From: Peptococcaceae bacterium 1109
GTDB lineage: Bacteria; Bacillota; Limnochordia; Darwinibacteriales; Darwinibacteriaceae
Assembly (NCBI GenBank): GCA_001028815.1
Contig: LDJB01000001.1
Span: 949,634-1,013,633, forward strand
Direction: 5' to 3'
Length of the DNA stretch: 64,000 nucleotides
Below the pieces are notes generated by a model. The model was not told where the DNA came from. It was given only the letters and a program-made list of their open reading frames with translations, and searched no databases. This document shows, piece after piece, positions 1 to 64,000 of this stretch (the first letter of the stretch is position 1; every line of letters starts with the position of its first letter). Position numbers and translations under genes: made by a program.

Positions 1-230
1 GTCATGGGGCTGTGGGTGCCCAAAGCAGGCAGCACATCGATCTCCCGGCTTCCCAAGAGTTTATACAGCAGCGCGGTAATCTTCCCCGCTCCCGAGTGCT
101 TGCGGGTATAATCTGGGGGGATGAGGAGCACTTTCTTGATAGTTCCATCCAGCGAACTTGCAAACTGCTGCAGTAAGGCGTATGCATCTTCCCAGCTAAT
201 TGGGGCATCCTGGCTACAGACTTCCAGCAT
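1..230 (-). CDS. LarA-like (DUF2088) racemase, N-terminal fragment
   Basis: The reverse strand from 230 to the left edge encodes about 76 residues, and the gene continues outside the window. Visible motifs are IPPDYTRKHSG near residue 38 and LPALGTHSPM at the edge. These match the N-terminal DUF2088 domain of the LarA family, nickel-pincer-dependent lactate racemases and other 2-hydroxy-acid epimerases (family knowledge). The start is an ATG preceded by AAAGGAG about 8 nt upstream. It lies 27 nt downstream of the GntR gene, so the two are probably one transcript. The substrate cannot be told from this fragment; lactate is only one option. Confidence 0.75.
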   Translation of the reverse strand, partial: MLEVCSQDAPISWEDAYALLQQFASSLDGTIKKVLLIPPDYTRKHSGAGKITALLYKLLGSREIDVLPALGTHSPM

Positions 231-257
231 AAAGCTTTCTCCTTTACCTGATCGCTC

Positions 258-905
258 TTAGGCCAAGCTCTCTTCCACAGTGATGCTGTCCAGGGTCGAA
301 TCTCGCACGCTGTCGAGATGCTGCTTGAGATATGTAAGGGAAAGGGCCTTATCCCCCTTACGAATTGCGTCCACAATCTGCCTGTGTTCCGCGTGAGAGT
401 AGTCTATCCGGCCTAGGTCTAAGTGGCGGATGAGAATAATGAGGTCCTTTACATGGTTGTACGTTTCCATCAGGAAGCGGTTTTGAGACGCTGCGATCAA
501 GAGATCATGCAAGGCTTCATCAATGGAGTCAAAGGCCTCCCGGGACGGGTTGGACTCGAAGGAGTCCATAGCTTCCGCTATCTGCTCCAATTGAGCGATG
601 TCGATTTGGTGGAAGTAGCGCTCCATGCAGTACATTTCATGGAGGCGGCGAACCTCAAATATCTCACGTACTTCGGTCGGGGTGAACTCCCGGGCAAAAA
701 AGCCCACCCGGGGCCGGATCGTCACAAGCCCGAAGCTTGCCAGCCTGGTCAAGGCATCCCGGACAGGCATAACGCTCACACCATGCTCCTCGGCGATCTG
801 GCGCGGGTTGATTTGCTCCCCTGCCTTGATCCGCTGCCTAACGATCTCTTCCTTGAGGACGCTGAACATCTGATCTGTAATGCTTTTTTTCATGATCTTC
901 ATCAT
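258..905 (-). CDS. GntR-family regulator, FadR/FCD type
   Basis: A 215-residue one-component regulator. The N-terminal winged helix (about residues 5-70) has the usual GntR pattern: ...IRAGEQINPRQIAEEHGVS is followed by MPVRDALTRLASFGLV. The C-terminal two thirds is an all-helical FCD ligand domain with Asp and His residues that normally hold a metal and an organic acid. I chose the ATG at 905 because AGGAAG lies 6 nt upstream; the longer reading to 968 runs through palindromic promoter DNA. It precedes the LarA-like gene and diverges from the DUF362 gene, so it probably senses a hydroxy acid and controls both. The ligand is unknown. Confidence 0.85.
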   Translation of the reverse strand: MMKIMKKSITDQMFSVLKEEIVRQRIKAGEQINPRQIAEEHGVSVMPVRDALTRLASFGLVTIRPRVGFFAREFTPTEVREIFEVRRLHEMYCMERYFHQIDIAQLEQIAEAMDSFESNPSREAFDSIDEALHDLLIAASQNRFLMETYNHVKDLIILIRHLDLGRIDYSHAEHRQIVDAIRKGDKALSLTYLKQHLDSVRDSTLDSITVEESLA

Positions 906-1160
906 AGCGGACTTCCTATCTGTGAATAATCTCCATAGATATCTTATATACCATATCTGATATATCACGTTGTAAACTCTGATAGAATGTTTTTAACATT
1001 CTCCTTCCATGTATGAATTCCTCCTAAGGAAAGGGACGAAATAACATTTTTCTTATTTACTGACATGAAGGCTCTCCCCTCCGCTAGGAGGATCCATCCT
1101 CTACCAGCCGAAATAATCACCAAACGCAGCAATCACGCAACTGAGAAAGGAGTAAAACCA
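906..1160. promoter_or_regulatory. Divergent regulatory region with two palindromes
   Basis: This AT-rich gap separates the GntR gene (reverse) from the DUF362 gene (forward). It holds TGATATATCA (958-967), a perfect palindrome next to further ATAT-rich alternating sequence, and GAATGTT-TTT-AACATTC (985-1001), a 7-3-7 inverted repeat. Both are the right size for GntR-type dimer sites. No clear sigma-70 pair was found by eye. The forward reading frame is open from ATG 1065, but the ribosome site points to the TTG at 1161, leaving this whole stretch as leader and promoter. Confidence 0.5.
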
Positions 1161-2231
1161 TTGCCCATCACAGTGATCTACGGCAGTGACGGCAAGGACA
1201 TGGTGCGGCAAGCCCTCGCCCACCGCCGCTGGGAACTAGCCCTTGATCCCCACCGTACTTACGGCATCAAGCCAAACTTGGTGTTGGCCCGGCCTTCCCA
1301 TTCAGGGGCTACCACCGATCCCAGTGTCGTTGAAGGGATAATCACCTTCCTCAAAGACCATGGCTGTCACAAAATCAAGATAATGGAAAGCTCCTGGTTA
1401 GGTGATTCCACCACGAGAGCCTTTCGCATCTGCGGCTACGAAGTACTGGCCCAGCGCTACCAGGTGGAGCTTATCGACCTTAAGAAGGACCGCACGGTCA
1501 CCGCAGAGCAAGGCGGCCTTCAGCTTGAGATCTGCCGCAGTGCCCTCGATGTAGACTGCCTCATCAACGTCCCGGTGCTCAAAGCCCACTGTCAAACCCG
1601 CCTCACCTGCGCGCTGAAGAACCTCAAGGGCTGCATCCCTGACCGGGAAAAGCGCCGTTACCACTCCTTAGGCCTACACAGGCCAATCGCCGCCCTAAAC
1701 AAAGCCCTCCCCCAGCATCTTGTGGTGGTGGATGGCATCATCGGAGATCTCACTTTCGAAGAGGGGGGCACCCCTGTGCACATGCACCGCGTGATAGTGG
1801 GAACCGACCCGGTGGCAGTAGACAGCTATTGTGCATCCCTCCTTGGACTAGGGCCGGAAGACGTCCCCTACATTACGATGGCTGCGGAGCTCGGGGTTGG
1901 AAATACTTATTGCGAGGTGGAAGAGCTTAATGAAGGCCGCCAAAGCCTGTTTGCTCCGAGCCAGACTGCTGACGCCCTCAAGCTGCACTTTACGGAAGCA
2001 GAGGCTTGCTCTGCCTGTGTTGGCTCCCTCATGCATGCTTTGTACCGCCTAAAGGAACAGGGGAAAAGGCCGCCAAACAGCATCTTCATTGGACAGGGTT
2101 TCAAAGGCAAGGAAGGGAGGGGCTTAGGAATCGGAAACTGCGCCCGTGGCTTTACCTCCAGTGTTCCTGGCTGCCCACCCACTGCCAGGGCCATCATTGA
2201 TGCTTTAGAGTCGGCCATAGAGAACCGCTAG
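1161..2231 (+). CDS. DUF362 family protein
   Basis: A 356-residue DUF362 protein from the TTG at 1161, which has AAAGGAG 8 nt upstream. An in-frame ATG at 1065 would add 32 residues but has no comparable ribosome site, and the added residues do not look like the family. The core follows the family pattern: GIKPNLV near residue 35, a Cys-containing LKAHCQTRLTCALKNLKG segment in the middle, and VGTDPVAVDSYCASLLG. Some relatives bind iron-sulfur clusters; here the C-terminal cysteines (ACSACVG, GNCARG) are too few for a ferredoxin domain. Biochemical role unknown. Its position opposite GntR and the LarA-like gene suggests shared control. Confidence 0.8.
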   Translation: MPITVIYGSDGKDMVRQALAHRRWELALDPHRTYGIKPNLVLARPSHSGATTDPSVVEGIITFLKDHGCHKIKIMESSWLGDSTTRAFRICGYEVLAQRYQVELIDLKKDRTVTAEQGGLQLEICRSALDVDCLINVPVLKAHCQTRLTCALKNLKGCIPDREKRRYHSLGLHRPIAALNKALPQHLVVVDGIIGDLTFEEGGTPVHMHRVIVGTDPVAVDSYCASLLGLGPEDVPYITMAAELGVGNTYCEVEELNEGRQSLFAPSQTADALKLHFTEAEACSACVGSLMHALYRLKEQGKRPPNSIFIGQGFKGKEGRGLGIGNCARGFTSSVPGCPPTARAIIDALESAIENR

Positions 2232-2254
2232 CTCCAAGCTAAAGACCCGCGAAA

Positions 2255-2287
2255 AAACGGCAGTGCCCTGATGGGCAACTGCCGTTT
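2255..2287 (-). terminator. Bidirectional rho-independent terminator
   Basis: AAACGGCAGT and ACTGCCGTTT arms enclose an inner GCCC-TGAT-GGGC stem. On the reverse strand the stem is followed by a run of six T, so it ends the long reverse-strand sugar locus. On the forward strand only TTT follows, giving a weaker stop for the DUF362 gene. Confidence 0.85.
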
Positions 2288-2299
2288 CTGTGGGGGAAA

Positions 2300-3049
2300 C
2301 TAGTTTGCGATAAACGCAGCGATGTTCCGCCAGAGTTGTGGGAAGTCCTTCCACTTGATCATATCTGCGTCCCAACCGCCAGCCAAGCCACCAGCAAAGG
2401 CAACAGTGGTGCCCTCGCCATAGGTTCCTACTACGATGAGAGGAAGCTTGGAACGGGGATCAGACAGTACGATTTCGGCGCCGTCCTTAGCGGTTACTTT
2501 GTTGTATCCGCCAAAGCGCTGCAAGCCTCGCCAATCAAGTCCGTCCGCGATGGGGTGGCGAGCATCATTCAGGCGGGGAATGTCCACGCCGTCATCGTTG
2601 GTGTCCCAGCTGTTGGAGATCTTCACAGGCAGGATCTCGTCAATGGGAGTGCCGTGCCACATGCCTGACCAATCAGCGTTGCCCCCTTGGTAAGAGCACC
2701 AGCCGCCGATATGGACAAAGCCTGTTCCCTGGGCTACCGCAGCTTTAATGGCTTCCTGGACCGCTGGATCCATGACTGCTGACCCGTTAAAGCCAGCACC
2801 CATTACCAGTTCACCCAACATGATCCCATCAAACTGTGCAAGTGTTTCAACATTAGCATAGTCTGAATAGCTGTCCATCACATCAGGTTCGTTCGCGATC
2901 TCCACGTCAAACTCAGGGCGGAGATAGTCTGCCAACACCATGGTCTGGTCAGGCTTGGCAATCAACAGGATACGGGGTGCGGCCATGCCCACGCCGGAAA
3001 AAGCAACCAACATGCAGAACAGAACCGCAAAACCAAGGATTCTACGCAT
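2300..3049 (-). CDS. Secreted DUF1355/GATase1-like protein A
   Basis: A 249-residue protein with an N-terminal signal peptide (hydrophobic stretch about residues 6-20, likely cut near GMAAP). The mature part has the class I glutamine amidotransferase-like fold of the DUF1355/ThuA-related group. The segments IGGWCSYQGG, WHGTPIDEILPV and GTYGEGTTVAFAGG are its landmarks. Family members are usually cytoplasmic, so export is unusual. A close paralogue sits at 18837-19595. Start: ATG 3049, with AGGAGG 10 nt upstream; TTG 3052 is equally possible. It follows the porin-like gene by 17 nt and is probably co-transcribed with it. No enzymatic activity can be assigned. Confidence 0.7.
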   Translation of the reverse strand: MRRILGFAVLFCMLVAFSGVGMAAPRILLIAKPDQTMVLADYLRPEFDVEIANEPDVMDSYSDYANVETLAQFDGIMLGELVMGAGFNGSAVMDPAVQEAIKAAVAQGTGFVHIGGWCSYQGGNADWSGMWHGTPIDEILPVKISNSWDTNDDGVDIPRLNDARHPIADGLDWRGLQRFGGYNKVTAKDGAEIVLSDPRSKLPLIVVGTYGEGTTVAFAGGLAGGWDADMIKWKDFPQLWRNIAAFIAN

Positions 3050-3069
3050 CAAAGCTCATCCTCCTATCT

Positions 3070-4341
3070 TTAGAGTTCGATCTTGAGGTGCGCACCGTAC
3101 CAGAAGTCGCCCTCGATAGGCTTCTCGATGGTGGCACCAGCGGTGAAACCATCCACAAATGTGTACTCAGCTCCAAGAGTGATTAGCTTGTTGGTGAGGT
3201 CATATTCAGCCTCCAAAGACCAATCCCAAGTGTCATAGCCTACGCCCACCACTTTGCTCAGGTACTGGTTATACCAAGCAGAAACGGTGGAACCCAGTGA
3301 AGCCCGGTAGCTGGCCTTGCCAGAGAAGCCGTAAGTGGTGATGTCATAGTCTTTCGCAGTGTTTGAATCATCCCGGGGGTCTTCTACGCCGAGAAGGACA
3401 TCCACGGAGCCGTTCAGAGTCAGGTAAGGAATGACTTCTTCCTCCACGTCCAGGGCCAACAGGACACCGCTCCATTCCTTCATGAAGTAGTGATCCCGAG
3501 CTGTCTGAGGATCGTCCCAGCTCTTCATCAGGAAGAAGGGATCCTTGTAGGCAGCCAACAGCGTTGCGTTGAGAGTATCCTTCGCGTAGCTTGCTTGAGC
3601 AGTGAAGGCTTTACCGGTGTGGTATTCACCTACATACCAGTAATTCCAGTCTGGATCATAGCGCCAGTCTTCCAGATCGGTGCGATACGCCGCTTCAGCC
3701 TCTAGTGTCAGGCCATCAGCCAAGGTGGTGCTTCCGAAAAGGAACCCGCCCATTAACAGATCTTCGTGCTCAGGCCACCAGCCCTGCACCCCAAGGCCCA
3801 CTTGGTAGTCACCGGCATCATAGGTGGCTTTTGCTCCGTATGTATAGGTCATCCCTTGGATCCAGTGGCCCTCTTCGCCCTCTTCGCCATCTACCGATTC
3901 CTTTTCACTGTTCCAGTAGTTGCCGATGTGAGCCTGGATAGCAACGTTGTCCAACTGTTTGAAGTCAACGATCGCGCCAGGGCCGCCCTTCAGCTTATTG
4001 CCATCAGCCATGAGGAAGTTGGCACCGGTGAACTCTTGCCAGGAGCTGAGAGAGACAAAAGTGTGGCCGAAGTCCATGTTTGCCCAGCCGTCCCACTCGT
4101 GAGTGAATTGGCCACCTGTATCACTTGGGCTCATGGAAATGCTCAGGCCAGCAGAGAAACCGTAACCGAAGTCCTTGCGCAGATCGTACTTAAGTTTCGC
4201 CCATTCACTGTGGGTCAGTTGGGAGCCTTTATCCCAGTAGAATTCTAGGGATCCTTCGTGCTCTAGAGGTGCTGCGAAGGCTGTCATGCTCAATACTAAT
4301 GCCAAAACTAAACTCAGGACGAAAGCTGTCCGTTGCTGCAT
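3070..4341 (-). CDS. Outer-membrane beta-barrel (porin-like) protein
   Basis: A 423-residue protein with a clean signal peptide (LVLALVLSMTAFAA, cut near residue 24). The mature chain is a long series of alternating polar and aromatic strands (for example DFGYGFSAGLSISM, GHTFVSLSSWQEF, LEAEAAYRTDLE, WSLEAEYDLTNKLITLGAEY) separated by acidic turns. That composition is typical of a transmembrane beta-barrel and points to an outer membrane. I cannot name a specific porin family. It has its own leader region with LacI/cre-type operators and precedes a DUF1355-like gene, so it probably serves as the glycan or oligosaccharide channel of this locus. AGGAGG lies 10 nt before the ATG. Confidence 0.7.
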   Translation of the reverse strand: MQQRTAFVLSLVLALVLSMTAFAAPLEHEGSLEFYWDKGSQLTHSEWAKLKYDLRKDFGYGFSAGLSISMSPSDTGGQFTHEWDGWANMDFGHTFVSLSSWQEFTGANFLMADGNKLKGGPGAIVDFKQLDNVAIQAHIGNYWNSEKESVDGEEGEEGHWIQGMTYTYGAKATYDAGDYQVGLGVQGWWPEHEDLLMGGFLFGSTTLADGLTLEAEAAYRTDLEDWRYDPDWNYWYVGEYHTGKAFTAQASYAKDTLNATLLAAYKDPFFLMKSWDDPQTARDHYFMKEWSGVLLALDVEEEVIPYLTLNGSVDVLLGVEDPRDDSNTAKDYDITTYGFSGKASYRASLGSTVSAWYNQYLSKVVGVGYDTWDWSLEAEYDLTNKLITLGAEYTFVDGFTAGATIEKPIEGDFWYGAHLKIEL

Positions 4342-4613
4342 TTCTACCTAACCTCCTTAAATATGTCTCCGCACTTCGGGGTTTGCCTATTCACCTCCTC
4401 TTTATCTGGAAACGTTTCCAGACACCCCGAAAAAATTAACTGGAATCGTTTCGCTATCTTATATTCGATAACAAGCTAACACTTTCCTGCTGTTTGCAGA
4501 TTTTTTGTTACTACCCCATCCTCTTTGCCCCCTAAAGAACCTAGCAGGTGGTTTGTGGGGCATGGCCCCACCACACGGGGTGGGGCCGAAAAAAACGTTT
4601 CCTGGAAAGTGTT
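4342..4613 (-). promoter_or_regulatory. Promoter-operator region of porin-DUF1355 unit
   Basis: This gap carries a perfect 18-bp palindrome TCTGGAAACGTTTCCAGA (4405-4422) and a related imperfect site TGGAATCGTTTCGC (4441-4454). A third half-matched site, AAAACGTTTCC (4592-4602), lies near the end of the upstream gene. These match LacI-family or CcpA (cre) operators. On the reverse strand a TATAAG box (4458-4463) lies just upstream of the second site, so a bound repressor would cover the transcription start. The -35 box is weak. Between 4555 and 4587 are competing hairpins, listed separately. Confidence 0.65.
4555..4587 (-). other. Mutually exclusive hairpins after GH106-like gene
   Basis: Three GC-rich arms are present: GTGGGGC (4555-4561), GCCCCACC (4565-4572) and GGTGGGGC (4579-4586). 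The middle arm can pair with either neighbour, giving a 7-bp stem with a 3-nt loop or an 8-9-bp stem with a 6-nt loop. No T-run follows on the reverse strand, so this is not a plain terminator. It lies 27 nt past the stop of the GH106-like gene and may limit read-through into the porin unit. Confidence 0.5.
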
Positions 4614-7600
4614 CTACTTTGTTATCCGCACCTCGAAAACCCGATAAGGTTTCAGCGTTACCGGGCCGACTATGCCAGACTTGGCCTTTATACCCGTATC
4701 GTACTGCGTATCGTGATACATCTCATTTCCCGCAGTGTTTGTCACCAGGATGCTGAGCTCATTCTCCCCTGCTCTGGCCGCCTCGCCAAGGAAGACTGCA
4801 TAGGGCGGCCAAGGCCTTACTCCACAGGCGGTGTCGTTGAGAGTGACCTCCATGGTGTGGTATACCTCAGCAGCAATGATCTTCAGCTGTTCTCCTGCGA
4901 GTTCCTCTGGCAGATCAAAGCTCTGAGTGTATGTTGCGGGGCCACAATAGGTTGGCAGGCCCTGTGCTTCCCATCCTTCATCAGTAGTAACATTGTGCTT
5001 TGCACCATCTGGAAGGACGAGCTCCCATTCTTTCTTTAGGGTGAGCCCTTGAGGGAGGACGCGCGCTGGAATCGTTACCAGCTGGGAAGGCTGGGCCGCC
5101 TGTATGGAGGTAAGCAGCTCACCTTTCTCCCACACATCAACCGTTTCGCCGCCCTGAAGGCCCTGCACAGATAAGGTAAGGGATTGGCCGTGGCAGACTG
5201 CAAACCGCAGTGTCACTTCCTTCTCCCCTGCCTCACTGGACAGCAACCTTCCAGGCACCCCTGTGAAGTGTATGGCAGAGTGGTGGCCCTTCTTCACCCG
5301 GAAGCAGACAGTCTCTAAAGGCTCAAAGGTGTAGGACAGAACAAGCCCATCTTCCTCGCAGGTGTATACCAAGTGGGGGCTGACCTCGCCTGTGCTAATA
5401 TCCCACCGCTCAGGTTGGCCCTGCACACCCAGAAGTTTAATGCGCAGGCCTTTGCACCGCTCGTCCTCGTTCATGACCGCGAGGTAATAGTAATCCTCAT
5501 CTTCCCTGAGGCAGTAGTAGCTGCCAATGTCTTCCTTGCCGTTCTCAGTGATGGTGAGTGAACGGATGGCGAGCCTATCCAAGGCTTCTGCCAACTGCTC
5601 CACTCTGTATGCTTGCGGGAACAGGGGTTCTGGGAAGAATACTACCCGTTCTGCGGTAGCCAGCGCTTCCGCCCGCTGCAAGAGCTCCGGATCGGTTCCC
5701 CGGGATTGCGTCTCCTGAGGCAGAGCGCCGCTGAAGATGACGGCACCGCCACCTTGAACGAATTCTTCGAGTTTGGCCATGACAGTATGGCCTGCCAAGG
5801 TTGTTACTGCAGGCAATACTACTGCTCGGTAACCTTCATCAGCGATCCACAGCCTGCCGTCCGCCACCTTGGCCTCCAGGAGATTCCGTTCATCAATGAA
5901 GTCGAAGTCCACGTGGAGCCTGCTGAGGTACTCGCTGTAGAAGCCCCCTTCCTGGGAGAAGTCCGCCTCACGGCCCTTGCTCCAGTAGGTGCGCATGGGA
6001 TAAAGCACCGCCACCGGTGCCACATGGGTACCGTGGCTGAGGAAGTAAGCCAACCGGGCATTGCGCTTGCTCATCCAGGAGAAGTAGCGGAACCACGGTT
6101 CATAGTTGATCCCCGGTGGGAAGTCAAACCGTTGCGAATAGAGAGCGGTGTCCTCCCCCACCACATCGTTGCTTTGGAAGTAGCCGTGCCACAAGAATTG
6201 GGTTAACCCCTGTATCGCGTAGAAATCCATCTGCGCATTGAGCCTCTGGGCCGTGAGGTTCCAGTCTCCCCGGGCTGCGGGCATCTTCATGTCCGTTTCG
6301 AAGCCTGGAGTATACTGTTCCAACATGGAACCGTTCTTCTTGTAGACATGGGCAACGGAGCTTGCTAGCTTTGCGGAGATGTTCCTGTTAAAGGTCCCTG
6401 AGTCGGTGGTGGAGACGTCCTTCAGGGCCCCGATCCCAAAGTGATCCGCGCCGAAGTTTGCCACTACGTCAAAGCCCCGGTCCGTTGTGAAAGCCCAATG
6501 CCCATTGAGCTGGGTCATGAGCTCATGGCCTACGAACTGGACGCCCCGGGCATGGCTCCATGCCTTAAGGGGCTCAAAGAACACCCGCTGGGCCCGCTCT
6601 GCATAGGTTTGGTAGAAATCACTGCACCACTTGGGTGTCCCCTCTGCTCCGTTCCAAATGAGGGCATAGAGGTGATCTTCGATCCGGTAACCCCACTGCT
6701 TGGCAAAATCCTCGTACAGCCCGGGATTGTACATGAGGGATGTGCCTAGCTTGCCCATCATCTGATCCCACCTATAGAGGCCGCTGTAGGGCTCATCGCA
6801 GAACATGGACCATACAAGGTCCCAGTACTCCTTAAGCTCCTGGTAGTAGGGTTCGTAGTTTACCTCAATGAAAGCCTGTACCGCCTCGAGGCTAAGGTAG
6901 TCGATGAGGCGGGAAGTAATGCAGCGGCCGTTGACAAACACCAGAACGTGAGTGGCCGACTCGTCCAGGCTGCCATCTACCGCCATCTGACAGTAGTCCT
7001 TTTCACCTGCCGCGATGCGGATTTTCTCCGTCACCTTAGTTACGGAACCGGGAGTTATCCTTTCCCCATCCCGGCGGTAAGTAAAGGCTGACATAACTTC
7101 CCAGTCCGCCCACTCAGGCTTTGCCCCGTCGTACAGCCAGGTAAGGGCTTCTTTGTGGCCCGTAGTAAGGAGGTTGGTCATCCCCGTTAGCTTGATGTCA
7201 TCCTGGGGTTGGCCTCCCGCTAGAGGCACTTCCACCCAGAAAGTATGGCTCTCCCGGAACTGGTCATTTTGAGCCACTGTCTTTCCGCCAGCATGCCCTG
7301 TTATCCAGTTGTACTCATCATAGATACTCACACGCATATCCAGCTCCCGCGCAATCTCAAGGGCAGTGCGGTACTGGTCAAAGTACTCCTGGGAAAGATA
7401 CTTTTCCATTGGGTATCCCAGGCGGGGTTGGATCAAGAAGGCATGCATCCCCGCTGCCTTCATCTCTTCCAGCTTTTCCCTAAAGGTTGCCGGTTCTACC
7501 TCGCGGCTCCAAAACCAATAGGTTGCTGGCCGGAAGTCCTCAGGCGGATCCTGGAACAGCTCTGCTGTTGCCGGCCACCCGTGGAAACAGGGATACTTCC

Positions 7601-7616
7601 CTGGCCTAGTAGTCAT
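4614..7616 (-). CDS. Large GH106-like glycoside hydrolase A, no signal
   Basis: A 1000-residue protein starting at ATG 7616 with GAGGTG upstream. The N-terminal catalytic half has a TIM-barrel pattern: PATYWFWSREVEP, then KAAGMHAFLIQPRLGYP, then SIYDEYNW. This is the signature of large hydrolases related to GH106 alpha-L-rhamnosidases. The C-terminus has beta-sandwich segments of the GH2 sugar-binding type (YHTMEVTLNDTACG...NELSILVTNTAGN). No signal peptide, so it probably acts inside on imported oligosaccharides. It is the last gene of the tight run that starts with the dehydrogenase at 16078; only 4 nt separate it from the GH10 gene. The family match is by motif and the linkage cleaved is unknown. 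Confidence 0.65.
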   Translation of the reverse strand: MTTRPGKYPCFHGWPATAELFQDPPEDFRPATYWFWSREVEPATFREKLEEMKAAGMHAFLIQPRLGYPMEKYLSQEYFDQYRTALEIARELDMRVSIYDEYNWITGHAGGKTVAQNDQFRESHTFWVEVPLAGGQPQDDIKLTGMTNLLTTGHKEALTWLYDGAKPEWADWEVMSAFTYRRDGERITPGSVTKVTEKIRIAAGEKDYCQMAVDGSLDESATHVLVFVNGRCITSRLIDYLSLEAVQAFIEVNYEPYYQELKEYWDLVWSMFCDEPYSGLYRWDQMMGKLGTSLMYNPGLYEDFAKQWGYRIEDHLYALIWNGAEGTPKWCSDFYQTYAERAQRVFFEPLKAWSHARGVQFVGHELMTQLNGHWAFTTDRGFDVVANFGADHFGIGALKDVSTTDSGTFNRNISAKLASSVAHVYKKNGSMLEQYTPGFETDMKMPAARGDWNLTAQRLNAQMDFYAIQGLTQFLWHGYFQSNDVVGEDTALYSQRFDFPPGINYEPWFRYFSWMSKRNARLAYFLSHGTHVAPVAVLYPMRTYWSKGREADFSQEGGFYSEYLSRLHVDFDFIDERNLLEAKVADGRLWIADEGYRAVVLPAVTTLAGHTVMAKLEEFVQGGGAVIFSGALPQETQSRGTDPELLQRAEALATAERVVFFPEPLFPQAYRVEQLAEALDRLAIRSLTITENGKEDIGSYYCLREDEDYYYLAVMNEDERCKGLRIKLLGVQGQPERWDISTGEVSPHLVYTCEEDGLVLSYTFEPLETVCFRVKKGHHSAIHFTGVPGRLLSSEAGEKEVTLRFAVCHGQSLTLSVQGLQGGETVDVWEKGELLTSIQAAQPSQLVTIPARVLPQGLTLKKEWELVLPDGAKHNVTTDEGWEAQGLPTYCGPATYTQSFDLPEELAGEQLKIIAAEVYHTMEVTLNDTACGVRPWPPYAVFLGEAARAGENELSILVTNTAGNEMYHDTQYDTGIKAKSGIVGPVTLKPYRVFEVRITK

Positions 7617-7620
7617 ACTA

Positions 7621-9693
7621 TCACCTCAATGTCACCATACTTCTAGCTACGATCTCTTCTCCGCGCTTTACTGTGATCTCGTACTCTCCCGCCGGTCCGA
7701 TAGCCCTTAAACGGCCCTTGCTGTCCACTTGCGCGGTGCCTTCCCCTTTCCAGCCATTGGTGAGGCGCGCCAACGTCTCCGCAGCAGGCTTGAAGGTGTA
7801 GTCAGCAAACATCAAGCCGCCATCCTTGATAAACGCCCCTTCATCGGTCGCGTTCCACCACGTAATCTCTGACACTTCTGGCACGCTGTAGCAGAGGGTG
7901 TAGAACAGTTCCACCCACTCAGCCTGCCGCTCCAAGTCCCACGGGCCGTGCCACCAGCCGAAGTCCAGCCCCAGTTCGGGCGAGGGCCAACTGGAAGGCA
8001 CCGACACTTCCGTAATTCGCACAGGCTTGCCTAAGCGGGCGTAGCGCTTAATGATTGCCTCAAGGTCCCAAGGATGGCGAATGGGAAAGCCCCCTGAGAA
8101 CAACCGGGAATGCATATAACCGCCGTAGTACATCTGCAGGCCAACGGCATCGAAGGATACACCCCGTTCTGCCAGGGCCCCATAGAACTGATCCGGTACC
8201 ATCTCATAGCCCTGTTCCACAATGTCTGCGCTCACTTGCTCGCCGAAGACCTGGCAGCTGTTCACCTCGATCACAACATCATGGGCATGTTCCCGGACGG
8301 CGTCGACCCCTGCCTGGACAACTGCCGCGGTCTCATCAAGGGTGAGATTGGGCCCGTTGGTGTGGTGGAGCATGGGCTCGTTGATGGCCTGCCAGTCTTT
8401 AATGTAGGGATAATAACGCTCTGCCAGCCTTTTCTTATTCTCATAGACTTTGGCTGGGAGGTCTTCTGGAGGCACATCGTAAACCCAATCAGGGGTAAAG
8501 GCGCCCCACTGATCAGGGTACCGTCCCTGCCAAAACCACACAGAGATGTGATCCTTCAGGTGGAAACCAGCTTCCCGTAGTTTGTCCGCTGGATAGCGGT
8601 TGTAATAATCCTCATCTTTGCGCACCCCTTCCTCTTCTTCGAGGCGAGACCATAAGAGGGGCACAGGGAGTTGGTTGATGCCGATCTCCCGGAGCTTCTC
8701 CCAAAGGGGGTCCGTATCTAAAGGAACCCTCTGCACTGGGTGGCTATCTGGGTTAACGAAACAGCCAAAGCGGAACTCGTGGGCCACCTGGCGGTACTCC
8801 ACTACATCCCCTGGTTTGACTCCCTCTAGCATGGACGAGAGGCCTACCACCCGCTCCCGATTGCGGTGCCGGGCGATGCGCTGGCGAGCCCGTTCCATCA
8901 CCAGGGTCTCGCCGGCGAGCAAACAGAGTCCCAGGGCCTTGTCGGCAGCCTTAGCCTGCTCCCTTTCGCTCCGGGCCTCTTCAAGTTCTGCCACGGCAGC
9001 CTGGGCCATCCTGGCCTCTTCCTGCAGCTTCTCGCTTAAGCTGTAGCCGTCCCGCTGGCAAGCGGCCATTTCCGCCTTTAACCTGCGCCAAGCAGTGCGG
9101 GCGAACTCAACGTTCAAAAAGATGGACTGGGGCGTAGCACCATCCACCGCGAACCCTCTGCCCCTTCCATCAGCCCAGCACACAACTCTGCCGTAGCCTG
9201 GTGCAGTCCACAGCACTGCCAGCTTCACTGCTTCCTCCCGAGAAAGCAACACATAGGGCTGCTCATCAAGGCCTGCCCAGTGTACCGCACCACGGGCCGG
9301 GAGGTCATCAAGCCCATAGAACTCAAACTGCCGCACATTCAGGCGCCCGTCCCCTAGCCCAGGCTTTGTAAGGCGCTGGCCATCGAGGTCGTAAGCCACC
9401 AGGGGAACGGGAAATGCTTCCGAGAGCTTCACTTCTACCTCCGCACTACTTCTCCGGGGCGAGCCGGGGATGCGGTAGAACTTGGGCAGATAATGCACAG
9501 CCAGAGCAAATTCTCCCCAATTGGGCGGGAAGATCTCAAGCCTGACAGCGCCTGCAGCCTGCTGCAGGGTTACCCAGCCATCTTCACCGGTATGCTGAAC
9601 GGCAACTTCCGCTCCGTTCGCTCCCCTCGCCACTACCTTCGCCTTGGCAAGAGCGCGGCCCGATGGATCTTGTACCAAACAGCGAATCTCCAT
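7621..9693 (-). CDS. GH10-type glycosidase, cytoplasmic, with insert
   Basis: A 690-residue protein. Residues 1-95 look like a beta-sandwich (Ig-like) domain. Residues 200-265 are a charged helical, probably coiled-coil, insert. The GH10 barrel covers about 290-665, with the acid/base Glu439 in WQAINEP and the nucleophile Glu562 in RITEVSVPSSW (assignments by motif). GH10 enzymes are mostly xylanases that hydrolyse beta-1,4-xylan with retention. No signal peptide is present, so a role on imported xylo-oligosaccharides or a related substrate is more likely than attack on polymer. RBS AGAGGAG lies before the ATG. Neighbours overlap or abut, so it belongs to the glycyl radical enzyme transcript. 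Confidence 0.8.
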   Translation of the reverse strand: MEIRCLVQDPSGRALAKAKVVARGANGAEVAVQHTGEDGWVTLQQAAGAVRLEIFPPNWGEFALAVHYLPKFYRIPGSPRRSSAEVEVKLSEAFPVPLVAYDLDGQRLTKPGLGDGRLNVRQFEFYGLDDLPARGAVHWAGLDEQPYVLLSREEAVKLAVLWTAPGYGRVVCWADGRGRGFAVDGATPQSIFLNVEFARTAWRRLKAEMAACQRDGYSLSEKLQEEARMAQAAVAELEEARSEREQAKAADKALGLCLLAGETLVMERARQRIARHRNRERVVGLSSMLEGVKPGDVVEYRQVAHEFRFGCFVNPDSHPVQRVPLDTDPLWEKLREIGINQLPVPLLWSRLEEEEGVRKDEDYYNRYPADKLREAGFHLKDHISVWFWQGRYPDQWGAFTPDWVYDVPPEDLPAKVYENKKRLAERYYPYIKDWQAINEPMLHHTNGPNLTLDETAAVVQAGVDAVREHAHDVVIEVNSCQVFGEQVSADIVEQGYEMVPDQFYGALAERGVSFDAVGLQMYYGGYMHSRLFSGGFPIRHPWDLEAIIKRYARLGKPVRITEVSVPSSWPSPELGLDFGWWHGPWDLERQAEWVELFYTLCYSVPEVSEITWWNATDEGAFIKDGGLMFADYTFKPAAETLARLTNGWKGEGTAQVDSKGRLRAIGPAGEYEITVKRGEEIVARSMVTLR

Positions 9694-9709
9694 GGAATGG
9701 TCTCCTCTC

Positions 9710-10750
9710 TTACCCGATTAGTTCAGCTGCACTTCCAACTATGAGTTCCACTTGATACGCCCGGCTTTCCCCTGGCTTGAGGTACACCAACGTCCCTCGT
9801 TCCCGTTCTTTGGAACGGCCTTCCACTAAGCAGTTTGCCGGTTCTAACCCTGCAGCGTATGTCCCTTCACCGGTATACTTCCACTGGATGAAGTTTGGCA
9901 AATGCGTTGGCTCCCAGCGCACCTTTAACCCTAGGTCCAAGCGCCTGTTGAGGAGCACCGCTTCGGCCATGTCATCTTCCTTGGGCCTTACTTTGTGGTA
10001 GAACACCGTATCAGGGTAGTTGGGCGTAGGCCCTTTATACAACTGGTAGGAACCGAACTCAGGCGCGGCAATTTCGTCCCGGGGCCTAACTTCCAGGCTG
10101 TCCGCGACCAGTTCTGTGCCTTCATCCAGTAAAGGATGGCCCACATTGCAGTGGTAGAGGATCATGTGGGGCATTTCCGAAAAACTCTCGTTTGTGACCA
10201 CATCTCGGATGATGATGCGGTTTTCTCCTGCAAAGGCAGTAATTTCCCGGTGCAAGCAGAGGCTACCTGTTAGGGTTTTCGCTTCCCTCACTTTGCCCCA
10301 TATGCGAAGGGCGTATGTATCCTCTTCCCACTCTGCCTTTACTCCTACTTCCTCCCCGGGGATATTGTGAATCCGTCCGTGGAGGCCTAGAGCTTCTCCT
10401 TGATCCACATCGGGAGCCCCCAAGTGGGTCAGCCCGCAGGTGGTGAGGAGGCCTCCGCCAAAACTGCGGAACCATTCATCTCCCATTGGCTCGTAAAACT
10501 GGGGTGCCACATCCCCAACCTGAGTCCGCAAGGCTACGGGGATGCCTTGAAACTCGCAGTCACCGATGTCTAGAGCTTTATCCACAAGCACCACAAAGCG
10601 TAAGCCCGCACCGGTCTTGACTTCCAAGGCAGCGAGGCCCTTGGCCCGCCCCTCGTCATAAGTGAAGCGGCGGATTCCCGCCGCCGGACTCATCTGGCCA
10701 AAATAACGGCGGAGTTCCGCCGGAGTGTAATTTCTACCCCAAAGCTTCAT
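9710..10750 (-). CDS. DUF4432 aldose-1-epimerase-like protein
   Basis: A 346-residue protein of the galactose-mutarotase fold, DUF4432 subgroup. Typical segments are FVVLVDKALDIGDCEFQG, GGGLLTTCGLTHLGAP, LHGRIHNIPGE, and HMILYHCNVGHPLLDEG. Members of this fold interconvert sugar anomers or epimers at C1; DUF4432 proteins themselves are poorly characterised. No signal peptide. Start ATG 10750, with GAGGTGAGGGT just upstream. It is 12 nt after the activase gene and 16 nt before the GH10 gene, so it likely prepares the sugar released by the hydrolases for the isomerase, dehydrogenase and radical steps encoded next to it. Confidence 0.8.
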   Translation of the reverse strand: MKLWGRNYTPAELRRYFGQMSPAAGIRRFTYDEGRAKGLAALEVKTGAGLRFVVLVDKALDIGDCEFQGIPVALRTQVGDVAPQFYEPMGDEWFRSFGGGLLTTCGLTHLGAPDVDQGEALGLHGRIHNIPGEEVGVKAEWEEDTYALRIWGKVREAKTLTGSLCLHREITAFAGENRIIIRDVVTNESFSEMPHMILYHCNVGHPLLDEGTELVADSLEVRPRDEIAAPEFGSYQLYKGPTPNYPDTVFYHKVRPKEDDMAEAVLLNRRLDLGLKVRWEPTHLPNFIQWKYTGEGTYAAGLEPANCLVEGRSKERERGTLVYLKPGESRAYQVELIVGSAAELIG

Positions 10751-10762
10751 ACCCTCACCTCT

Positions 10763-11539
10763 TCAGCCAATTTTGACCTTCTCGCAGCCAAGCTCCCTTA
10801 GGGCGTCTAGCCAGGCTTGGCTTGTTTCCTTGGATGGGTTCGGCAGGCCGGGCAAAGCTGGATCCCGGCGCAGCCTTTTAGCTTTGTCATTACCGAGATT
10901 GTGGTAGACCATGATCTCAATCCCCCGCAGTCGGGGGTACTTCTTCTCCAGCTGGGCGATGGCCTGAAAGTGTTCCTGGCTGTCGTTGATGCCAGGGATG
11001 AGAGGGCAGCGCAGGATGATCTCTGCCCCCGCCTCGTAGAGCACCTCGAGGTTGGCCAGGATAAGCTCCTGGCCAACTCCTGTGTAGCGCTTGTGATCAG
11101 GCCCGGTGGCCTTGTAATCGAAGAGGAAGAGGTCCACATGGGGCAGGATGGCTTTGTACCGGTCAGTGGGGGCGTGGCCGCAAGTTTCCATGCAAGTATG
11201 GATGCCCTGGGCTTTGCACTCCTTGAGCAGCGCCAAAGAAAAGGGAAACTGGGCCATAGGCTCGCCTCCAGACAAGGTCACGCCGCCGCCTGAGCTCTCG
11301 TAGTAGGCCCTATCTGCCACAACCTCCGCCATCACCTCATCCACGGTGTAGTGTTTCCCCACAACCTGAGTGGTGCCATCGTGGTTGTAAAACACTTCCT
11401 GTTCAAAGGACCACGATTCTGGATTGTGGCACCACTGGCAGCGCAAGGGGCACCCCTTTAAAAAAACGGTGGTGCGGATCCCCGGCCCATCGTGGAAAGA
11501 GGCCCGCTGGATATCGAATATCATGCCGTGCAAGGTCAT
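10763..11539 (-). CDS. Glycyl radical enzyme activase (radical SAM)
   Basis: A 258-residue radical SAM protein. The cluster motif is Cys30-x3-Cys34-x2-Cys37 within LKGCPLRCQWCHNPE, and GGEP at 91-94 binds the SAM amino group. It would use a [4Fe-4S] cluster to make the 5'-deoxyadenosyl radical and install the glycyl radical on the enzyme encoded 6 nt upstream (13780-11546). Most activases of dehydratase-type glycyl radical enzymes carry an inserted ferredoxin domain with extra cysteines after the first motif. Here the segment 38-70 has none, giving a compact PFL-activase-like architecture. RBS AAGGAG lies 3 nt before the ATG and partly overlaps the upstream stop region. Confidence 0.92.
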   Translation of the reverse strand: MTLHGMIFDIQRASFHDGPGIRTTVFLKGCPLRCQWCHNPESWSFEQEVFYNHDGTTQVVGKHYTVDEVMAEVVADRAYYESSGGGVTLSGGEPMAQFPFSLALLKECKAQGIHTCMETCGHAPTDRYKAILPHVDLFLFDYKATGPDHKRYTGVGQELILANLEVLYEAGAEIILRCPLIPGINDSQEHFQAIAQLEKKYPRLRGIEIMVYHNLGNDKAKRLRRDPALPGLPNPSKETSQAWLDALRELGCEKVKIG

Positions 11540-11545
11540 CGCTCC

Positions 11546-13780
11546 TTAGTAGAGCGTGCGGCTGAGAATCTCCAACTGCACATCCCGATCGAGCTCCACA
11601 AAGCGGGCGCTGAAGCCGCCGACGCGGACAAAGATATGCTGGTACTTCTCAGGCTCTCGCATCGCTGCCTCCAGGTCGCCGCGATTGACCACGGTAATCA
11701 TGGCTTGGGCGCCGCCGTTGTCAAAGTAGGCCTTCAGGAGGGCTTGCAGTTTGTCTCGATTGCTGGTAAACAGCTCGGGGCTGAACTTCATGTTCTGCAC
11801 CGCCCCTGCGTGGATAGCAGGGTCCAGTTTCACCAAGGAGTTCAGCATGGCAGTAATCCCCTTCTTGTCCATACCGCCAGTGGGATTGTTGCCGTTTGCC
11901 ATGGACACCCGAGCTTTACGCCCATCTGGGGACGCAGCGGTCCAGCGGCCCATGAGGGTGTTCGCGCTGTTGTTTATGATAACCACCAAGTAGGAGTGGA
12001 GATCGGTCTTCTCACGCTGGTTGCGCACTGTGTGGCACACGTGTTCGTGTACGGCCACAGCCATGCTGTCCGCCTCAGGATCGTCATTGCCATACTTAGG
12101 TGCTGCCAAGAGCTGCTCCCTGATGTGCTCGTAGCCTTCGAAGTTAGAGTCGAGAGCAGCCAAAAGCTCCTCAGGAGAGATGCGCTTTTCCTCGTAAACG
12201 AGCTTCTTAATGGCCGTCAAGCTGTCAGCGGTATTGGTGTTGCCGTAGGTTTCCAGGGTGCCGCCGAGATAGCGGATTCCCCCAGAAAAGATCCCCTTGC
12301 CCCGCTCAATACAGTCATCATAGAGCATGCTGAGGTAGAGGTTGGCCATGGTTTCCCCAACCACTTCGTATTCCATCTGCTCCTGCATGGCCATGAAGTC
12401 CACTAGGTACTCCACCTGCCGTTTATATGCTTCAAACAGCTCGTCAAAAGTGGCAAAGGAGGACAAATCTCCCAGCTCAAGCCCGACCCGTTCACCAGTA
12501 GTGGGATCCACGCCATTGCGCATGGTCACTTCCAAGCACTTCAAGAGATTAATCACGCCGCTGGGAGTGCCGAAACTGCGGTGATTAATGATATACTCTC
12601 CGCAGCCAAAGGGAACATACTGTTCCGCTTCTTCCTGGGGCAGCTCAAAGGCATGCTCCACTGCGGGGATGTTTACATCGTCGTTATAGAGAATGGGATA
12701 GGTGCGTCCTTCCCCAATCACTTCCAGAGCCTTCTCCATGAGGGCAGGATTCATCCCCTCGTAGAAACGCAGGGACAGCTGGGGCTCAATCTCCAGCACT
12801 GTCCGGGTAGCCTCCATGGCCAGCAGAGCGAAGCGGTCTGCATTGGCTTCGTTGGGGCGGCCCTTCCCGCCGATGATCACCCGCCCGTGGACCCTTGTGT
12901 TCCGGTCTGCCATAAGCTGCCAGAGCGACTGCAGAAGCTTGAGGGCCTCAGCTTCGGTGAGGCGGCCTCCATCCAAGTCAGCAGCTAAAAAGTCACCCAA
13001 GTACACGTCCATACGCCCGTAGTTGCGCACATCTGCCACAATGGAGTACAGCCACATGAGCTGAATGGCTTCCCGGAAAGTTCGGGGTGCTTCTGTCTTG
13101 ATGGCCTGCAGTACCTCTGCCATAATCCGAAGTTCCCGTGCCCGCTCGGCGCCGGCGGTGTCTGCAAGCCTGAGGGCCTCATCGGCGTAGAACTGGCAGG
13201 AGTCAGCGAGGACGTCCAGGGCAGCAATCATGCCCGCGAAGAGCTCCCCATCGCCCCCGGCCCGCTCTGCGTTTTCCTGTGCTGACCTAATCTCTTGCCG
13301 AAGGCCAGGAAGGCCTAGGGTAACAAGCTTCCCGTAGTTGGGGTAGGCACCGCACAGGCGGTAGAGAGGAAAGACCATGCCAGGTTCGTTCATCCAGTTG
13401 TCTGATGGCATAACCTCCAGCATTTCTGGGGTATAGCGCGCCCGAACCTTCGTGGAGGTGTTTTCCTTCGACCAAAACTCCAACATGGCCTCGATCTCTG
13501 CCCGATCTTCAGGAGAAAGATCGGAGCGCTGCAGCACTTCCTTGAACCTTGCCGGAAGGTGATAGTAACCAAAAGCAGTCTGGCCCCATTCATCTGGGGT
13601 AAAACCTACCGCTGCAGGACGAATGCGGCCCGCAAACAGATCCCCCGCCTCAATGGGCCCCAAGGCCCCAGGATACTGGGCCTTGAGGCATGCTGCTTCC
13701 CTGATGGCAGGGTGGTCGTTTATGTGCCGCTGATAAGCCTTGGTAAACTCCCGCTCCCGTTGGAACACCTTATCAGCCAT
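11546..13780 (-). CDS. Glycyl radical enzyme, eliminase-like, substrate unknown
   Basis: A 744-residue glycyl radical enzyme. The C-terminal radical loop reads VRVGGFSARF with Gly722 as the radical site; the active-site loop reads VPFGCGEYIINH with Cys393 and Glu395. The Cys-x-Glu pair is the pattern of glycyl radical dehydratases and lyases, where Glu acts as base, and differs from the double Cys of pyruvate formate-lyase. The residue between is Gly instead of the common Val. It sits among glycosidases and sugar-modifying genes, starts 2 nt after the AllA-like gene, and is followed by its own activase. A sugar, polyol or sugar-acid elimination is the likely reaction. No microcompartment genes are present. 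Substrate unassigned. Confidence 0.9.
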   Translation of the reverse strand: MADKVFQREREFTKAYQRHINDHPAIREAACLKAQYPGALGPIEAGDLFAGRIRPAAVGFTPDEWGQTAFGYYHLPARFKEVLQRSDLSPEDRAEIEAMLEFWSKENTSTKVRARYTPEMLEVMPSDNWMNEPGMVFPLYRLCGAYPNYGKLVTLGLPGLRQEIRSAQENAERAGGDGELFAGMIAALDVLADSCQFYADEALRLADTAGAERARELRIMAEVLQAIKTEAPRTFREAIQLMWLYSIVADVRNYGRMDVYLGDFLAADLDGGRLTEAEALKLLQSLWQLMADRNTRVHGRVIIGGKGRPNEANADRFALLAMEATRTVLEIEPQLSLRFYEGMNPALMEKALEVIGEGRTYPILYNDDVNIPAVEHAFELPQEEAEQYVPFGCGEYIINHRSFGTPSGVINLLKCLEVTMRNGVDPTTGERVGLELGDLSSFATFDELFEAYKRQVEYLVDFMAMQEQMEYEVVGETMANLYLSMLYDDCIERGKGIFSGGIRYLGGTLETYGNTNTADSLTAIKKLVYEEKRISPEELLAALDSNFEGYEHIREQLLAAPKYGNDDPEADSMAVAVHEHVCHTVRNQREKTDLHSYLVVIINNSANTLMGRWTAASPDGRKARVSMANGNNPTGGMDKKGITAMLNSLVKLDPAIHAGAVQNMKFSPELFTSNRDKLQALLKAYFDNGGAQAMITVVNRGDLEAAMREPEKYQHIFVRVGGFSARFVELDRDVQLEILSRTLY

Positions 13781-13782
13781 AG

Positions 13783-14277
13783 TTACGCCTCTCTTTCATT
13801 TGCGATGGCGATTGGTTCATCAAGCTCCACCACATGGCAGTCCGCAGTATAGGTGTGGGGCGGCAGGGCAACAAGGCCCCTTACCTCACTGCTGGTGAGG
13901 ACGAACGGAGCCTTGTGCCACACTCCCCGCTTAAACCTGACCCACCACGTTGCCGGCAGGCGGAACACTTCGATGGTACTTACATCCAACTCTCCTGGGG
14001 GCGCCACGTGGAAACACACATCTTCACTGAACCCCCCGATGAGCTCTTCAGTGTATTCGTGATACTCAATGTCCGTAATCAGCAGCGGCCTAGGCCGAAT
14101 GATAATCGGGCTGAAAGCCAGCACACTAGATGTTGGAAAGGTCAAGAGTAGGCGATCTGGGTAGAACTGTACTGGATCTTCTGTTGTTGCGCCCAAGGGC
14201 TCACCTAGTTCTTGGGGGTTAATGAACGTCCCGTACTTGGCGAAGCTTGCCTTGCAAAGTTCCTTGATTTCCAACAC
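13783..14277 (-). CDS. AllA-like (ureidoglycolate lyase fold) cupin
   Basis: A 164-residue protein from a GTG start with AAAGGAGG 7 nt upstream. The segment EYHEYTEELIGGF, then HVAPPG, then WVRFKRGVWHKAPF (about 71-124) resembles the ureidoglycolate lyase (AllA) superfamily, where the G-x-WH-x-P motif lies at the active site of a cupin-like barrel. No other allantoin genes are nearby. It ends 2 nt before the glycyl radical enzyme, so translational coupling and a joint pathway step are likely. It may process the product of the radical reaction or act on a sugar acid. The homology call is by eye and moderate. Confidence 0.6.
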   Translation of the reverse strand: MLEIKELCKASFAKYGTFINPQELGEPLGATTEDPVQFYPDRLLLTFPTSSVLAFSPIIIRPRPLLITDIEYHEYTEELIGGFSEDVCFHVAPPGELDVSTIEVFRLPATWWVRFKRGVWHKAPFVLTSSEVRGLVALPPHTYTADCHVVELDEPIAIANEREA

Positions 14278-14297
14278 AGCTAGGCCTCCTTTCGGGG

Positions 14298-15116
14298 CTA
14301 CAGCCCCAAGACGTTGTGCAGATAGCGGCGGGAATCCATGGCCGCCTTGTAGTTGCAGACCGGCGGCGAATCAAGCTCAACACAGATTATGCCGTCGTAG
14401 CCGTTCTTCTTCAAAGTATTGTATACGCCCTTAAAGTCAATGGTACCGTAGCCCAGAGTCCGGAAGCGCTTCATGGGCCACTCGGGGTGTACACTCTCGT
14501 CGGGGTCAAGGTCCTTGAAGTGCACGTAAGCTAGGCGGCTCGCGTACTTATCGAAGGCCTTGACGCAATCCATTCCCGCCAATGCAGTATGGGCCGTATC
14601 CAGGCAGAGACTTACCAGTTCAGGATCGGTCTCTGCGAGGAACAGATCGATTTCTTCCTCTGTGTAGATGGCCGTGTTGGCATGGGGATGCATGCAGGCG
14701 ATGATCCCGTTGTCCCGGCAGAGGCGGCCAATCTTATTTGACAGCTCGGCGTAAGCCAGAATCCTATCCCTATCCATGGGCCTGTCGTTGGGGGGATCTT
14801 GCCACATGACAGCTTGCATGTTCATGTAGGTGGCCCCAATCTTCACCATGAAGTCCACGAACTTCTCCGCCTTGGCGTAATCCTTCTCTGGATCATCGGA
14901 AAAGTGGAGGTAGAGGTTGGCGAGCTCGAGATTGTACTTCTCCAGGAGCCCCTTTACCTTCTCCGCATCGTTATCGAAGTAATCGGTGATAAAGGCGAAG
15001 TTCTCCACAACCTCATAACCTAGATCCGCGGCTTCTTTGAGGAACTGCTCAAACTCGTACTGGTGGTTGTCATTGTGGTGAATTAACCAAGTCCAGCCGG
15101 TGTATCCGATCCTCAC
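14298..15116 (-). CDS. Sugar phosphate isomerase/epimerase-like TIM barrel
   Basis: A 272-residue member of the xylose isomerase-like / AP endonuclease 2 TIM-barrel superfamily. Metal-ligand type residues sit on successive strands: VVENF, ACMHPHANT, SLCLDTAHTALAG, YVHFKDLDP and ICVELD. The family includes IolE-like dehydratases, ketose 3-epimerases and hydroxypyruvate isomerase, so the reaction is open. The start is a GTG that overlaps the TGA of the upstream dehydrogenase gene by 4 nt, a sign of coupled translation. The family predicts a divalent metal and a cytoplasmic role. Confidence 0.85.
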   Translation of the reverse strand: MRIGYTGWTWLIHHNDNHQYEFEQFLKEAADLGYEVVENFAFITDYFDNDAEKVKGLLEKYNLELANLYLHFSDDPEKDYAKAEKFVDFMVKIGATYMNMQAVMWQDPPNDRPMDRDRILAYAELSNKIGRLCRDNGIIACMHPHANTAIYTEEEIDLFLAETDPELVSLCLDTAHTALAGMDCVKAFDKYASRLAYVHFKDLDPDESVHPEWPMKRFRTLGYGTIDFKGVYNTLKKNGYDGIICVELDSPPVCNYKAAMDSRRYLHNVLGL

Positions 15117-16078
15117 AGCGTAATCACCCCTTTGATATAGTCTTCAGGCTTCTCAATAGAAAGCCGGAAAAGCTCCTCCGCGTTGTGGAGGTCTGCTACA
15201 TGAGTGACCAAAGACCCTGGGTTGTAAACGCCCTGGCGGACAAGTTCTCCGGTACGGGGAATCATCTGCCGGAAGTTGCGGTTGCTCCCCGGTGCCAGGT
15301 TGAGGACGCTGAGGCCTGAGAGGTGCCAACGGGTCCCGTCAAAGCGCATCTCCTGGCGGTGCCACGAACCTAAGACCAGCTTCCCGCCGGAGTTGGCAGT
15401 CAGTTCACAAGCCAGTTCGTATCCAGAAAGGGATCCGGCCAGGTCAATCACAACATCTGCGCCGCCTGTGCTCTTCAGCCACTCACGATGAGCTTTGCCT
15501 TCTTCAGAATATGGGTCGAAAGCAAACTCAGGTTTATACGAACGGGCGATCTCTAAGCGTTCGGGCCGGGTCTCAAAGACGGAAACGGAGCCAGCCTGGG
15601 AGCCGTTCATCAGCCCTTGCAGGGTAAGCAAGCCCATGTAGCCTGCCCCTACCAGCGCTACCCGATCGCCAGGTTGAATGTTTGTTAGAGACAAGAGGTT
15701 AACGACACAAACCGTCGGTTCCAAGACCCATTTGCTGTAATCTTCCACATCATCAGGAATTCTGGCAATGCAGTCTTCCGCCAGATTGATGTACTGGCAC
15801 ATCATGTGGTTGCTGCCGCTGGCTGCGAAAACCTTATCCCCAGGTTTGAACTTGGTGACGAGGGAACCCACTTTCTCCACGATACCCACTGCTTCGTGCC
15901 CAATGATATACGGAATGGGCTCAATGGCACTGATGCCTTGGAAAAGGTATGAGTCCCACGCACAAATGCCTACAGCCTTCACCCGCAGTTGTACTTCATT
16001 TGGCTTTGGGTCACTAACCTCAACCGGGCGAATCTCTATCTTCTTTGGTTCTACAATCCATAGTGCTTCCGCTTTCAT
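15113..16078 (-). CDS. Zinc-type MDR dehydrogenase (polyol/sugar) 1
   Basis: A 321-residue medium-chain dehydrogenase. The catalytic-domain landmarks are GICAWDSYLFQG (usual Cys-x-Thr/Asp position) and GHEAVGIVEKVG. The NAD(P) fold shows VALVGAGYMGLLTLQGL. It lacks the four-cysteine structural zinc lobe found in classic alcohol dehydrogenases, as do several sugar dehydrogenases of this family. It starts at ATG 16078 with AAAGGAGG upstream and overlaps the next gene by 4 nt. It is the first gene of the tightly packed run leading into the glycyl radical enzyme, and probably oxidises or reduces a sugar on that route. Confidence 0.85.
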   Translation of the reverse strand: MKAEALWIVEPKKIEIRPVEVSDPKPNEVQLRVKAVGICAWDSYLFQGISAIEPIPYIIGHEAVGIVEKVGSLVTKFKPGDKVFAASGSNHMMCQYINLAEDCIARIPDDVEDYSKWVLEPTVCVVNLLSLTNIQPGDRVALVGAGYMGLLTLQGLMNGSQAGSVSVFETRPERLEIARSYKPEFAFDPYSEEGKAHREWLKSTGGADVVIDLAGSLSGYELACELTANSGGKLVLGSWHRQEMRFDGTRWHLSGLSVLNLAPGSNRNFRQMIPRTGELVRQGVYNPGSLVTHVADLHNAEELFRLSIEKPEDYIKGVITL

Positions 16079-16092
16079 ATCTAGGCCTCCTT

Positions 16093-17751
16093 TTACAGTT
16101 GCAATAACTCAGCAGCCGGGCCCGCATCTCGGTGGCGTGCAACTACCCACAGCTGGCCAGGACGTGCCGCTTCTACTTCCCATGAAACAGATACAGCTTC
16201 TCCAGGGGCCAGGTCAAAGGCTTGAGGCTCTGCCCCAGAGATGATGGTGACGTTCGGGTTGGGGATTATCTCCACAAGCACTCCATCAGCACCCGCGCTC
16301 CCGCGGTTTACCACGGTGGCGTTAATGCGGTAGGCCCCGTTCCCCAACTTCTCGGCGTTCCAATCAGCCAAGGCAAGACGGGCTGGGGCGCTGCTGGCGA
16401 ACAGTTCGATGATGCTGATGTCCTCAGGACGCAGCTCAAGTGCTAGTGTGGTATCGTTTCCCTCTGCCGTAAAACTAAAACTGGTCTTATTGCCAGTCAC
16501 AGTATGCTGCAGTGCATCGGCAAAGTTACCTGGTACTGTCACGCCGATGGATTCTACAGCTGTCCCCCGGTTCCATGCCAGCACGATCACATCGCCGTTT
16601 TGCCGCTGGAAAGCATGGACGTACGGGTAGATAGCGTTTTCCTTGTCAACCACCAGTTGGGAGTCGATGACGGTAAAGCTCTCCGCAAACAGCTTGTTAA
16701 AGGCAGCCACTGCAAACCACAGGTGTTTGGGGAAGTAATCCTCGTCCAATGCCCCAAGGTGGTAGTTATTCACGTCCCCAATGGCCGCACTGTTGCTCCG
16801 CAGGTTCTTCACCTCGTACCACAAGATGGTGGAGATGTCCTCAGTGGCAGCCATCCGGGCATAGGAGCGGGCAAAGGTCACTGCTTGGAAATGCCTGGTC
16901 TTCTCATAAGGAGCTCGAGTACGAACCCAGTAGGACACACGGCCATCTGGCTCTACGTAATCGCTGTAGCCGATCTCTGCCACCCACAGCTCTTGACGGC
17001 CCCCGTAGCGGCGAATCACATCTGCTACGCCCTTCACCGTCTCGTAGATCCGCTCTGTGGGCGTGGAGTCCCAGGTTTCGTTGTAGAAATGGATGTTGAT
17101 CACATCGAGGTAATCTGCCACACCGGAGGTGAAGATGGTTTCCACGTGAGGCGGGTTCTTCTTGGTCAAGCCGCCGAAAACAGTCTTAGCCGTAGGATCC
17201 GCATCCTTCACCGCTTGGGCACCGACCTTCACCAGTTCCAGCTGTTCTTCCCAAGTGCCCACCCAGAAGTCTTCGTTGTCCCCTTCATTCCACAATTCCC
17301 ATACATGGATCCGCCCCTTGTAGCGATCCACCGCTTCATAGACAAAGTCATACCAGTCCTGCAAGTCTTCAGGGGGCGACTTCCAAGCGGCCCGAGTGGC
17401 CCAAGTGGGTGCATAGCAGATGTAAGGATAGAGCGTAATGCCGTATTTTTCTGCCAAGTCCACTGTGTCGTCCATGAGCCACCACTCGGTGAAGCCCTTG
17501 GCAAACTCAAAGTCTCCCCACGCAATGCTGACCCGAAGATCAGTAATGCCGTATTCAGCCATCATGGCAAAGTCCCGTTCAATATCCTCCGCAAAGGTGC
17601 CTCGGGGGTAGTCTTCGCACAGCCCCAGTACTGGAGAGAAGTATGCTGACCCCTGCTGAATGTGATTAAGGGGAAGCATTGCCCCATGGGCTATGCCGAC
17701 ACTGGCCGCGAGCACGCTTGCCAGCACTAAAATCAACGCTAACCGTTTCAC
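16093..17751 (-). CDS. Secreted clan-A glycoside hydrolase (GH39/GH5-like) B
   Basis: A 552-residue exported enzyme with signal peptide 1-23 (ending GIAHGA). The TIM-barrel domain contains the clan-A acid/base Glu156 in VWELWNEGD and nucleophile Glu259 in LWVAEIGYSDY. A C-terminal beta-rich part follows (about 450-552), with a CARDB-like sequence ending in APGEAVSVSWEVEAA. Similarity to the protein at 19617-20957 is clear around both catalytic sites. The GTG start has AAGGAGGG upstream and overlaps the LacI stop by 4 nt. Likely substrate: a beta-linked plant polysaccharide or oligosaccharide outside the cytoplasm; exact family and specificity cannot be fixed by eye. Confidence 0.75.
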   Translation of the reverse strand: MKRLALILVLASVLAASVGIAHGAMLPLNHIQQGSAYFSPVLGLCEDYPRGTFAEDIERDFAMMAEYGITDLRVSIAWGDFEFAKGFTEWWLMDDTVDLAEKYGITLYPYICYAPTWATRAAWKSPPEDLQDWYDFVYEAVDRYKGRIHVWELWNEGDNEDFWVGTWEEQLELVKVGAQAVKDADPTAKTVFGGLTKKNPPHVETIFTSGVADYLDVINIHFYNETWDSTPTERIYETVKGVADVIRRYGGRQELWVAEIGYSDYVEPDGRVSYWVRTRAPYEKTRHFQAVTFARSYARMAATEDISTILWYEVKNLRSNSAAIGDVNNYHLGALDEDYFPKHLWFAVAAFNKLFAESFTVIDSQLVVDKENAIYPYVHAFQRQNGDVIVLAWNRGTAVESIGVTVPGNFADALQHTVTGNKTSFSFTAEGNDTTLALELRPEDISIIELFASSAPARLALADWNAEKLGNGAYRINATVVNRGSAGADGVLVEIIPNPNVTIISGAEPQAFDLAPGEAVSVSWEVEAARPGQLWVVARHRDAGPAAELLQL

Positions 17752-18770
17752 CGCTGACCCTCCTTAAGGTATTGGCCGCAGCTCCTCCTGACAACCAGGG
17801 ATGGGCGCAAAAGCAGCTGCCGAGGTGATAAGGGCTTCGTTATACTGGAAATGAGCAACTTAGCCCCTTCCCGCCCCATCTCATATGTGGGCTGGGCAAC
17901 AGTTGTGAGATCAATCCCATGCAGGCACGCGAGTTTGGTGTTGTCAAACCCCACCACCGCTAAGTCTTCCGGTATGCGCAAGCCCACTCCCCGGGCATAC
18001 TGCATAGCCTCAATGGCCATCAGGTCGTTAGCGCAGAACACAGCTGTAGGCCGTTCCTCCAATCCCAAGAGGACCTTAATTGCCTTCCGGCCACTCCCCT
18101 CTTGATAAGTCCCCCGCACAACCAGGCTTTCGTCAAACTCTAGCCCAGCCTCTGCCAGGGCCCGGCGGTACCCCTTCATACGCTCTTGAGGGAACTTCGG
18201 ATCGCTCGGCTCCGCAATGTATCCGATGCGGGTATGCCCCAGGGAAATCAGGTGATTCACCGCTTCAAAAGCACCTAGTTGATCGTCGATGCGGATGGTA
18301 TGGTGCCCTAAATGCCCCTCTTTACCGGTGATCACCACCACGGTGGCCCGGCTGTTTTCCATCACTTCGTCCACCAGTTCTTCATTAATAGGGGAATACC
18401 AAATAATGCCATCTACCTGCTTCGCTGCGAGGACGCCGACACAATCCCGCTCTTGGGCCGCCTTGGAGTCAGTATTAGTGAGGAGGACCGAATACCCCCG
18501 CTCCCGCGCGGCCCGCTCCACCGCCTGCGCAAGCTCAGCATAGAACGGGTTGCCGATGTCGGAAACAATCAGGCCAATACTGAAGGTCTGCTTCCACTTG
18601 AGGCTGCGCGCGATGGAGTTGGGCACATATCCAAGTCGTTTGATCGCCTCCTCCACCCGCTGCCTCGTGTCTTCACTGACATAACCGGAATTGTTGATCA
18701 CCCGCGAGGCTGTTGAAATGGCCACATTCGCTTGTTTGGCCACGTCTTTAATGGTTACTCTCACAGCCAT
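17748..18770 (-). CDS. LacI-family transcription regulator 1
   Basis: A 340-residue regulator. The N-terminal HTH (VTIKDVAKQANVAISTASRV) and hinge (residues 1-60) precede a periplasmic-binding-protein-like sugar domain. Such proteins bind palindromes with a central CG, and sites of that type lie at 4405-4422 and 32294-32307. It is embedded in the locus and overlaps the downstream glycosidase by 4 nt. The ATG at 18770 has a poor ribosome site, while a TATAAT box lies only 13 nt upstream, so a nearly leaderless mRNA is possible. The effector is presumably a sugar from this locus. Confidence 0.92.
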   Translation of the reverse strand: MAVRVTIKDVAKQANVAISTASRVINNSGYVSEDTRQRVEEAIKRLGYVPNSIARSLKWKQTFSIGLIVSDIGNPFYAELAQAVERAARERGYSVLLTNTDSKAAQERDCVGVLAAKQVDGIIWYSPINEELVDEVMENSRATVVVITGKEGHLGHHTIRIDDQLGAFEAVNHLISLGHTRIGYIAEPSDPKFPQERMKGYRRALAEAGLEFDESLVVRGTYQEGSGRKAIKVLLGLEERPTAVFCANDLMAIEAMQYARGVGLRIPEDLAVVGFDNTKLACLHGIDLTTVAQPTYEMGREGAKLLISSITKPLSPRQLLLRPSLVVRRSCGQYLKEGQR

Positions 18771-18782
18771 CACCACACCCAA

Positions 18783-18827
18783 ATTATACTTGCTGGGCAG
18801 AGGGCGTCACACAGGCGCCCCCTGCCC
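18783..18827 (-). promoter_or_regulatory. Hairpin plus internal promoter before LacI gene
   Basis: GGGCAG-A-GGGCG (18795-18806) pairs with CGCCC-C-CTGCCC (18816-18827), an 11-bp stem with one mismatch and a 9-nt loop, right after the DUF1355-like gene. No T-run follows. On the reverse strand GTGACG (18805-18810) and a perfect TATAAT (18783-18788), 16 nt apart, form a plausible sigma-70 promoter reading into the LacI gene, with a predicted start only a few nucleotides before its ATG. Confidence 0.5.
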
Positions 18828-18836
18828 CTTTACAAA

Positions 18837-19595
18837 CTAGTTCACCAAGTAACGTGCGAGCTGCAGCCACAGCTGAGGAAAATCTGCCCACTGGATGAAG
18901 TCTGCATCCCAGCCTCCGCCCAACCCGCCAGCGTAGGCAACGGTCTTGCCTTCACCATAGGTGCCCACGGTAATTAGGGGCATGCCCGTTGCAGGGTCAG
19001 AGAGGACAACTTCGCTGCCTTCTGCCGCTTCCACTTTGTTGTAGCCGCCAAAGCGAGTTACTGCGTCCCAGCTAAGGCCGGCAACGATGGGGTGCTCAGG
19101 AGCGTTAGCGGCGGGAACGTCGCAGCCATTATCGTTGGTGTCCCAATCAGCGGAAATGTTGACAGGCAGGATTTCGTCGATGGGAGTACCGTGCCATTGG
19201 CCGCTCCAGCCAGCGTTGCCGCCCTGGTAAGAGCACCAACCGCCGATATGGGCGAAGCCTGCCCCTGCGGCTACCCGGTCCCGGATGGCTTCCTGCAGCC
19301 ACTGCTCCATCACGATGGAACCGTTGAAGCTGTCGCCGATGACTACCTCACCGAGGATAATGGCATCGTAGTTTGCCATGGCCTCAGGGGTAAAGTAAGG
19401 TGAATCTGTGTCAAAAAGGTTCTCCGAATAGACGATGGTCAAGTTGATTTCAGGATCGGCTTTAAAGTATTGTTCGAGAAGGTGTGCCTGGTCCCCTTTT
19501 CCGATAAAGACAATTTCGCTAGCTGCCAGGGCAAAGCTTGATCCTACTAACACGATGGCCACTGCCAAGGCAAGAATCACTGTGCGCAGTTTCAC
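18837..19595 (-). CDS. Secreted DUF1355/GATase1-like protein B
   Basis: A 252-residue paralogue of the protein at 2300-3049, with the same GGWCSYQGGNA and WHGTPIDEILPV segments and a signal peptide (ILALAVAIVLVGSSFALAA). A longer GTG start at 19613 exists, but the GTG at 19595 has GAAGGGAT 6-7 nt upstream and gives a normal signal peptide. The upstream glycosidase gene ends at 19617, so the genes are co-transcribed. The fold is amidotransferase-like. The Cys in GGWCS sits where class I amidotransferases have the nucleophile, but the catalytic His-Glu pair could not be confirmed. Function unknown, presumably linked to glycan breakdown outside the cytoplasm. Confidence 0.7.
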   Translation of the reverse strand: MKLRTVILALAVAIVLVGSSFALAASEIVFIGKGDQAHLLEQYFKADPEINLTIVYSENLFDTDSPYFTPEAMANYDAIILGEVVIGDSFNGSIVMEQWLQEAIRDRVAAGAGFAHIGGWCSYQGGNAGWSGQWHGTPIDEILPVNISADWDTNDNGCDVPAANAPEHPIVAGLSWDAVTRFGGYNKVEAAEGSEVVLSDPATGMPLITVGTYGEGKTVAYAGGLGGGWDADFIQWADFPQLWLQLARYLVN

Positions 19596-19616
19596 GCGTA
19601 TCAATCCCTTCACTGA

Positions 19617-20957
19617 TTAGTCCTGTAGTTTTACCCGGAACAAACGGGCATGGTCTTGCTGAAGTTCTAGGTCGATGGAATCTCCGGCAAAGCCTGTGAT
19701 CTCCTGTGCTGTGCCGTCGTAGTCGTACTCCACCATTGAGGCAATGGCCCCGGGGAAGGTGAGAGTAACGTCAACCACGCTCTTTGGGCCATACAGCCAG
19801 ACAAAAAGAATGATGTCATCGTGGCCTTCCCGGGCGAACCCATGGACATAGATCCGCTGGGGGTTCCTCCCTGGCGCCTTCTCAACGTAGGTGATGGCGT
19901 CGCCCAGGTACCGCACAGTCTCGTAGTTAAGCAGCTCCACAATGTTCTGGTAGGTGTAGAATGCTAGCTTTGGAGTGCGATCAACATGAGTCAAGCCCAG
20001 ATGGTAGTTGTTCTCATCCCCGATTACCCCTAAGTGGAAGTCCCGGGGCAAATCCTTAATCTCATACCAGCTGATCAAGGTCACCGCTTCAGTGGACATC
20101 AATGTGGCCACGGCCCGGCGGATAAAGCTAGCCTGATCTTCCTCAGTCCTGCCTCCGATGGTGGGATAGCCGATCTCGTTAACCCATACCTCTTGGCCAT
20201 CCCCTTTGGCAAGCAACAGCTGCTTGATGTCGTTGAAGGGCGAACCCCAGCTGGTCAAGTAGCTCTCCACCGTCGCAGAGCTCCAGCTCTCGTGGTAGCT
20301 GTGGACTGGTACCACATCAAAGGAACTAGAAAGCCCTTTGTCCAGCATATACTCTACATATTTCTCATCTGGGGCTGTGATGCCGCCCATGAGGACAAGC
20401 GCATCAGGATCCGCATCCCGAACGGCCCGGGCTCCTGTCTCCAGGACTTGGGCGAACTCATCGGGAGTACCCGTAAACCACATGCTCATGTCCTGTTCGT
20501 TCCAGATTTCCCAGATATCGATCTGGTCCTTGAACTCCGATACCATGTGGTAAACGTAGTTGTACCAGTCATCTAGGTTCGCTGGGGGCTCATTCCAATC
20601 TCCGTAGGGAGTGGCCCAGCCCGGTGCGTAGCAGAAATAGGGCATGAGCTCAATGCCGTAAGCTTCCGCAAGGTCTACGAACTGATGCAGCCATTCAAGG
20701 TTGGCAAACCGGCCGCGCATGGGTTCGTAGTTGCTCCAGCTGAAGCTGACCCGCAGCTTATCAAGGCCCAGGGCCTTCACAAGTTTAAAGTCCTCTTCCA
20801 CTTCCACAAGCCCATCCGCAGTCGCGTAGGCGGAAGTGTCGTAATCTTCGTTGGTGGAGAAGGTTATGGTAAACGCTTCTCCAGCCTGCGCCCCGGCTAA
20901 GGCCGGGCCGGCCCACAGCAAGCAAAGAACCAAAATCAAAACCGCTGCTTGACGCAC
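19617..20957 (-). CDS. Secreted clan-A glycoside hydrolase (GH39/GH5-like) A
   Basis: A 446-residue exported protein with signal peptide 1-21 (LILVLCLLWAGPALAG). The barrel shows acid/base Glu154 in IWEIWNEQD and nucleophile Glu261 in VWVNEIGYP. A short beta domain closes the chain. It is about 100 residues shorter than the related enzyme at 16093-17751, which has an extra C-terminal domain. The GTG start has AAGGAAA upstream. It follows the GH106-like gene by 20 nt and precedes the DUF1355-like gene by a few nucleotides. Retaining hydrolysis of a beta-glycan is expected from the clan; specificity is unknown. Confidence 0.75.
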   Translation of the reverse strand: MRQAAVLILVLCLLWAGPALAGAQAGEAFTITFSTNEDYDTSAYATADGLVEVEEDFKLVKALGLDKLRVSFSWSNYEPMRGRFANLEWLHQFVDLAEAYGIELMPYFCYAPGWATPYGDWNEPPANLDDWYNYVYHMVSEFKDQIDIWEIWNEQDMSMWFTGTPDEFAQVLETGARAVRDADPDALVLMGGITAPDEKYVEYMLDKGLSSSFDVVPVHSYHESWSSATVESYLTSWGSPFNDIKQLLLAKGDGQEVWVNEIGYPTIGGRTEEDQASFIRRAVATLMSTEAVTLISWYEIKDLPRDFHLGVIGDENNYHLGLTHVDRTPKLAFYTYQNIVELLNYETVRYLGDAITYVEKAPGRNPQRIYVHGFAREGHDDIILFVWLYGPKSVVDVTLTFPGAIASMVEYDYDGTAQEITGFAGDSIDLELQQDHARLFRVKLQD

Positions 20958-20977
20958 TTTCCTTCACCTCACAAGGG

Positions 20978-23900
20978 TTAGTAGGTTAGTTCCCAGGCAT
21001 GGTACGGCTTGAGCACTGGTGCCTGCAGCAGGCCGCCTGGCCGTTTCACACCTTCAAAGAAGTTGATTAAGGTATTGGTCACGCTGACCTGAATTGTGTG
21101 CTCTCCAGGTTTGAGGAAGGAAGTGATCTCAATCCGGTATGGATGCCAGAGGATCGTGCCAACTTCCTCGCCGTTTACCGCCACATCCACCACATCGTCG
21201 CCGCATTCCAGCTCTAGGAAGACCCGCTTGCCTTGGAATGCCTCGGGGATGGTGACTGTGGTGGTTAGGACGCCCACGCCCGCATAGTAGGGGTACCCCT
21301 GATCGGTCCAGCTGCCAATGGCAAGCTCTGCCTTAGGGGCAACCATGACCTCGACGCCGTTCCGTTCTTCCACAGCAAAACTGCCTACTAGCTTCACCAG
21401 GTCGAGAAGGCCAGCAACCTTATCTGCCACTTCCATCCTGATAGCGATGGTGTTAGTGCCTTCCTTGACCAAAGGAGCAATGTCCACTTCTTTTATCTGG
21501 GCGTCAAACTTGCACCTTCTAGGCTCTGCCTTGAGTTCTTCGCCGTTGATGAAGAAGGACCTAGACTCTGCCTTCATCCCATCGATGAGCAGGCGGAGGT
21601 CTTCGGGGACGTGCTCGCTCTCAAACTGCATGCGGTACCAGATGGTTACAGGATACGTGCGCTCATCCCGCTCAAAGGGAAGCTGCAGCTCCCAAGCTCC
21701 CTGCTTAAACTCAAGCCACTCAGAGTCGTCAAACTCTGGGTCCGCATAGCCTAGCTCTACACCTTGACCCTCATCATCCTGCTTGAACCGGAAACGCTGA
21801 ATCAAGAAGGCGTTGTCGTAGGGCGCTGCAAACTGCCAAGTGCCATCCAAGACCATGGCATCTAGTGGCTCGGGAACGGTGACTTCGAGCACCTCTACTC
21901 TATCCCCGCTCTTCACCTTGACAAACCCACGCCCGGGGGTGCGGCTGTAAGCCTGGACTGTTCCCTCACCAACCCCATCCACGGAGAGGTTAGTATCAAT
22001 CACATGATCCGCTGCTTCACCCTTGTTGAGGACGAACATGGCAGAGCCGTACTGGCTGAGCTCCACGGGGAAGATTGTGCGGCCTTCCTCATGGCGATAC
22101 ACAGGTACAGGGGTGATCTTCCCTGATACGCTGCACCACGCCTCAGGGCGGCCCAAGCCTTCCAAAGACAGGGTCATGCTCCGATCCTCAGCAGTGGGGT
22201 TCACCAGGAAGTATACATCTTTCCCATCCTTGATGCGGTGGAGGTAGAACACGTTCGGATCGCTGATCTCCACATCAGGCGTGATGCACTCCCGGATTAC
22301 TTTATCTAGAGTGCTGCCTGGAAGGGATGGCCCAAAGCCCTTGCTTACAAAAATGCACTTGCCCCCGGAAGCATTGCTGTTCGCAGTTACTGACTGCTCT
22401 CCGCCCTCTTTTAGGGCATCTGCCCGCACTGCAAGGGCATCCTGGCCAAAGAGGCCGCTGATAGCTTCAGTAAGCTCTTTGCTAAACCCGGCAGTGTTCT
22501 CTGTGGGCAAGAGGGCATCAGCAATGATCTTGCCGCCAGCTTGGAAAAACGTTTCCAGTTTTTCCAATGTGCTCTCCCTAATGGTTGTGAGGGGGGGCAG
22601 GATCAGTAGCTCGTACTCCTCATCGCCAATGATCATCTTACCATCACGCACCTCTGCGCCCGCAAGCACTTCCTCATCCACGTAGTCGTAGTCGAAGTGC
22701 AGCCGGAGGAGAGAATCGGTGAGGTTGTAAAACTCCTGTTCAATCAGGGCCGCAGTTGGCGTTGGCGCCTGAGGAGTGTAATTTGCCCAGATGCTTACGA
22801 TGGGGTACAGGACTGCCACCTTTGCCACGTGCCGCCCTCCGCTTAGCATGTAGCTGTTCCGGGCAACGTAGCCGTTGAACAAGTCATACTTCTCCCACCA
22901 GGGATGGTGATAAAACTGGGAAGGCGGCCAATCCCGCTTCCGCTCACCCTCTACCGAATAGTGGAAGCCGTGGGGGTTAAACAGGTTTACACCTAAGACG
23001 TACTCCCAATCGGCAATCCACTTCATCCGTTCCATAGTGCAGTCCCAGTACGTTCCCCCCAAGGATTCACAGAGGAGCCGGGTACTACCAAAATGGTGAG
23101 CAGCAGAGCTACCCACCTTCATGGCGGTGTGCTCTTCCGGGCGGTCTGCAGACCCGATCCGGGGATAGAGGTGGTCTACCCCGGTGATGTGCATCTCTTT
23201 GAGCTGGTCAAAAATGTTCCCCTCTACCCTGGTGATTAGGCGGAGGAACTCCTCATACAAGAGATGGCCCGTGTGGTACAGGTTGTTTTCTTTGCACCAC
23301 TCGGAGATCTGCCGATAGTACGCTTTAGCATATTGGCGGCTCAAAGCCTGCCAGAAATCGCACCGTACCTTGGTGGTCATATCCCCCATACCGGCAAACA
23401 AGGCAGGTAGGTAGGGTTTGAGGTCGTAGCCGTTCGCTTCCCGGAAAATCTTGAACATGTGCTTCGACCAGGGGATGATATAGTTGTCTTCCTGCACTGA
23501 GAAGTAGTGCATCGCCGGTTCGTCGGTATAGAACCCAGGCATGCCCTTGCCAAACTCGTGCCCGATCCACTTCTTGTACTGCTCGTGGGTGTACTCAATA
23601 AACTTCTTGGTGGACTCAGGGTTAAGGGCATCGATATACCACTTCGCACGGCGTTCCACAAAGTACAGGAGCTTCCAGCGGCCCGCAGGGGCCTCCCAAG
23701 GAATGACTTTATCGAAGGAGAGGTTGGGTGTAACGTCGATGATCTCCTTGATCTCCCCTGCTTCAAACTCCTCAGCGCGCACGCCGTACGCGCAGATCGG
23801 TTCAGAGTCCTCCAAATCGAGATAGCGGGAGTCAGTCCCCTCCAAGTATGTGAAGAAGGGCCCGTTAAAGTCTAAGATGACGAGCTCTAGATAGCGCTGC

Positions 23901-24244
23901 TGCAGGTCAGGATGTTTTGTGGGAATCTCCCACCCCACTGTCCCGGAGGGCCAGTTCTTTTCATCGTAAATCCAAACCTGCATGCCCAGCTCCTTGGCTT
24001 TATCGATGGTAAACTGGACCCGTTTGAACCACTCATCAGAGAGATATGGCACCTCTAGGCCGAACCGGCTGTGAATGAAGATGCCCGGTATCCCCTTAGA
24101 GTGCAGCTCCCGGAGCTGGTACTCCATTTCCTCATAATCTAATTCTCCGTTCCAAAACCAAAACGGCATAATGCCAAGTTCCCGCGGGGGAACGCGAAAT
24201 GCTTCTTTAGAAAGGGGCACGCCGTGCACAGTTCTTTCTACCAC
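20978..24244 (-). CDS. Large GH106-like glycoside hydrolase B, no signal
   Basis: A 1088-residue relative of the protein at 4614-7616. N-terminal signature segments are GIMPFWFWNGELDYEE, GIPGIFIHSRFGLEVPY and QVWIYDEKNWPSGT, which is the barrel pattern of GH106-related enzymes. Central segments FYTDEPAMHYF and TGHLLYEE carry likely catalytic acids. The C-terminal 350 residues contain GH2-type jelly-roll sugar-binding segments (FINGEELKAEPRR, VAVNGEEVGTILWHPYRIEI). No signal peptide, so it is probably intracellular. The GTG start has GAGGTG 5 nt upstream. It sits between a dehydrogenase and a secreted glycosidase. Rhamnosidase activity is a family-based guess only. Confidence 0.65.
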   Translation of the reverse strand: MVERTVHGVPLSKEAFRVPPRELGIMPFWFWNGELDYEEMEYQLRELHSKGIPGIFIHSRFGLEVPYLSDEWFKRVQFTIDKAKELGMQVWIYDEKNWPSGTVGWEIPTKHPDLQQRYLELVILDFNGPFFTYLEGTDSRYLDLEDSEPICAYGVRAEEFEAGEIKEIIDVTPNLSFDKVIPWEAPAGRWKLLYFVERRAKWYIDALNPESTKKFIEYTHEQYKKWIGHEFGKGMPGFYTDEPAMHYFSVQEDNYIIPWSKHMFKIFREANGYDLKPYLPALFAGMGDMTTKVRCDFWQALSRQYAKAYYRQISEWCKENNLYHTGHLLYEEFLRLITRVEGNIFDQLKEMHITGVDHLYPRIGSADRPEEHTAMKVGSSAAHHFGSTRLLCESLGGTYWDCTMERMKWIADWEYVLGVNLFNPHGFHYSVEGERKRDWPPSQFYHHPWWEKYDLFNGYVARNSYMLSGGRHVAKVAVLYPIVSIWANYTPQAPTPTAALIEQEFYNLTDSLLRLHFDYDYVDEEVLAGAEVRDGKMIIGDEEYELLILPPLTTIRESTLEKLETFFQAGGKIIADALLPTENTAGFSKELTEAISGLFGQDALAVRADALKEGGEQSVTANSNASGGKCIFVSKGFGPSLPGSTLDKVIRECITPDVEISDPNVFYLHRIKDGKDVYFLVNPTAEDRSMTLSLEGLGRPEAWCSVSGKITPVPVYRHEEGRTIFPVELSQYGSAMFVLNKGEAADHVIDTNLSVDGVGEGTVQAYSRTPGRGFVKVKSGDRVEVLEVTVPEPLDAMVLDGTWQFAAPYDNAFLIQRFRFKQDDEGQGVELGYADPEFDDSEWLEFKQGAWELQLPFERDERTYPVTIWYRMQFESEHVPEDLRLLIDGMKAESRSFFINGEELKAEPRRCKFDAQIKEVDIAPLVKEGTNTIAIRMEVADKVAGLLDLVKLVGSFAVEERNGVEVMVAPKAELAIGSWTDQGYPYYAGVGVLTTTVTIPEAFQGKRVFLELECGDDVVDVAVNGEEVGTILWHPYRIEITSFLKPGEHTIQVSVTNTLINFFEGVKRPGGLLQAPVLKPYHAWELTY

Positions 24245-24264
24245 GCAATCACCTCATCTACGTC

Positions 24265-25206
24265 TTAAGGCTCGATCACCGCTTTGACGTAATCGTCGCC
24301 CCGTGCATACGCCACAGCGAAGGCCTCGTTGATCTGCTCCAAGGGGTATCTGTGGGTCACCAGTGGTTCCATGTCCAGGCTACCTGACTCTAGGAGCTTC
24401 ATCCCCGCCCGAATACCCTCTACGTAGGCGGAAGGAGCCCGCTCGTGAGCGTTTATCACATCTAGGCCGTGCCAGTTCCACAGGAACATATTTACCCGGC
24501 GCTCACCGGTGTGGAAACCAAATATCACCAGATTCCCCCGGACACGCACCAGTTCAGTGGAAAGGTCAAGCCCGGCTTGATTGCCCGTCAGTTCAATGAC
24601 GCAGTCTGCACCGGCTCCACCTGTAATATCCATCACTGCCTGCTTTACATCCACTTCAGTGGGATTGAGGCAGATGTGCGCTCCCATCCCTGCGGCACGC
24701 TTCAAAGCGCTATCCCGGGTATCCACGGCGATGATCTGGGCTGCACCTGAGATTCTCGCGAGCTGCAGCATGATAAGGCCCATGAAGCCAACGCCAACCA
24801 ATACTACCGTATCGCCTAAGCCAATCCTAGCCCGTCGCAGGCCGTTTACCACGCACCCAATTGGTTCCCCTAAGGCCGCTGTGAAGCTTGTGTTCGCCCC
24901 AATGGGGATCACCTGATCCCCAGGGACGCTCACGTACTCAGAATAGCCGTACCGGTCGGTAAAGATGGTAACCCTATCGCCTACCTGGAAATGAGTCACT
25001 CCAGAACCCAGCTGGACGATGGTACCAGATACCTCATGGCCAATGCGGTTAGGGTACTGCCCGAAGGAGCCGTCCCAGAGCGGCATCTCAGAATGGCAGA
25101 TGCCGCAGGCGGCAACCTTTATTAGAACCTCGCCTTCCTGTGGACGGGGGGTGGGTACATCATGGATCACGAACTTGCCCGGACCTTCTAAGACAGCAGT
25201 ACGCAT
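24265..25206 (-). CDS. Zinc-type MDR dehydrogenase (polyol/sugar) 2
   Basis: A 313-residue medium-chain dehydrogenase with catalytic zinc residues in AACGICHSEMPLWDG and GHEVSGTIVQLG. The Rossmann motif is VVLVGVGFMGLIMLQLA. Like its paralogue at 15113-16078 it lacks the structural-zinc cysteine lobe. RBS AGGAGG precedes the ATG. It lies 18 nt after the lyxose isomerase gene, so it may reduce or oxidise the ketose or polyol formed there. Substrate unknown. Confidence 0.85.
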   Translation of the reverse strand: MRTAVLEGPGKFVIHDVPTPRPQEGEVLIKVAACGICHSEMPLWDGSFGQYPNRIGHEVSGTIVQLGSGVTHFQVGDRVTIFTDRYGYSEYVSVPGDQVIPIGANTSFTAALGEPIGCVVNGLRRARIGLGDTVVLVGVGFMGLIMLQLARISGAAQIIAVDTRDSALKRAAGMGAHICLNPTEVDVKQAVMDITGGAGADCVIELTGNQAGLDLSTELVRVRGNLVIFGFHTGERRVNMFLWNWHGLDVINAHERAPSAYVEGIRAGMKLLESGSLDMEPLVTHRYPLEQINEAFAVAYARGDDYVKAVIEP

Positions 25207-25224
25207 ATAGGTCCTCCTCGATCT

Positions 25225-25782
<558 letters not shown>

Positions 25783-25788
25783 TTAGAG

Positions 25789-27120
25789 TCAGCGTACAAA
25801 TTCAAATGTGGCCGGTTCCTCAAAACGCCCCTTAATCCACACAACCAAGTCATCACCGGCAACCTGGTGGACAACCTGCTCTGCCGGGACTACTTCCCCA
25901 TCAACTGTCACCGTAACGGTTGGCGAGTTCCAGCCGTTGATGAGGAACACCGGGTTGAGCTGCGGTTTGCTGGGGGTCATGGTTAACTTCACTCTGTCTT
26001 CACCATGTTTGCGGATGACATAAGAGCGCAGGGCGAAATCGTATCCCTCGAGCAGCACCCGGCCCCGATGGATCTCGTTAGGCTCACCGGGATCTTTGTG
26101 GATTTCAATCTTTGCGGGGCTGCGGTATGAATGGGCGATCTCCTCTAGTTCTGCGCCATCGGTCCCCTGCTGAGTAGCGCCAACGAGGATATACCACGTT
26201 GCCCCTTGATCAGGTGTGGGGATGTAGTCGCTAGACTTCCGGCGCATAGCAAAGTTCACATCCATAAAGGAGGTGTGAGTTGCCACTTTGCCAACATCGT
26301 CACCAGCAGGCACCCACTCAATGAAGTCTTCCATATCCGTTACTGGCCAGTGCTTGTAAATGTTGAACAGGTTCTTGCCAGGGAACATGTTGAAGTAAGG
26401 ATGGTCTTTCCCGCACGCATTGCAGTGCATATGGGGGAAGAGCGCCTGATCCTTGGCAAAGATCATGAAGGGGTTAGCCTGGCCTTTCAGGTTGATCTTA
26501 CCGATATACATCGGCCAATCGGCGATTTGCGGGTAGTAATCGCAGAATGGTTCGAAGTCGTTGGCCGGGAGGGGCCACGGTACGTTGATGACTTCACCAG
26601 TCCCGCTCCTCAGTGTAAAGGGGGTGGGCATCTCCATGACCTCTAGGGGGTTGGAGCCCGCTCCGTTCACCAGAATCCACTCTGCTACCTGCCAGAGGTT
26701 GGCGTTGCCTCCGTGGTTGTTCTTGGTTCCTGGCCACAGCACCACTTCCCGCACTGCGACGCCATCAGGATACACTGTGTAAATCTCTTCGGCGCGGGTA
26801 TCGCCGTGGAAGATGCGGTAGCGCATGTCAGGCAGGGTATAAGACCACTTCACCCGGGCACGGGCAGGGCCTGCTTCCAGAATCTGCACCCGGCTCCAGC
26901 GAAGCTGTTTATCCATGATCGGCTCATAGCAGTGGAGATCGTTGGGGCTGTTTGTTTCACACCACTCAGGGGTGAACCACACATCATCGCCCACATCAAC
27001 GCACCCTACGTACTGGGCCTTATCCCAAAACACGAACCGCCATGGCTTATCATCGAACTCAACGATTACTGCATGACCCGTCTTACCAGAAAACTCAAGC
27101 TGTGTCTCGTATGCTCTCAC
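25789..27120 (-). CDS. Unrecognised 443-residue protein, beta-rich
   Basis: I do not recognise this family. The GTG at 27120 is chosen because AGGAGG lies 8 nt upstream; a longer TTG start at 27144 would place that site inside the coding region. The chain is rich in Trp, Tyr and Phe and in short strands. Notable segments are VFWDKAQYVGCVDVGDDVWF, HCNACGKDHPYFNMFPG (a Cys/His cluster that could bind metal) and WYILVGATQQG. The last 60 residues look like an Ig-type domain. No signal peptide. It lies between GH13 and lyxose isomerase genes, so a glycosidase, polysaccharide lyase or sugar-binding role is possible but not shown. Confidence 0.75.
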   Translation of the reverse strand: MRAYETQLEFSGKTGHAVIVEFDDKPWRFVFWDKAQYVGCVDVGDDVWFTPEWCETNSPNDLHCYEPIMDKQLRWSRVQILEAGPARARVKWSYTLPDMRYRIFHGDTRAEEIYTVYPDGVAVREVVLWPGTKNNHGGNANLWQVAEWILVNGAGSNPLEVMEMPTPFTLRSGTGEVINVPWPLPANDFEPFCDYYPQIADWPMYIGKINLKGQANPFMIFAKDQALFPHMHCNACGKDHPYFNMFPGKNLFNIYKHWPVTDMEDFIEWVPAGDDVGKVATHTSFMDVNFAMRRKSSDYIPTPDQGATWYILVGATQQGTDGAELEEIAHSYRSPAKIEIHKDPGEPNEIHRGRVLLEGYDFALRSYVIRKHGEDRVKLTMTPSKPQLNPVFLINGWNSPTVTVTVDGEVVPAEQVVHQVAGDDLVVWIKGRFEEPATFEFVR

Positions 27121-27136
27121 AAACAATCCCTCCTGC

Positions 27137-29029
27137 TTATGCAAATGCTATGATCATAACTTCCCACGGCGCAAGACTGACGTTGTCGCTTAGGTTAACT
27201 TCCCTGCCGGTGAGAAGCTCCTTACCTATCTTGTTGCTGAGAGGCTGCGCCTCACCTGTGAGCGTGTATGTTTGCTCTTCGGCGGAGAAGTTCAAGAGGA
27301 CCAGCACCGTTTGCTCGGGGCTGCGGCGCAAAAAGGCGTAGGCTTCCCCTTGGGAGCCTAGGAAGGCCACTTCCCGGCTGCGCAGGGCCGGATTGGCCTT
27401 GCGGATGGCAACGAGCTGCTTGTAGTAGTCCCTGTAGCCCCGGTCGATAAAGCTGATCGGATCTGGGGTTTGGTAGGGTTCAAACTCGATGCCGTTCTCT
27501 TCCCCTGTATACAGGCAGGGAATGCCATCCAACGTCCACACTAGTGCTGCGGCCACCCGTTTGAGGTCTGCACCGTAACGGGTCAAGAAGCGAGCCGCTG
27601 TATCATTGTTGTTTAGGAACCTGAAGGTGAGGGAATCTGGGTGATACCCCTTCCCACCATTGGTGAGGGCATGGTGGAGCCGCTGGGCAATACCTGTGGG
27701 CTCTTCGAAGACATTCTCCCAGGCCCAGTGCCCCAGTTCGTCGGTCCAATCGTAGGCCGAGTCAAACCCTTCCTGGACATAGTACGGATCTCTCGCGCTA
27801 GCTTCCGCAATAAGAACCATCTCTGGCTTTATGCGCTGCAGCTCCCTGCGCATGGCTGGCCAAAAGTCTGGCCGCCGCTGCCGTACGCCCCAGATAGCGT
27901 CCACTCGGTATCCATCAACATCGAATTCCCGGATCCAATAAGACAAGGCCTCTGTCATCCAACGGCGAACCTGAGGGTTTTCATAGTTGAGGTTGGGCAG
28001 GTGCGTCCAATTGAAATAGTAGGTGTAATTCCCTTCCTCATCCCGGTCGTAGAAGTCATAGTAGGGGCTTGCTTCCCCGTACCGCAAAGCATGTTGGAAA
28101 TAGCGGTGTTCATAGGCCGAGTGGTTTGGAACCACGTCCATTAAGACCTTAATTCCCCGGCGATGAGCCTCTTTCACCAGCTCCGCAAAATCTTCCTTGG
28201 TACCATAGTCCGGGCGGAGCTCAAAGTAATTGCTCACGTTGTAGCTGTGGCCGCTCTCAGTGGGCGTGGCGTTGCTGGGGGCAAGCCAAATCGCGTTTAT
28301 GCCCAGATCCTTAAGATAGTCTAGCTTCTGGGTGACGCTGCGGAAGCCTTCAGGGCCGAAGTTATGCGGCACGACTCCGTAAACCATGGCATCATCTACC
28401 CAGCGGGGGTTTTCTGTTGCCCACTCCACAGCCCGGGCTACGCCGTTCTCCACCACGAAGTAGGTTTTAGCCCGATCCACATACCCGTCCGCATCTGTTA
28501 CCGTCAGGCTGATATAGTACTCTCCATCGGCCGTGGGCAGGCCCAGTTCAAGGGACTCCCCTTGAGCGCTTGTGAACTCTTCCCCGCTTGCCAGTTTCAG
28601 GGGTTCGGGCGTGCTTTCCGGCTGCCACTCCCAGCGCACCACTTTTGCACCTGTCACTTCGTTAGCTTGGCTGGCTGAGCCATTAAAGCTAATCCGGTCA
28701 GTTTGAATCTCAAGTTCGATCACAGCTTTAGGCAGAGCAGGCACCCTGTTGTTCAATACCAGCTCAGCCTCTTTCATGGACACGCCGTCTGCTTCAGTGT
28801 AGCCTGCAGTGATAGTGTTCTCACCTGGCTGAAGCTTGCAGTGCGCGGTAAAGGTGCTTTCTTCCCCTACCTCAACGGGGGTACTCACGCCGTTTACCAA
28901 AACCAGTACTGAACTGCCGGGAGGCAGATCCCAGAATCCACCTTGGACTTTGATTTCTGTTGCCCAAACCTCCACGGCCTCCGATGCCGCTCCGTCAAAG
29001 CCTTTAAACCAAACTTTAGCTGCTTTCAC
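27137..29029 (-). CDS. GH13 alpha-amylase family enzyme
   Basis: A 630-residue protein (counted from the GTG at 29029; a TTG at 29032 is equally placed for AGAGGAG; residue numbers below count from that TTG). Residues 1-200 are two beta-sandwich domains, the second PKD-like. The GH13 barrel follows with DVVPNHS, nucleophile Asp378 in DGYRVDAIWG, acid/base Glu410 in LIAEAS, and transition-state Asp477 in FLNNNDT. In most family members this last motif reads NHD; here the His is Asn. A C-terminal beta domain ends the chain. No signal peptide, so it should cut imported alpha-glucan-like or related oligosaccharides. It follows the permease genes and precedes the unrecognised gene by 16 nt. Confidence 0.88.
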   Translation of the reverse strand: MKAAKVWFKGFDGAASEAVEVWATEIKVQGGFWDLPPGSSVLVLVNGVSTPVEVGEESTFTAHCKLQPGENTITAGYTEADGVSMKEAELVLNNRVPALPKAVIELEIQTDRISFNGSASQANEVTGAKVVRWEWQPESTPEPLKLASGEEFTSAQGESLELGLPTADGEYYISLTVTDADGYVDRAKTYFVVENGVARAVEWATENPRWVDDAMVYGVVPHNFGPEGFRSVTQKLDYLKDLGINAIWLAPSNATPTESGHSYNVSNYFELRPDYGTKEDFAELVKEAHRRGIKVLMDVVPNHSAYEHRYFQHALRYGEASPYYDFYDRDEEGNYTYYFNWTHLPNLNYENPQVRRWMTEALSYWIREFDVDGYRVDAIWGVRQRRPDFWPAMRRELQRIKPEMVLIAEASARDPYYVQEGFDSAYDWTDELGHWAWENVFEEPTGIAQRLHHALTNGGKGYHPDSLTFRFLNNNDTAARFLTRYGADLKRVAAALVWTLDGIPCLYTGEENGIEFEPYQTPDPISFIDRGYRDYYKQLVAIRKANPALRSREVAFLGSQGEAYAFLRRSPEQTVLVLLNFSAEEQTYTLTGEAQPLSNKIGKELLTGREVNLSDNVSLAPWEVMIIAFA

Positions 29030-29050
29030 CAATCGTTCTCCTCTCTGACG

Positions 29051-29896
29051 TCAACCCTTTAAGCCAGTTAAGGTAATACCTTCAATAAAGAAGCGCTGTG
29101 CAAACAAGAACACAATCAACAGCGGTAAGGTGGCCGTGGTGGAAGCCGCCATCATCAGGGTCCACTGGGTGACAAATTGGTCTTTGAACATGGAAATACC
29201 CACGGAGATCATGCGCATCTCTTCACTGTTGGTAACGATCAGAGGCCAGATGTATGAGTTCCACTGCCCCATAAAGGTAAAGATTCCAACAGTTGCAAAG
29301 GCCGCTTTCGAAAGAGGCAGAAGAATGCGCCATAGAATACCCATCCGGGAACAACCGTCAATGATCGCGGCATCATCCAGTTCCCGGGGGATAGTCATAA
29401 AGAACTGCCGTAGGAGGAAAATGCCGAAGGCGTTAAACACCGATGGGACAATCAAAGCATAGTAAGTGTCAATCCACTTGAGCCAGTGCAGTATCAGGTA
29501 AGATGGTACGGTCATCAGTGTTCCCGGCAGCATCATCGTGCCCAGGACTCCTAAAAAGACTAGGTCGCGCCCGGGAAACTGCAGCCGGGACAAGGCGTAA
29601 GCCGCAAGCCCACAAATGATTAACTGCAATGCCACCACCGAAATAGAAACGAAAACAGTGTTGAAGTAGTACCGGCCGAAGGGAGCGTACATCCACGCGT
29701 CCGCATAATTTCGCCAAACAGGCGCTTCTGGAAGCCACTGCATTTCGGGGGTGAAAACTTCCCACATTTCCTTCAGGGACGTGGTGATCATCCAAAACAG
29801 CGGCAATACCATGATTACGGCTCCGGCCAGCAAAATCGCGTGAATGCCAGCTTTCTGCAGCACCCGCTTGGGACGGATACTTTTCACATTTGTCAT
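29051..29896 (-). CDS. Sugar ABC transporter permease, MalG type (1)
   Basis: A 281-residue inner-membrane permease with about six hydrophobic helices. The EAA loop reads DGCSRMGILWRILLPLSKAAF, the contact site for the ATPase. The N-terminal AGAVIMVLPLFWMITTSLKE is typical of MalG-type carbohydrate permeases (CUT1). RBS GGAGGAGG lies before the ATG. It is 14 nt after the MalF-type gene. No ABC ATPase is encoded in the window, so a shared MsmX-like ATPase elsewhere is expected. Confidence 0.93.
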   Translation of the reverse strand: MTNVKSIRPKRVLQKAGIHAILLAGAVIMVLPLFWMITTSLKEMWEVFTPEMQWLPEAPVWRNYADAWMYAPFGRYYFNTVFVSISVVALQLIICGLAAYALSRLQFPGRDLVFLGVLGTMMLPGTLMTVPSYLILHWLKWIDTYYALIVPSVFNAFGIFLLRQFFMTIPRELDDAAIIDGCSRMGILWRILLPLSKAAFATVGIFTFMGQWNSYIWPLIVTNSEEMRMISVGISMFKDQFVTQWTLMMAASTTATLPLLIVFLFAQRFFIEGITLTGLKG

Positions 29897-29910
29897 TGCT
29901 GCGCCTCCTC

Positions 29911-30825
29911 CTACTCGTAGTGCACGAACTTGCCGCTGACTTTCATATTAATCACAGTCAGGACAAAGATAATAATCGCCATGATGTACCCAACCGCAGA
30001 TGCATAACCCATCTCGCTGTAGCGGAAGGCGTAGTCATACATGTACATGTACACTACATAGGTCGCACGCATGGGCCCGCCACCGGTCATAATCATGATC
30101 TGTTCGAAAACCTGCAAAGCTCCGATGAGCCCCATAATCAACATAAAGAACGTTGTGGGCGAAACCATGGGAAGAGTGATATACCTAAACCGCCCCCAGC
30201 GGCCCGCGCCATCGATCTCTGCTGCTTCATAGAGCTGTTGAGGAACGCCCTGCAGGGCCGCGAGATACACGACCACATTCGATCCAAGGCTTTTCCATAT
30301 GGAGAATATGATTACAGAAAACATTGCCACATCTGGATCCGTCAGCCATCCGACCCGGCCCAGGCCAATACGGGACAGCCATTCGTTCACCAAACCGTAG
30401 TGTGTATCAAATAAGAAAGACCACACAACAGCCACGGCTACCGTGGACGATACGACCGGAACAAAATAGGCTGTGCGGTAAAAGTTCATGCCTCGGATCT
30501 TTTGGTTGAGCAAGATCGCTACCAACAAGGCGATGATGATGCTCAGCGGCACAAAGATCACTGCGTAGAAGCCCGCGTTCTTTAAACTGAGCCAAAAGAC
30601 GGAGTCGGTGAAAATGCGGCGGTAGTTGTCGAAGCCAACCCATTCTTGGTTGCCGTAGAGCCTCCATCTTTGAAAGCTCAATACAAGGGAATAGATCACA
30701 GGGAATACCAGAAACACCGCGGCATACGCAAAGGTTGGTAGTAAGCAAAGGTATCCCAGGACTGTCTGCTCTGTTTTCGTGGAAAGGCGCGGAAGCCTGC
30801 GCTTGGCCCGCGTAACTGCCATCAT
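29911..30825 (-). CDS. Sugar ABC transporter permease, MalF type (1)
   Basis: A 304-residue permease starting at ATG 30825, with GAGGGG 6 nt upstream; an upstream extension to 30879 would run through a GC-rich hairpin and is not credible. Six helices are visible, with the EAA loop EIDGAGRWGRFRYITLPMVSP near residue 215. Paired with the MalG-type permease and the binding protein on either side, it forms a CUT1 importer for oligosaccharides. Confidence 0.92.
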   Translation of the reverse strand: MMAVTRAKRRLPRLSTKTEQTVLGYLCLLPTFAYAAVFLVFPVIYSLVLSFQRWRLYGNQEWVGFDNYRRIFTDSVFWLSLKNAGFYAVIFVPLSIIIALLVAILLNQKIRGMNFYRTAYFVPVVSSTVAVAVVWSFLFDTHYGLVNEWLSRIGLGRVGWLTDPDVAMFSVIIFSIWKSLGSNVVVYLAALQGVPQQLYEAAEIDGAGRWGRFRYITLPMVSPTTFFMLIMGLIGALQVFEQIMIMTGGGPMRATYVVYMYMYDYAFRYSEMGYASAVGYIMAIIIFVLTVINMKVSGKFVHYE

Positions 30826-30841
30826 TGCACACCCCTCTGGA

Positions 30842-30876
30842 AACGGGGCGCCGGGGAATGCCCCGCCGCCCCCGTT
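30842..30876 (-). other. Intercistronic hairpin, binding protein to permease
   Basis: AACGGGG (30842-30848) pairs with CCCCGTT (30870-30876), and an inner CGGGG-AATG-CCCCG stem lies inside. It sits between the binding-protein stop (30883) and the permease ribosome site. There is no T-run, so it is unlikely to terminate. Hairpins here commonly protect the upstream mRNA and allow more binding protein than permease. Confidence 0.65.
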
Positions 30877-30882
30877 CAAAGT

Positions 30883-32217
30883 TTAGTTCCCGTTTTGCAG
30901 AACCTTCATGAGGTCCTCATACTCTTGTGGATTGTCCCGCCAGTACTGGGCAATAATCGCGTTGCTCTTGGCCGCTGCGGTGTCAATAGCTTCGTCGAGA
31001 TCTGCCTTCTGGTTCAGGATCAACTCTACAGCAGCTGTGTATTCGTCGACAATCTTGTTGTACTCAGGAGTAATCTCCGCGGTAGCGCCATACTCCAAGC
31101 CTTCTACGAACACAGCCAAGCCTGGTGTTTCCTCGATGACCTTCATGTAGTCTGGGGAATCCATGACGGACCGGCGAGTCGGCAGGTAACCAGAGGTGAT
31201 TGCCCACTTCGCAAGGTTGTCAGGCCGTACCCAGAACTTCAGGAATTCCCAAGCTTCCTCAGGATACTTCGCATCCTTGAAGATTACCACAGGCTCAGCA
31301 GCACTGGGGTGGAAGCGCTGGCCAGATGGGCCTACAGGATAGAGCATAGCCCGCCATTCGAACCGCAAGTTGTTGAACTGCGGGATGGACCAAGGACCAT
31401 CCAAGTGGATAGCAACCTTACCCATATCGAAAGCCTGGCTGGGCGGTGAGAGGGTGCCACCTTCGTAGGTGTAAATCAGGTCGTAGAAGAACTGCACTGC
31501 TTCCTTGGCTTCAGGAGAGTCAAAGGCAACCTTCTGCAGATCGTCTTCTACGTACTTGCCACCTGCGGACCAGATAAATGGACGGAAGAACCAGTCGAAG
31601 TAGCTAGCCATGCCACCGGTATAAACGGGGACGTGCAAGCCGTAAACGCCATCACGGGCGTTGGTGAGGCTGGCAGCAAACTCAGCGAACTCTTCCCAGG
31701 TTTCTACTTGCAGGTTATCTGGGTCATAGCCTGCTGCCCGGACCATATCAGCATTGTAGACGAACGCCATAGTGGTAGCGTTTACTGGGAGGCCCCACCA
31801 GTTGCCGTCATAGTTGTACTCCATATAGGTCTTCATGATGGGGAAGAAGTCGTTGAGCTCTTCTTCGCTGAGGCCGTTGGGGCCACTGATGAAGGTTTCG
31901 GAGAGGTTGTAGATCGCGCCAGTCCGAGCATACTCTGAATGCTCGCCGCTGTGCAGCCAAGCCAGATCAGGAGGGTTGCCAGCAGTGACTGCAGCTTGGA
32001 TCTTCTGGTTCAAAGCGTCGCCAACATACTCTGCCCTTACCCGGATGTTCGGGAACTCTTTCTGGAAATCGTTGATCAAGTTGCGAAGTGCAAGCAGTGT
32101 GTTACTTGTGAAAGCGTGGTACATTGTAATGGTTTTTGTCTGAGCGAATCCAACAGCAGATGCCAAAGTGAGGCACATCAGCGCAACTAGTAAGCTTGCG
32201 GTAAGTTTCTTAAACAC
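30883..32217 (-). CDS. Sugar ABC transporter solute-binding protein (1)
   Basis: A 444-residue extracytoplasmic binding protein of family 1 (MalE-like). The GTG start has AGGAGG 7 nt upstream. The signal peptide (residues 1-25, ending VGFA before QTKT) looks like a signal peptidase I type. Cys15 lies within the hydrophobic core without a proper lipobox context. Periplasmic, lipid-free binding proteins fit a diderm cell. Mature-domain landmarks are TITMYHAFTSN, NPPDLAWLHSGEHSEYA and MGKVAIHLDGPWSI. It is the first gene of the long reverse-strand locus, and operators lie upstream. Confidence 0.92.
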   Translation of the reverse strand: MFKKLTASLLVALMCLTLASAVGFAQTKTITMYHAFTSNTLLALRNLINDFQKEFPNIRVRAEYVGDALNQKIQAAVTAGNPPDLAWLHSGEHSEYARTGAIYNLSETFISGPNGLSEEELNDFFPIMKTYMEYNYDGNWWGLPVNATTMAFVYNADMVRAAGYDPDNLQVETWEEFAEFAASLTNARDGVYGLHVPVYTGGMASYFDWFFRPFIWSAGGKYVEDDLQKVAFDSPEAKEAVQFFYDLIYTYEGGTLSPPSQAFDMGKVAIHLDGPWSIPQFNNLRFEWRAMLYPVGPSGQRFHPSAAEPVVIFKDAKYPEEAWEFLKFWVRPDNLAKWAITSGYLPTRRSVMDSPDYMKVIEETPGLAVFVEGLEYGATAEITPEYNKIVDEYTAAVELILNQKADLDEAIDTAAAKSNAIIAQYWRDNPQEYEDLMKVLQNGN

Positions 32218-32597
32218 ACATATACCTCCTAAGATTGTAGAGTAGGTTAGGTGCCGAACTAAAGCTTTTCCCTAGCAATCCCCCCTTTCCTTCGCGAAAC
32301 GTTTCCACTTATCGCCAGAAAACAGCCCCATTTGCCGCCTCTCGCGGGGGACAAACTCCCCGGAAAACGCTGCGCCTTTCCGCGGTTCTTGGTGCAGTTA
32401 AGGCCGATTATCTGGCTGTCTACGTGGCATGTACGCTGCATTGCCCCAGTAAGCGGGCTTAACTGCGAATGTAAACTGGTAACGTTTCCTCATGGTGATC
32501 GTTTCTATGCCAACATACAACATCCCTCTTTTCTTGGTACAGTTTACGTTAAATTTACAAAGTTCCCCGAGGGAAACTCCCCCGGGGCCCGCTAACA
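32218..32597 (-). promoter_or_regulatory. Leader and operators of the main glycan locus
   Basis: No gene is visible in this gap. It contains a GCGAAACGTTTCCA site (32294-32307), which reads as a near-consensus cre or LacI operator on the reverse strand, and a second, TGGTAACGTTTCCT (32477-32490), followed by a half site GATCGTTTC (32497-32505). The long spacing from operators to the start codon (about 80 and 260 bp) suggests a long leader or looping between sites. No convincing -35/-10 pair could be fixed by eye. A terminator hairpin for the upstream YhaN gene lies at 32565-32587. Confidence 0.6.
32565..32587 (-). terminator. Probable terminator after YhaN-like gene
   Basis: CCCCGAGGG (32565-32573) and CCCCCGGGG (32579-32587) pair with one G-U and a 5-nt loop. 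On the reverse strand AACTTTGTAAATTT follows, which is T-rich but not a pure run. It starts 11 nt after the stop codon of the gene at 32598. Confidence 0.6.
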
Positions 32598-35500
32598 TCA
32601 TCCCTGTGCCAGTTCTAAGGCTTCTCCAGACAGGATTTCTGCAGCCTCCCCCCTCCCAAGGATGTACAGGGCAAGGCTTTCCTTCGGCAGCACTTCCGCG
32701 GCCATCTGCACGATGCTCCCGTGGTGAGTGAACATAATAACCTGGGTCTTCTGGGAAAGGTCGGCTAAGGCTTTGAGGGCCGCGGCGCTGCGGGTATCGT
32801 CGAAGTTGATCAGCACATCATCAACGACAAACGGTATGGGCTCTTTATGGTCCAAGTATCGCTCGATGCTTGCCAAGCGCAGCGCAAGGTAAAGCTGGTC
32901 CTGGGTGCCGTCACTCATGCCCTCAACCCCTACCAGTTCATCGTTGCGGGCACCCTTGATCACCGGGTTATCTTGCGCATCATAGTCGACCACTAGATGT
33001 GTGAAGCTTCCTCCTGTAAGGCCAGCAAAAATATCCCCTGCCCGCTTGAGGACGGGATCTTGATGTTCCTCACGATAGCGCTCAACGGCGCGCTTCAAGA
33101 CAAGTGAGGAAAGCTTGAGCTTGAGGTATTTGTCCACAGCCCCTGCCAGGCGGGCCAGGGTATCTTGGGCCTGCTCCGCGGCTAAGGCCCCTTGGGCACT
33201 GGTTCCTGCGACCTTCTCTTCGTACTCCTTCTCCGTGACGCCGAACGCGCGGTTCAGATCCTGCTGCTCTGCCTCTAGCCTCTCAAGTTCCTCTTGGAGC
33301 GTGAGCAGTTCCCCTGGGATGCGGTCCATGTGCATTGCTTGGGCTTCAGCCATCAACTGAGGAAGGGGGAAACCTTCGCTCGCGAGCTGTTCCTCAAGGT
33401 TTGCGATCTTTTCCCGGAGTTCTTCTCCCTGCTTGTGGCGGGCTAGGATGTCGATCAACTCTTCCGTGGTGTTACACTCTGCGGCTGCCATTAACTCGCT
33501 AATCCCTTCCTCCGACCTGGTGGCTTGCCGCTTTAGGTCTCCTAAGCGGAGTTGAAGCCCCTGGATCTGTGCGGCAAGCCCTTCTTTTCTCACGAGCATT
33601 GCCTGGGCTGCTTTGACCCCGTCCATGAGTTCCCGTACGGCCCGGGGAACGCTTTCCACGTAAACCTCTATGCCTACCTTGCCCACAACGGCCTCCACTT
33701 TGCGTTGGTACTCGGTGATGTACTTCCGCTGCCGCTCCCTTGTTGCCTTGTGTACGCCCAAGTCATCGATGAGCTTAAACAACTCGTCCAGTGCCCTAAG
33801 GTAACGCAAGGCGGAAGGGGCATCGGTGCTGTTCGGAAGGCCAACGGCTTCCATAGCCTCAGCCCAGCGGCGCCCCCAGTCTTGCTCCGCCTCTTGGGCC
33901 GCCTTTAGGCGGGCCTGTTCCTTCTCGAGAACATCCTGCTGTTCCTCTACCACTTCAGTAAGGCGGCGGTGTTCGCCGCGGCGCTCCGCGGCCTCCTCAC
34001 AGATCTCCCCAGCCAACTCCAGCAGTTCCCCCAAGCTGCCTCGGGGAGGTTCAACAAACGCACCAAGAGCCTTCGCGAGCTCCCCTTGGAGCTGGCCTAT
34101 CTGTTCTCGCAACGCCTCCGCGGCCACACGGGCCTGCTTCAGCTCTTCATAGCCCTGAACAAGGGACTGAGCTCTTTCCAGCCACTCCCCCATCGCTTGA
34201 GGTTGAAGTGGAACGACTTGCACAGGCTGCCAGATCCCCTTCCAGGCGTCATAGAAGGCCTGCCGCTCCTCATGGAGCGCCTGTTCCGCCTTCCCCTTTT
34301 CCTCCAGAGCCCCCTCAACCTCTCCCAGTTGGCTTTCCAAGGCCTGGATAGTGGCCACCCGATCCGATTCTCGCCGCAGTTCGTCGGAGATGCGATCTGC
34401 CTGAGTTACGCTGTCTTCGTAGGCCTCCGGGAGGGGCCGATCAGGGGAAAACTCAAGTTCCCCAGCTACATCGGGCTGTTTGTCCAGCCACGCCTTGCGC
34501 ACTAGTTTCCAACCGTGGTCCCGCCTCGCCCTGGCAAGGGCAAGGTCTTTCTCGGAAGGGACGGCACCAGTCGTTCGCAGCAGCCCTATCTGCCGCCGCA
34601 GCTCCCCTGCCTGTTTCTCCAGCGCCTCCATCTCCTGTTTAACCCTGGCTAGTTTTTCATCGAGCTCGCGCTCTGTTTGGATGCACCCTTCCACCGTTAC
34701 TTCTAAGGGCAACTGGGCGCTGGCCAGCTCCTCCAGCGGCCTCTCCCAGAGAGGAAGGCGCTCTAGCTGGCTAGAAAGGGACTCCTCCAACTGGGCGATC
34801 TCCAGGAGCTTGTCGTGGTGCTGTTTCTCCAGGGCGCCGTGGGCCCGGATGCGGTTCACCAAGCGCTGCAAGCTCCCGGTATCCAGCATAGGCCCAAGTT
34901 TCTCCAGGGACCGCTTGGCCTTCTCCAGGTCCGCCAAGCGGCTCTGCACAGCTGCTCCTGCCGTCTCACGGTCCAATCGGATTTGCCCATACTCCTCCGC
35001 AAGTCGCTCCACAGCAGCAGAGGCCATTAGGGGCAGGCGGTAGTGCTCCGCCTCCTCTAGCCTTGTTGCATGGGGCCGAATCTCCTGGAGTTTTCTCAAG
35101 GCACTCTCCTCCGCAAGTTGGGTTTTCTGTTCCAGCTCCGGCAAGGCATCAACCGCCTCGGCATACTTCTCCAGCCCCTGATAGAGTTCTTCCACCACTG
35201 CTGCCTGCTCTAAAAGGCCTTGGGGTACTGTCAACCCCGCAAGCTCCTCCTGCAACGCATCGACCTGGCTCTGTGCTTCCTCTTGGCCCAGTTCCGCTGC
35301 ACGAAGAGCATCTGCAAGTTCTTCATAAAGGTCCCCACTCCCAGGGGGCAAAGAAGGCACGGGCCCCAATGCCTCCAGCTTATCCAGCAAGTCTTGGCGC
35401 TGTACGAGGAGGGGCTTAGTCCGCTTGATCCGGGAAAGGGCTGTGCTGCGCTCCCGTTTCTCCTTGACCTGCTCGGCCACTCTCTGGAGCTCTTCGCGCT

Positions 35501-36143
35501 GCTGCTGGTATCTCTGCTCTAGTTCTTGGAAATCACCAACCAGCAGGGCTGCCTGGCTGGCAGCTCGACGCTTTTCCCGGTACTCACCGGCTAAGCTAGG
35601 CACAAGGCGCGACCTTGAGCGGTGGGTATATAGCCCACTAGCCTCCTTGTCCAGGCCCTCGAATACCTCTTGAAGGTACCGCATTCCCGAAGCTGCCTCA
35701 AAGAGGCTTTGCCCAAGATCCCCGCCGGATTCCAGAAGCCTCCGGCCCCCGTCCCGTAGGCGGAGGTGATCTAGGCCGAACATGTCCTCAAAATCCCCTC
35801 GGCCAAGGCCCCCCAAGAAGGGCTCTAGGATTTCCTCAGGGAGGGCTTTATCATCTAGATCCAGGAGAGTGTTTTTCACACCCTTGCGCCGCCGGAAGGC
35901 AAGCTTAGTGCCATCCGCCAGCTGTAAGCCAAGCTCAATCCGGAGCTGGCTGGGCTTGTGGAGAAAGGCGTGGGCCGTCTGTCCGGGGATGCCGAACAGC
36001 CCATCTCCAATCGCCTTTAAGAGGGTGCTCTTCCCTGCTTCATTGGGCCCGTAGATCAGGTGGATGCCCTTGCCTTCGGCAAGGCGTAAGGTTTTTCCGG
36101 TGAACATGCCAAAGGCAGGTAGTGTGATGTAATCAATCCTCAT
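32598..36143 (-). CDS. YhaN/SbcC-like AAA coiled-coil ATPase
   Basis: An 1181-residue SMC-like ATPase. The real start is ATG 36143 (MRIDYITLPAFGMF), not the open frame that continues to 36449. Walker A is YGPNEAGKSTLLKAIG near residue 35. Two long coiled-coil arms (about 180-480 and 560-900) flank a central region. The C-terminus has the ABC signature GMSDGTQDQLYLALRLAS and Walker B PFVVDDVLINFDD. It overlaps the stop of the YhaO-like gene by 11 nt, so the two proteins are made together and probably form a complex for DNA-end processing or repair. Confidence 0.88.
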   Translation of the reverse strand: MRIDYITLPAFGMFTGKTLRLAEGKGIHLIYGPNEAGKSTLLKAIGDGLFGIPGQTAHAFLHKPSQLRIELGLQLADGTKLAFRRRKGVKNTLLDLDDKALPEEILEPFLGGLGRGDFEDMFGLDHLRLRDGGRRLLESGGDLGQSLFEAASGMRYLQEVFEGLDKEASGLYTHRSRSRLVPSLAGEYREKRRAASQAALLVGDFQELEQRYQQQREELQRVAEQVKEKRERSTALSRIKRTKPLLVQRQDLLDKLEALGPVPSLPPGSGDLYEELADALRAAELGQEEAQSQVDALQEELAGLTVPQGLLEQAAVVEELYQGLEKYAEAVDALPELEQKTQLAEESALRKLQEIRPHATRLEEAEHYRLPLMASAAVERLAEEYGQIRLDRETAGAAVQSRLADLEKAKRSLEKLGPMLDTGSLQRLVNRIRAHGALEKQHHDKLLEIAQLEESLSSQLERLPLWERPLEELASAQLPLEVTVEGCIQTERELDEKLARVKQEMEALEKQAGELRRQIGLLRTTGAVPSEKDLALARARRDHGWKLVRKAWLDKQPDVAGELEFSPDRPLPEAYEDSVTQADRISDELRRESDRVATIQALESQLGEVEGALEEKGKAEQALHEERQAFYDAWKGIWQPVQVVPLQPQAMGEWLERAQSLVQGYEELKQARVAAEALREQIGQLQGELAKALGAFVEPPRGSLGELLELAGEICEEAAERRGEHRRLTEVVEEQQDVLEKEQARLKAAQEAEQDWGRRWAEAMEAVGLPNSTDAPSALRYLRALDELFKLIDDLGVHKATRERQRKYITEYQRKVEAVVGKVGIEVYVESVPRAVRELMDGVKAAQAMLVRKEGLAAQIQGLQLRLGDLKRQATRSEEGISELMAAAECNTTEELIDILARHKQGEELREKIANLEEQLASEGFPLPQLMAEAQAMHMDRIPGELLTLQEELERLEAEQQDLNRAFGVTEKEYEEKVAGTSAQGALAAEQAQDTLARLAGAVDKYLKLKLSSLVLKRAVERYREEHQDPVLKRAGDIFAGLTGGSFTHLVVDYDAQDNPVIKGARNDELVGVEGMSDGTQDQLYLALRLASIERYLDHKEPIPFVVDDVLINFDDTRSAAALKALADLSQKTQVIMFTHHGSIVQMAAEVLPKESLALYILGRGEAAEILSGEALELAQG

Positions 36144-37407
36144 GGGAACTCCCCTCCTCCCGGATGAGCTGCGATGCGGCAAGCCCCCGCACATGGGCAA
36201 GCATCTCCCTAAAAGATTCAGGGTTGTCCAGATCGAGGTCCGGATGGTGGACAAAGAGATCGTGGGGCAGCTTTGCCTTGAGCTCAGCGAACTCGGCCCT
36301 GATCGCTTCCAGCAACACTTCATCTTCTTCCAGCTCCCCGAAGTACCGCAGAAGAAAGCCCCGAGGCAAGTACTGGGAATCGGCGGGGAGGGAATCGCGA
36401 GAGCTGGTTGTGCGGAACTTAACCTTTTCCAGCCAGCCTTGGCCGCCACTTTCCTCCGAGAGGAGCACTCTGATCTGGTTAATCCAGTACTCTTCCTGCT
36501 TTACCAGGGCACCATGGGCAGGGGACGCACCGGTGAGTTCAAAGCGAAACACCACAGGGCGCCCCCCAGCTTGCTCCATTTCTTGAGTAGCGGCTTCCCG
36601 CAGGATTGACAGGATATCCCAGGGTGTATGGGCAGCACTGCAATCTACCACAGAACGTGTCCAGCGGAGTACGTCCAGATGGCACTCTACAGTGTCCGTG
36701 ATCCTGCCGTCTTGGTAAGTAACAAGGGTACACCCTTTCGGGCCCGTCTCATTGACGTGCCTCCCTTGAAGGTTGCCGGGATAGACAATCCAAGGGGAGT
36801 CCTGGTGCACCACTTCTCTACGATGGACATGGCCTAAGGCCCAGTAATCGTAGCCTTTGTTGAGTAAGTCGCTCAAAGTGCATGGTGCGTAAGGCTCATG
36901 CCCCTCCCGCCCGTCCAAGGCCGTGTGGAGAAGCCCAATATTGAGCAAACCCGGAATGGGGCTGGGATAATCCCGGACAAGGTTGTCTGTAACTGCGGGC
37001 CTGGCATAGCCCTGGCCGTGAATGGCCACCCCCAGCTTCTCCAAAACCACTGTCTGGGGGCCTTTTTGCCACAGGTCGCAGACATTATCCGGAAGGCTGA
37101 GGCTGCGGGTTATCTGGCTCACTGCATCGTGATTTCCCCGCGCAATAAAGACAGGAATACCCGCATCCCGCAAGCGGCGCATGCGCGCGGCAAAATACAG
37201 GCCGGTGCTATAGTCCCGCCAGTCCCCATCATAAAGATCCCCGGCGATGAGTACAAAGTCCACCTGTTCCTCCAGGGCTAGCTCCACAAGGGAGTCAAAA
37301 GCCTGGCGGGTGGCGTTATGTACATATCCCGGGGCACCTTCATAACGTTCCAAGCCCCGTAAGGGGCTATCTAGATGGATGTCAGCAGCATGAATAAACT
37401 TACCCAA
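36133..37407 (-). CDS. YhaO/SbcD-like metallophosphoesterase
   Basis: A 424-residue calcineurin-like phosphoesterase. The metal-binding motifs are in order: HAADIHLDSPL, LIAGDLYDGDW, IARGNHDA and LGHVHRRE, with GLLHTALDG between. These define the Mre11/SbcD/YhaO nuclease group. The start appears to be a TTG at 37407, preceded by AGGGGGAAGG. It is coupled by an 11-nt overlap to the ATPase gene downstream. Expected role: Mn2+-dependent DNA exonuclease with the YhaN-like ATPase. Confidence 0.9.
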   Translation of the reverse strand: MGKFIHAADIHLDSPLRGLERYEGAPGYVHNATRQAFDSLVELALEEQVDFVLIAGDLYDGDWRDYSTGLYFAARMRRLRDAGIPVFIARGNHDAVSQITRSLSLPDNVCDLWQKGPQTVVLEKLGVAIHGQGYARPAVTDNLVRDYPSPIPGLLNIGLLHTALDGREGHEPYAPCTLSDLLNKGYDYWALGHVHRREVVHQDSPWIVYPGNLQGRHVNETGPKGCTLVTYQDGRITDTVECHLDVLRWTRSVVDCSAAHTPWDILSILREAATQEMEQAGGRPVVFRFELTGASPAHGALVKQEEYWINQIRVLLSEESGGQGWLEKVKFRTTSSRDSLPADSQYLPRGFLLRYFGELEEDEVLLEAIRAEFAELKAKLPHDLFVHHPDLDLDNPESFREMLAHVRGLAASQLIREEGSSHED

Positions 37408-37481
37408 CCGCCTTCCCCCTTCGCTTCACATAGCTCGTAATACTTAGTTCGGCGTAAGTGGAGAAGACCCTCTTGCCAATC

Positions 37482-39740
37482 TTATGCCTGAAATTTGCCC
37501 AGTTTCGCCAGGGCCGCCTCTTCTGCCAAGGGTTTGCTGTAGAGATAACCCTGCATGATATCGCACGCGATTGTCGCCAAGTACTGCCTCTGGATTTCGT
37601 GTTCCACTCCTTCTGCCACTACCTCTAGATCCAATTTATGGCACATGGAAACAAGATCCTCCAAAATGTGGCTCTGCTTGCTCTCAATCGGGACACTGTC
37701 AATGAAGCGCTTGTCAATCTTGATGGAGTCAATTGGCAGCTCGCCCAGGCGTGCCAGGGCAGAATATCCGGTGCCAAAGTCATCGAGGGCAATGGTGATG
37801 CCTAAATCTCGTAGGGGGCAGAGCTTGCTTTCAATATCTGAAAAATCTTCGATGATAACGGACTCCGTTATTTCCAGCTCGAGGTTTTCCGGTTTGATGC
37901 CTGCCCGTTCCACGATCTCCTTGACCCGCTCGGCAAAATCTTCCTGCCGCAGTTGGGCCACGGAGATGTTCACCGCCACATGAAGGTCAGGATAACCTGC
38001 CTTATAGAGCTGGCTGATGAACCTGCAGGCTGTCTCCAAGAACCAGTAGCCCAGGGGCACGATTAGGTCTTGCCGCTCTGCGATGGGAATAAACTCTACC
38101 GGCGAAACCCGGCCGCTTGAGGGTGACTCCATCCTAGCCAAAGCCTCAAAACCCACAATCTTCCCTGTGGCAAGGCTTACTTTAGGCTGGTATTCCAGAT
38201 AGAAGAGGCTGCCCTCCGGACTGGCTATGAACTCAGCCATCTCCCTGGCGATGATCTCCTCCCGTTGAAGCTGAGCTTCAATGCCCGAATCATAGAAGGA
38301 GAAGCTGTGCCCGCTCGGCACGGTCTCCGCGTGGTGCAGCGCCACTGACGCTCGGGTAACTGCTTCCATTGCACTTTGGCAGCCACTTCCCAGCTCTAAA
38401 ATACCGGTGCGCACCATGATCTGACGGCCCACACACTCTAGCGGGCGCTCCAAATTTCCTTTGATCTGTTCCGCGAGCTCGGCTAATTCTTCCTTGCCTC
38501 GGTAATCTCGGACATACAGCACAAAGCGGTTTGTGGCAAAGTGGAATAAAGAACGATTAGCATTGGTAAAAGCTCGCAATCGCTTCCCCAGCTCCCTAAT
38601 GGCCCGATCTCCCACGTCAAAGCCGTAAGCCGAGTTGATGGCCCCTAAGTTGCGGCAATGCACCATCATAATCGCTCGGTGGCCCTCCCGCCCTGGAGCC
38701 AGCTCCTCGCCGAGATACTCAAGGAGATGGGCTTTGTTTGGCAAGCCTGTTAATGAATCCTCGTAAGCTAAGCTAACCAGTTCTCTGCTGTGCGTATAGT
38801 TTGAAGCCAGTATGTAAACGAGGCCGGTGAACACCACTGTGGCCGCGACCAGGGCCAGTACAGAGGCTATGCGGGCCACAGCCTGCGTGGCGCTTGTTGA
38901 CATGCTGATCACCAGAGTGCCCGATCGTTCCGACCCAGTGTACACCGGGACATACACTTCGTAAACGCGCTCTCCCCGGTCCTCATCGAAGTTCACCTGG
39001 GCATAGGACTCTCCAGAAGCCAAGGCCGCGATGGCGCTTATGTCGTCCCGCCTGGCGCCTAAGATTCCTGGATCATCGCTGGCAATCACAGTGAGATCTT
39101 CATCCACAAAGTATACCCGGTCCACCAACTCCAACCGGCCAAGCTCGTGAAAAAGATACCCCAGCTCAAAGGATTCCAACAGTTCGGCGACGCGGCCCGC
39201 CTTTATGCCCAGCTGGACAAAGCGCCCGCCCTCACCTCGGAAATAGCCATACTTGAACAACTCTCCTGATTCTGTATCTTCTCGGATATCCTCAACTAGG
39301 GCTGTGGCCCCGCTAATTAAGAAGTCATGAACGGGGTGCCCCGGTACCGCCTGCCATCCAAGATACTCGTCCCTATTGGAGTGGACGATCTCCCCTTCCG
39401 GGCTGTAGATGAAGATGTCATCTACGCCCAGCACGGGGGCAAGCTCTTTCAAGGATTCGCTGGTCATATGGGCTGAGTAGAGGGCGGTTGTCCCGCTCGC
39501 GCTGTAGAGCTTATCTTCCAGGAGGTCATTAAGGAGATCATAAGCTTCCCTAGACTTCGTGAGGCTGTGGGAGTAGATGTGGGCATAACTTAGGGACTGT
39601 TTCTCCAGCAGTTGGAAAAAATAGCCGCGGATTGCCCGCACCAAGAGGATGTCGGTGAGCAAGAACCCCGCTGCAATCACTATTACTGGGAGGATGTACC
39701 GTCGAACACTAATGGAGCGCCGCAACTTTGCTTTCGTCAT
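37482..39740 (-). CDS. Membrane EAL phosphodiesterase with degenerate GGDEF
   Basis: A 752-residue signalling protein from ATG 39740 (GAGGTG upstream). A membrane helix (residues 10-35) and a second near 300-325 enclose an extracytoplasmic sensor domain. A GGDEF domain follows, but its signature is ATNRF instead of GGDEF, so cyclase activity is not expected. The EAL domain keeps [23 protein letters not shown] and VVAEGVE, the residues for metal binding and c-di-GMP hydrolysis. It diverges from a chemoreceptor gene, suggesting linked control of motility. Confidence 0.92.
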
Positions 39741-39868
39741 GGTCACACCTCGTTTGGACGCCTCGTTACTGTCTAAGTAGTAGTTCGCCGCAGTCGCCCG
39801 TACTCCTACGTTTTTCCATAATTTACGCGACAATTCTCCCATTCCCGCCTCCTTCCCCGTTACTCTGC

Positions 39869-39898
39869 TTGACAGAATCTCCCTGTTCTTGCGATAAT
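39869..39898 (+). promoter_or_regulatory. Sigma-70-type promoter for chemoreceptor
   Basis: TTGACA (39869-39874) and GATAAT (39893-39898) are separated by 18 nt, 43 nt before the ATG at 39941. The rest of the 39741-39940 gap shows no other clear signal. Confidence 0.7.
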
Positions 39899-39940
39899 TC
39901 AGATGAGCTCCAAGCTTGTACTTTCATAAGGGGGTTGTGT

Positions 39941-41809
39941 ATGCTCAAGTTCCGGGGAATTGCAGCCAAGATCGCCATTTATGTAGGGCTCTTTATCTTT
40001 GCAACTGCCGCAGGCCTGGGCCTGTTGGCCTATTACAGCGGTGCCCGCGCCGTGGTCAATGAGGTAGAGCGGGCCCTAGAGATGCAAGCCATCACCGCGG
40101 GGGAGTACCTCGCGAGCCGCTTTGAGAAGCACCTCACCGAACTTATGGTGATCGCGGATCAGCCAGAAATGAAATCCATGGAATGGGACAAGCAGCATCC
40201 CATCCTTGAGCGTGCTTTGGGGCGCACCAGCGATTTTCTCGCCTTGGGGGTTGTCAGTCCTGACGGAGCCACTCGCTACGCAGATGGGAACACCGCCCAG
40301 CTCGGAGACAGGGATTACGTAATCCGGGCCTTTGCAGGCCGCGCGGGTGTTTCAGATGTGCTGATCAGCCGCGTTACCAACAGCTTAGTTCTGATGTATG
40401 CTGTTCCCATCACTAGCGAAGGCCGAGTAGTGGGAGTCTTAATCGGACGGCGCGATGCAGAGGTGGTAAGCGAACTCACCGACGGCCTCGGTTTCGGTGT
40501 GCAGGGCTGGGCGTATGCTTTTGGCCCTGATGGTACTCTCTTTGCCCACCCCGAGCGGGAGCTAGTCTTTGATCAGGCCAATATCTTCGATCCCCAAGGG
40601 CCTTACTACCCAGTAGGCGAAGCGGTACGGGGCCTCAGCTCAGGCAGCAGCGGTGTCATCCGCTACCGCCTAAGTGATGGCAGGGAGCGGATCGTGGGCA
40701 TTGCCCCTGTGCCATCCAGCGGCTGGACCATCGCGGTGGGAGCTTTCCGAGAAGAGGTGCTGTCAAATGTGTACACCCTCAGAAATGCTCTCTTAGGCCT
40801 TTCCCTGCTGTTTATCGCTGCCAGCCTGGGAGCAGCGGTACTGTTTGCCAGGCGCATCGCTAATCCTCTGCGGAAAATCCAGGCTATAATATCCGCCGTT
40901 GCCTCTGGAGACCTCACTTCCACGGTAGAATTGGTAAAGAGCAGGGACGAAGTGGGCTTAGTCTCTGATGCCCTGAACGCTACTGTGGCAAGCATTAGAG
41001 AAGCAATCTCGCTAGTGAACGACACCACCGCTGAGCTCAACGCAACAAGCGCACGCCTTGCCGCGGCAGCCCAAGAGGTAAGTGCCTCAGTGGAGGAGGT
41101 TGCCAGTACCACCAATGAGTTTTCCAGCACTCTTGATCAGGTAACCACTAACGCCCAGACGGTAACCAGGACCGCAGGGGAAGTAGCGGAACGCGCGTCC
41201 CGAGGTGAGCGGGCCTTAGGAGGCATCGTGGGCCGCATGCGCCAGTTGCGGGACAATGCCCAGGCTCTGGCGGGGGACGTAGCCCGCCTCACCTCCCTTT
41301 CAGAGGAGATAAGTAAGATGGTCCACCTGATCGGCGATATTGCCGACCAGACTAACCTTTTGGCCTTAAACGCGGCCATCGAAGCAGCCCGAGCCGGTGA
41401 ACACGGGCGAGGCTTTTCCGTTGTAGCAGAGGAAGTGCGGAAGCTCGCTGAAGAAACGGGCAGAGCGGCAGAAGCTATTACATCCCTCATCAGCCAGATT
41501 GAGGTTGGCGTGGCACAGACCGTCCAAGCCATACACGATGAAGCAGGCCACGCAGCGGCAGCTCTAGACAGCGTCGACGAAGGCGCTGCCATCCTGCAAG
41601 ACATTCTTGATGCAGTGGAAGGAATTGTCAGCCAGGTACAGGGGATTACTGCAGGGTTAACCGAGCTCAACACAGCGGGCCATGAGATTGCCAGTGCCAC
41701 CCAAGAGCAAGCAGCATCCATGCAAGAAGTTGCCCAGTCCGCTCAAGATCTCACTGGCCTCAGTACTAGACTTCAACAACTAGTGGGCCGCTTCCGGCTC
41801 ACCCGCTAA
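39941..41809 (+). CDS. Methyl-accepting chemotaxis protein
   Basis: A 622-residue chemoreceptor starting at ATG 39941, with AGGGGG 6 nt upstream. Transmembrane helix 1 (about 8-30) and helix 2 (about 280-300) flank a double-Cache-type sensor domain (segments [25 protein letters not shown]). A HAMP domain follows ([11 protein letters not shown]...), then the signalling coiled coil with the hairpin tip [20 protein letters not shown]. No C-terminal CheR-binding pentapeptide is seen. The ligand may be a small organic molecule; the domain type gives no more. It points to a chemotaxis system elsewhere. Confidence 0.95.
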
Positions 41810-41815
41810 CAAAGA

Positions 41816-41842
41816 GGCAGGCAGCATAAATCGCTGCCTGCC
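41816..41842 (+). terminator. Bidirectional hairpin terminator
   Basis: GGCAGGCAGC (41816-41825) and GCTGCCTGCC (41833-41842) form a perfect 10-bp stem with a 7-nt loop between the convergent chemoreceptor and UroD-like genes. The following tracts are only moderately T-rich on both sides. Confidence 0.75.
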
Positions 41843-41851
41843 GTGTTTGTC

Positions 41852-42958
41852 CTAGTTCTGGCTTACGGAACTGCTTAGGGCAAATAAGTTCGCGTGAGGC
41901 GTACCCTCTTCCAAGAAATCGGTAGTGCCCAAGATGAAGCTAGGCCGCTTCTCCGCTAAGGTTAGGATTTGCTCGCCCTTCTCCTTCACTTCCTCAGGGG
42001 TTGCAGTGCGAAGAAAGTCAATTTGATCGATGTTTCCCAACAAGGTGATGTGTTCCGCAAAGCGCTCTATAGCATCCTTAAGGGTACTGTCGCCATAGGG
42101 GGGCTCCGCAATCGATTCGTAAGCTCGAAAGCCTAGTTCATTGTATACCTCAAACAGGGAGCGGGCATCACCGCAGTTGTGGTACAGGACTGCCGTCCCC
42201 TTCCCCTGGATTTCGTCAATCACCTCCTTTTCCAGTTCCAGAATGTACCGTTGGAAGAAGTGAGGCCCGACCATGGTGCCTGTGGCAATGTTCCCCGCGT
42301 AGCTCAAGGCATCTACCCCTTCATCCAAGATTTCCCTGGTATACTCTAAGAGCCGTCCCTGGAAGTAACGTGCCATCGCGTGAAAGAAGCCTGGATCCAT
42401 CAAGGCGTCTACGAGTAAGTCGTCGAGCTTGCGGTAGTCCGCAAGGGTATTGAACACCCCTGAAATCCAAGGGGCCGTGATGCCCTCATCCCCAATTAGC
42501 TCCTTAGCCCGCCTGAGCTCATCCAAGGCAAGCTTGGGTACAGGCGGCTGGTACTTTACAAACTGGTCAAAGTCTGTTCTATCTTTGATCAGGTACTCCA
42601 CCGTAGCAGATACTGAGTGGTATTTAGTCAGCTGCTTGACTGACTTTACTTGAGTGAGTATCCGTTCGGGAGTCTCCACCTGGGTTGTAATAACCCGCTC
42701 GCCGCGGGAGTCTTGTTCCTTTACGACAACGCGCCAGTTTGGGCCCTCGACGTGCACATCATCGCCCCGTACGTTGATATTCCGATGCATGAGGTCAAAC
42801 CCAAAGTGACGATAGACATCTATGGTGCCTTGGATCACGTCCACATCGGGGTCTTGAAAGAAGGCCTTCACGAAATTCTTGTAGATAAACGGGGAGACCG
42901 CCCTGCGGTCTACCGGCTTGTTCCAAATGCTGTTTAGCAAGCGCTCTCTGCCAGTCAT
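41852..42958 (-). CDS. UroD-like (MtaA/CmuA group) protein 2
   Basis: A 368-residue protein with the uroporphyrinogen decarboxylase TIM-barrel fold. Landmarks are RERLLNSIWNKPVDRRAV at the start, VLYHNCGDARSLF with the His-x-Cys pair typical of zinc-dependent methyltransferase members, and LLGNIDQIDFLRTATPEEV. It overlaps the sister gene by 4 nt. Relatives carry out methyl transfer to or from corrinoid proteins, or have unknown roles in sugar loci. No haem or corrinoid genes are nearby. Probably not a true UroD. Confidence 0.82.
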   Translation of the reverse strand: MTGRERLLNSIWNKPVDRRAVSPFIYKNFVKAFFQDPDVDVIQGTIDVYRHFGFDLMHRNINVRGDDVHVEGPNWRVVVKEQDSRGERVITTQVETPERILTQVKSVKQLTKYHSVSATVEYLIKDRTDFDQFVKYQPPVPKLALDELRRAKELIGDEGITAPWISGVFNTLADYRKLDDLLVDALMDPGFFHAMARYFQGRLLEYTREILDEGVDALSYAGNIATGTMVGPHFFQRYILELEKEVIDEIQGKGTAVLYHNCGDARSLFEVYNELGFRAYESIAEPPYGDSTLKDAIERFAEHITLLGNIDQIDFLRTATPEEVKEKGEQILTLAEKRPSFILGTTDFLEEGTPHANLFALSSSVSQN

Positions 42959-44061
42959 TTTCCACCCTCAACTCCGGCCTCAATGAAGGCGATGTAGTTC
43001 CGGATCATGCCTTCACTGATCACTTCTTCATAGGGGCCCGCCGTAGGTGATAAGATAAACCGACCGCCAGCACCCTCTTCAAGGCAGCTGTAGACCATCT
43101 TCGTGATCTCGTCCGGTGTAAGCCGCCGCAGGTCATCATACTGGACGTTGCCGATTAGGGCAATCTCGCTGCCTAAGATTTCTCGAGCTTCACTGATGGT
43201 GCAGTCCCCCACGGGCGGCGCTTCGATAGTGTGGACACCATCAGGCCCGATCTCCCGAATACGCGGCAACACCTGCTTAATGTTCCCGTGGTAATGGAGG
43301 ATGAAGAAACAGCCGTATGAGTGGACTAGGTCAACCATTTCCTTGAACCTCTGTCCCGCAATAGGCCAGAAGTCCCGGGGCGCGATCATCGGTGGGCCGG
43401 CAAACTCCGCTCCTACTGCGAAGAACACGGGCCCGATGCCTCCCTCCAACAGGTAACGGTAAAAATGCATAACTCGCTGATGCACCTCATCCAAAGCCCT
43501 CTGCAATCGCTCCGGCTCTAGAATGGACCACAAAGAGAAGTTCTCTGGGCCGCAGAGGTGGTAAACGGTGGCCACTGCATCTCCTGGATCCGCCATCATC
43601 AGGCCCCTATCCCCCAGTTCCTCCCGATCGGCGAAGAAGAAATCCAGGGACGGCCTTGGTGGCTCATATGGCAGTGTCAGGATGGCCTCAAGGTCCTCCA
43701 CGCTCTCCACGAAGTGTTTGAGAGTCATGGTCAGTCCATTGCGGTACGTGTAGGACTTCTCAAACTCCCGTCCTTGCGCCCTGACAACTTGGTGGTAGAC
43801 GACGTCCCTACCATTCCTTTCCTCCACTATCTCCACTTCCAGTTCTTTCGAAGCGTTGAAGCAGAAACCTGTGTCAAAATTGCGGCGGTTGAATATGTCT
43901 ACATCGTGCTCCTCCACCTTAGCCAGAATCTCCCTATAATGCGGATTGTTGTACACATCAGCGTAGTAGTCCACTTTGTGGTAAGGAAAGAGCAGCCAAA
44001 TGGGAGGCCGATCCACTGATTCACCTTTGAAGAATCTAGTTAAGCGTTCCCTGCTCCGCAC
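42955..44061 (-). CDS. UroD-like (MtaA/CmuA group) protein 1
   Basis: A 368-residue paralogue of the downstream protein, starting at a GTG with GGGGGGTGAT upstream. Landmarks are SRERLTRFFKGESVDRPPIW, FILHYHGNIKQVL (His-x-Gly in place of the His-x-Cys of its sister) and LIGNVQYDDLRRLTPDEI. The missing Cys suggests that this copy lost or changed the metal site. The two form an overlapping pair downstream of an FAD oxidoreductase, so they may act as a heteromer. Substrate unknown. Confidence 0.82.
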   Translation of the reverse strand: MRSRERLTRFFKGESVDRPPIWLLFPYHKVDYYADVYNNPHYREILAKVEEHDVDIFNRRNFDTGFCFNASKELEVEIVEERNGRDVVYHQVVRAQGREFEKSYTYRNGLTMTLKHFVESVEDLEAILTLPYEPPRPSLDFFFADREELGDRGLMMADPGDAVATVYHLCGPENFSLWSILEPERLQRALDEVHQRVMHFYRYLLEGGIGPVFFAVGAEFAGPPMIAPRDFWPIAGQRFKEMVDLVHSYGCFFILHYHGNIKQVLPRIREIGPDGVHTIEAPPVGDCTISEAREILGSEIALIGNVQYDDLRRLTPDEITKMVYSCLEEGAGGRFILSPTAGPYEEVISEGMIRNYIAFIEAGVEGGK

Positions 44062-44075
44062 AGTATCACCCCCCC

Positions 44076-46262
44076 TCAGTAAACCCTTACTTCAAAGAGC
44101 CGCACACATCGGGCCCCGTGGGTTCTGTAAAACTCAATCCGGATCCTATCAGTCTGGACTGGGGAAAACCGGTGCACATTGAGGCGCTGGAAGTTCTCTT
44201 CCGCATGAGCGAGCTGTTCCCACTTTCCCCCTACCCAGGCAAAAATGCCGTAGGATTTCACCAACTCCTTAGGGACCTTCACCTGGGGGTAAATCCGGTG
44301 GAATGGCGCCCATCTTTCCGGCCTTAAGCTGGGAATCTCCCGGTCCAGGTTGGGATCGAAGTACAACCTGATCTCCTTAACAGAGGAGACCTCCGCGAAG
44401 GAAAGGGTGACCCACTCTGGCGTACCCTGCTGTACCGGGCGGGAAACCCACATGTTGGGCAACCCATAGGGGCGATTGTACCCGTTCCTCAGGTTATCAG
44501 GGCTGTACATGGGATAGCCAGGATCCACCTGAAAACAGGGGTAGTGAACCAAGCGGCTGGCGAAATCGGGAGTCAAAAACACCCCCGGGCAGAGGTCTTC
44601 CCCGGAACACCAGAGGCGGATGCGGGGATCGGGCCCAAGCCTAAGAAAGACGCTTTGATTTTCCGTTGTCACGCCCGCTTTGAGGTCAATCCACTGCTTC
44701 GCGCCAGGAGAAACCGGGACCACGGCGTGCTTCACGGTCTTCACCGGCCGGTAGTCCTCCCGCCGATCCCCTAGCATGATCTCGTACTCAAGCTCCGTCT
44801 CCGCCTCACAGTCCACCAAGAGCCTAACCTGGCACAGGTTCCCCATAACGGGAAGGACTAGGAAGCACGGCTTCTCTAAAGATACTGTGAGCTCTGCTGT
44901 GACGTTGGCAAACTCCTTAGCGGAACTCCCATCCACCACTGCGGTGAGGGCAAGGTCTGCTGTTTCATTTCTTACTCCGGGAATATAGTGATCACTTAGG
45001 AGAAGCCGCTGCTGGATCTCCTCGATTTCATCCTGCGCTAGCTCTCGGGGTGCCTTGCTCTTTTCAAGGCACACTGCGGTGGCAGTGCCCACCGCCTGCC
45101 CCGTTAGGGCACAGGTGTTCATCACCCGTGTCGAAGCAAAGGCAGCGTACGTCGTGCTTATATCCCGCCCAGCCATAAAGAGGTTGTGCACATTCCGTGA
45201 ATAGAGGCAGCGCAAAGGGATATGGTAAAGGCCCACTGGTATCTGCTCGCAGGGTTCCTCTTTGCTGTAGATGCCACCCGGCGGATGGTAGTCCAGATAC
45301 CAACCGCCGTAACAGACCGCATCTGAAAACTGGCGCTGGCTCATAATATCGTTTTGGGTAAGGACATGTTCGCCCAGAAGCCGCCGGGAACCGCGCTTAC
45401 CAGGAATTGACCCGATCCAGTCCAGAGTGAGGTAGGCAGCTTCAGGAAACTCACCGCTGTTCTTGATGTAATCCCAGATCCCGAACACCAGCCGACGGAG
45501 CTCCCATGCGATGGTTTCACTATCCTTGATGGTGTCCAGCTCGCCTCCGAATTCGAACCACCAATAATCGCAGCCCTGCATGTCCGGGCCCACGATGCGG
45601 CTCCCTCGGTTGAGCAGGTCAGCCACATAGTCGCGGCTGTAGGCAAAACCGGGAGCAACGTATTTCACCGGCTGCAGGAGGCGCTTAGTGTGGAAAAAGA
45701 TTGTACTGCCCTGGGATGCACCGTCCGCGACCAATGGGGCAAAGGCTTCCCCAAACTCCGCTCGGCTCTCCCGGCCCATGCGGTAGTGGGCACCCGCTAA
45801 GAAGCCCACGGTGCCATCGCCTGTTGCATCCACAAAGAATGGGCTGTCGAACGCTAGCTCAAGTTCACTTCCTATCTGAAAAGCCCTCAGGCCTGCGATG
45901 GTATTAGGAGCTGCCATGTCTACAGAGTGTACGTGGGTGTTGAGGAACAACTTAATGTTCTTCTCCCTTGCCACGAAGTCCAAAATGATGGCGTCCCAGA
46001 GGTAGGGATTAGAATCCGGGTTCTTATAGAGGTTTTCCATCTTGAGCTCGCCTAGAATTCCCATTTCTTCACCGTAGCGGCTACCCCCGCCAGTTGCACC
46101 TCTCGTCCAAACACGGATCTCGCTGCTAGCATTGCCTCCCAGGACCGGACGGTTCCCCACCAGCGCTACCTGTAGACCTTCCCGTGCTGCGGCCACCGCG
46201 GCACACACTCCTGCTAACCCCCCGCCGACCACTGTCAAGTCTGTACTGCATCTTACTGCCAT
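44076..46262 (-). CDS. FAD-dependent oxidoreductase with sugar-binding-like tail
   Basis: A 728-residue flavoprotein of the FAD_oxidored (PF12831-like) group. The dinucleotide fold is at the start (LTVVGGGLAGVCAAVAAAREG), followed by GGNASSEIRVW, FVDATGDGTVGFLAG and NLFMAGRDISTT. Residues beyond about 460 form beta-rich domains, the last resembling a discoidin-type carbohydrate-binding fold. No signal peptide or Tat motif. RBS GAGGTG precedes the ATG. It follows the permease genes and precedes the UroD-like pair by 14 nt. It probably oxidises or dehydrates an imported compound; the reaction cannot be named. Confidence 0.8.
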   Translation of the reverse strand: MAVRCSTDLTVVGGGLAGVCAAVAAAREGLQVALVGNRPVLGGNASSEIRVWTRGATGGGSRYGEEMGILGELKMENLYKNPDSNPYLWDAIILDFVAREKNIKLFLNTHVHSVDMAAPNTIAGLRAFQIGSELELAFDSPFFVDATGDGTVGFLAGAHYRMGRESRAEFGEAFAPLVADGASQGSTIFFHTKRLLQPVKYVAPGFAYSRDYVADLLNRGSRIVGPDMQGCDYWWFEFGGELDTIKDSETIAWELRRLVFGIWDYIKNSGEFPEAAYLTLDWIGSIPGKRGSRRLLGEHVLTQNDIMSQRQFSDAVCYGGWYLDYHPPGGIYSKEEPCEQIPVGLYHIPLRCLYSRNVHNLFMAGRDISTTYAAFASTRVMNTCALTGQAVGTATAVCLEKSKAPRELAQDEIEEIQQRLLLSDHYIPGVRNETADLALTAVVDGSSAKEFANVTAELTVSLEKPCFLVLPVMGNLCQVRLLVDCEAETELEYEIMLGDRREDYRPVKTVKHAVVPVSPGAKQWIDLKAGVTTENQSVFLRLGPDPRIRLWCSGEDLCPGVFLTPDFASRLVHYPCFQVDPGYPMYSPDNLRNGYNRPYGLPNMWVSRPVQQGTPEWVTLSFAEVSSVKEIRLYFDPNLDREIPSLRPERWAPFHRIYPQVKVPKELVKSYGIFAWVGGKWEQLAHAEENFQRLNVHRFSPVQTDRIRIEFYRTHGARCVRLFEVRVY

Positions 46263-46290
46263 TTACTTCACCTCAAGTCCCGATCTCAAA

Positions 46291-47139
46291 TCAACCCTTT
46301 TCTGCCCCGGCTGTTAGCCCGGCAATGAAGAAACGCTGCAAGAAAACGAACATCAGTGTAACAGGAATAGATACCACGATGGAGGCAGCCATCATCGTCC
46401 CCCAACTCGATTGGAATTCCCCCATGTAGTTCAGGATGAGCCCCGGGGCCAAGGTGCGTTTCCCTGGGGAGGTAATGAGGGTAAGCGAGTACAACAGATC
46501 GTTCCAACTCCATACAAACCCATATATCGCTGTAGAAACCATCCCTGGGATGGCCAGGGGGAAGATAATGCGATGCATGGTCATTACTCGAGAAGCTCCA
46601 TCTACCTTCGCAGATTCAATCAGGGAATCGGGGATTTGGTCGAAGTAGGACTTTAGAGCCCATGTCCCCATAGGGAGGACGAACGTTATATACGACAAGA
46701 TCAGGGCCAAATAGTTGTCCAAAAACCCAAAGGTGCGCATCATCAAGTAGATTGTGAGGAGCAGCACCACCAAGGGAAACATCTGCGCGGTAAGCACGAG
46801 GTACATAAAGGTTTTCCTACCCCTATAGCGGAATTTGGAGAAACTGTAGCCCGCGTAGGCTGCCACCAGCGTAGCCAACGCGCTGCTTGAGAGGGAAACC
46901 GTGAGGCTGTTTCTGAGGTACACCCAGATGCGCTGGTCTAGGAAAACCTCTCTAAATCCCTCCAGAGATATGGTGCGCGGCCAGAAAGTGGGATTGGGGT
47001 TGAACACCTCCTGCCCAGGCTTGAGGGCGGTAATCACCATCCAATATGTAGGAAAAAAGACATACAAGCCGATGCATAAAAAAGCTAAAGCAAACACGAG
47101 TTTCTGCCAGGGAGTCCGTATTTCAAACAAGCCTTTCAC
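46291..47139 (-). CDS. Sugar ABC transporter permease, MalG type (2)
   Basis: A 282-residue CUT1 permease with about six helices and the EAA loop VDGASRVMTMHRIIFPLAIPG. The reading begins with a GTG at 47139 whose ribosome site (AAAGGAA) is too close; a TTG three codons later is a better-spaced alternative. It lies 23 nt after the MalF-type gene. Again no ATPase is encoded nearby. Confidence 0.92.
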   Translation of the reverse strand: MKGLFEIRTPWQKLVFALAFLCIGLYVFFPTYWMVITALKPGQEVFNPNPTFWPRTISLEGFREVFLDQRIWVYLRNSLTVSLSSSALATLVAAYAGYSFSKFRYRGRKTFMYLVLTAQMFPLVVLLLTIYLMMRTFGFLDNYLALILSYITFVLPMGTWALKSYFDQIPDSLIESAKVDGASRVMTMHRIIFPLAIPGMVSTAIYGFVWSWNDLLYSLTLITSPGKRTLAPGLILNYMGEFQSSWGTMMAASIVVSIPVTLMFVFLQRFFIAGLTAGAEKG

Positions 47140-47162
47140 TTCCTTTATGTAACGAATGGCAG

Positions 47163-48056
47163 TTAACTATCTCGCTCCAGGTTGCGGATATAAAAGAAGG
47201 CAAAGATAGATATCAGAAGCACCCACAGCACACCGATTGCCGCAGCCACACCTAGCTCCCAGTTTTGAAACGCCCTGCGGTAGACCTCAACCGCCAACGT
47301 GGTGGTCGCTTGGGCGGGCCCACCTTGCGTCATCACCCAGATGATGTCAAAGTGCTGCAGGTTGCCGATTACGCCCAGGATCAAGATGAGGAAAATGATG
47401 AACTTCATGTTTGGCAGGACGATCCGGGTGAACACGCCGAAATTGCTCGCGCCGTCGATGCGGGCCGCTTCCACCTGTTCATAGGGGACAGCCTGTAGCC
47501 CCGCGAGGAGAAAGGCCATGTACCAGGGTAAGGTCTGCCACGCCCTCGCGATAACCACTGCAGCCATGGCTGAACCGGGACGGCCGAGCCAAGTAATATT
47601 CTCCTGAATTAGCCCGAGCCCCCGGAGGAGAGCGTTCAGCACCCCGTACTGCCCGTTAAAGATCCACATCCAGAGAAAACCTATGGCAGTGCCTGGAATA
47701 ATCCAGTTTACCAAGGTTATGCCCCGCAAAAGCTCACTGCCGCGGAGCCCCTGGTTCAGTACCATGGCCCAAATAAAGCCCATGGAAAATGAAAAGGCGG
47801 TGGTGCAGGCCACAAAGACAAATGTGTTCACAAAAACCTGCAGGATGTTGGGATCAAGAAAGATGCGCTCGAAGTTGAGGAGGCCAACATACTGCCGCCC
47901 GGGCCTAAGGAGGCTCTGGTTCGTAAAGCCCATGGCAAACGAGTTTAAGAGAGGGTAAAGGATGATGGCTCCGAAAACTGCCAGGGCAGGAAGGGCTAAC
48001 AGAAAGCCAAATTGGCTTTCTGTTAGCTTCCGCCCACTATGAACCTTCCGCTTCAT
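47163..48056 (-). CDS. Sugar ABC transporter permease, MalF type (2)
   Basis: A 297-residue permease from ATG 48056, with AAAGGTGG 7 nt upstream; an 18-codon extension upstream lacks a ribosome site and overlaps the binding protein. The EAA loop is RIDGASNFGVFTRIVLPNMKF. Codons 10-21 contain a 33-bp perfect inverted repeat, described separately. Its partner permease is at 46291-47139 and the binding protein ends 13 nt upstream. Confidence 0.92.
   Translation of the reverse strand: MKRKVHSGRKLTESQFGFLLALPALAVFGAIILYPLLNSFAMGFTNQSLLRPGRQYVGLLNFERIFLDPNILQVFVNTFVFVACTTAFSFSMGFIWAMVLNQGLRGSELLRGITLVNWIIPGTAIGFLWMWIFNGQYGVLNALLRGLGLIQENITWLGRPGSAMAAVVIARAWQTLPWYMAFLLAGLQAVPYEQVEAARIDGASNFGVFTRIVLPNMKFIIFLILILGVIGNLQHFDIIWVMTQGGPAQATTTLAVEVYRRAFQNWELGVAAAIGVLWVLLISIFAFFYIRNLERDS
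47995..48027 (-). repeat. 33-bp perfect inverted repeat inside permease start
   Basis: GCTAACAGAAAGCCAA (47995-48010), one central A, then TTGGCTTTCTGTTAGC (48012-48027). All 16 pairs match. It lies in codons 10-21 of the MalF-type permease, 43 nt after the binding-protein stop codon. In mRNA it would form a stem of about 14 bp. Confidence 0.95.
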
Positions 48057-48069
48057 AGTGAGACCACCT

Positions 48070-49320
48070 TTAGTATCGAATTGCCAGCTCAATCCGGCGG
48101 GCTGCGTCATCTAGCGCCTTCTTAGGCGTCTTACTGCCCATAAGTGCAGCTTGAACTTCTTCGGTGATGATGGTATCCAGCTGTGCCGCCTTGGCATGGC
48201 CTTCCGTTTCCCCCATGCGGCCGTAGACGGTGATCTGGAGCCACTTGTTGGCCCAGATGTCATCTTGGACGATGGGGTTGTTCACCGCAGCCTGCACCAC
48301 CGGCAGCATACCCGCTTGGACGAAGTAGTCCAAAGCCAGCTCTTCCCCGACTACATGCTGGAGGAAAGCCGCGGCGTTCTGCGAGTCAGTGGTGCTCTTT
48401 AACATTACCAACATGTGGCCCCACAGCTTGGATTGTGGTGCATCCCCATCTGTCAGGACAGGCCGCAACATAGGCTCAATATAAGCATCCACATTATCCA
48501 AGCCAGTGTTGGTCTTGAGAATGCCATTGCACATCACTGCATCATCATAGAAACCTACGACGTTCTGAGCGTATAGCTCCCGGGCATCGAAGCGGCTTAC
48601 ATCCATGCGGATATATCCCCGGTCCAGCAAGCTCTTGAACCAAGTGAGGCACTCCACCGCGGAATCGCTGTTGATGACCACATTACCGTTGTCATCAAAC
48701 ACTCCTGCACCAAAGGTCCACAGCCAGGCTTGGAAGTCAGCGGACATACTTCCTGGATCTTTAGTGGTGGCTGCGTAGGGGATAATCCCTGGATCAAGAT
48801 TCTTCAAAGCCTCCAAGGCTGCTTCAAACTCGGCGATGGTGGCCGGAACTTCTTCCACTCCCGCTTGCTCTAATAGGGAGGGGTTGAAAACCATTCCGAT
48901 GGACGCCAAGGTCCAGGGCAGCCCCAGCTGCTTGCCATCGATTTGGCCTGCTACCAGGTAGCTCTCCTCGAAGTTTCCTTCTAGCCATGCCTTGTCCATC
49001 ACCGTGCTAAGATCCACCAAGACATCAGCTTCCGCCAATGCGGTGAGCCATCTGATGTCGATCTGGGCCACATCTAGTGCTTCTCCGCCTTGGCTCCTGA
49101 TGATAAGCTGCTCTAGGGTATTGCCCCAAGGCCAGCCTACCCAAGCAAACTGGGCATCCGGATGCTCAGCATTCCAAGTCGCGAGCATTTTCTCGATCAT
49201 GGGCTTGGTGGCCGCTTCCTCACCAGACCAACCAGACCATACCAATTCCTTAGCAGAACCAACGGTACAAGAGAGTACAAGCACCAGCAACATTGTGACA
49301 ACTGCCAGATAGCGTTTCAT
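48070..49320 (-). CDS. Sugar ABC transporter solute-binding protein (2)
   Basis: A 416-residue family 1 binding protein. Two adjacent ATG codons (49323 and 49320) follow AAGGAGG; the second has the better spacing. The signal sequence ends LVLSCTVGSAKELVW, which could be cut as a lipoprotein at the Cys (imperfect lipobox VLSC) or after GSA by signal peptidase I. Mature landmarks are WSGWSGEEAATKPMIEKML and QIDIRWLTALAEADVLVDLS. It is the first structural gene after the LacI regulator and serves the importer for the FAD/UroD-like route. Confidence 0.9.
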   Translation of the reverse strand: MKRYLAVVTMLLVLVLSCTVGSAKELVWSGWSGEEAATKPMIEKMLATWNAEHPDAQFAWVGWPWGNTLEQLIIRSQGGEALDVAQIDIRWLTALAEADVLVDLSTVMDKAWLEGNFEESYLVAGQIDGKQLGLPWTLASIGMVFNPSLLEQAGVEEVPATIAEFEAALEALKNLDPGIIPYAATTKDPGSMSADFQAWLWTFGAGVFDDNGNVVINSDSAVECLTWFKSLLDRGYIRMDVSRFDARELYAQNVVGFYDDAVMCNGILKTNTGLDNVDAYIEPMLRPVLTDGDAPQSKLWGHMLVMLKSTTDSQNAAAFLQHVVGEELALDYFVQAGMLPVVQAAVNNPIVQDDIWANKWLQITVYGRMGETEGHAKAAQLDTIITEEVQAALMGSKTPKKALDDAARRIELAIRY

Positions 49321-49381
49321 CATACTCCTCCTTGCTGTTATCCGAAATACTCTTGCCAACAAAGTCTAGGTTTTGCTCCAC

Positions 49382-50422
49382 TCAACCCTCCCTTCCCAGA
49401 GCACCGATGGGCGGAGCGGTGGAATTCCGCACCACTAGCTCCACATCAAGCTCAGTTTTTTCCTCTACAGCTTGCCTTTCTAGAAGATGAATCATCTTTG
49501 CTGCCGCAATCTCCCCCATCTCCCGGGCAGGCATGGCCACGGTAGTAAGGGGCACTACAAAAAGATCCGAGTTGGGAATATTGTCGAAGCCAACTACCGA
49601 AATGTCGTGGGGAACTCTCAATCCCGCATCCAGGACAGCTTTCATCGCACCTAGGGCCATCAGGTCACTAGCGGCGAACACCGCTGTAACACCCTTTTTG
49701 TCCAACTCCAGAAGCCGCCGCATCGCGGCATAGCCAGATTCCTGGTAATAGTCCGCCGAGAGAACCAGATTGGCATCAACAGGAACACCGTACTCTACCA
49801 GAGCGTTCTTGTAACCATCACAGCGTTCCCGGGCAGAGCTAATGCCTTGGAGAGCCCCGATGAAGGCGATCTTCCGGTGGCCAAGCTCCAAAAGGTGCTT
49901 GGTAGCATAGTACCCACCGTGAAGATCGTTGCTCGTGACAGAATAGGTCCCAGGATGATTGAGATACCTGCCGATGGTAACCACCGGCAAGGCATGCCTG
50001 AAAATATCTAAGAGGCTCTCCTCACCCATCCGGGAACCCCAGAGAATCATCCCATCACAACTGCGGCTCCGAATCTGTTCCCGGACAAAGCGCACCTCTT
50101 CTTCTGCAGTAGTCATGTGCAGCATAAGATCGTACTCACTAGCGCGAATGACCTCAGAGATACCCTTCACGATTTCGAAGAGCAGAGGGCTGGAGAACTG
50201 TTCATACTGCGGGCCGGAGATTGTCACGGAGATGTTTCCGGTGCGTTTGCGGATTAGTCCCTGGGCCATCTTGTTCGGATGATAGTTCAGTTTCTCCACT
50301 GCTTCCAGCACCCGCTGGCGAGTCTCCTCCCTCACTTCGTTGGGTCGGTTAAGGGCGAGGGAAACAGTAGAGATAGAAACTCCCGCGAGTTTCGCCACAT
50401 CTTTAATGGTTGCGCTCATCAT
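49382..50422 (-). CDS. LacI-family transcription regulator 2
   Basis: A 346-residue regulator with HTH SATIKDVAKLAGVSISTVSL and hinge YHPNKMAQGL, then a sugar-binding core of periplasmic-binding-protein type. Start ATG 50422 with AGGTGG 8 nt upstream. A perfect palindrome ATCGAAACGTTTCGAT lies 34 nt upstream, a natural autoregulatory operator. It precedes the binding protein, two permeases, FAD oxidoreductase and UroD-like pair on the same strand and probably represses all of them. Confidence 0.93.
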   Translation of the reverse strand: MMSATIKDVAKLAGVSISTVSLALNRPNEVREETRQRVLEAVEKLNYHPNKMAQGLIRKRTGNISVTISGPQYEQFSSPLLFEIVKGISEVIRASEYDLMLHMTTAEEEVRFVREQIRSRSCDGMILWGSRMGEESLLDIFRHALPVVTIGRYLNHPGTYSVTSNDLHGGYYATKHLLELGHRKIAFIGALQGISSARERCDGYKNALVEYGVPVDANLVLSADYYQESGYAAMRRLLELDKKGVTAVFAASDLMALGAMKAVLDAGLRVPHDISVVGFDNIPNSDLFVVPLTTVAMPAREMGEIAAAKMIHLLERQAVEEKTELDVELVVRNSTAPPIGALGREG

Positions 50423-50634
50423 TCCACCTACCACCTAAGTAGCTTTGCCAATTGGATCGAAACGTTTCGATGGCCAGCTTAAAAAGAAGGCCTACCGTTC
50501 CGATCAACACATTTCATTACACTAAACATCCTTTGTTTACTCTGTTCTCCGCGGCCGTAACATCTCCTGCCTGAAAACAAAAAAATTGTAACGTTTCGAA
50601 GGGGTGTTTCGCAACAATAACAACCTTTGTTCCC
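50423..50634. promoter_or_regulatory. Operators between LacI 2 and PAS-GGDEF gene
   Basis: ATCGAAACGTTTCGAT (50456-50471) is a perfect 16-bp palindrome and TTGTAACGTTTCGAA (50586-50600) a partial one. The arms end in CGA, unlike the GGAAACGTTTCC type of the main glycan locus, which suggests that the two LacI proteins read different sequences. No reverse-strand -35/-10 pair could be fixed by eye. Confidence 0.65.
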
Positions 50635-50663
50635 TTGACAACACCCCCCATATTCCGTATAGT
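50635..50663 (+). promoter_or_regulatory. Consensus sigma-70 promoter for PAS-GGDEF-HD-GYP gene
   Basis: TTGACA (50635-50640), 17-nt spacer, TATAGT (50658-50663). This is nearly ideal and lies 77 nt before the ATG at 50740. The partial LacI-type site lies 35 nt upstream of the -35 box. Confidence 0.85.
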
Positions 50664-50739
50664 TAAGCTTGTTGGTAATAATTCGCATATACTGCCGGTT
50701 GGAAGCCGCTGGCAGACAAATATAAGGAAGGTCGATGTT

Positions 50740-52263
50740 ATGTTAACCGCAAATCTAGGGCACCTGCTGATCTGGCTGTGGCCAGCCGCTTTCTGCATCG
50801 CTGGCTACGCGGTGTATCGGCTGGTTAGCCTGAAGCGGGAAATGGAGGCCACCGGCCACCGGTTAGAACTGGTGCTCACTGGCACCAAGGTTGGGTCTTG
50901 GGATTGGACGGTGGACAACAATAAGGTGATGCGCAACCGGGGATACGGACAGCTCCTAGGTTATACCGAGAGAGAACTCACTGATCAGGTTATCTTTGCA
51001 AGTGAACTCATACACCCTGAGGACGTTCCCAGGCTCAAAAGAGCTATGGACGCTTATCTTTCTGGTAAGGCCGAGAAGTACGAGGTTGCCTACAGGCTGC
51101 GAAGCAGCGAGGGGGATTGGCGCTGGGTCCTAGACCGGGGAGTGGTCACAAACCAAGACCGCAGCGGCAACCCTATCCGCATGGTAGGTACCACCATAGA
51201 TATCCACGATCAAAAGACAACCGAACTCTATCTTGAGGAACTATCCTACCTTGATCCGGTGACGGGCCTGTATAACCGCGCCTTTTTTGAAAAGGCCATC
51301 CGGGAGCTGGATCGGGAAGAGGCCCTTCCATTAAGTATTATTATGGGTGACCTCAATGGGCTAAAGCTCACTAATGATACCTTCGGCCACGCTGCCGGAG
51401 ATGAGCTGCTCGTAGACATGGCCGATGTGCTGCGGGCGACCTGCCGCAAAACAGACATCCTCACTCGCTGGGGCGGCGATGAGTTTGCCATCATCCTGCC
51501 AAATACCACCGAAGCACAAGCTCTGACCGTGTGCGAGCGCATCCGAGAGGCGTGCCGTGCCGTTCAAGGCAGCCCCATCAGGCTGAGTATTGCCTTAGGG
51601 GTGGCAACCCGCCGGGCCATGGATGAGCCTCTTCCTAGAGTGCTCCGCTCCGCGGAAGAATGGATGTACCAGCATAAGTTGGCCGAAAGCGACTACGCTA
51701 CAAACACTATGGTCTTATCCATCAGCGCTGCCCTGGAGGAGAAATACCAGGACGGTATGGAGCGGGGAGCTCGCCAGGAAACCCTTGCCCTAGAGGTGGG
51801 CAAGGCCTTAGGCCTTTCCCGCCAGGAGCTCGAGGACTTAGCTCTCCTAGCGCGCATGCACGATATCGGCCATGTCATGACCCCCGAGGAGATCCTGTTC
51901 AAAGCAAACCGGACCCCCGAGGAGGAACAGATCTACCAGCAGCATGTGGAGGGCGGTTTTCGCGTTGCACGAGCCCTTCCCCAGCTGAGGCCCATTGCGG
52001 AAACTATCCTCGCTCACCACGAACACTGGGACGGAAGCGGTTACCCCAAGGGCCTCAAGGGTGAGGAGATACCCCTCAACGCCCGCATTATCGGGCTGGT
52101 GGATGCCTATGACGATCTGCTGTTCGGTTGGGCTCGGCTCACCCCGGTGTCTGTTGAAGAGGCCTTGGCAGAAGTATCCAGGGGCGCGGGTACGAAGTTT
52201 GATCCGAAGCTCGTGGCGGTATTCCGGGAAATCGTGCAGGCCAACGCAATGCCAGCCTCCTAA
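50740..52263 (+). CDS. PAS-GGDEF-HD-GYP c-di-GMP signalling protein 1
   Basis: A 507-residue protein; start ATG 50740 with AAGGAAGG 8 nt upstream (an open frame extends to the -35 box at 50635 but is not translated). One membrane helix (about 8-28), a PAS domain (40-160), a GGDEF domain with intact RWGGDEFAIIL, then an HD-GYP-type domain with RMHDIGHV and HHEHWDGSGYPKGLKGEEIP. Both synthesis and hydrolysis of c-di-GMP are possible. The HD-GYP part is shorter than usual at its C-terminal end. It stands alone in its transcript. Confidence 0.92.
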   Translation: MLTANLGHLLIWLWPAAFCIAGYAVYRLVSLKREMEATGHRLELVLTGTKVGSWDWTVDNNKVMRNRGYGQLLGYTERELTDQVIFASELIHPEDVPRLKRAMDAYLSGKAEKYEVAYRLRSSEGDWRWVLDRGVVTNQDRSGNPIRMVGTTIDIHDQKTTELYLEELSYLDPVTGLYNRAFFEKAIRELDREEALPLSIIMGDLNGLKLTNDTFGHAAGDELLVDMADVLRATCRKTDILTRWGGDEFAIILPNTTEAQALTVCERIREACRAVQGSPIRLSIALGVATRRAMDEPLPRVLRSAEEWMYQHKLAESDYATNTMVLSISAALEEKYQDGMERGARQETLALEVGKALGLSRQELEDLALLARMHDIGHVMTPEEILFKANRTPEEEQIYQQHVEGGFRVARALPQLRPIAETILAHHEHWDGSGYPKGLKGEEIPLNARIIGLVDAYDDLLFGWARLTPVSVEEALAEVSRGAGTKFDPKLVAVFREIVQANAMPAS

Positions 52264-52271
52264 GATGAAAA

Positions 52272-52294
52272 AACGCTGGGCACAGCCCAGCGTT
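52272..52294 (-). terminator. Terminator between convergent genes
   Basis: AACGCTGGGC, ACA, GCCCAGCGTT: a perfect 10-bp stem. On the reverse strand six T follow, so it ends the subtilase transcript; it includes part of that gene's stop codon. On the forward strand the tail is not T-rich. Confidence 0.88.
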
Positions 52295-54461
52295 AACTCT
52301 CACATCTGAGAAACTCCATGTCCAGCTCCATCTCATCGGTAACCTCAGCGATGTACCCGCTTATTACATAGGCCTTATCCTCCGCAAAGGTTAGCACGGG
52401 GCTTTCTGCAAAATAGTCCCCGGGCTCAATGCCTTGCCCATCCTTGACCACGTCAAGCCATGCAAACACCTGATACTCCCCAGGGGGCACCGCTTCCAAC
52501 CTGAAGGATCCCCCTTTGGGGCTGATAGTTGTCTCCGCAACGGGAGTAATGATGTTCCCCTCTCTAGTCCCAACCATGATGGCGATGCTGTCCACCTGAT
52601 TCACGGCCCAGTACGCATTGATCAGGCCATAACCGTATTTAATGCTGAACTCATCCGGGCCCAAGGGGATGCTGGTGCGCTGGAGCACCTCCACCACCTG
52701 TTCCCTGGGAACGCCGTTCGCGAGCATCAGCCCAATCACACCCGAAACATGGGGCGCAGCCATGGAAGTTCCTCGCATATACCCATAGCCGTCCGTTCCA
52801 GAGGTGCTGAGCACCATATCATCTTGTTCGTCGCCATCGCTATCCACGTCTTTGATGCCTCCAGGTGCTACAAAATCAATCTCAGGCCCGTATCGCGAAT
52901 AGTAAGTCACCTTGGGTATGCCGCCGTAGTTGTAGCCTACCGCGCCAACGGCGATTACTCCAGGAAAGGCCGCAGGATACCACACACCTTCCGCATCGCT
53001 GGAGATGCTCGCGTTGCCCGCGGCAGCCACGATCAAAGCCCCCGTGGACACAGCTTTGGCCACTGCTTCCCGCAAGGTCTCGTTTTCCGATTTCATTCCC
53101 AGCGAAAGGTTTACTACCTGAGCGGGATAGGGATTCCGCGGCGAACCTGGTTCTTCTATTCCCACGGCGTAGAGGAGCCCCCGGGCCACATCAAGGACGC
53201 TTCCCCTACCTTCTGCATTCAGGACCCGGATGGGAAGGATCTCCACATCCCACATCACCCCAGCAACACCCAGCCAGTTGTTGGTCACTGCCCCGATGGT
53301 GCCCGCGACATGGGTACCGTGGCCGTTTGGGTCCCTCATGGCGCTGCTGTTGCTCACAAAATCATACCCGTATACTGTGTCCAGATGGCCCGCAAGGTCA
53401 GGGTGGGATGGAACTACGCCCGAGTCCACAACTGCTACACGGACAGAGGAGTCCCCTGTAGTAATGGACCATGCTTGGGGAAGGCGAATTAGGGGATAGT
53501 GCCACTGCAGGGGATACAGTTCATCGTTGGGCTCCACAACTCCCAGGGCGTAGACCGTTGCGTTAGGCTCCACATAGCGAATTGGGTACTCGCTTTGGTC
53601 AAGGGAGAAGGGGCGCATAAGACCCGGTCTGGGGCGCACCAAGTACGCTCCGATGGACACGAGCCGGTCTAAAACCTCATACCCCATCTTCGCCAGCAGC
53701 TGCACCGCCTCAGCTGGATCCACGCTGGGGTCCATACCAATGATAAGCTCTTCTGTGTCCGGCTCAGGTTCAGGTTCAAGCCCCGGCACATCGTAAGTAC
53801 TGAGGCGCTGAGGGGAGCGTTGGGCAGAAACCGAAAGGGTGCCTGTTCCCGCGCTGGGGTGCTGGCCGCTAAATACGTGCCGCACTTCGATGGTGCCCTG
53901 CACAGGGGGGAGCTTCTCAAACACGGCAGTAAGCTCGAGATCATCCACCATGGCAAGCAGCAGAGAGTTTTCGCTCCCATGCGCATCCCCATCCCATCGA
54001 ACAAACCCCCACCCTCCATCAGGAACCGCGAGAAGCTCAATGGTATCATCGTAGGGATACTTTCCGGAGACATGGCCGCTGTGGCCAGGCCGGACAACAC
54101 TGCCCTGCCCTTCCACCCTCACAGTCAGGTTAACCCATTTCTCTTCACCCACAAAGTCTAGCTGCCGTCCCTTGGCCACCTGGTAGGGCCCTTCGAACTT
54201 CCAGCCAACCTTTCTGGCGGCGATGGTGTTCTGTCCCCACAGTTTCTCTAATTCATAACTACCATCTTCTGCAGTGGTGGTAAACTTCTTGACTTGTCCG
54301 GTAGAGGACACCTGCACATCGGCAAGCCCGTTCCTCTCTCCATCTGTAACAGTGCCCACGATGGAATAAAGGGTGCGCGACCCAAAGAAGCCGAAACACC
54401 CTGTTAATAGACTAAGAACAACGCTGAGCACCGCTAACGGCCATAGCCTGTTTATCCGCAT
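52293..54461 (-). CDS. Lipoprotein subtilisin-like (S8) protease
   Basis: A 722-residue exported protease. The lipobox LLTGC gives lipid-modified Cys22. Residues 30-105 form a carboxypeptidase-regulatory-like beta domain and 108-185 a bacterial repeat-like beta domain. The S8 catalytic triad is Asp346 (VAVVDSGV), His381 (HGTHVAGT) and Ser566 (GTSMAAPHVSG). An acidic DVDSDGDEQDD loop at 538-548 probably binds calcium. A second beta domain ends the chain. RBS GGGAGG precedes the ATG. It likely sits on the outer face of the inner or outer membrane and degrades proteins or processes exported ones. Confidence 0.93.
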   Translation of the reverse strand: MRINRLWPLAVLSVVLSLLTGCFGFFGSRTLYSIVGTVTDGERNGLADVQVSSTGQVKKFTTTAEDGSYELEKLWGQNTIAARKVGWKFEGPYQVAKGRQLDFVGEEKWVNLTVRVEGQGSVVRPGHSGHVSGKYPYDDTIELLAVPDGGWGFVRWDGDAHGSENSLLLAMVDDLELTAVFEKLPPVQGTIEVRHVFSGQHPSAGTGTLSVSAQRSPQRLSTYDVPGLEPEPEPDTEELIIGMDPSVDPAEAVQLLAKMGYEVLDRLVSIGAYLVRPRPGLMRPFSLDQSEYPIRYVEPNATVYALGVVEPNDELYPLQWHYPLIRLPQAWSITTGDSSVRVAVVDSGVVPSHPDLAGHLDTVYGYDFVSNSSAMRDPNGHGTHVAGTIGAVTNNWLGVAGVMWDVEILPIRVLNAEGRGSVLDVARGLLYAVGIEEPGSPRNPYPAQVVNLSLGMKSENETLREAVAKAVSTGALIVAAAGNASISSDAEGVWYPAAFPGVIAVGAVGYNYGGIPKVTYYSRYGPEIDFVAPGGIKDVDSDGDEQDDMVLSTSGTDGYGYMRGTSMAAPHVSGVIGLMLANGVPREQVVEVLQRTSIPLGPDEFSIKYGYGLINAYWAVNQVDSIAIMVGTREGNIITPVAETTISPKGGSFRLEAVPPGEYQVFAWLDVVKDGQGIEPGDYFAESPVLTFAEDKAYVISGYIAEVTDEMELDMEFLRCES

Positions 54462-54489
54462 AAGAACCTCCCTGTCCCTCCGCGATGGC

Positions 54490-56313
54490 TTACTCCTCGT
54501 CCAACATAGCTACGAACTCTGCTGCAAGGTACGGATCAAATTGAGTGCCGGAACAGGCTGCAATCTCTGCCTTAGCCTCTTCCCACATAAGCCTCTTCCT
54601 ATAGGCCCGATCATGAGTCATGGCATCAAAGGCATCTGCCAAGGCAACGATACGCGATGCTACGGGAATTTGTGTCCCTTTTAGCCCCATCGGATAACCC
54701 TTGCCATCCCAGCGTTCGTGGTGGTGCAGAACTCCTTTGGCCACGTCCAGTAGATCTGCTGAGGAAGCCACAATCCGGTAGCCGATTTCCGTATGCTTTC
54801 TCATCAAGTCCCATTCTGCCGGGGTCAAAGGCCCGGGTTTTTCCAGCAGGCTTTCAGGAATTGCAACCTTGCCGATATCGTGAAGCAGAGCAACTAGGGA
54901 AACGGTGACAACTCCCCCTTCTGACAAGCCGATCCGCTGTGCCAGGTTCACTGCCCTGCGCTGCAGGTTCCGGGCATGTTCCTCTGTCTCGTGGCTCTTT
55001 TCAGCCATTGCCTGCTGCAGAGAAAACACCATGGCGCTTCGCCTGCTTTCCGCAGTGCCCATCTTATGCTGGTACATGTTGCTTTCTGCTTCGCGGAAGA
55101 CATCCTCTATGGATTGGCTTTCAGAGGCCCGGGTTGCGCAGCCCAGGGAAATGCTGAGCATCACAGTAAGCTCACTCTGCTTCTCTGTAAGCTCGTGGAC
55201 TGCTCTGCACATCTTCTCCGCCTCTTCCCCGGTGGCCCCAGGGAGGAGCATGACAAACTCATCGCCACCCCAGCGGACAACTAAATCACCTGCGCGAGCC
55301 ACCTGGCGAAGGATTTTGGCCATCTCCCGCAATACCTTATCGCCCCAACGGTGGCCCATAGAGTCGTTGATGATCTTCAAGCCGTTCAGGTCCCCCACAA
55401 TGATGCTGAGAGGAAGGCATTCTTTGCCTCGGAATCGGCGAAGCTGGACTTTCAGATAGTGGCGATTATGGAGGCCTGTGAGAGAGTCAGTATAAGCGAG
55501 CTGCCGCAGCTTGTCCTCCATCATCCTGCGCTCGGTGACATCCTCAAACACGGTAACAAACTCCCCCGGTTCAGGGCTGTATGCGCGGACGCTGAAATAC
55601 CTCCCCAGCTCCTGGCTGTAGTCTTGCAGCTCGCAGGGCTCTCCTGTGAGGGCCACCTTGCCATAGGTCTGAATCCAGTACTCCTCGGTGTTGGGCATCA
55701 ACTCCAGGACCCTTCTGCCCACAAGGTCCTTTGCAGACAGCCCCGTCAGCTCCTCAAAGGCACGGTTCACGGCCAAGAAGCGGTAATCCACAGGCTTGCC
55801 CTCATCATCTACAATGATTTCATGGAGGGCTACCGCGTTGATGGAGTTTTCAAAGAGCCTGCGAAAGCGCTCTTCGCTGCGGCGCAAGGCTTCCTGGCGA
55901 TTATACTCTTCCGTCACATCCCGAAAAACCAAGATTACTCCATGGATGTTGCCTTCGCCGTCCTCAACAGGTGCGGCGCTGTCGGCGATCTGGTATTCAG
56001 CCCCATCCCGGGATATCAAGGTGGTGTGATTGGCCAGCCCCACTACTCTGCCCGTAGATAGGACCTTGGCCACAGGGTCCACGCACCGCTCTCTTGTATA
56101 GGCATTTACAATGTAGAACACCTCATCAAAGGCACGGCCGATCCCGCTGTCGCCCTCCCATCCTGTCAGCATTTGTGCAACGGGGTTCATGAGCACAACG
56201 CGGCCCAGGCTATCTGTGACTATCACACCATCTCCGATGGACTCCAGAAGCAGGCGGGTGTAGGCGTTGTGTGGCGAAAAAAGCTCACTAGGGTGGGACC
56301 GCTCCGAGGTCAT
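54490..56313 (-). CDS. PAS-PAS-GGDEF-HD-GYP c-di-GMP signalling protein 2
   Basis: A 607-residue cytoplasmic protein without clear membrane helices. PAS domains at about 18-135 and 145-265, GGDEF at 270-425 with intact VRWGGDEFVMLLPG, and HD-GYP at 435-605 with LLHDIGKVAIPESLL and HHHERWDGKGYPMGLKGTQIP. It resembles the protein at 50740-52263 but has two PAS sensors and a full-length HD-GYP domain. RBS GAGGAGG precedes the ATG. It lies 28 nt upstream of the subtilase gene on the same strand and may be co-transcribed with it. Confidence 0.93.
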   Translation of the reverse strand: MTSERSHPSELFSPHNAYTRLLLESIGDGVIVTDSLGRVVLMNPVAQMLTGWEGDSGIGRAFDEVFYIVNAYTRERCVDPVAKVLSTGRVVGLANHTTLISRDGAEYQIADSAAPVEDGEGNIHGVILVFRDVTEEYNRQEALRRSEERFRRLFENSINAVALHEIIVDDEGKPVDYRFLAVNRAFEELTGLSAKDLVGRRVLELMPNTEEYWIQTYGKVALTGEPCELQDYSQELGRYFSVRAYSPEPGEFVTVFEDVTERRMMEDKLRQLAYTDSLTGLHNRHYLKVQLRRFRGKECLPLSIIVGDLNGLKIINDSMGHRWGDKVLREMAKILRQVARAGDLVVRWGGDEFVMLLPGATGEEAEKMCRAVHELTEKQSELTVMLSISLGCATRASESQSIEDVFREAESNMYQHKMGTAESRRSAMVFSLQQAMAEKSHETEEHARNLQRRAVNLAQRIGLSEGGVVTVSLVALLHDIGKVAIPESLLEKPGPLTPAEWDLMRKHTEIGYRIVASSADLLDVAKGVLHHHERWDGKGYPMGLKGTQIPVASRIVALADAFDAMTHDRAYRKRLMWEEAKAEIAACSGTQFDPYLAAEFVAMLDEE

Positions 56314-56406
56314 TAGGGTTCCTCCTCTTGGTTAGTTCGCTGCCAAGTTATATTACGATTTACCGCGATGTTCAGATACTCCTGCTACGGCCCAGTAAGT
56401 TTTTGT

Positions 56407-56452
56407 AAAAAACTACAGCCGCGGGCACCAGGCCAAGCCAGCGCCCAGCGGC
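56407..56452 (-). terminator. Terminator of arginine/ornithine operon
   Basis: GCCGCGGGC (56418-56426) pairs with GCCCAGCGGC (56443-56452) apart from one bulged A. On the reverse strand the stem is followed by TGTAG and six T. It lies just past the RocD stop. Confidence 0.75.
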
Positions 56453-56463
56453 ACTAGACAGCA

Positions 56464-57681
56464 CTAGGTCAAGACTTGGGCGATTCTTTCTATTGCCCAG
56501 TCAATCTCGTCTCTAGCGATCACAAGGGGCGGGGCAAAGCGGATGACCTGCTTGCGGGTTTCTTTGCAGAGGATACCAAGCTCCATGAGCTTTTCGCAGT
56601 AAACCCGGGCCACACCGTACTCTTCCTTGATCTCCACCCCAATCAAGAGGCCCTTCCCCCTGATCTCTTTGACCGCGGGGCTGTTGAGCTCAGCAAGGCG
56701 CTTGGTGAAATACTGGCCCAGGGCAAAAGCTTGCTCCACTAGCCCCTCCTCTTCAATGACTTCCAGCGCCCGGGCAGCCACTGCCGCCCCCAAGGGGTTT
56801 CCCCCAAATGTGGAACCGTGGTCTCCGGGAGTAAAGACGCCCATTACCGCATCATCCGCCAGAACGGCTGAAACAGGGTAAACACCGCCACCCAGAGCTT
56901 TGCCCAGGATGAGAATGTCAGGCCTGGCGTCCTCGTACTCATAGGCAAAGAGCTTCCCAGTACGGCCCAGCCCTGTCTGGATCTCATCGAGAATCAAGAG
57001 GACATTGTGCTCCCGAGTGATGGCTCGAACTTCCCGCAGGTAACCTTCTGGAGGCACAATCACGCCCCCTTCCCCTTGGATGGGTTCCACTAAGAATCCA
57101 ACAGTGTTCTCAGTAATGGCTTCTTCTAGGGCCTTCCCGTCCCCAAAGGGGATGATTCTAAAGCCTGGCGTATAGGGGCCAAAGCCGTAGCGGTACTGCT
57201 CTTCCGAGGAAAAGCTGATTATGGTTGTCGTGCGCCCGTGGAAGTTATTCGCGCAGACAATAATCTCCCCTTGATTTTCTGGCACTCTCTTGTGGAGAAG
57301 GCCCCATTTGCGGGCCGCCTTGATGGCTGTTTCAACCCCTTCCGCGCCGGTGTTCATGGGCAGCGCCTTTGCATACCCTGCCATTTGGCAGAGCTTTCTC
57401 AGGAAAGGCCCTATTTTATCGTTGTGGAAAGCTCGGGAAGTTAAAGTCAAGGCATCCGCCTGTTCTTTAAGAGCCGCAACGATCTTGGGATGGCGGTGGC
57501 CGTGGTTCAGCGCGGAGTAGGCGGAGAGCATATCAAGGTACTTCTGCCCGTCCGCATCCCACACCCACGAGCCTTCACCCTGGGAGATTACAACGGGGAG
57601 CGGGTTGTAATTTCGAGCGCTGTACATCTCGGTCTCACTGATTAGCGCAGCTGTCTTGGACAGTTCCATCAACCCCTTCAC
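56464..57681 (-). CDS. rocD: Ornithine aminotransferase
   Basis: A 405-residue class III PLP aminotransferase. The PLP lysine is Lys261 in LILGKALGGG. Other family segments are MNTGAEGVETAIKAARKWG, NNFHGRTTTIISFS, and LILDEIQTGLGRTG. It converts ornithine and 2-oxoglutarate to glutamate semialdehyde and glutamate in the cytoplasm. The start is either GTG 57681 or ATG 57669; AAGGGG lies close to the ATG. It follows a DDAH-like gene by 7 nt. The pairing supports a route from arginine derivatives through ornithine to proline or glutamate. Confidence 0.93.
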   Translation of the reverse strand: MKGLMELSKTAALISETEMYSARNYNPLPVVISQGEGSWVWDADGQKYLDMLSAYSALNHGHRHPKIVAALKEQADALTLTSRAFHNDKIGPFLRKLCQMAGYAKALPMNTGAEGVETAIKAARKWGLLHKRVPENQGEIIVCANNFHGRTTTIISFSSEEQYRYGFGPYTPGFRIIPFGDGKALEEAITENTVGFLVEPIQGEGGVIVPPEGYLREVRAITREHNVLLILDEIQTGLGRTGKLFAYEYEDARPDILILGKALGGGVYPVSAVLADDAVMGVFTPGDHGSTFGGNPLGAAVAARALEVIEEEGLVEQAFALGQYFTKRLAELNSPAVKEIRGKGLLIGVEIKEEYGVARVYCEKLMELGILCKETRKQVIRFAPPLVIARDEIDWAIERIAQVLT

Positions 57682-57688
57682 AAGGACA

Positions 57689-58609
57689 CTAGTATACCAT
57701 CATCTTCATGCAGAATACGGATCCACCGGACTTAATAAACTCCGATGTGTCAACCCGAAGCACAATATAGCCTAAGTCCTCCAGAGCCTTGATAGTCTTG
57801 GCGCAGGAATGCTGAATGAGCACGACGCGGCCATCAGGCGAAAAGGCATTGCAGGCGAAGTTCGGCGCGTAGGCTTCTTCCTTGGGGACCTCGATGACGT
57901 TCTGGAAGAGCTGTCTGAGGATTGTCATCCCTTCTTGCCCCACCCCCTCTGGATAGACCACGCAAGTCTTAGAGCTTACCAAGCAGAGGGTGGTGTTAAG
58001 GTGGTAGAAATCTCTGTGGGTCAGATGAATTCCGATCACAGGGATTTTGGTAATGGCCGCCACCTGCCGCAAAGCCTCTAGATCAGTGCGGTGGTACTCA
58101 GTGCTGCCGTAACCAGCGATAATGAGGTTCTTACCCGGAAACCACACCGCATCCCCCTGTGCTTCAAAAGAGCAGTCCCTGAGATAATGGATTTTATAGC
58201 CCTCGTTTTTGTACCAAGCTTCGAAGTAGGCCACTTCCTTCTTGCGCTTGGGCTTACGCATAATGCTCATCACAACTTCCCTATCCCCTGTCTCTGGGTT
58301 TAGAAAAGGGAAGCTCTGGTTCGCGCAAAACACCGCATCCTCCAGGCCGTAGGGACCGCTTACCAGCTCTACCTGGTACCCAAGGGAACAGTAAAGGTCT
58401 TTCAGGTAGTTCCACTGGGCAACCGCGCGGCACCGGTCAACCTTGTTGAGGATAATTGCATCTCCCTGGCGCTCGTACATAAACTCATTGATGGCTTCCG
58501 TCACATCGAAGTAGTCGGGAGTGCACATTAGAATGCGCTTTGTCCCCTTCGAGTCAGGCAGATCGGAAAGCCTAAAGTCAAGCTCATCTGCTCGCAGATA
58601 TACCCGCAT
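57689..58609 (-). CDS. DDAH/amidinotransferase-superfamily hydrolase
   Basis: A 306-residue member of the amidinotransferase (GME) superfamily. The terminal SGGSVFCMKMMVY provides the catalytic Cys300; His in LTHRDFYHLNTTLC and acidic residues in GLEDAVFCAN complete the site. Relatives hydrolyse arginine or methylarginines to citrulline, or cleave arginine to ornithine. With ornithine aminotransferase next door, a product entering ornithine metabolism is likely. No carbamoyltransferase is nearby, which favours a direct ornithine-forming or related reaction, but this is not proven. RBS AAGGAGGG precedes the ATG. Confidence 0.78.
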   Translation of the reverse strand: MRVYLRADELDFRLSDLPDSKGTKRILMCTPDYFDVTEAINEFMYERQGDAIILNKVDRCRAVAQWNYLKDLYCSLGYQVELVSGPYGLEDAVFCANQSFPFLNPETGDREVVMSIMRKPKRKKEVAYFEAWYKNEGYKIHYLRDCSFEAQGDAVWFPGKNLIIAGYGSTEYHRTDLEALRQVAAITKIPVIGIHLTHRDFYHLNTTLCLVSSKTCVVYPEGVGQEGMTILRQLFQNVIEVPKEEAYAPNFACNAFSPDGRVVLIQHSCAKTIKALEDLGYIVLRVDTSEFIKSGGSVFCMKMMVY

Positions 58610-58627
58610 GGAATCCCTCCTTGTACC

Positions 58628-59968
58628 TTAAGCTAAGTTGTGTTTCGCAAGGAACGGGCCGATAACATCCTCCAGATTGGGATGGCCGATTTCCTGGAGC
58701 TCGTAATACACCCGGGTGTGGGGCTTATCGATGGTGATCACCCGGCTGAGGTCAATAGGCGTCCCGATAATCACTGTATCGCATTCCACACGCCTAATGG
58801 TCTCTTCAAGGTCCCGGCGCTGTTCAGGGCTGTAGCCCATGGCAGGCAGGAGCGTGCCCACTTCTGGGTACATGGCAAAGGTCTCCGCGATTTTTCCCAC
58901 CGCCTCGCCTCGAGGATCCACAATTTCCGCAGCGCCAAACTTTTGCGCGGCCAAAATGCCCGCGCCTAGGTGCATTTCTCCATGAGTGAGGGTGGGCCCA
59001 TCTTCAACTACCAGCACCCTTTTGCCCCGGATGATCCCTGGATCATCCACTTTGATCGGTGATGCGGCATCGATGACAACCGCCCCTGGGTTCACCTTGC
59101 GGATGTTCTCCCGCACACGCTGGATGTGCTCAGGGGCGGCGCTGTCTATCTTGTTGATCAGCACCACATCTGCGATGCGCAGGTTTACCTCACCAGGATA
59201 GTAACTCAGCTCATGGCCGGGCCGGTGAGGGTCAGCTACGGTGATCATTAGATCCGGTTTGTAGAAGGGGAAATCGTTATTGCCCCCATCCCAAAGGATC
59301 ACATCGCACCCCTGGGGATCGTCTTCTGCTGCTTCCAGAATAGCTCTATAGTCAACGCCGGCGTAAATCACGTTGCCCCGTTCCACATGGGGTTCATACT
59401 CTTCCATCTCTTCGATGGTGCAATTGTGTTTGGCCAGATCATCAATGGTGGCAAACCGCTGCACCTTTTGGGCGGCCAGGTCGCCGTAGGGCATCGGGTG
59501 CCTTACCACGACCACCTTCAACCCCTGGGCCATGAGCAGCTCCACAATGCGGCGGGAGGTTTGGCTCTTCCCGCACCCCGTGCGGGTTGCACAGACCGCG
59601 ATTACCGGTTTCTTGCTCTTCAGCATGGTGTGCTTGGGGCCGAGAAGGGTGAAACTAGCGCCGGCTGCGTTTACAACCGCGCTTAGGCCCATGACTGCTG
59701 CATAGCTGATATCGCTAAAAGAGAGGATGCACTCATCCACATCATAGGTGCGAATGAGCCTTTCTAGTTCTCCTTGATCGAAGATAGGGATTCCCTCTGG
59801 ATAAAGCTCCCCAGCTAGCTCCGGGGGGTACTTCCTGCCGTGAATATCTGGGATCTGGGTTGCAGTGAAAGCCACAACGTTGTATTCCGGGCTTTCCCGA
59901 TAATGCACGTTGAAATTGTGGAAATCTCTCCCAGCAGCACCGATAATAATCACATTTTTCCTTGACAT
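58628..59968 (-). CDS. Cyclic-2,3-diphosphoglycerate-synthetase-like P-loop protein
   Basis: A 446-residue P-loop NTPase, start ATG 59968 with AAGGAGG 5 nt upstream (not the extension to 60049). It begins with a Rossmann-like domain (KNVIIIGAAGRDFHNFN) and has Walker A TRTGCGKSQTSR, DGGNNDFPF and VLINKIDSA. It matches the family annotated as cyclic 2,3-diphosphoglycerate synthetase, known in thermophilic archaea, while bacterial members are of unknown role. It leads an operon with the hydrolase and aminotransferase, so in this organism a role in amino-acid breakdown or its energy coupling is more likely than osmolyte synthesis. Confidence 0.8.
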   Translation of the reverse strand: MSRKNVIIIGAAGRDFHNFNVHYRESPEYNVVAFTATQIPDIHGRKYPPELAGELYPEGIPIFDQGELERLIRTYDVDECILSFSDISYAAVMGLSAVVNAAGASFTLLGPKHTMLKSKKPVIAVCATRTGCGKSQTSRRIVELLMAQGLKVVVVRHPMPYGDLAAQKVQRFATIDDLAKHNCTIEEMEEYEPHVERGNVIYAGVDYRAILEAAEDDPQGCDVILWDGGNNDFPFYKPDLMITVADPHRPGHELSYYPGEVNLRIADVVLINKIDSAAPEHIQRVRENIRKVNPGAVVIDAASPIKVDDPGIIRGKRVLVVEDGPTLTHGEMHLGAGILAAQKFGAAEIVDPRGEAVGKIAETFAMYPEVGTLLPAMGYSPEQRRDLEETIRRVECDTVIIGTPIDLSRVITIDKPHTRVYYELQEIGHPNLEDVIGPFLAKHNLA

Positions 59969-60187
59969 GAGTACCTCCTTGTTTTTCTCCCCAGTTCCGC
60001 AAGCTCCCTTCCCTGCTTGGGTACAAGCTGCCTCGCTAGCCCGCACCACCCCCCATGTGCCGCGAACGTTTACTCTACTTGTGCAAAGTGTAATATTCTT
60101 TTATGTATTTTATGATTACATACCTAAAGTTTACCATCATTCCAGCAAGGGTTCAACCTTGCGGGCCACATTGCCTGGGTGAAGCAC
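59969..60187 (-). promoter_or_regulatory. Promoter region with TATGTA/TACATA repeat
   Basis: Upstream of the P-loop protein lies an AT-rich region with the inverted repeat TATGTA-N9-TACATA (60102-60122). It is about 135-155 nt upstream of the ATG. A repressor such as an arginine sensor could bind there, but the sequence does not match the classical ARG box well. The leader between is GC-rich, with no riboswitch I could recognise. Confidence 0.45.
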
Positions 60188-60213
60188 AAAAAACCCACCG
60201 CAATCACGGCGGG
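60188..60213 (-). terminator. Terminator after Dam gene
   Basis: CCCACCG (60194-60200) and CGGCGGG (60207-60213) pair with one G-U on the reverse strand, followed by six T. It lies 5 nt past the Dam stop and separates that gene from the arginine operon. Confidence 0.88.
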
Positions 60214-60217
60214 AATT

Positions 60218-61030
60218 CTATATGTTTCTCGTGGCCAGCACTTCTCGAGCTGGGGTACGATCTCCATTGCATGAAATGCGCCGGGGGCCTTGGAGAAACT
60301 GCAGCTCGAAACCGAGCTCGCGGTAAAGCTCCACAATGCGCTCTGTGGCCTGGTTAGATAGGATCACCGGCCCCGGGTGCTCCGCGAGCCACTCTGCTAA
60401 CCTGACTTGGTCGTCCCACTTGAAATCGTCTTTGGCATACTGGGTAAACTCAACATCGTATGGGGGATCAGCATAGATGAAGTCAGTGCCCTTTACGTCC
60501 AGCTGGGCAAAATCCACGCTGCTGAACTGCCATCCTTGAAAGAGATCGGTATACTCGGGGAACTCCCGGACGTACTTAATGGCCTTGTACCGGCCGAAGG
60601 GTACGTTGAACTCGCCCTTCCCGTTAAAGCGGCAGAGGCCGTTGTAACCCGTTCTGTTGAGGAAATAGAACAACTCCGCGGCTTCCTTGGAGTTGTGTTT
60701 TCCCGCCCTAATCAGCTCGTTGAACCGCTGCCGGTACTCATAGTACAACCCTTCGCTGTTCTCCATGGGCAGGGTGACCACCAAGCCTGCCTTCACCTGG
60801 TTGTAGAAGTTGATCAGGTGGGGATTGATGTCATTTGCCAGCACCGCCTGGGGATTTAACCCCAAGGCCACCGCCAGCCCTCCGCAGAAGGGCTCTACCA
60901 AGCGCAGGTGGGAATAGGGCTCCCAAAGGGGTTCGACGTGAGGGACGAGCCACCGTTTCCCTCCAGCCCATTTCAACAAGGGCCTGAGGGGTGCTTGCCC
61001 TACGACATTCAAGTTAGCGTGTTCAGCCAT
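60218..61030 (-). CDS. dam: DNA adenine methylase, D12 class
   Basis: A 270-residue N6-adenine methyltransferase, start ATG 61030 with AAGGAG 8 nt upstream. Motifs are in alpha order: LLKWAGGKRWL, VEPFCGGLAVA (SAM binding) and YADPPYDVEF (catalytic DPPY). Members usually modify GATC. No restriction endonuclease is nearby, so it may be an orphan regulator of replication or repair, although a solitary defence enzyme cannot be excluded. It lies downstream of a small helical protein. Confidence 0.9.
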   Translation of the reverse strand: MAEHANLNVVGQAPLRPLLKWAGGKRWLVPHVEPLWEPYSHLRLVEPFCGGLAVALGLNPQAVLANDINPHLINFYNQVKAGLVVTLPMENSEGLYYEYRQRFNELIRAGKHNSKEAAELFYFLNRTGYNGLCRFNGKGEFNVPFGRYKAIKYVREFPEYTDLFQGWQFSSVDFAQLDVKGTDFIYADPPYDVEFTQYAKDDFKWDDQVRLAEWLAEHPGPVILSNQATERIVELYRELGFELQFLQGPRRISCNGDRTPAREVLATRNI

Positions 61031-61096
61031 GGCAACTTCTCCTTCGCCCCTTGTATTCGGCATAGCTCCCTAGATACCCTTTTCCAGGCCCTGAAC

Positions 61097-61139
61097 GCGG
61101 CGAAACCCATCTAGTGAGTGATGGGTTTCCATTTGCCGC
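61097..61139 (-). other. Long hairpin upstream of Dam gene
   Basis: Outer GCGGC/GCCGC and inner GAAACCCATC/GATGGGTTTC (10 bp, 8-nt loop) arms, placed between the helical protein and the Dam gene. There is no T-run on the reverse strand, so it is probably a partial terminator or an mRNA-stability element. Confidence 0.6.
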
Positions 61140-61142
61140 CTG

Positions 61143-61766
61143 TTAGAATCTCCGGGGAAACTGCCGCACGATGCCCCGCCACATCTCATCTGCCATCTCC
61201 AGGGATTGGGTTTCTACTTCGTCGTAAGTGTCGATACTACCCTGATAGTTCCCCTGCAGCATCTGCACGGCTTCCCTTTGGACCATGCGCAGATGATCAA
61301 AGAGCATTTCTGTCCAGGTGCGCTCGGACCAGAAAGGATTGACCCGGGCAAAGAACGCCGCGATTTCCCGGGCATTACGGAACCACCGCCGTTCCGCATC
61401 GGCAACCCGTCCTCCATCACCGATCTGCGCTGCCCTGACCAGCTGAGCCGCGATGACCAAGTGCTCGTTGAGGAGCCTGGCAAACTCTGCAGCAATACGC
61501 CTGCCATAGAACGGCCGCAGCGCATCGGCAAAATCCTGCGGATTGCGCAGCAGCCGACGGATGACGAACGGCTCATCGGGCAGATTGAAGACAATGCTCT
61601 CAATGGTCAGCCTTGTCCACACATCGTGCTGTTCCCAAAGCTCTCGCATCTCTTGGTTGAGGTTTAGGGAAGCGGTGCTGATGCGAGGTAACCTTGGTAA
61701 GATAAAGGGCAAAATCCTATCTGGGCGGACGCTCCAGCTTCCCTGCATGTCTTGTGTGTGATTCAA
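61143..61766 (-). CDS. Conserved helical Firmicutes protein
   Basis: A 207-residue, nearly all-helical protein from a TTG start with GGGAGGTG upstream. The pattern LWEQHDVWTRLTIESIVFNL, then LRPFYG, FARLLNEHLVIAAQLV, and VNPFWSERTWTEMLFDHLRM matches a widespread Firmicutes family of unknown function (recognised by pattern). It has no signal peptide or clear catalytic motif. Internally it appears to contain a repeat of two helix pairs. Sits between the PFL activase fusion and the Dam gene, with hairpins on both sides, so it is probably its own transcription unit. Confidence 0.75.
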   Translation of the reverse strand: MNHTQDMQGSWSVRPDRILPFILPRLPRISTASLNLNQEMRELWEQHDVWTRLTIESIVFNLPDEPFVIRRLLRNPQDFADALRPFYGRRIAAEFARLLNEHLVIAAQLVRAAQIGDGGRVADAERRWFRNAREIAAFFARVNPFWSERTWTEMLFDHLRMVQREAVQMLQGNYQGSIDTYDEVETQSLEMADEMWRGIVRQFPRRF

Positions 61767-61842
61767 CTACTCACCTCCCCTTTTTCCCTGCTGCACAATA
61801 TGTCCAACAAGCAGCGGAGGTGTCAGGCTCAAAATCCCGAAA

Positions 61843-61870
61843 GAAAAACCCCACCTTGTTGGTGAGGTTT
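61843..61870 (-). terminator. Terminator after PFL activase fusion
   Basis: AACCCCACC and GGTGAGGTT arms with one mismatch and a 5-nt loop; on the reverse strand the stem is followed by TTTTTCTTT. It ends the PFL transcript. Confidence 0.85.
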
Positions 61871-61876
61871 GCCTTC

Positions 61877-63379
61877 TCAGTATACATAGCTTTCTAGGGC
61901 TTCGAGGTCTTTGACAATGATCACTCTGTTGCCCACGAGTTCAATATAGCCCAGTTCCCGAAACTCTCCTAGCTTCCTAGTGATAGTCTCACGCCGCAGG
62001 CCAGAGTAGTTGCCAAGCTCTTCCCGGCTCATGGAGAGTTCAAGGCGGATTCCTTCCTCTGTTTCCACCCCAAGGCGCTTCACAAGCTTCAAAAGGAGCC
62101 CCGCGGTCTTCATAGAGGCATTGCTGGTGGCAAGCCGTTGAATGAGCTCCTCAGCCCAGCGGATTCGTTCAAAACTCTTACTCAGCACGCTGCGGAGTAC
62201 CGCAGGAGAGTTGTAGAAGTACTTGTCGAAAGTGGCCTTGGGAATAGCCACCACTTTGCAGTCTGTCAGGGCCTGCCCGATATAGCGGTAAGGAGTCTCC
62301 ACTAAGAGATTCAGTCCTCCCACAAAGTCCCCGTCCCGGTAGATATAGAAGATCTGCTCTTCCCCGTCCATGGTATTCACGAAGATCTTCATCTGGCCCT
62401 TGTAGATGAGATACATAAAGTCGGGAGCATCGCCTGTCTTGAAGACAAGCTCCCCTGCCTTAATGCTAGACAAGATCACTTCACTGAGGACATGTGACAC
62501 ATCTTCCTCCGGCACGTCGCTCAAGAGAGGAAGCCCCCGCAGGACCTGGAACATCTCCGCCTTTTCCGCATCTGAGGCAATCTCCTTCGCCTTTAGCTGC
62601 CTATACTTCTCTTCGCGGGCTTTCCCGTTTTGTGCCCGCTCCTCCCGCAAGCCTGCCGCGAAAAGCTTGTTCGCGTAGATCTCCAGTTCCTTGGCGCGCT
62701 CTTTGTCCATAGGCTCTACTCCCTCTAGCCGATAAGGTATCCCTAACTCCCGGTACTTGGACACCCCGGAGGTGTGGTAGGGCAGAATCTCAATGCGATC
62801 CACCTTGGCCCGAATGGGTTCTAAGAGGCGGATAAACTGCTCCATGGATTCCTCGCTGTCGGTAAGGCCCGGAACCATCACGTGCCGCACCCAGATCTGG
62901 CCCTTAAAACCGTAGAGATCCAGTTTGGCGAGGAAGTCTAGGTATGCCTGGAAGCCATCGATGGTGGTAAGCTCCCTGAACGCCTCCCGGTCAAAAGCCT
63001 TGACGTCCAAAATGAGAGTATCCACAAGGGGCATGATTTTCTGGTAATACCGGGGATCGCCAAACCCAGAGGTGTCCACGCAAGTATTATATCCTTCCCT
63101 TTTAAGGAGTTTCAAGGACCTATATACAAACTTCCCTTGAAGGAGGGGTTCTCCCCCAGAGAAGGTGATGCCCCCCTCTTCGCCGTAGTAGGAGCGGTAT
63201 CGCCCCGCGAACTCCACGATCGCCTCAGGAGTCATGATGCGGCCCCCTGCTTTTTTCAGGGCATCAGGATTATGGCAGAAAGCGCAGCGGAGGGGACAGC
63301 CCTGCAAGAAGAAGATTGTGCGGGTCCCTGGCCCATCCACCAGTCCCATGCTTTCAATGGAGTGTACGAAACCCTGCAA
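61877..63379 (-). CDS. PFL-activating enzyme fused to Crp/Fnr regulator
   Basis: A 500-residue two-part protein in one open frame, from a TTG start with GAGGGG 8 nt upstream. Residues 1-245 are a complete pyruvate formate-lyase activase: Cys28-x3-Cys32-x2-Cys35, GGEP at 75-78, and ILPYHTSGVSKYRELG. A charged linker (246-275) leads to a Crp/Fnr module: a cNMP-binding jelly roll at about 278-400 (IKAGELVFKTGD, RDGDFVGGLNLL) and a winged HTH at 445-490 (SREELGNYSGLRRETITRKL). No Fnr-type Cys cluster is seen in the regulatory half; only Cys374 is there. It follows the PFL gene by 28 nt. I read it as an activase that also acts as, or tethers, a transcription regulator. Confidence 0.93.
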   Translation of the reverse strand: MQGFVHSIESMGLVDGPGTRTIFFLQGCPLRCAFCHNPDALKKAGGRIMTPEAIVEFAGRYRSYYGEEGGITFSGGEPLLQGKFVYRSLKLLKREGYNTCVDTSGFGDPRYYQKIMPLVDTLILDVKAFDREAFRELTTIDGFQAYLDFLAKLDLYGFKGQIWVRHVMVPGLTDSEESMEQFIRLLEPIRAKVDRIEILPYHTSGVSKYRELGIPYRLEGVEPMDKERAKELEIYANKLFAAGLREERAQNGKAREEKYRQLKAKEIASDAEKAEMFQVLRGLPLLSDVPEEDVSHVLSEVILSSIKAGELVFKTGDAPDFMYLIYKGQMKIFVNTMDGEEQIFYIYRDGDFVGGLNLLVETPYRYIGQALTDCKVVAIPKATFDKYFYNSPAVLRSVLSKSFERIRWAEELIQRLATSNASMKTAGLLLKLVKRLGVETEEGIRLELSMSREELGNYSGLRRETITRKLGEFRELGYIELVGNRVIIVKDLEALESYVY

Positions 63380-63407
63380 AACTGATCCCCTCTTTCCTAA
63401 ACGCTAT

Positions 63408-64000
63408 TTACACAGCCTCGTGGAACGTCCGGTTGATTACATCCAGCTGATGCTCGCGATCGAGGCGGTTGAAGCGCACTGCGTAGCCAGAAACCCGAAT
63501 GGTGAGATTGGGGTATTTATCGGGGTTTTCCATGGCATCGATGAGCAGTGCTTTATCGAGCACGTTCACGTTCAGGTGGAACGCGCCCCGGCCAAAATAG
63601 CCGTCCATGATGTTTGTCAAGTTGGTTACCTGTTCGGGCAGGTTCTTGCCGAGTGCCGCGGGTATGATGGTAAAGGTGTTGGAAATCCCATCTTGGTTTA
63701 CCCGCTTGTAGGGCAGTTTGGCCACTGAGTTCAGAGAGGCCAAAGCACCCATGGTATCCGCACCGTTCATAGGGTTAGCGCCAGGGGCAAAGGGCTCGCC
63801 CTTCTTTCGCCCATCGGGGGTAGCGCCCGTCTTCTTACCGTACACTACGTTAGAGGTAATGGTGAGCAGCGACAAGGTGTGCTCCGCGCCCCTGTATGCT
63901 TGGTGCTGGCGAAGGGCCTCCATGAAGTACTCGTTCACCATGATGGCAATTTGGTCCACCCGGTCATCGTCGTTGCCGTAGCGAGGGAAGGCACCCTCCA
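63408..64000 (-). CDS. pflB: Pyruvate formate-lyase, C-terminal part
   Basis: The reading runs off the right edge; about 197 residues are visible. They include [29 protein letters not shown] and the radical loop [12 protein letters not shown] with its Gly near the end, all typical of PflB. It makes acetyl-CoA and formate from pyruvate and CoA in the cytoplasm under anaerobic conditions. The downstream gene encodes an activase, here fused to a Crp/Fnr protein. The active-site double Cys is outside the window. Confidence 0.92.

Follow-up and report, generated by a model that had tools for sequence, protein, structure and literature searches.

The fused gene and its neighborhood

Near the end of the window, i.e., the whole stretch of 64,000 nucleotides that was analyzed, a single unbroken open reading frame of 500 codons on the minus strand encodes a PFL-activating enzyme (PflA) and a Crp-type transcription regulator, both of them complete (Table 1). 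The Pfam matches above cut-off are Radical_SAM (residues 24-182, E 2.5e-25), Fer4_12 (residues 14-107), cNMP_binding (residues 305-387, E 2.4e-19) and HTH_Crp_2 (residues 426-497, E 3e-16). A sequence-only reading of this DNA had proposed that one frame joins a complete activase to a module of a cNMP-binding domain and a winged helix, and had placed Cys28, Cys32 and Cys35 and a GGEP motif at residues 75-78. The open reading frame, Pfam and the model TIGR02493 confirm this architecture, on the minus strand, and the motifs are found at exactly these positions.

The upstream neighbor is pflB, the product of which contains a Gly_radical domain (Pfam, E 1.9e-35), and the gap between pflB and the fused gene is 28 bp. 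Since this gap is so short and a hairpin follows the fused gene, the genes are predicted to form an operon with the order promoter, pflB, pflA/crp, terminator. Further downstream, on the same strand, lies an open reading frame of 207 aa (window 61143-61766), for which NCBIfam and Pfam gave no match at the thresholds used.

Table 1. Features of the fused gene and of the predicted pflB operon. Positions are those of the window unless marked otherwise.
Feature	Position	Strand	Basis or remark
Fused pflA-crp gene	61877..63379	-	500 aa; start TTG 63379; Pfam and TIGR02493
PFL-activating-enzyme (radical SAM) part, residues 1-240	62660..63379	-	Pfam; TIGR02493; 3c8f; model compared with 3cb8
CxxxCxxC holding the [4Fe-4S] cluster, residues 28-35	63275..63298	-	Sequence and alignment
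GGEP motif, SAM binding, residues 75-78	63146..63157	-	Invariant in 27/27 fusion proteins
Linker, residues 241-285	62525..62659	-	Charged, predicted to be mostly helical, no Cys; length differs among relatives
cNMP-binding-type sensor domain, residues 286-390	62210..62524	-	Pfam and residue alignment of 65 homologues
Crp winged helix-turn-helix, residues 426-497	61889..62104	-	PF13545 and PF00325
Recognition helix RETITRKLG, residues 463-471	61967..61993	-	Equivalents of CRP R180, E181 and R185 kept
Ribosome-binding site of the fused gene, AAGAGGGG, 7 nt before TTG	63387..63394	-	Sequence reading
Terminator-like hairpin followed by T-rich run, directly 3' of the fused gene	61846..61870	-	L085 2480-2504
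pflB, 3' part (762 aa as a whole; continues beyond the window end)	63408..64000	-	Pfam
pflB promoter, operator AAGTGATTCAGGTCACAG and TATAAT	G000:C1:1015386-1015428 (genome)	-	~1.8 kb past window position 64000

The activase half

The N-terminal half passes the NCBIfam equivalog TIGR02493 for PflA (243.3 bits, cut-off 231.75). The E. coli PFL-activating enzyme (3c8f) matches the part comprising residues 1-240 with an E-value of 1.3e-44, and this part of an AlphaFold model of the protein superimposes on 3cb8 with a TM score of 0.88, at 35% identity over 244 aligned columns. Among 27 aligned fusion homologues, Cys35 is invariant, and Cys28 and Cys32 are kept in at least 90% (one sequence is truncated ahead of position 35). 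Thus, the fused protein shares with PflA enzymes the full-length fold, the CxxxCxxC and GGEP-type motifs and the neighboring pflB gene, but it differs from them by an additional C-terminal Crp module of ~220 residues. The genome encodes two glycyl radical enzymes, each with an adjoining activase, which leaves the fused protein as the only apparent PFL activase. Judged by these likenesses, the N-terminal half is most likely the cognate activase of the adjoining PFL.

The second glycyl radical enzyme is a PFL2-3-like protein of 744 aa that scores under every NCBIfam equivalog cut-off. It is encoded together with its own activase of 258 aa (window 10763-13780, minus strand), next to genes that look like sugar-metabolism genes, i.e., for glycosidase-, epimerase-, sugar isomerase- and alcohol dehydrogenase-like proteins.

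Distribution and origin of the fusion

When 84,980 species genomes were scanned, 20 records proved to contain fusions, with 57-85% identity. Within the same order, the fusion is present in 23 of 37 genomes, as 19 complete and 4 partial copies without internal stops; the genomes of the species-genome scan and of the nearest-genome search overlap, and their counts are not additive. A search around Anaerococcus added seven further fusions, in Peptoniphilaceae-type genomes. Altogether, 27 fusion proteins were aligned, which are 44-85% identical to the window protein. All of them match the five Pfam models, including the combination of a cNMP-binding-type domain and HTH_Crp that places them in the Crp/Fnr superfamily.

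An assembly error or frameshift that artificially joined two genes was considered, as relatives exist in which the two genes are unfused neighbors, some of them only one stop codon apart. However, intact fusions without stops occur in many independent assemblies over the full range of identity, and the probability of an artefact is vanishingly small. The two observations that the sequence-only reading had named as decisive against it, i.e., a break of the frame near the junction and a lack of the fusion in relatives, were both looked for: neither stop nor break was found in 19 full-length relatives and the 19 complete copies, which are overlapping sets, and the fusion is present in the same-order genomes as described. 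The artefact explanation is rejected.

Separate, neighboring pflB, pflA and crp genes are found in 14 genomes, mostly of Peptoniphilaceae, i.e., Anaerococcus sp. Marseille-P3915 (L025), Mageeibacillus UBA5442 (L027), L154-L161, L163, L165, L167, and L171. In L025, L154, and L156, the frame of pflA continues into crp, interrupted by a single TAG. This codon is part of the sequence TAGGAG, the likely ribosome-binding site of crp; hence, one substitution would suffice to join the frames. The fusion probably arose from adjoining pflA and crp genes within one operon. In trees of the activase and of the Crp part, the fused proteins form two well-supported neighboring groups with a few unfused or unlinked members inside. 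A single fused clade is not rejected in the activase tree (AU p 0.175), whereas the Crp tree, in which long branches are joined, needs two changes. These trees are compatible both with one fusion followed by later fissions and with two fusions.

DNA-reading and pocket residues of the Crp half

The Crp halves and their unfused counterparts (65 homologues) were compared residue by residue with CRP and FNR from the E. coli MG1655 genome. In CRP, R180, E181, and R185 are the residues that recognize G2 and the base pair G4:C4 in TGTGA (PMC11253593). The equivalent residues are R463 and E464, each kept in 64 of the 65 homologues, and R468, kept in all of them. The nearest Crp paralogue in the same genome, the only paralogue of the only genome compared, has Gln where CRP has R180.

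The ligand pocket is different. The cAMP contacts of CRP are replaced across the 65 homologues: S62 by Y345, E72 by G or A, S83 by Y366, T127 by A or S, and S128 by E410, while R82 is variable. The protein also fails the NCBIfam CRP equivalog, with 62 bits against a cut-off of 266. Control by cAMP is, therefore, not supported. Equally, no cysteines are found at the positions aligned with the FNR cluster ligands 20, 23, 29, and 122 in any of the 65 homologues, and the modules contain only 0-3 cysteines in total, mostly 0 or 1; an FNR-like cluster with which the Crp half would sense oxygen is rejected because these cysteines are absent. Instead, Y345, N357, Y364, and Y366 are invariant in all 65 homologues and Y347 is present in 63, irrespective of whether the proteins are fused or not, and this set of Tyr and Asn residues is unlike those in CRP, FNR and the paralogue of the same genome. 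As judged from the alignment, the pocket signature is independent of the fusion. It points to a distinct ligand or, alternatively, to a filled pocket without ligand, as in DdrI (PMC11253593).

The fused protein resembles E. coli CRP in its fold, its DNA-reading residues, its putative site (TGTGA-N6-TCACA) and the class II position of that site, but it differs in the replaced cAMP contacts, the apparent single-operon target and the attached enzyme. FNR (E. coli; Aliivibrio fischeri, 9qlt and 5cvr) is the top sequence match among the solved Crp/Fnr proteins (E 2.9e-20) and shares the anaerobic fermentation setting, but the fused protein lacks the cluster cysteines and has R in place of V at the half-site-reading position 208. 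DdrI of Deinococcus, a cAMP-independent member of the CRP family, also has the residues of the cAMP pocket replaced and binds TGTGA-N6-TCACA (PMC11253593); it is, however, not fused, and the replacing residues differ.

The operator at the pflB promoter

The pflB promoter of this genome consists of AAGTGATTCAGGTCACAG, 20 nt and TATAAT. A perfect GTGA-N6-TCAC site precedes pflB at all 21 loci of the species-genome scan with fused or split genes for which upstream DNA was available, with a chance expectation of ~0.005 per promoter. In contrast, it was present in 1 of 52 control pflB promoters, whose genomes showed no such module next to pflB. In nearly all of the 21 promoters, TCAC and the -10 box are 22 nt apart, and the spacer between operator and -10 box is unconserved, with no -35 hexamer apparent. 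From this near-constant spacing, the center of the site is predicted at ~-41.5 relative to the start deduced from the -10 box. As -41.5 is the position of class II activators (PMC5957442), these promoters have the features of class II promoters dependent on Crp/Fnr proteins, i.e., a site at ~-41.5 and no good -35 element, with the start again taken from the -10 box.

When whole genomes were searched for the operator combined with the -10 box, the pattern was found in 21 of 23 carriers of the fusion and in 4 of the 38 remaining relatives, and genomes with a match usually had a single one (61 genomes; Fisher p 2e-10 without correction for relatedness, the genomes being related and the counts not representing independent events). 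One site per genome suggests a regulator with a single target in the clade with fusions. In the Peptoniphilaceae-type family, the pattern is present in 35 of 44 carriers and also in 21 of the 86 genomes that lack a strong homologue, where many of the matches are probably due to chance in AT-rich DNA. In at least some of the nine carriers without the strict pattern, the -10 box differs.

In the genome of the window, the pflB promoter is the sole match when the -10 box is required, in a pattern that covers this one geometry. A looser pattern, GTGAT-N5-TCAC-N-G with one mismatch, gave 272 matches vs. 86 for the reversed-pattern control, too many to interpret. A larger regulon in this genome was therefore not retained, although other site geometries are possible.

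The operator also accompanies genes that are unlinked. In one genome (G150), a distance of 104 kb separates the fused gene from pflB, and an operator with a -10 box precedes each of them. In five others (G164, G167, G152, G154, and G123), the crp homologue is located elsewhere and the operator is still found before pflB. The suggestion of the sequence-only reading that the activase could also set pfl expression receives strong support, at the level of sequence, from the distribution of the operator over carrier and control promoters and from the marking of both genes where they are unlinked.

Proposed function and alternatives

We consider it probable that the fused protein is bifunctional, being both a PFL activase and a class II activator dedicated to the operon that encodes it. 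The radical SAM half would install the glycyl radical in the product of the preceding gene, PFL. The Crp half, as a dimer, would bind the single GTGA-N6-TCAC site at ~-41.5 of the pflB promoter and activate pflB together with its own gene, thus exerting positive autoregulation. It would sense neither cAMP nor an Fe-S cluster of its own but receive its input via the conserved Tyr/Asn set that it has in common with the unfused relatives; our guess for the ligand is a metabolite of the pyruvate node. Owing to the fusion, as much regulator as activase would be made, and enzyme, activase and activator would constitute one self-reinforcing switch.

The position of the operator, overlapping the place of the -35 element, would also be compatible with repression, in which the Crp half covers the -35 region until a signal releases it. 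A repressor, however, requires neither the loss of a recognizable -35 element nor the near-constant class II spacing, and we regard this option as distinctly improbable. Even less credence is given to the possibility that a different Crp/Fnr protein uses the operator, with the fused Crp half being a passenger or having other targets. The genomes do contain further Crp/Fnr paralogues, but in both genome comparisons the operator tracks this Crp subfamily, whose R463, E464, and R468 are almost or fully invariant, the one paralogue compared lacks the R180 equivalent, and both genes carry the site when they are unlinked.

Less improbable, but still rather unlikely, is a coupled sensor, i.e., a radical SAM trigger enzyme in which the activase half controls DNA binding by the Crp half, be it through its oxygen-sensitive cluster, through binding of SAM or product, or through docking on inactive PFL. 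The activase state or the level of free PFL would then determine how strongly pfl is transcribed, in analogy to BirA and biotin, and the synthesis of PFL would be metered by the PFL that is still to be activated or by damage that oxygen does to the activase. The single polypeptide is conserved across wide divergence, enzymes such as BirA and PutA provide a precedent (PMC8249747; PMC6978683), and, with no cluster in the Crp half, only the activase half could supply an oxygen signal that depends on a cluster. However, where crp is a separate gene, the operator, its position and the pocket residues are the same, and the regulator must act without covalent input, which makes covalent coupling unnecessary. 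In addition, the linker has 33-34 residues in one group and 47-50 in the others when the same span is compared, and its sequence is poorly conserved, which argues against rigid transmission, and the Mageeibacillus locus has separate genes although its closest relatives have the fusion. The unfused homologues and the variable linker thus speak against coupling as a requirement, and the earlier proposal that DNA binding could depend on cluster state or PFL docking is not supported. In an AlphaFold model of the monomer (mean pLDDT 83, pTM 0.56, C-helix pLDDT ~49-55), both folds are recognizable and the domain arrangement is unreliable.

Relation to known trigger enzymes

Several E. coli enzymes, including BirA, NadR, PepA, PutA, and PyrH, contain DNA-binding domains and are known as trigger enzymes (PMC8249747; PMC6978683). 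Like BirA, PutA, and NadR, the fused protein combines a metabolic enzyme and a DNA-binding domain in one chain and appears to regulate its own pathway; by its architecture and its operator, it would act as an enzyme with a DNA-binding domain on its own operon. BirA is also similar in that it modifies its target enzyme post-translationally. Unlike these proteins, the fused protein is a radical SAM enzyme with a Crp-type domain, it is a predicted activator rather than a repressor, and coupling between its halves is only hypothetical. No radical SAM enzyme or activase of a glycyl radical enzyme with its own transcription regulator was found described in the open-licence literature, subscription journals and preprints being outside this search, in agreement with the sequence-only reading, according to which this architecture is not known from any described example with a characterized function. 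Trigger enzymes as such are already known, whilst one that is a radical SAM activase and a predicted activator is apparently new.

For this group of fermenting bacteria, which are uncultured, the locus offers a concrete and testable circuit of one protein, one operator and one operon. As the genes occur naturally in fused form, one stop codon apart and unlinked, they provide material for asking what the fusion adds to regulation.

Further sites in genomes with unlinked crp homologues

Where the crp homologue is an orphan, the operator with a -10 box was also observed before the gene for pyruvate:ferredoxin oxidoreductase (L261, L263, and L264) and, in one genome, before that for a FocA-type formate/nitrite channel (L272). 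In G121, it precedes the gene for lactate dehydrogenase (L271), besides the pfl site. The putative targets of the unfused Crp subfamily share a role in pyruvate dissimilation, and a wider pyruvate regulon is possible. In anaerobic Bacillota, this subfamily with its distinct pocket signature appears to govern pfl and the genes for pyruvate:ferredoxin oxidoreductase, lactate dehydrogenase and the formate channel.

At five further loci from genomes with an orphan crp homologue (L257, L258, L259, L262, and L269), the pattern lies before an operon for an ABC transporter, apparently one of the methionine uptake type; the ATPase encoded at L257 contains a NIL domain. At L262 and L269, the pattern abuts a TTGACA -35 box, and the geometry is, therefore, unlike that of the pfl promoters.
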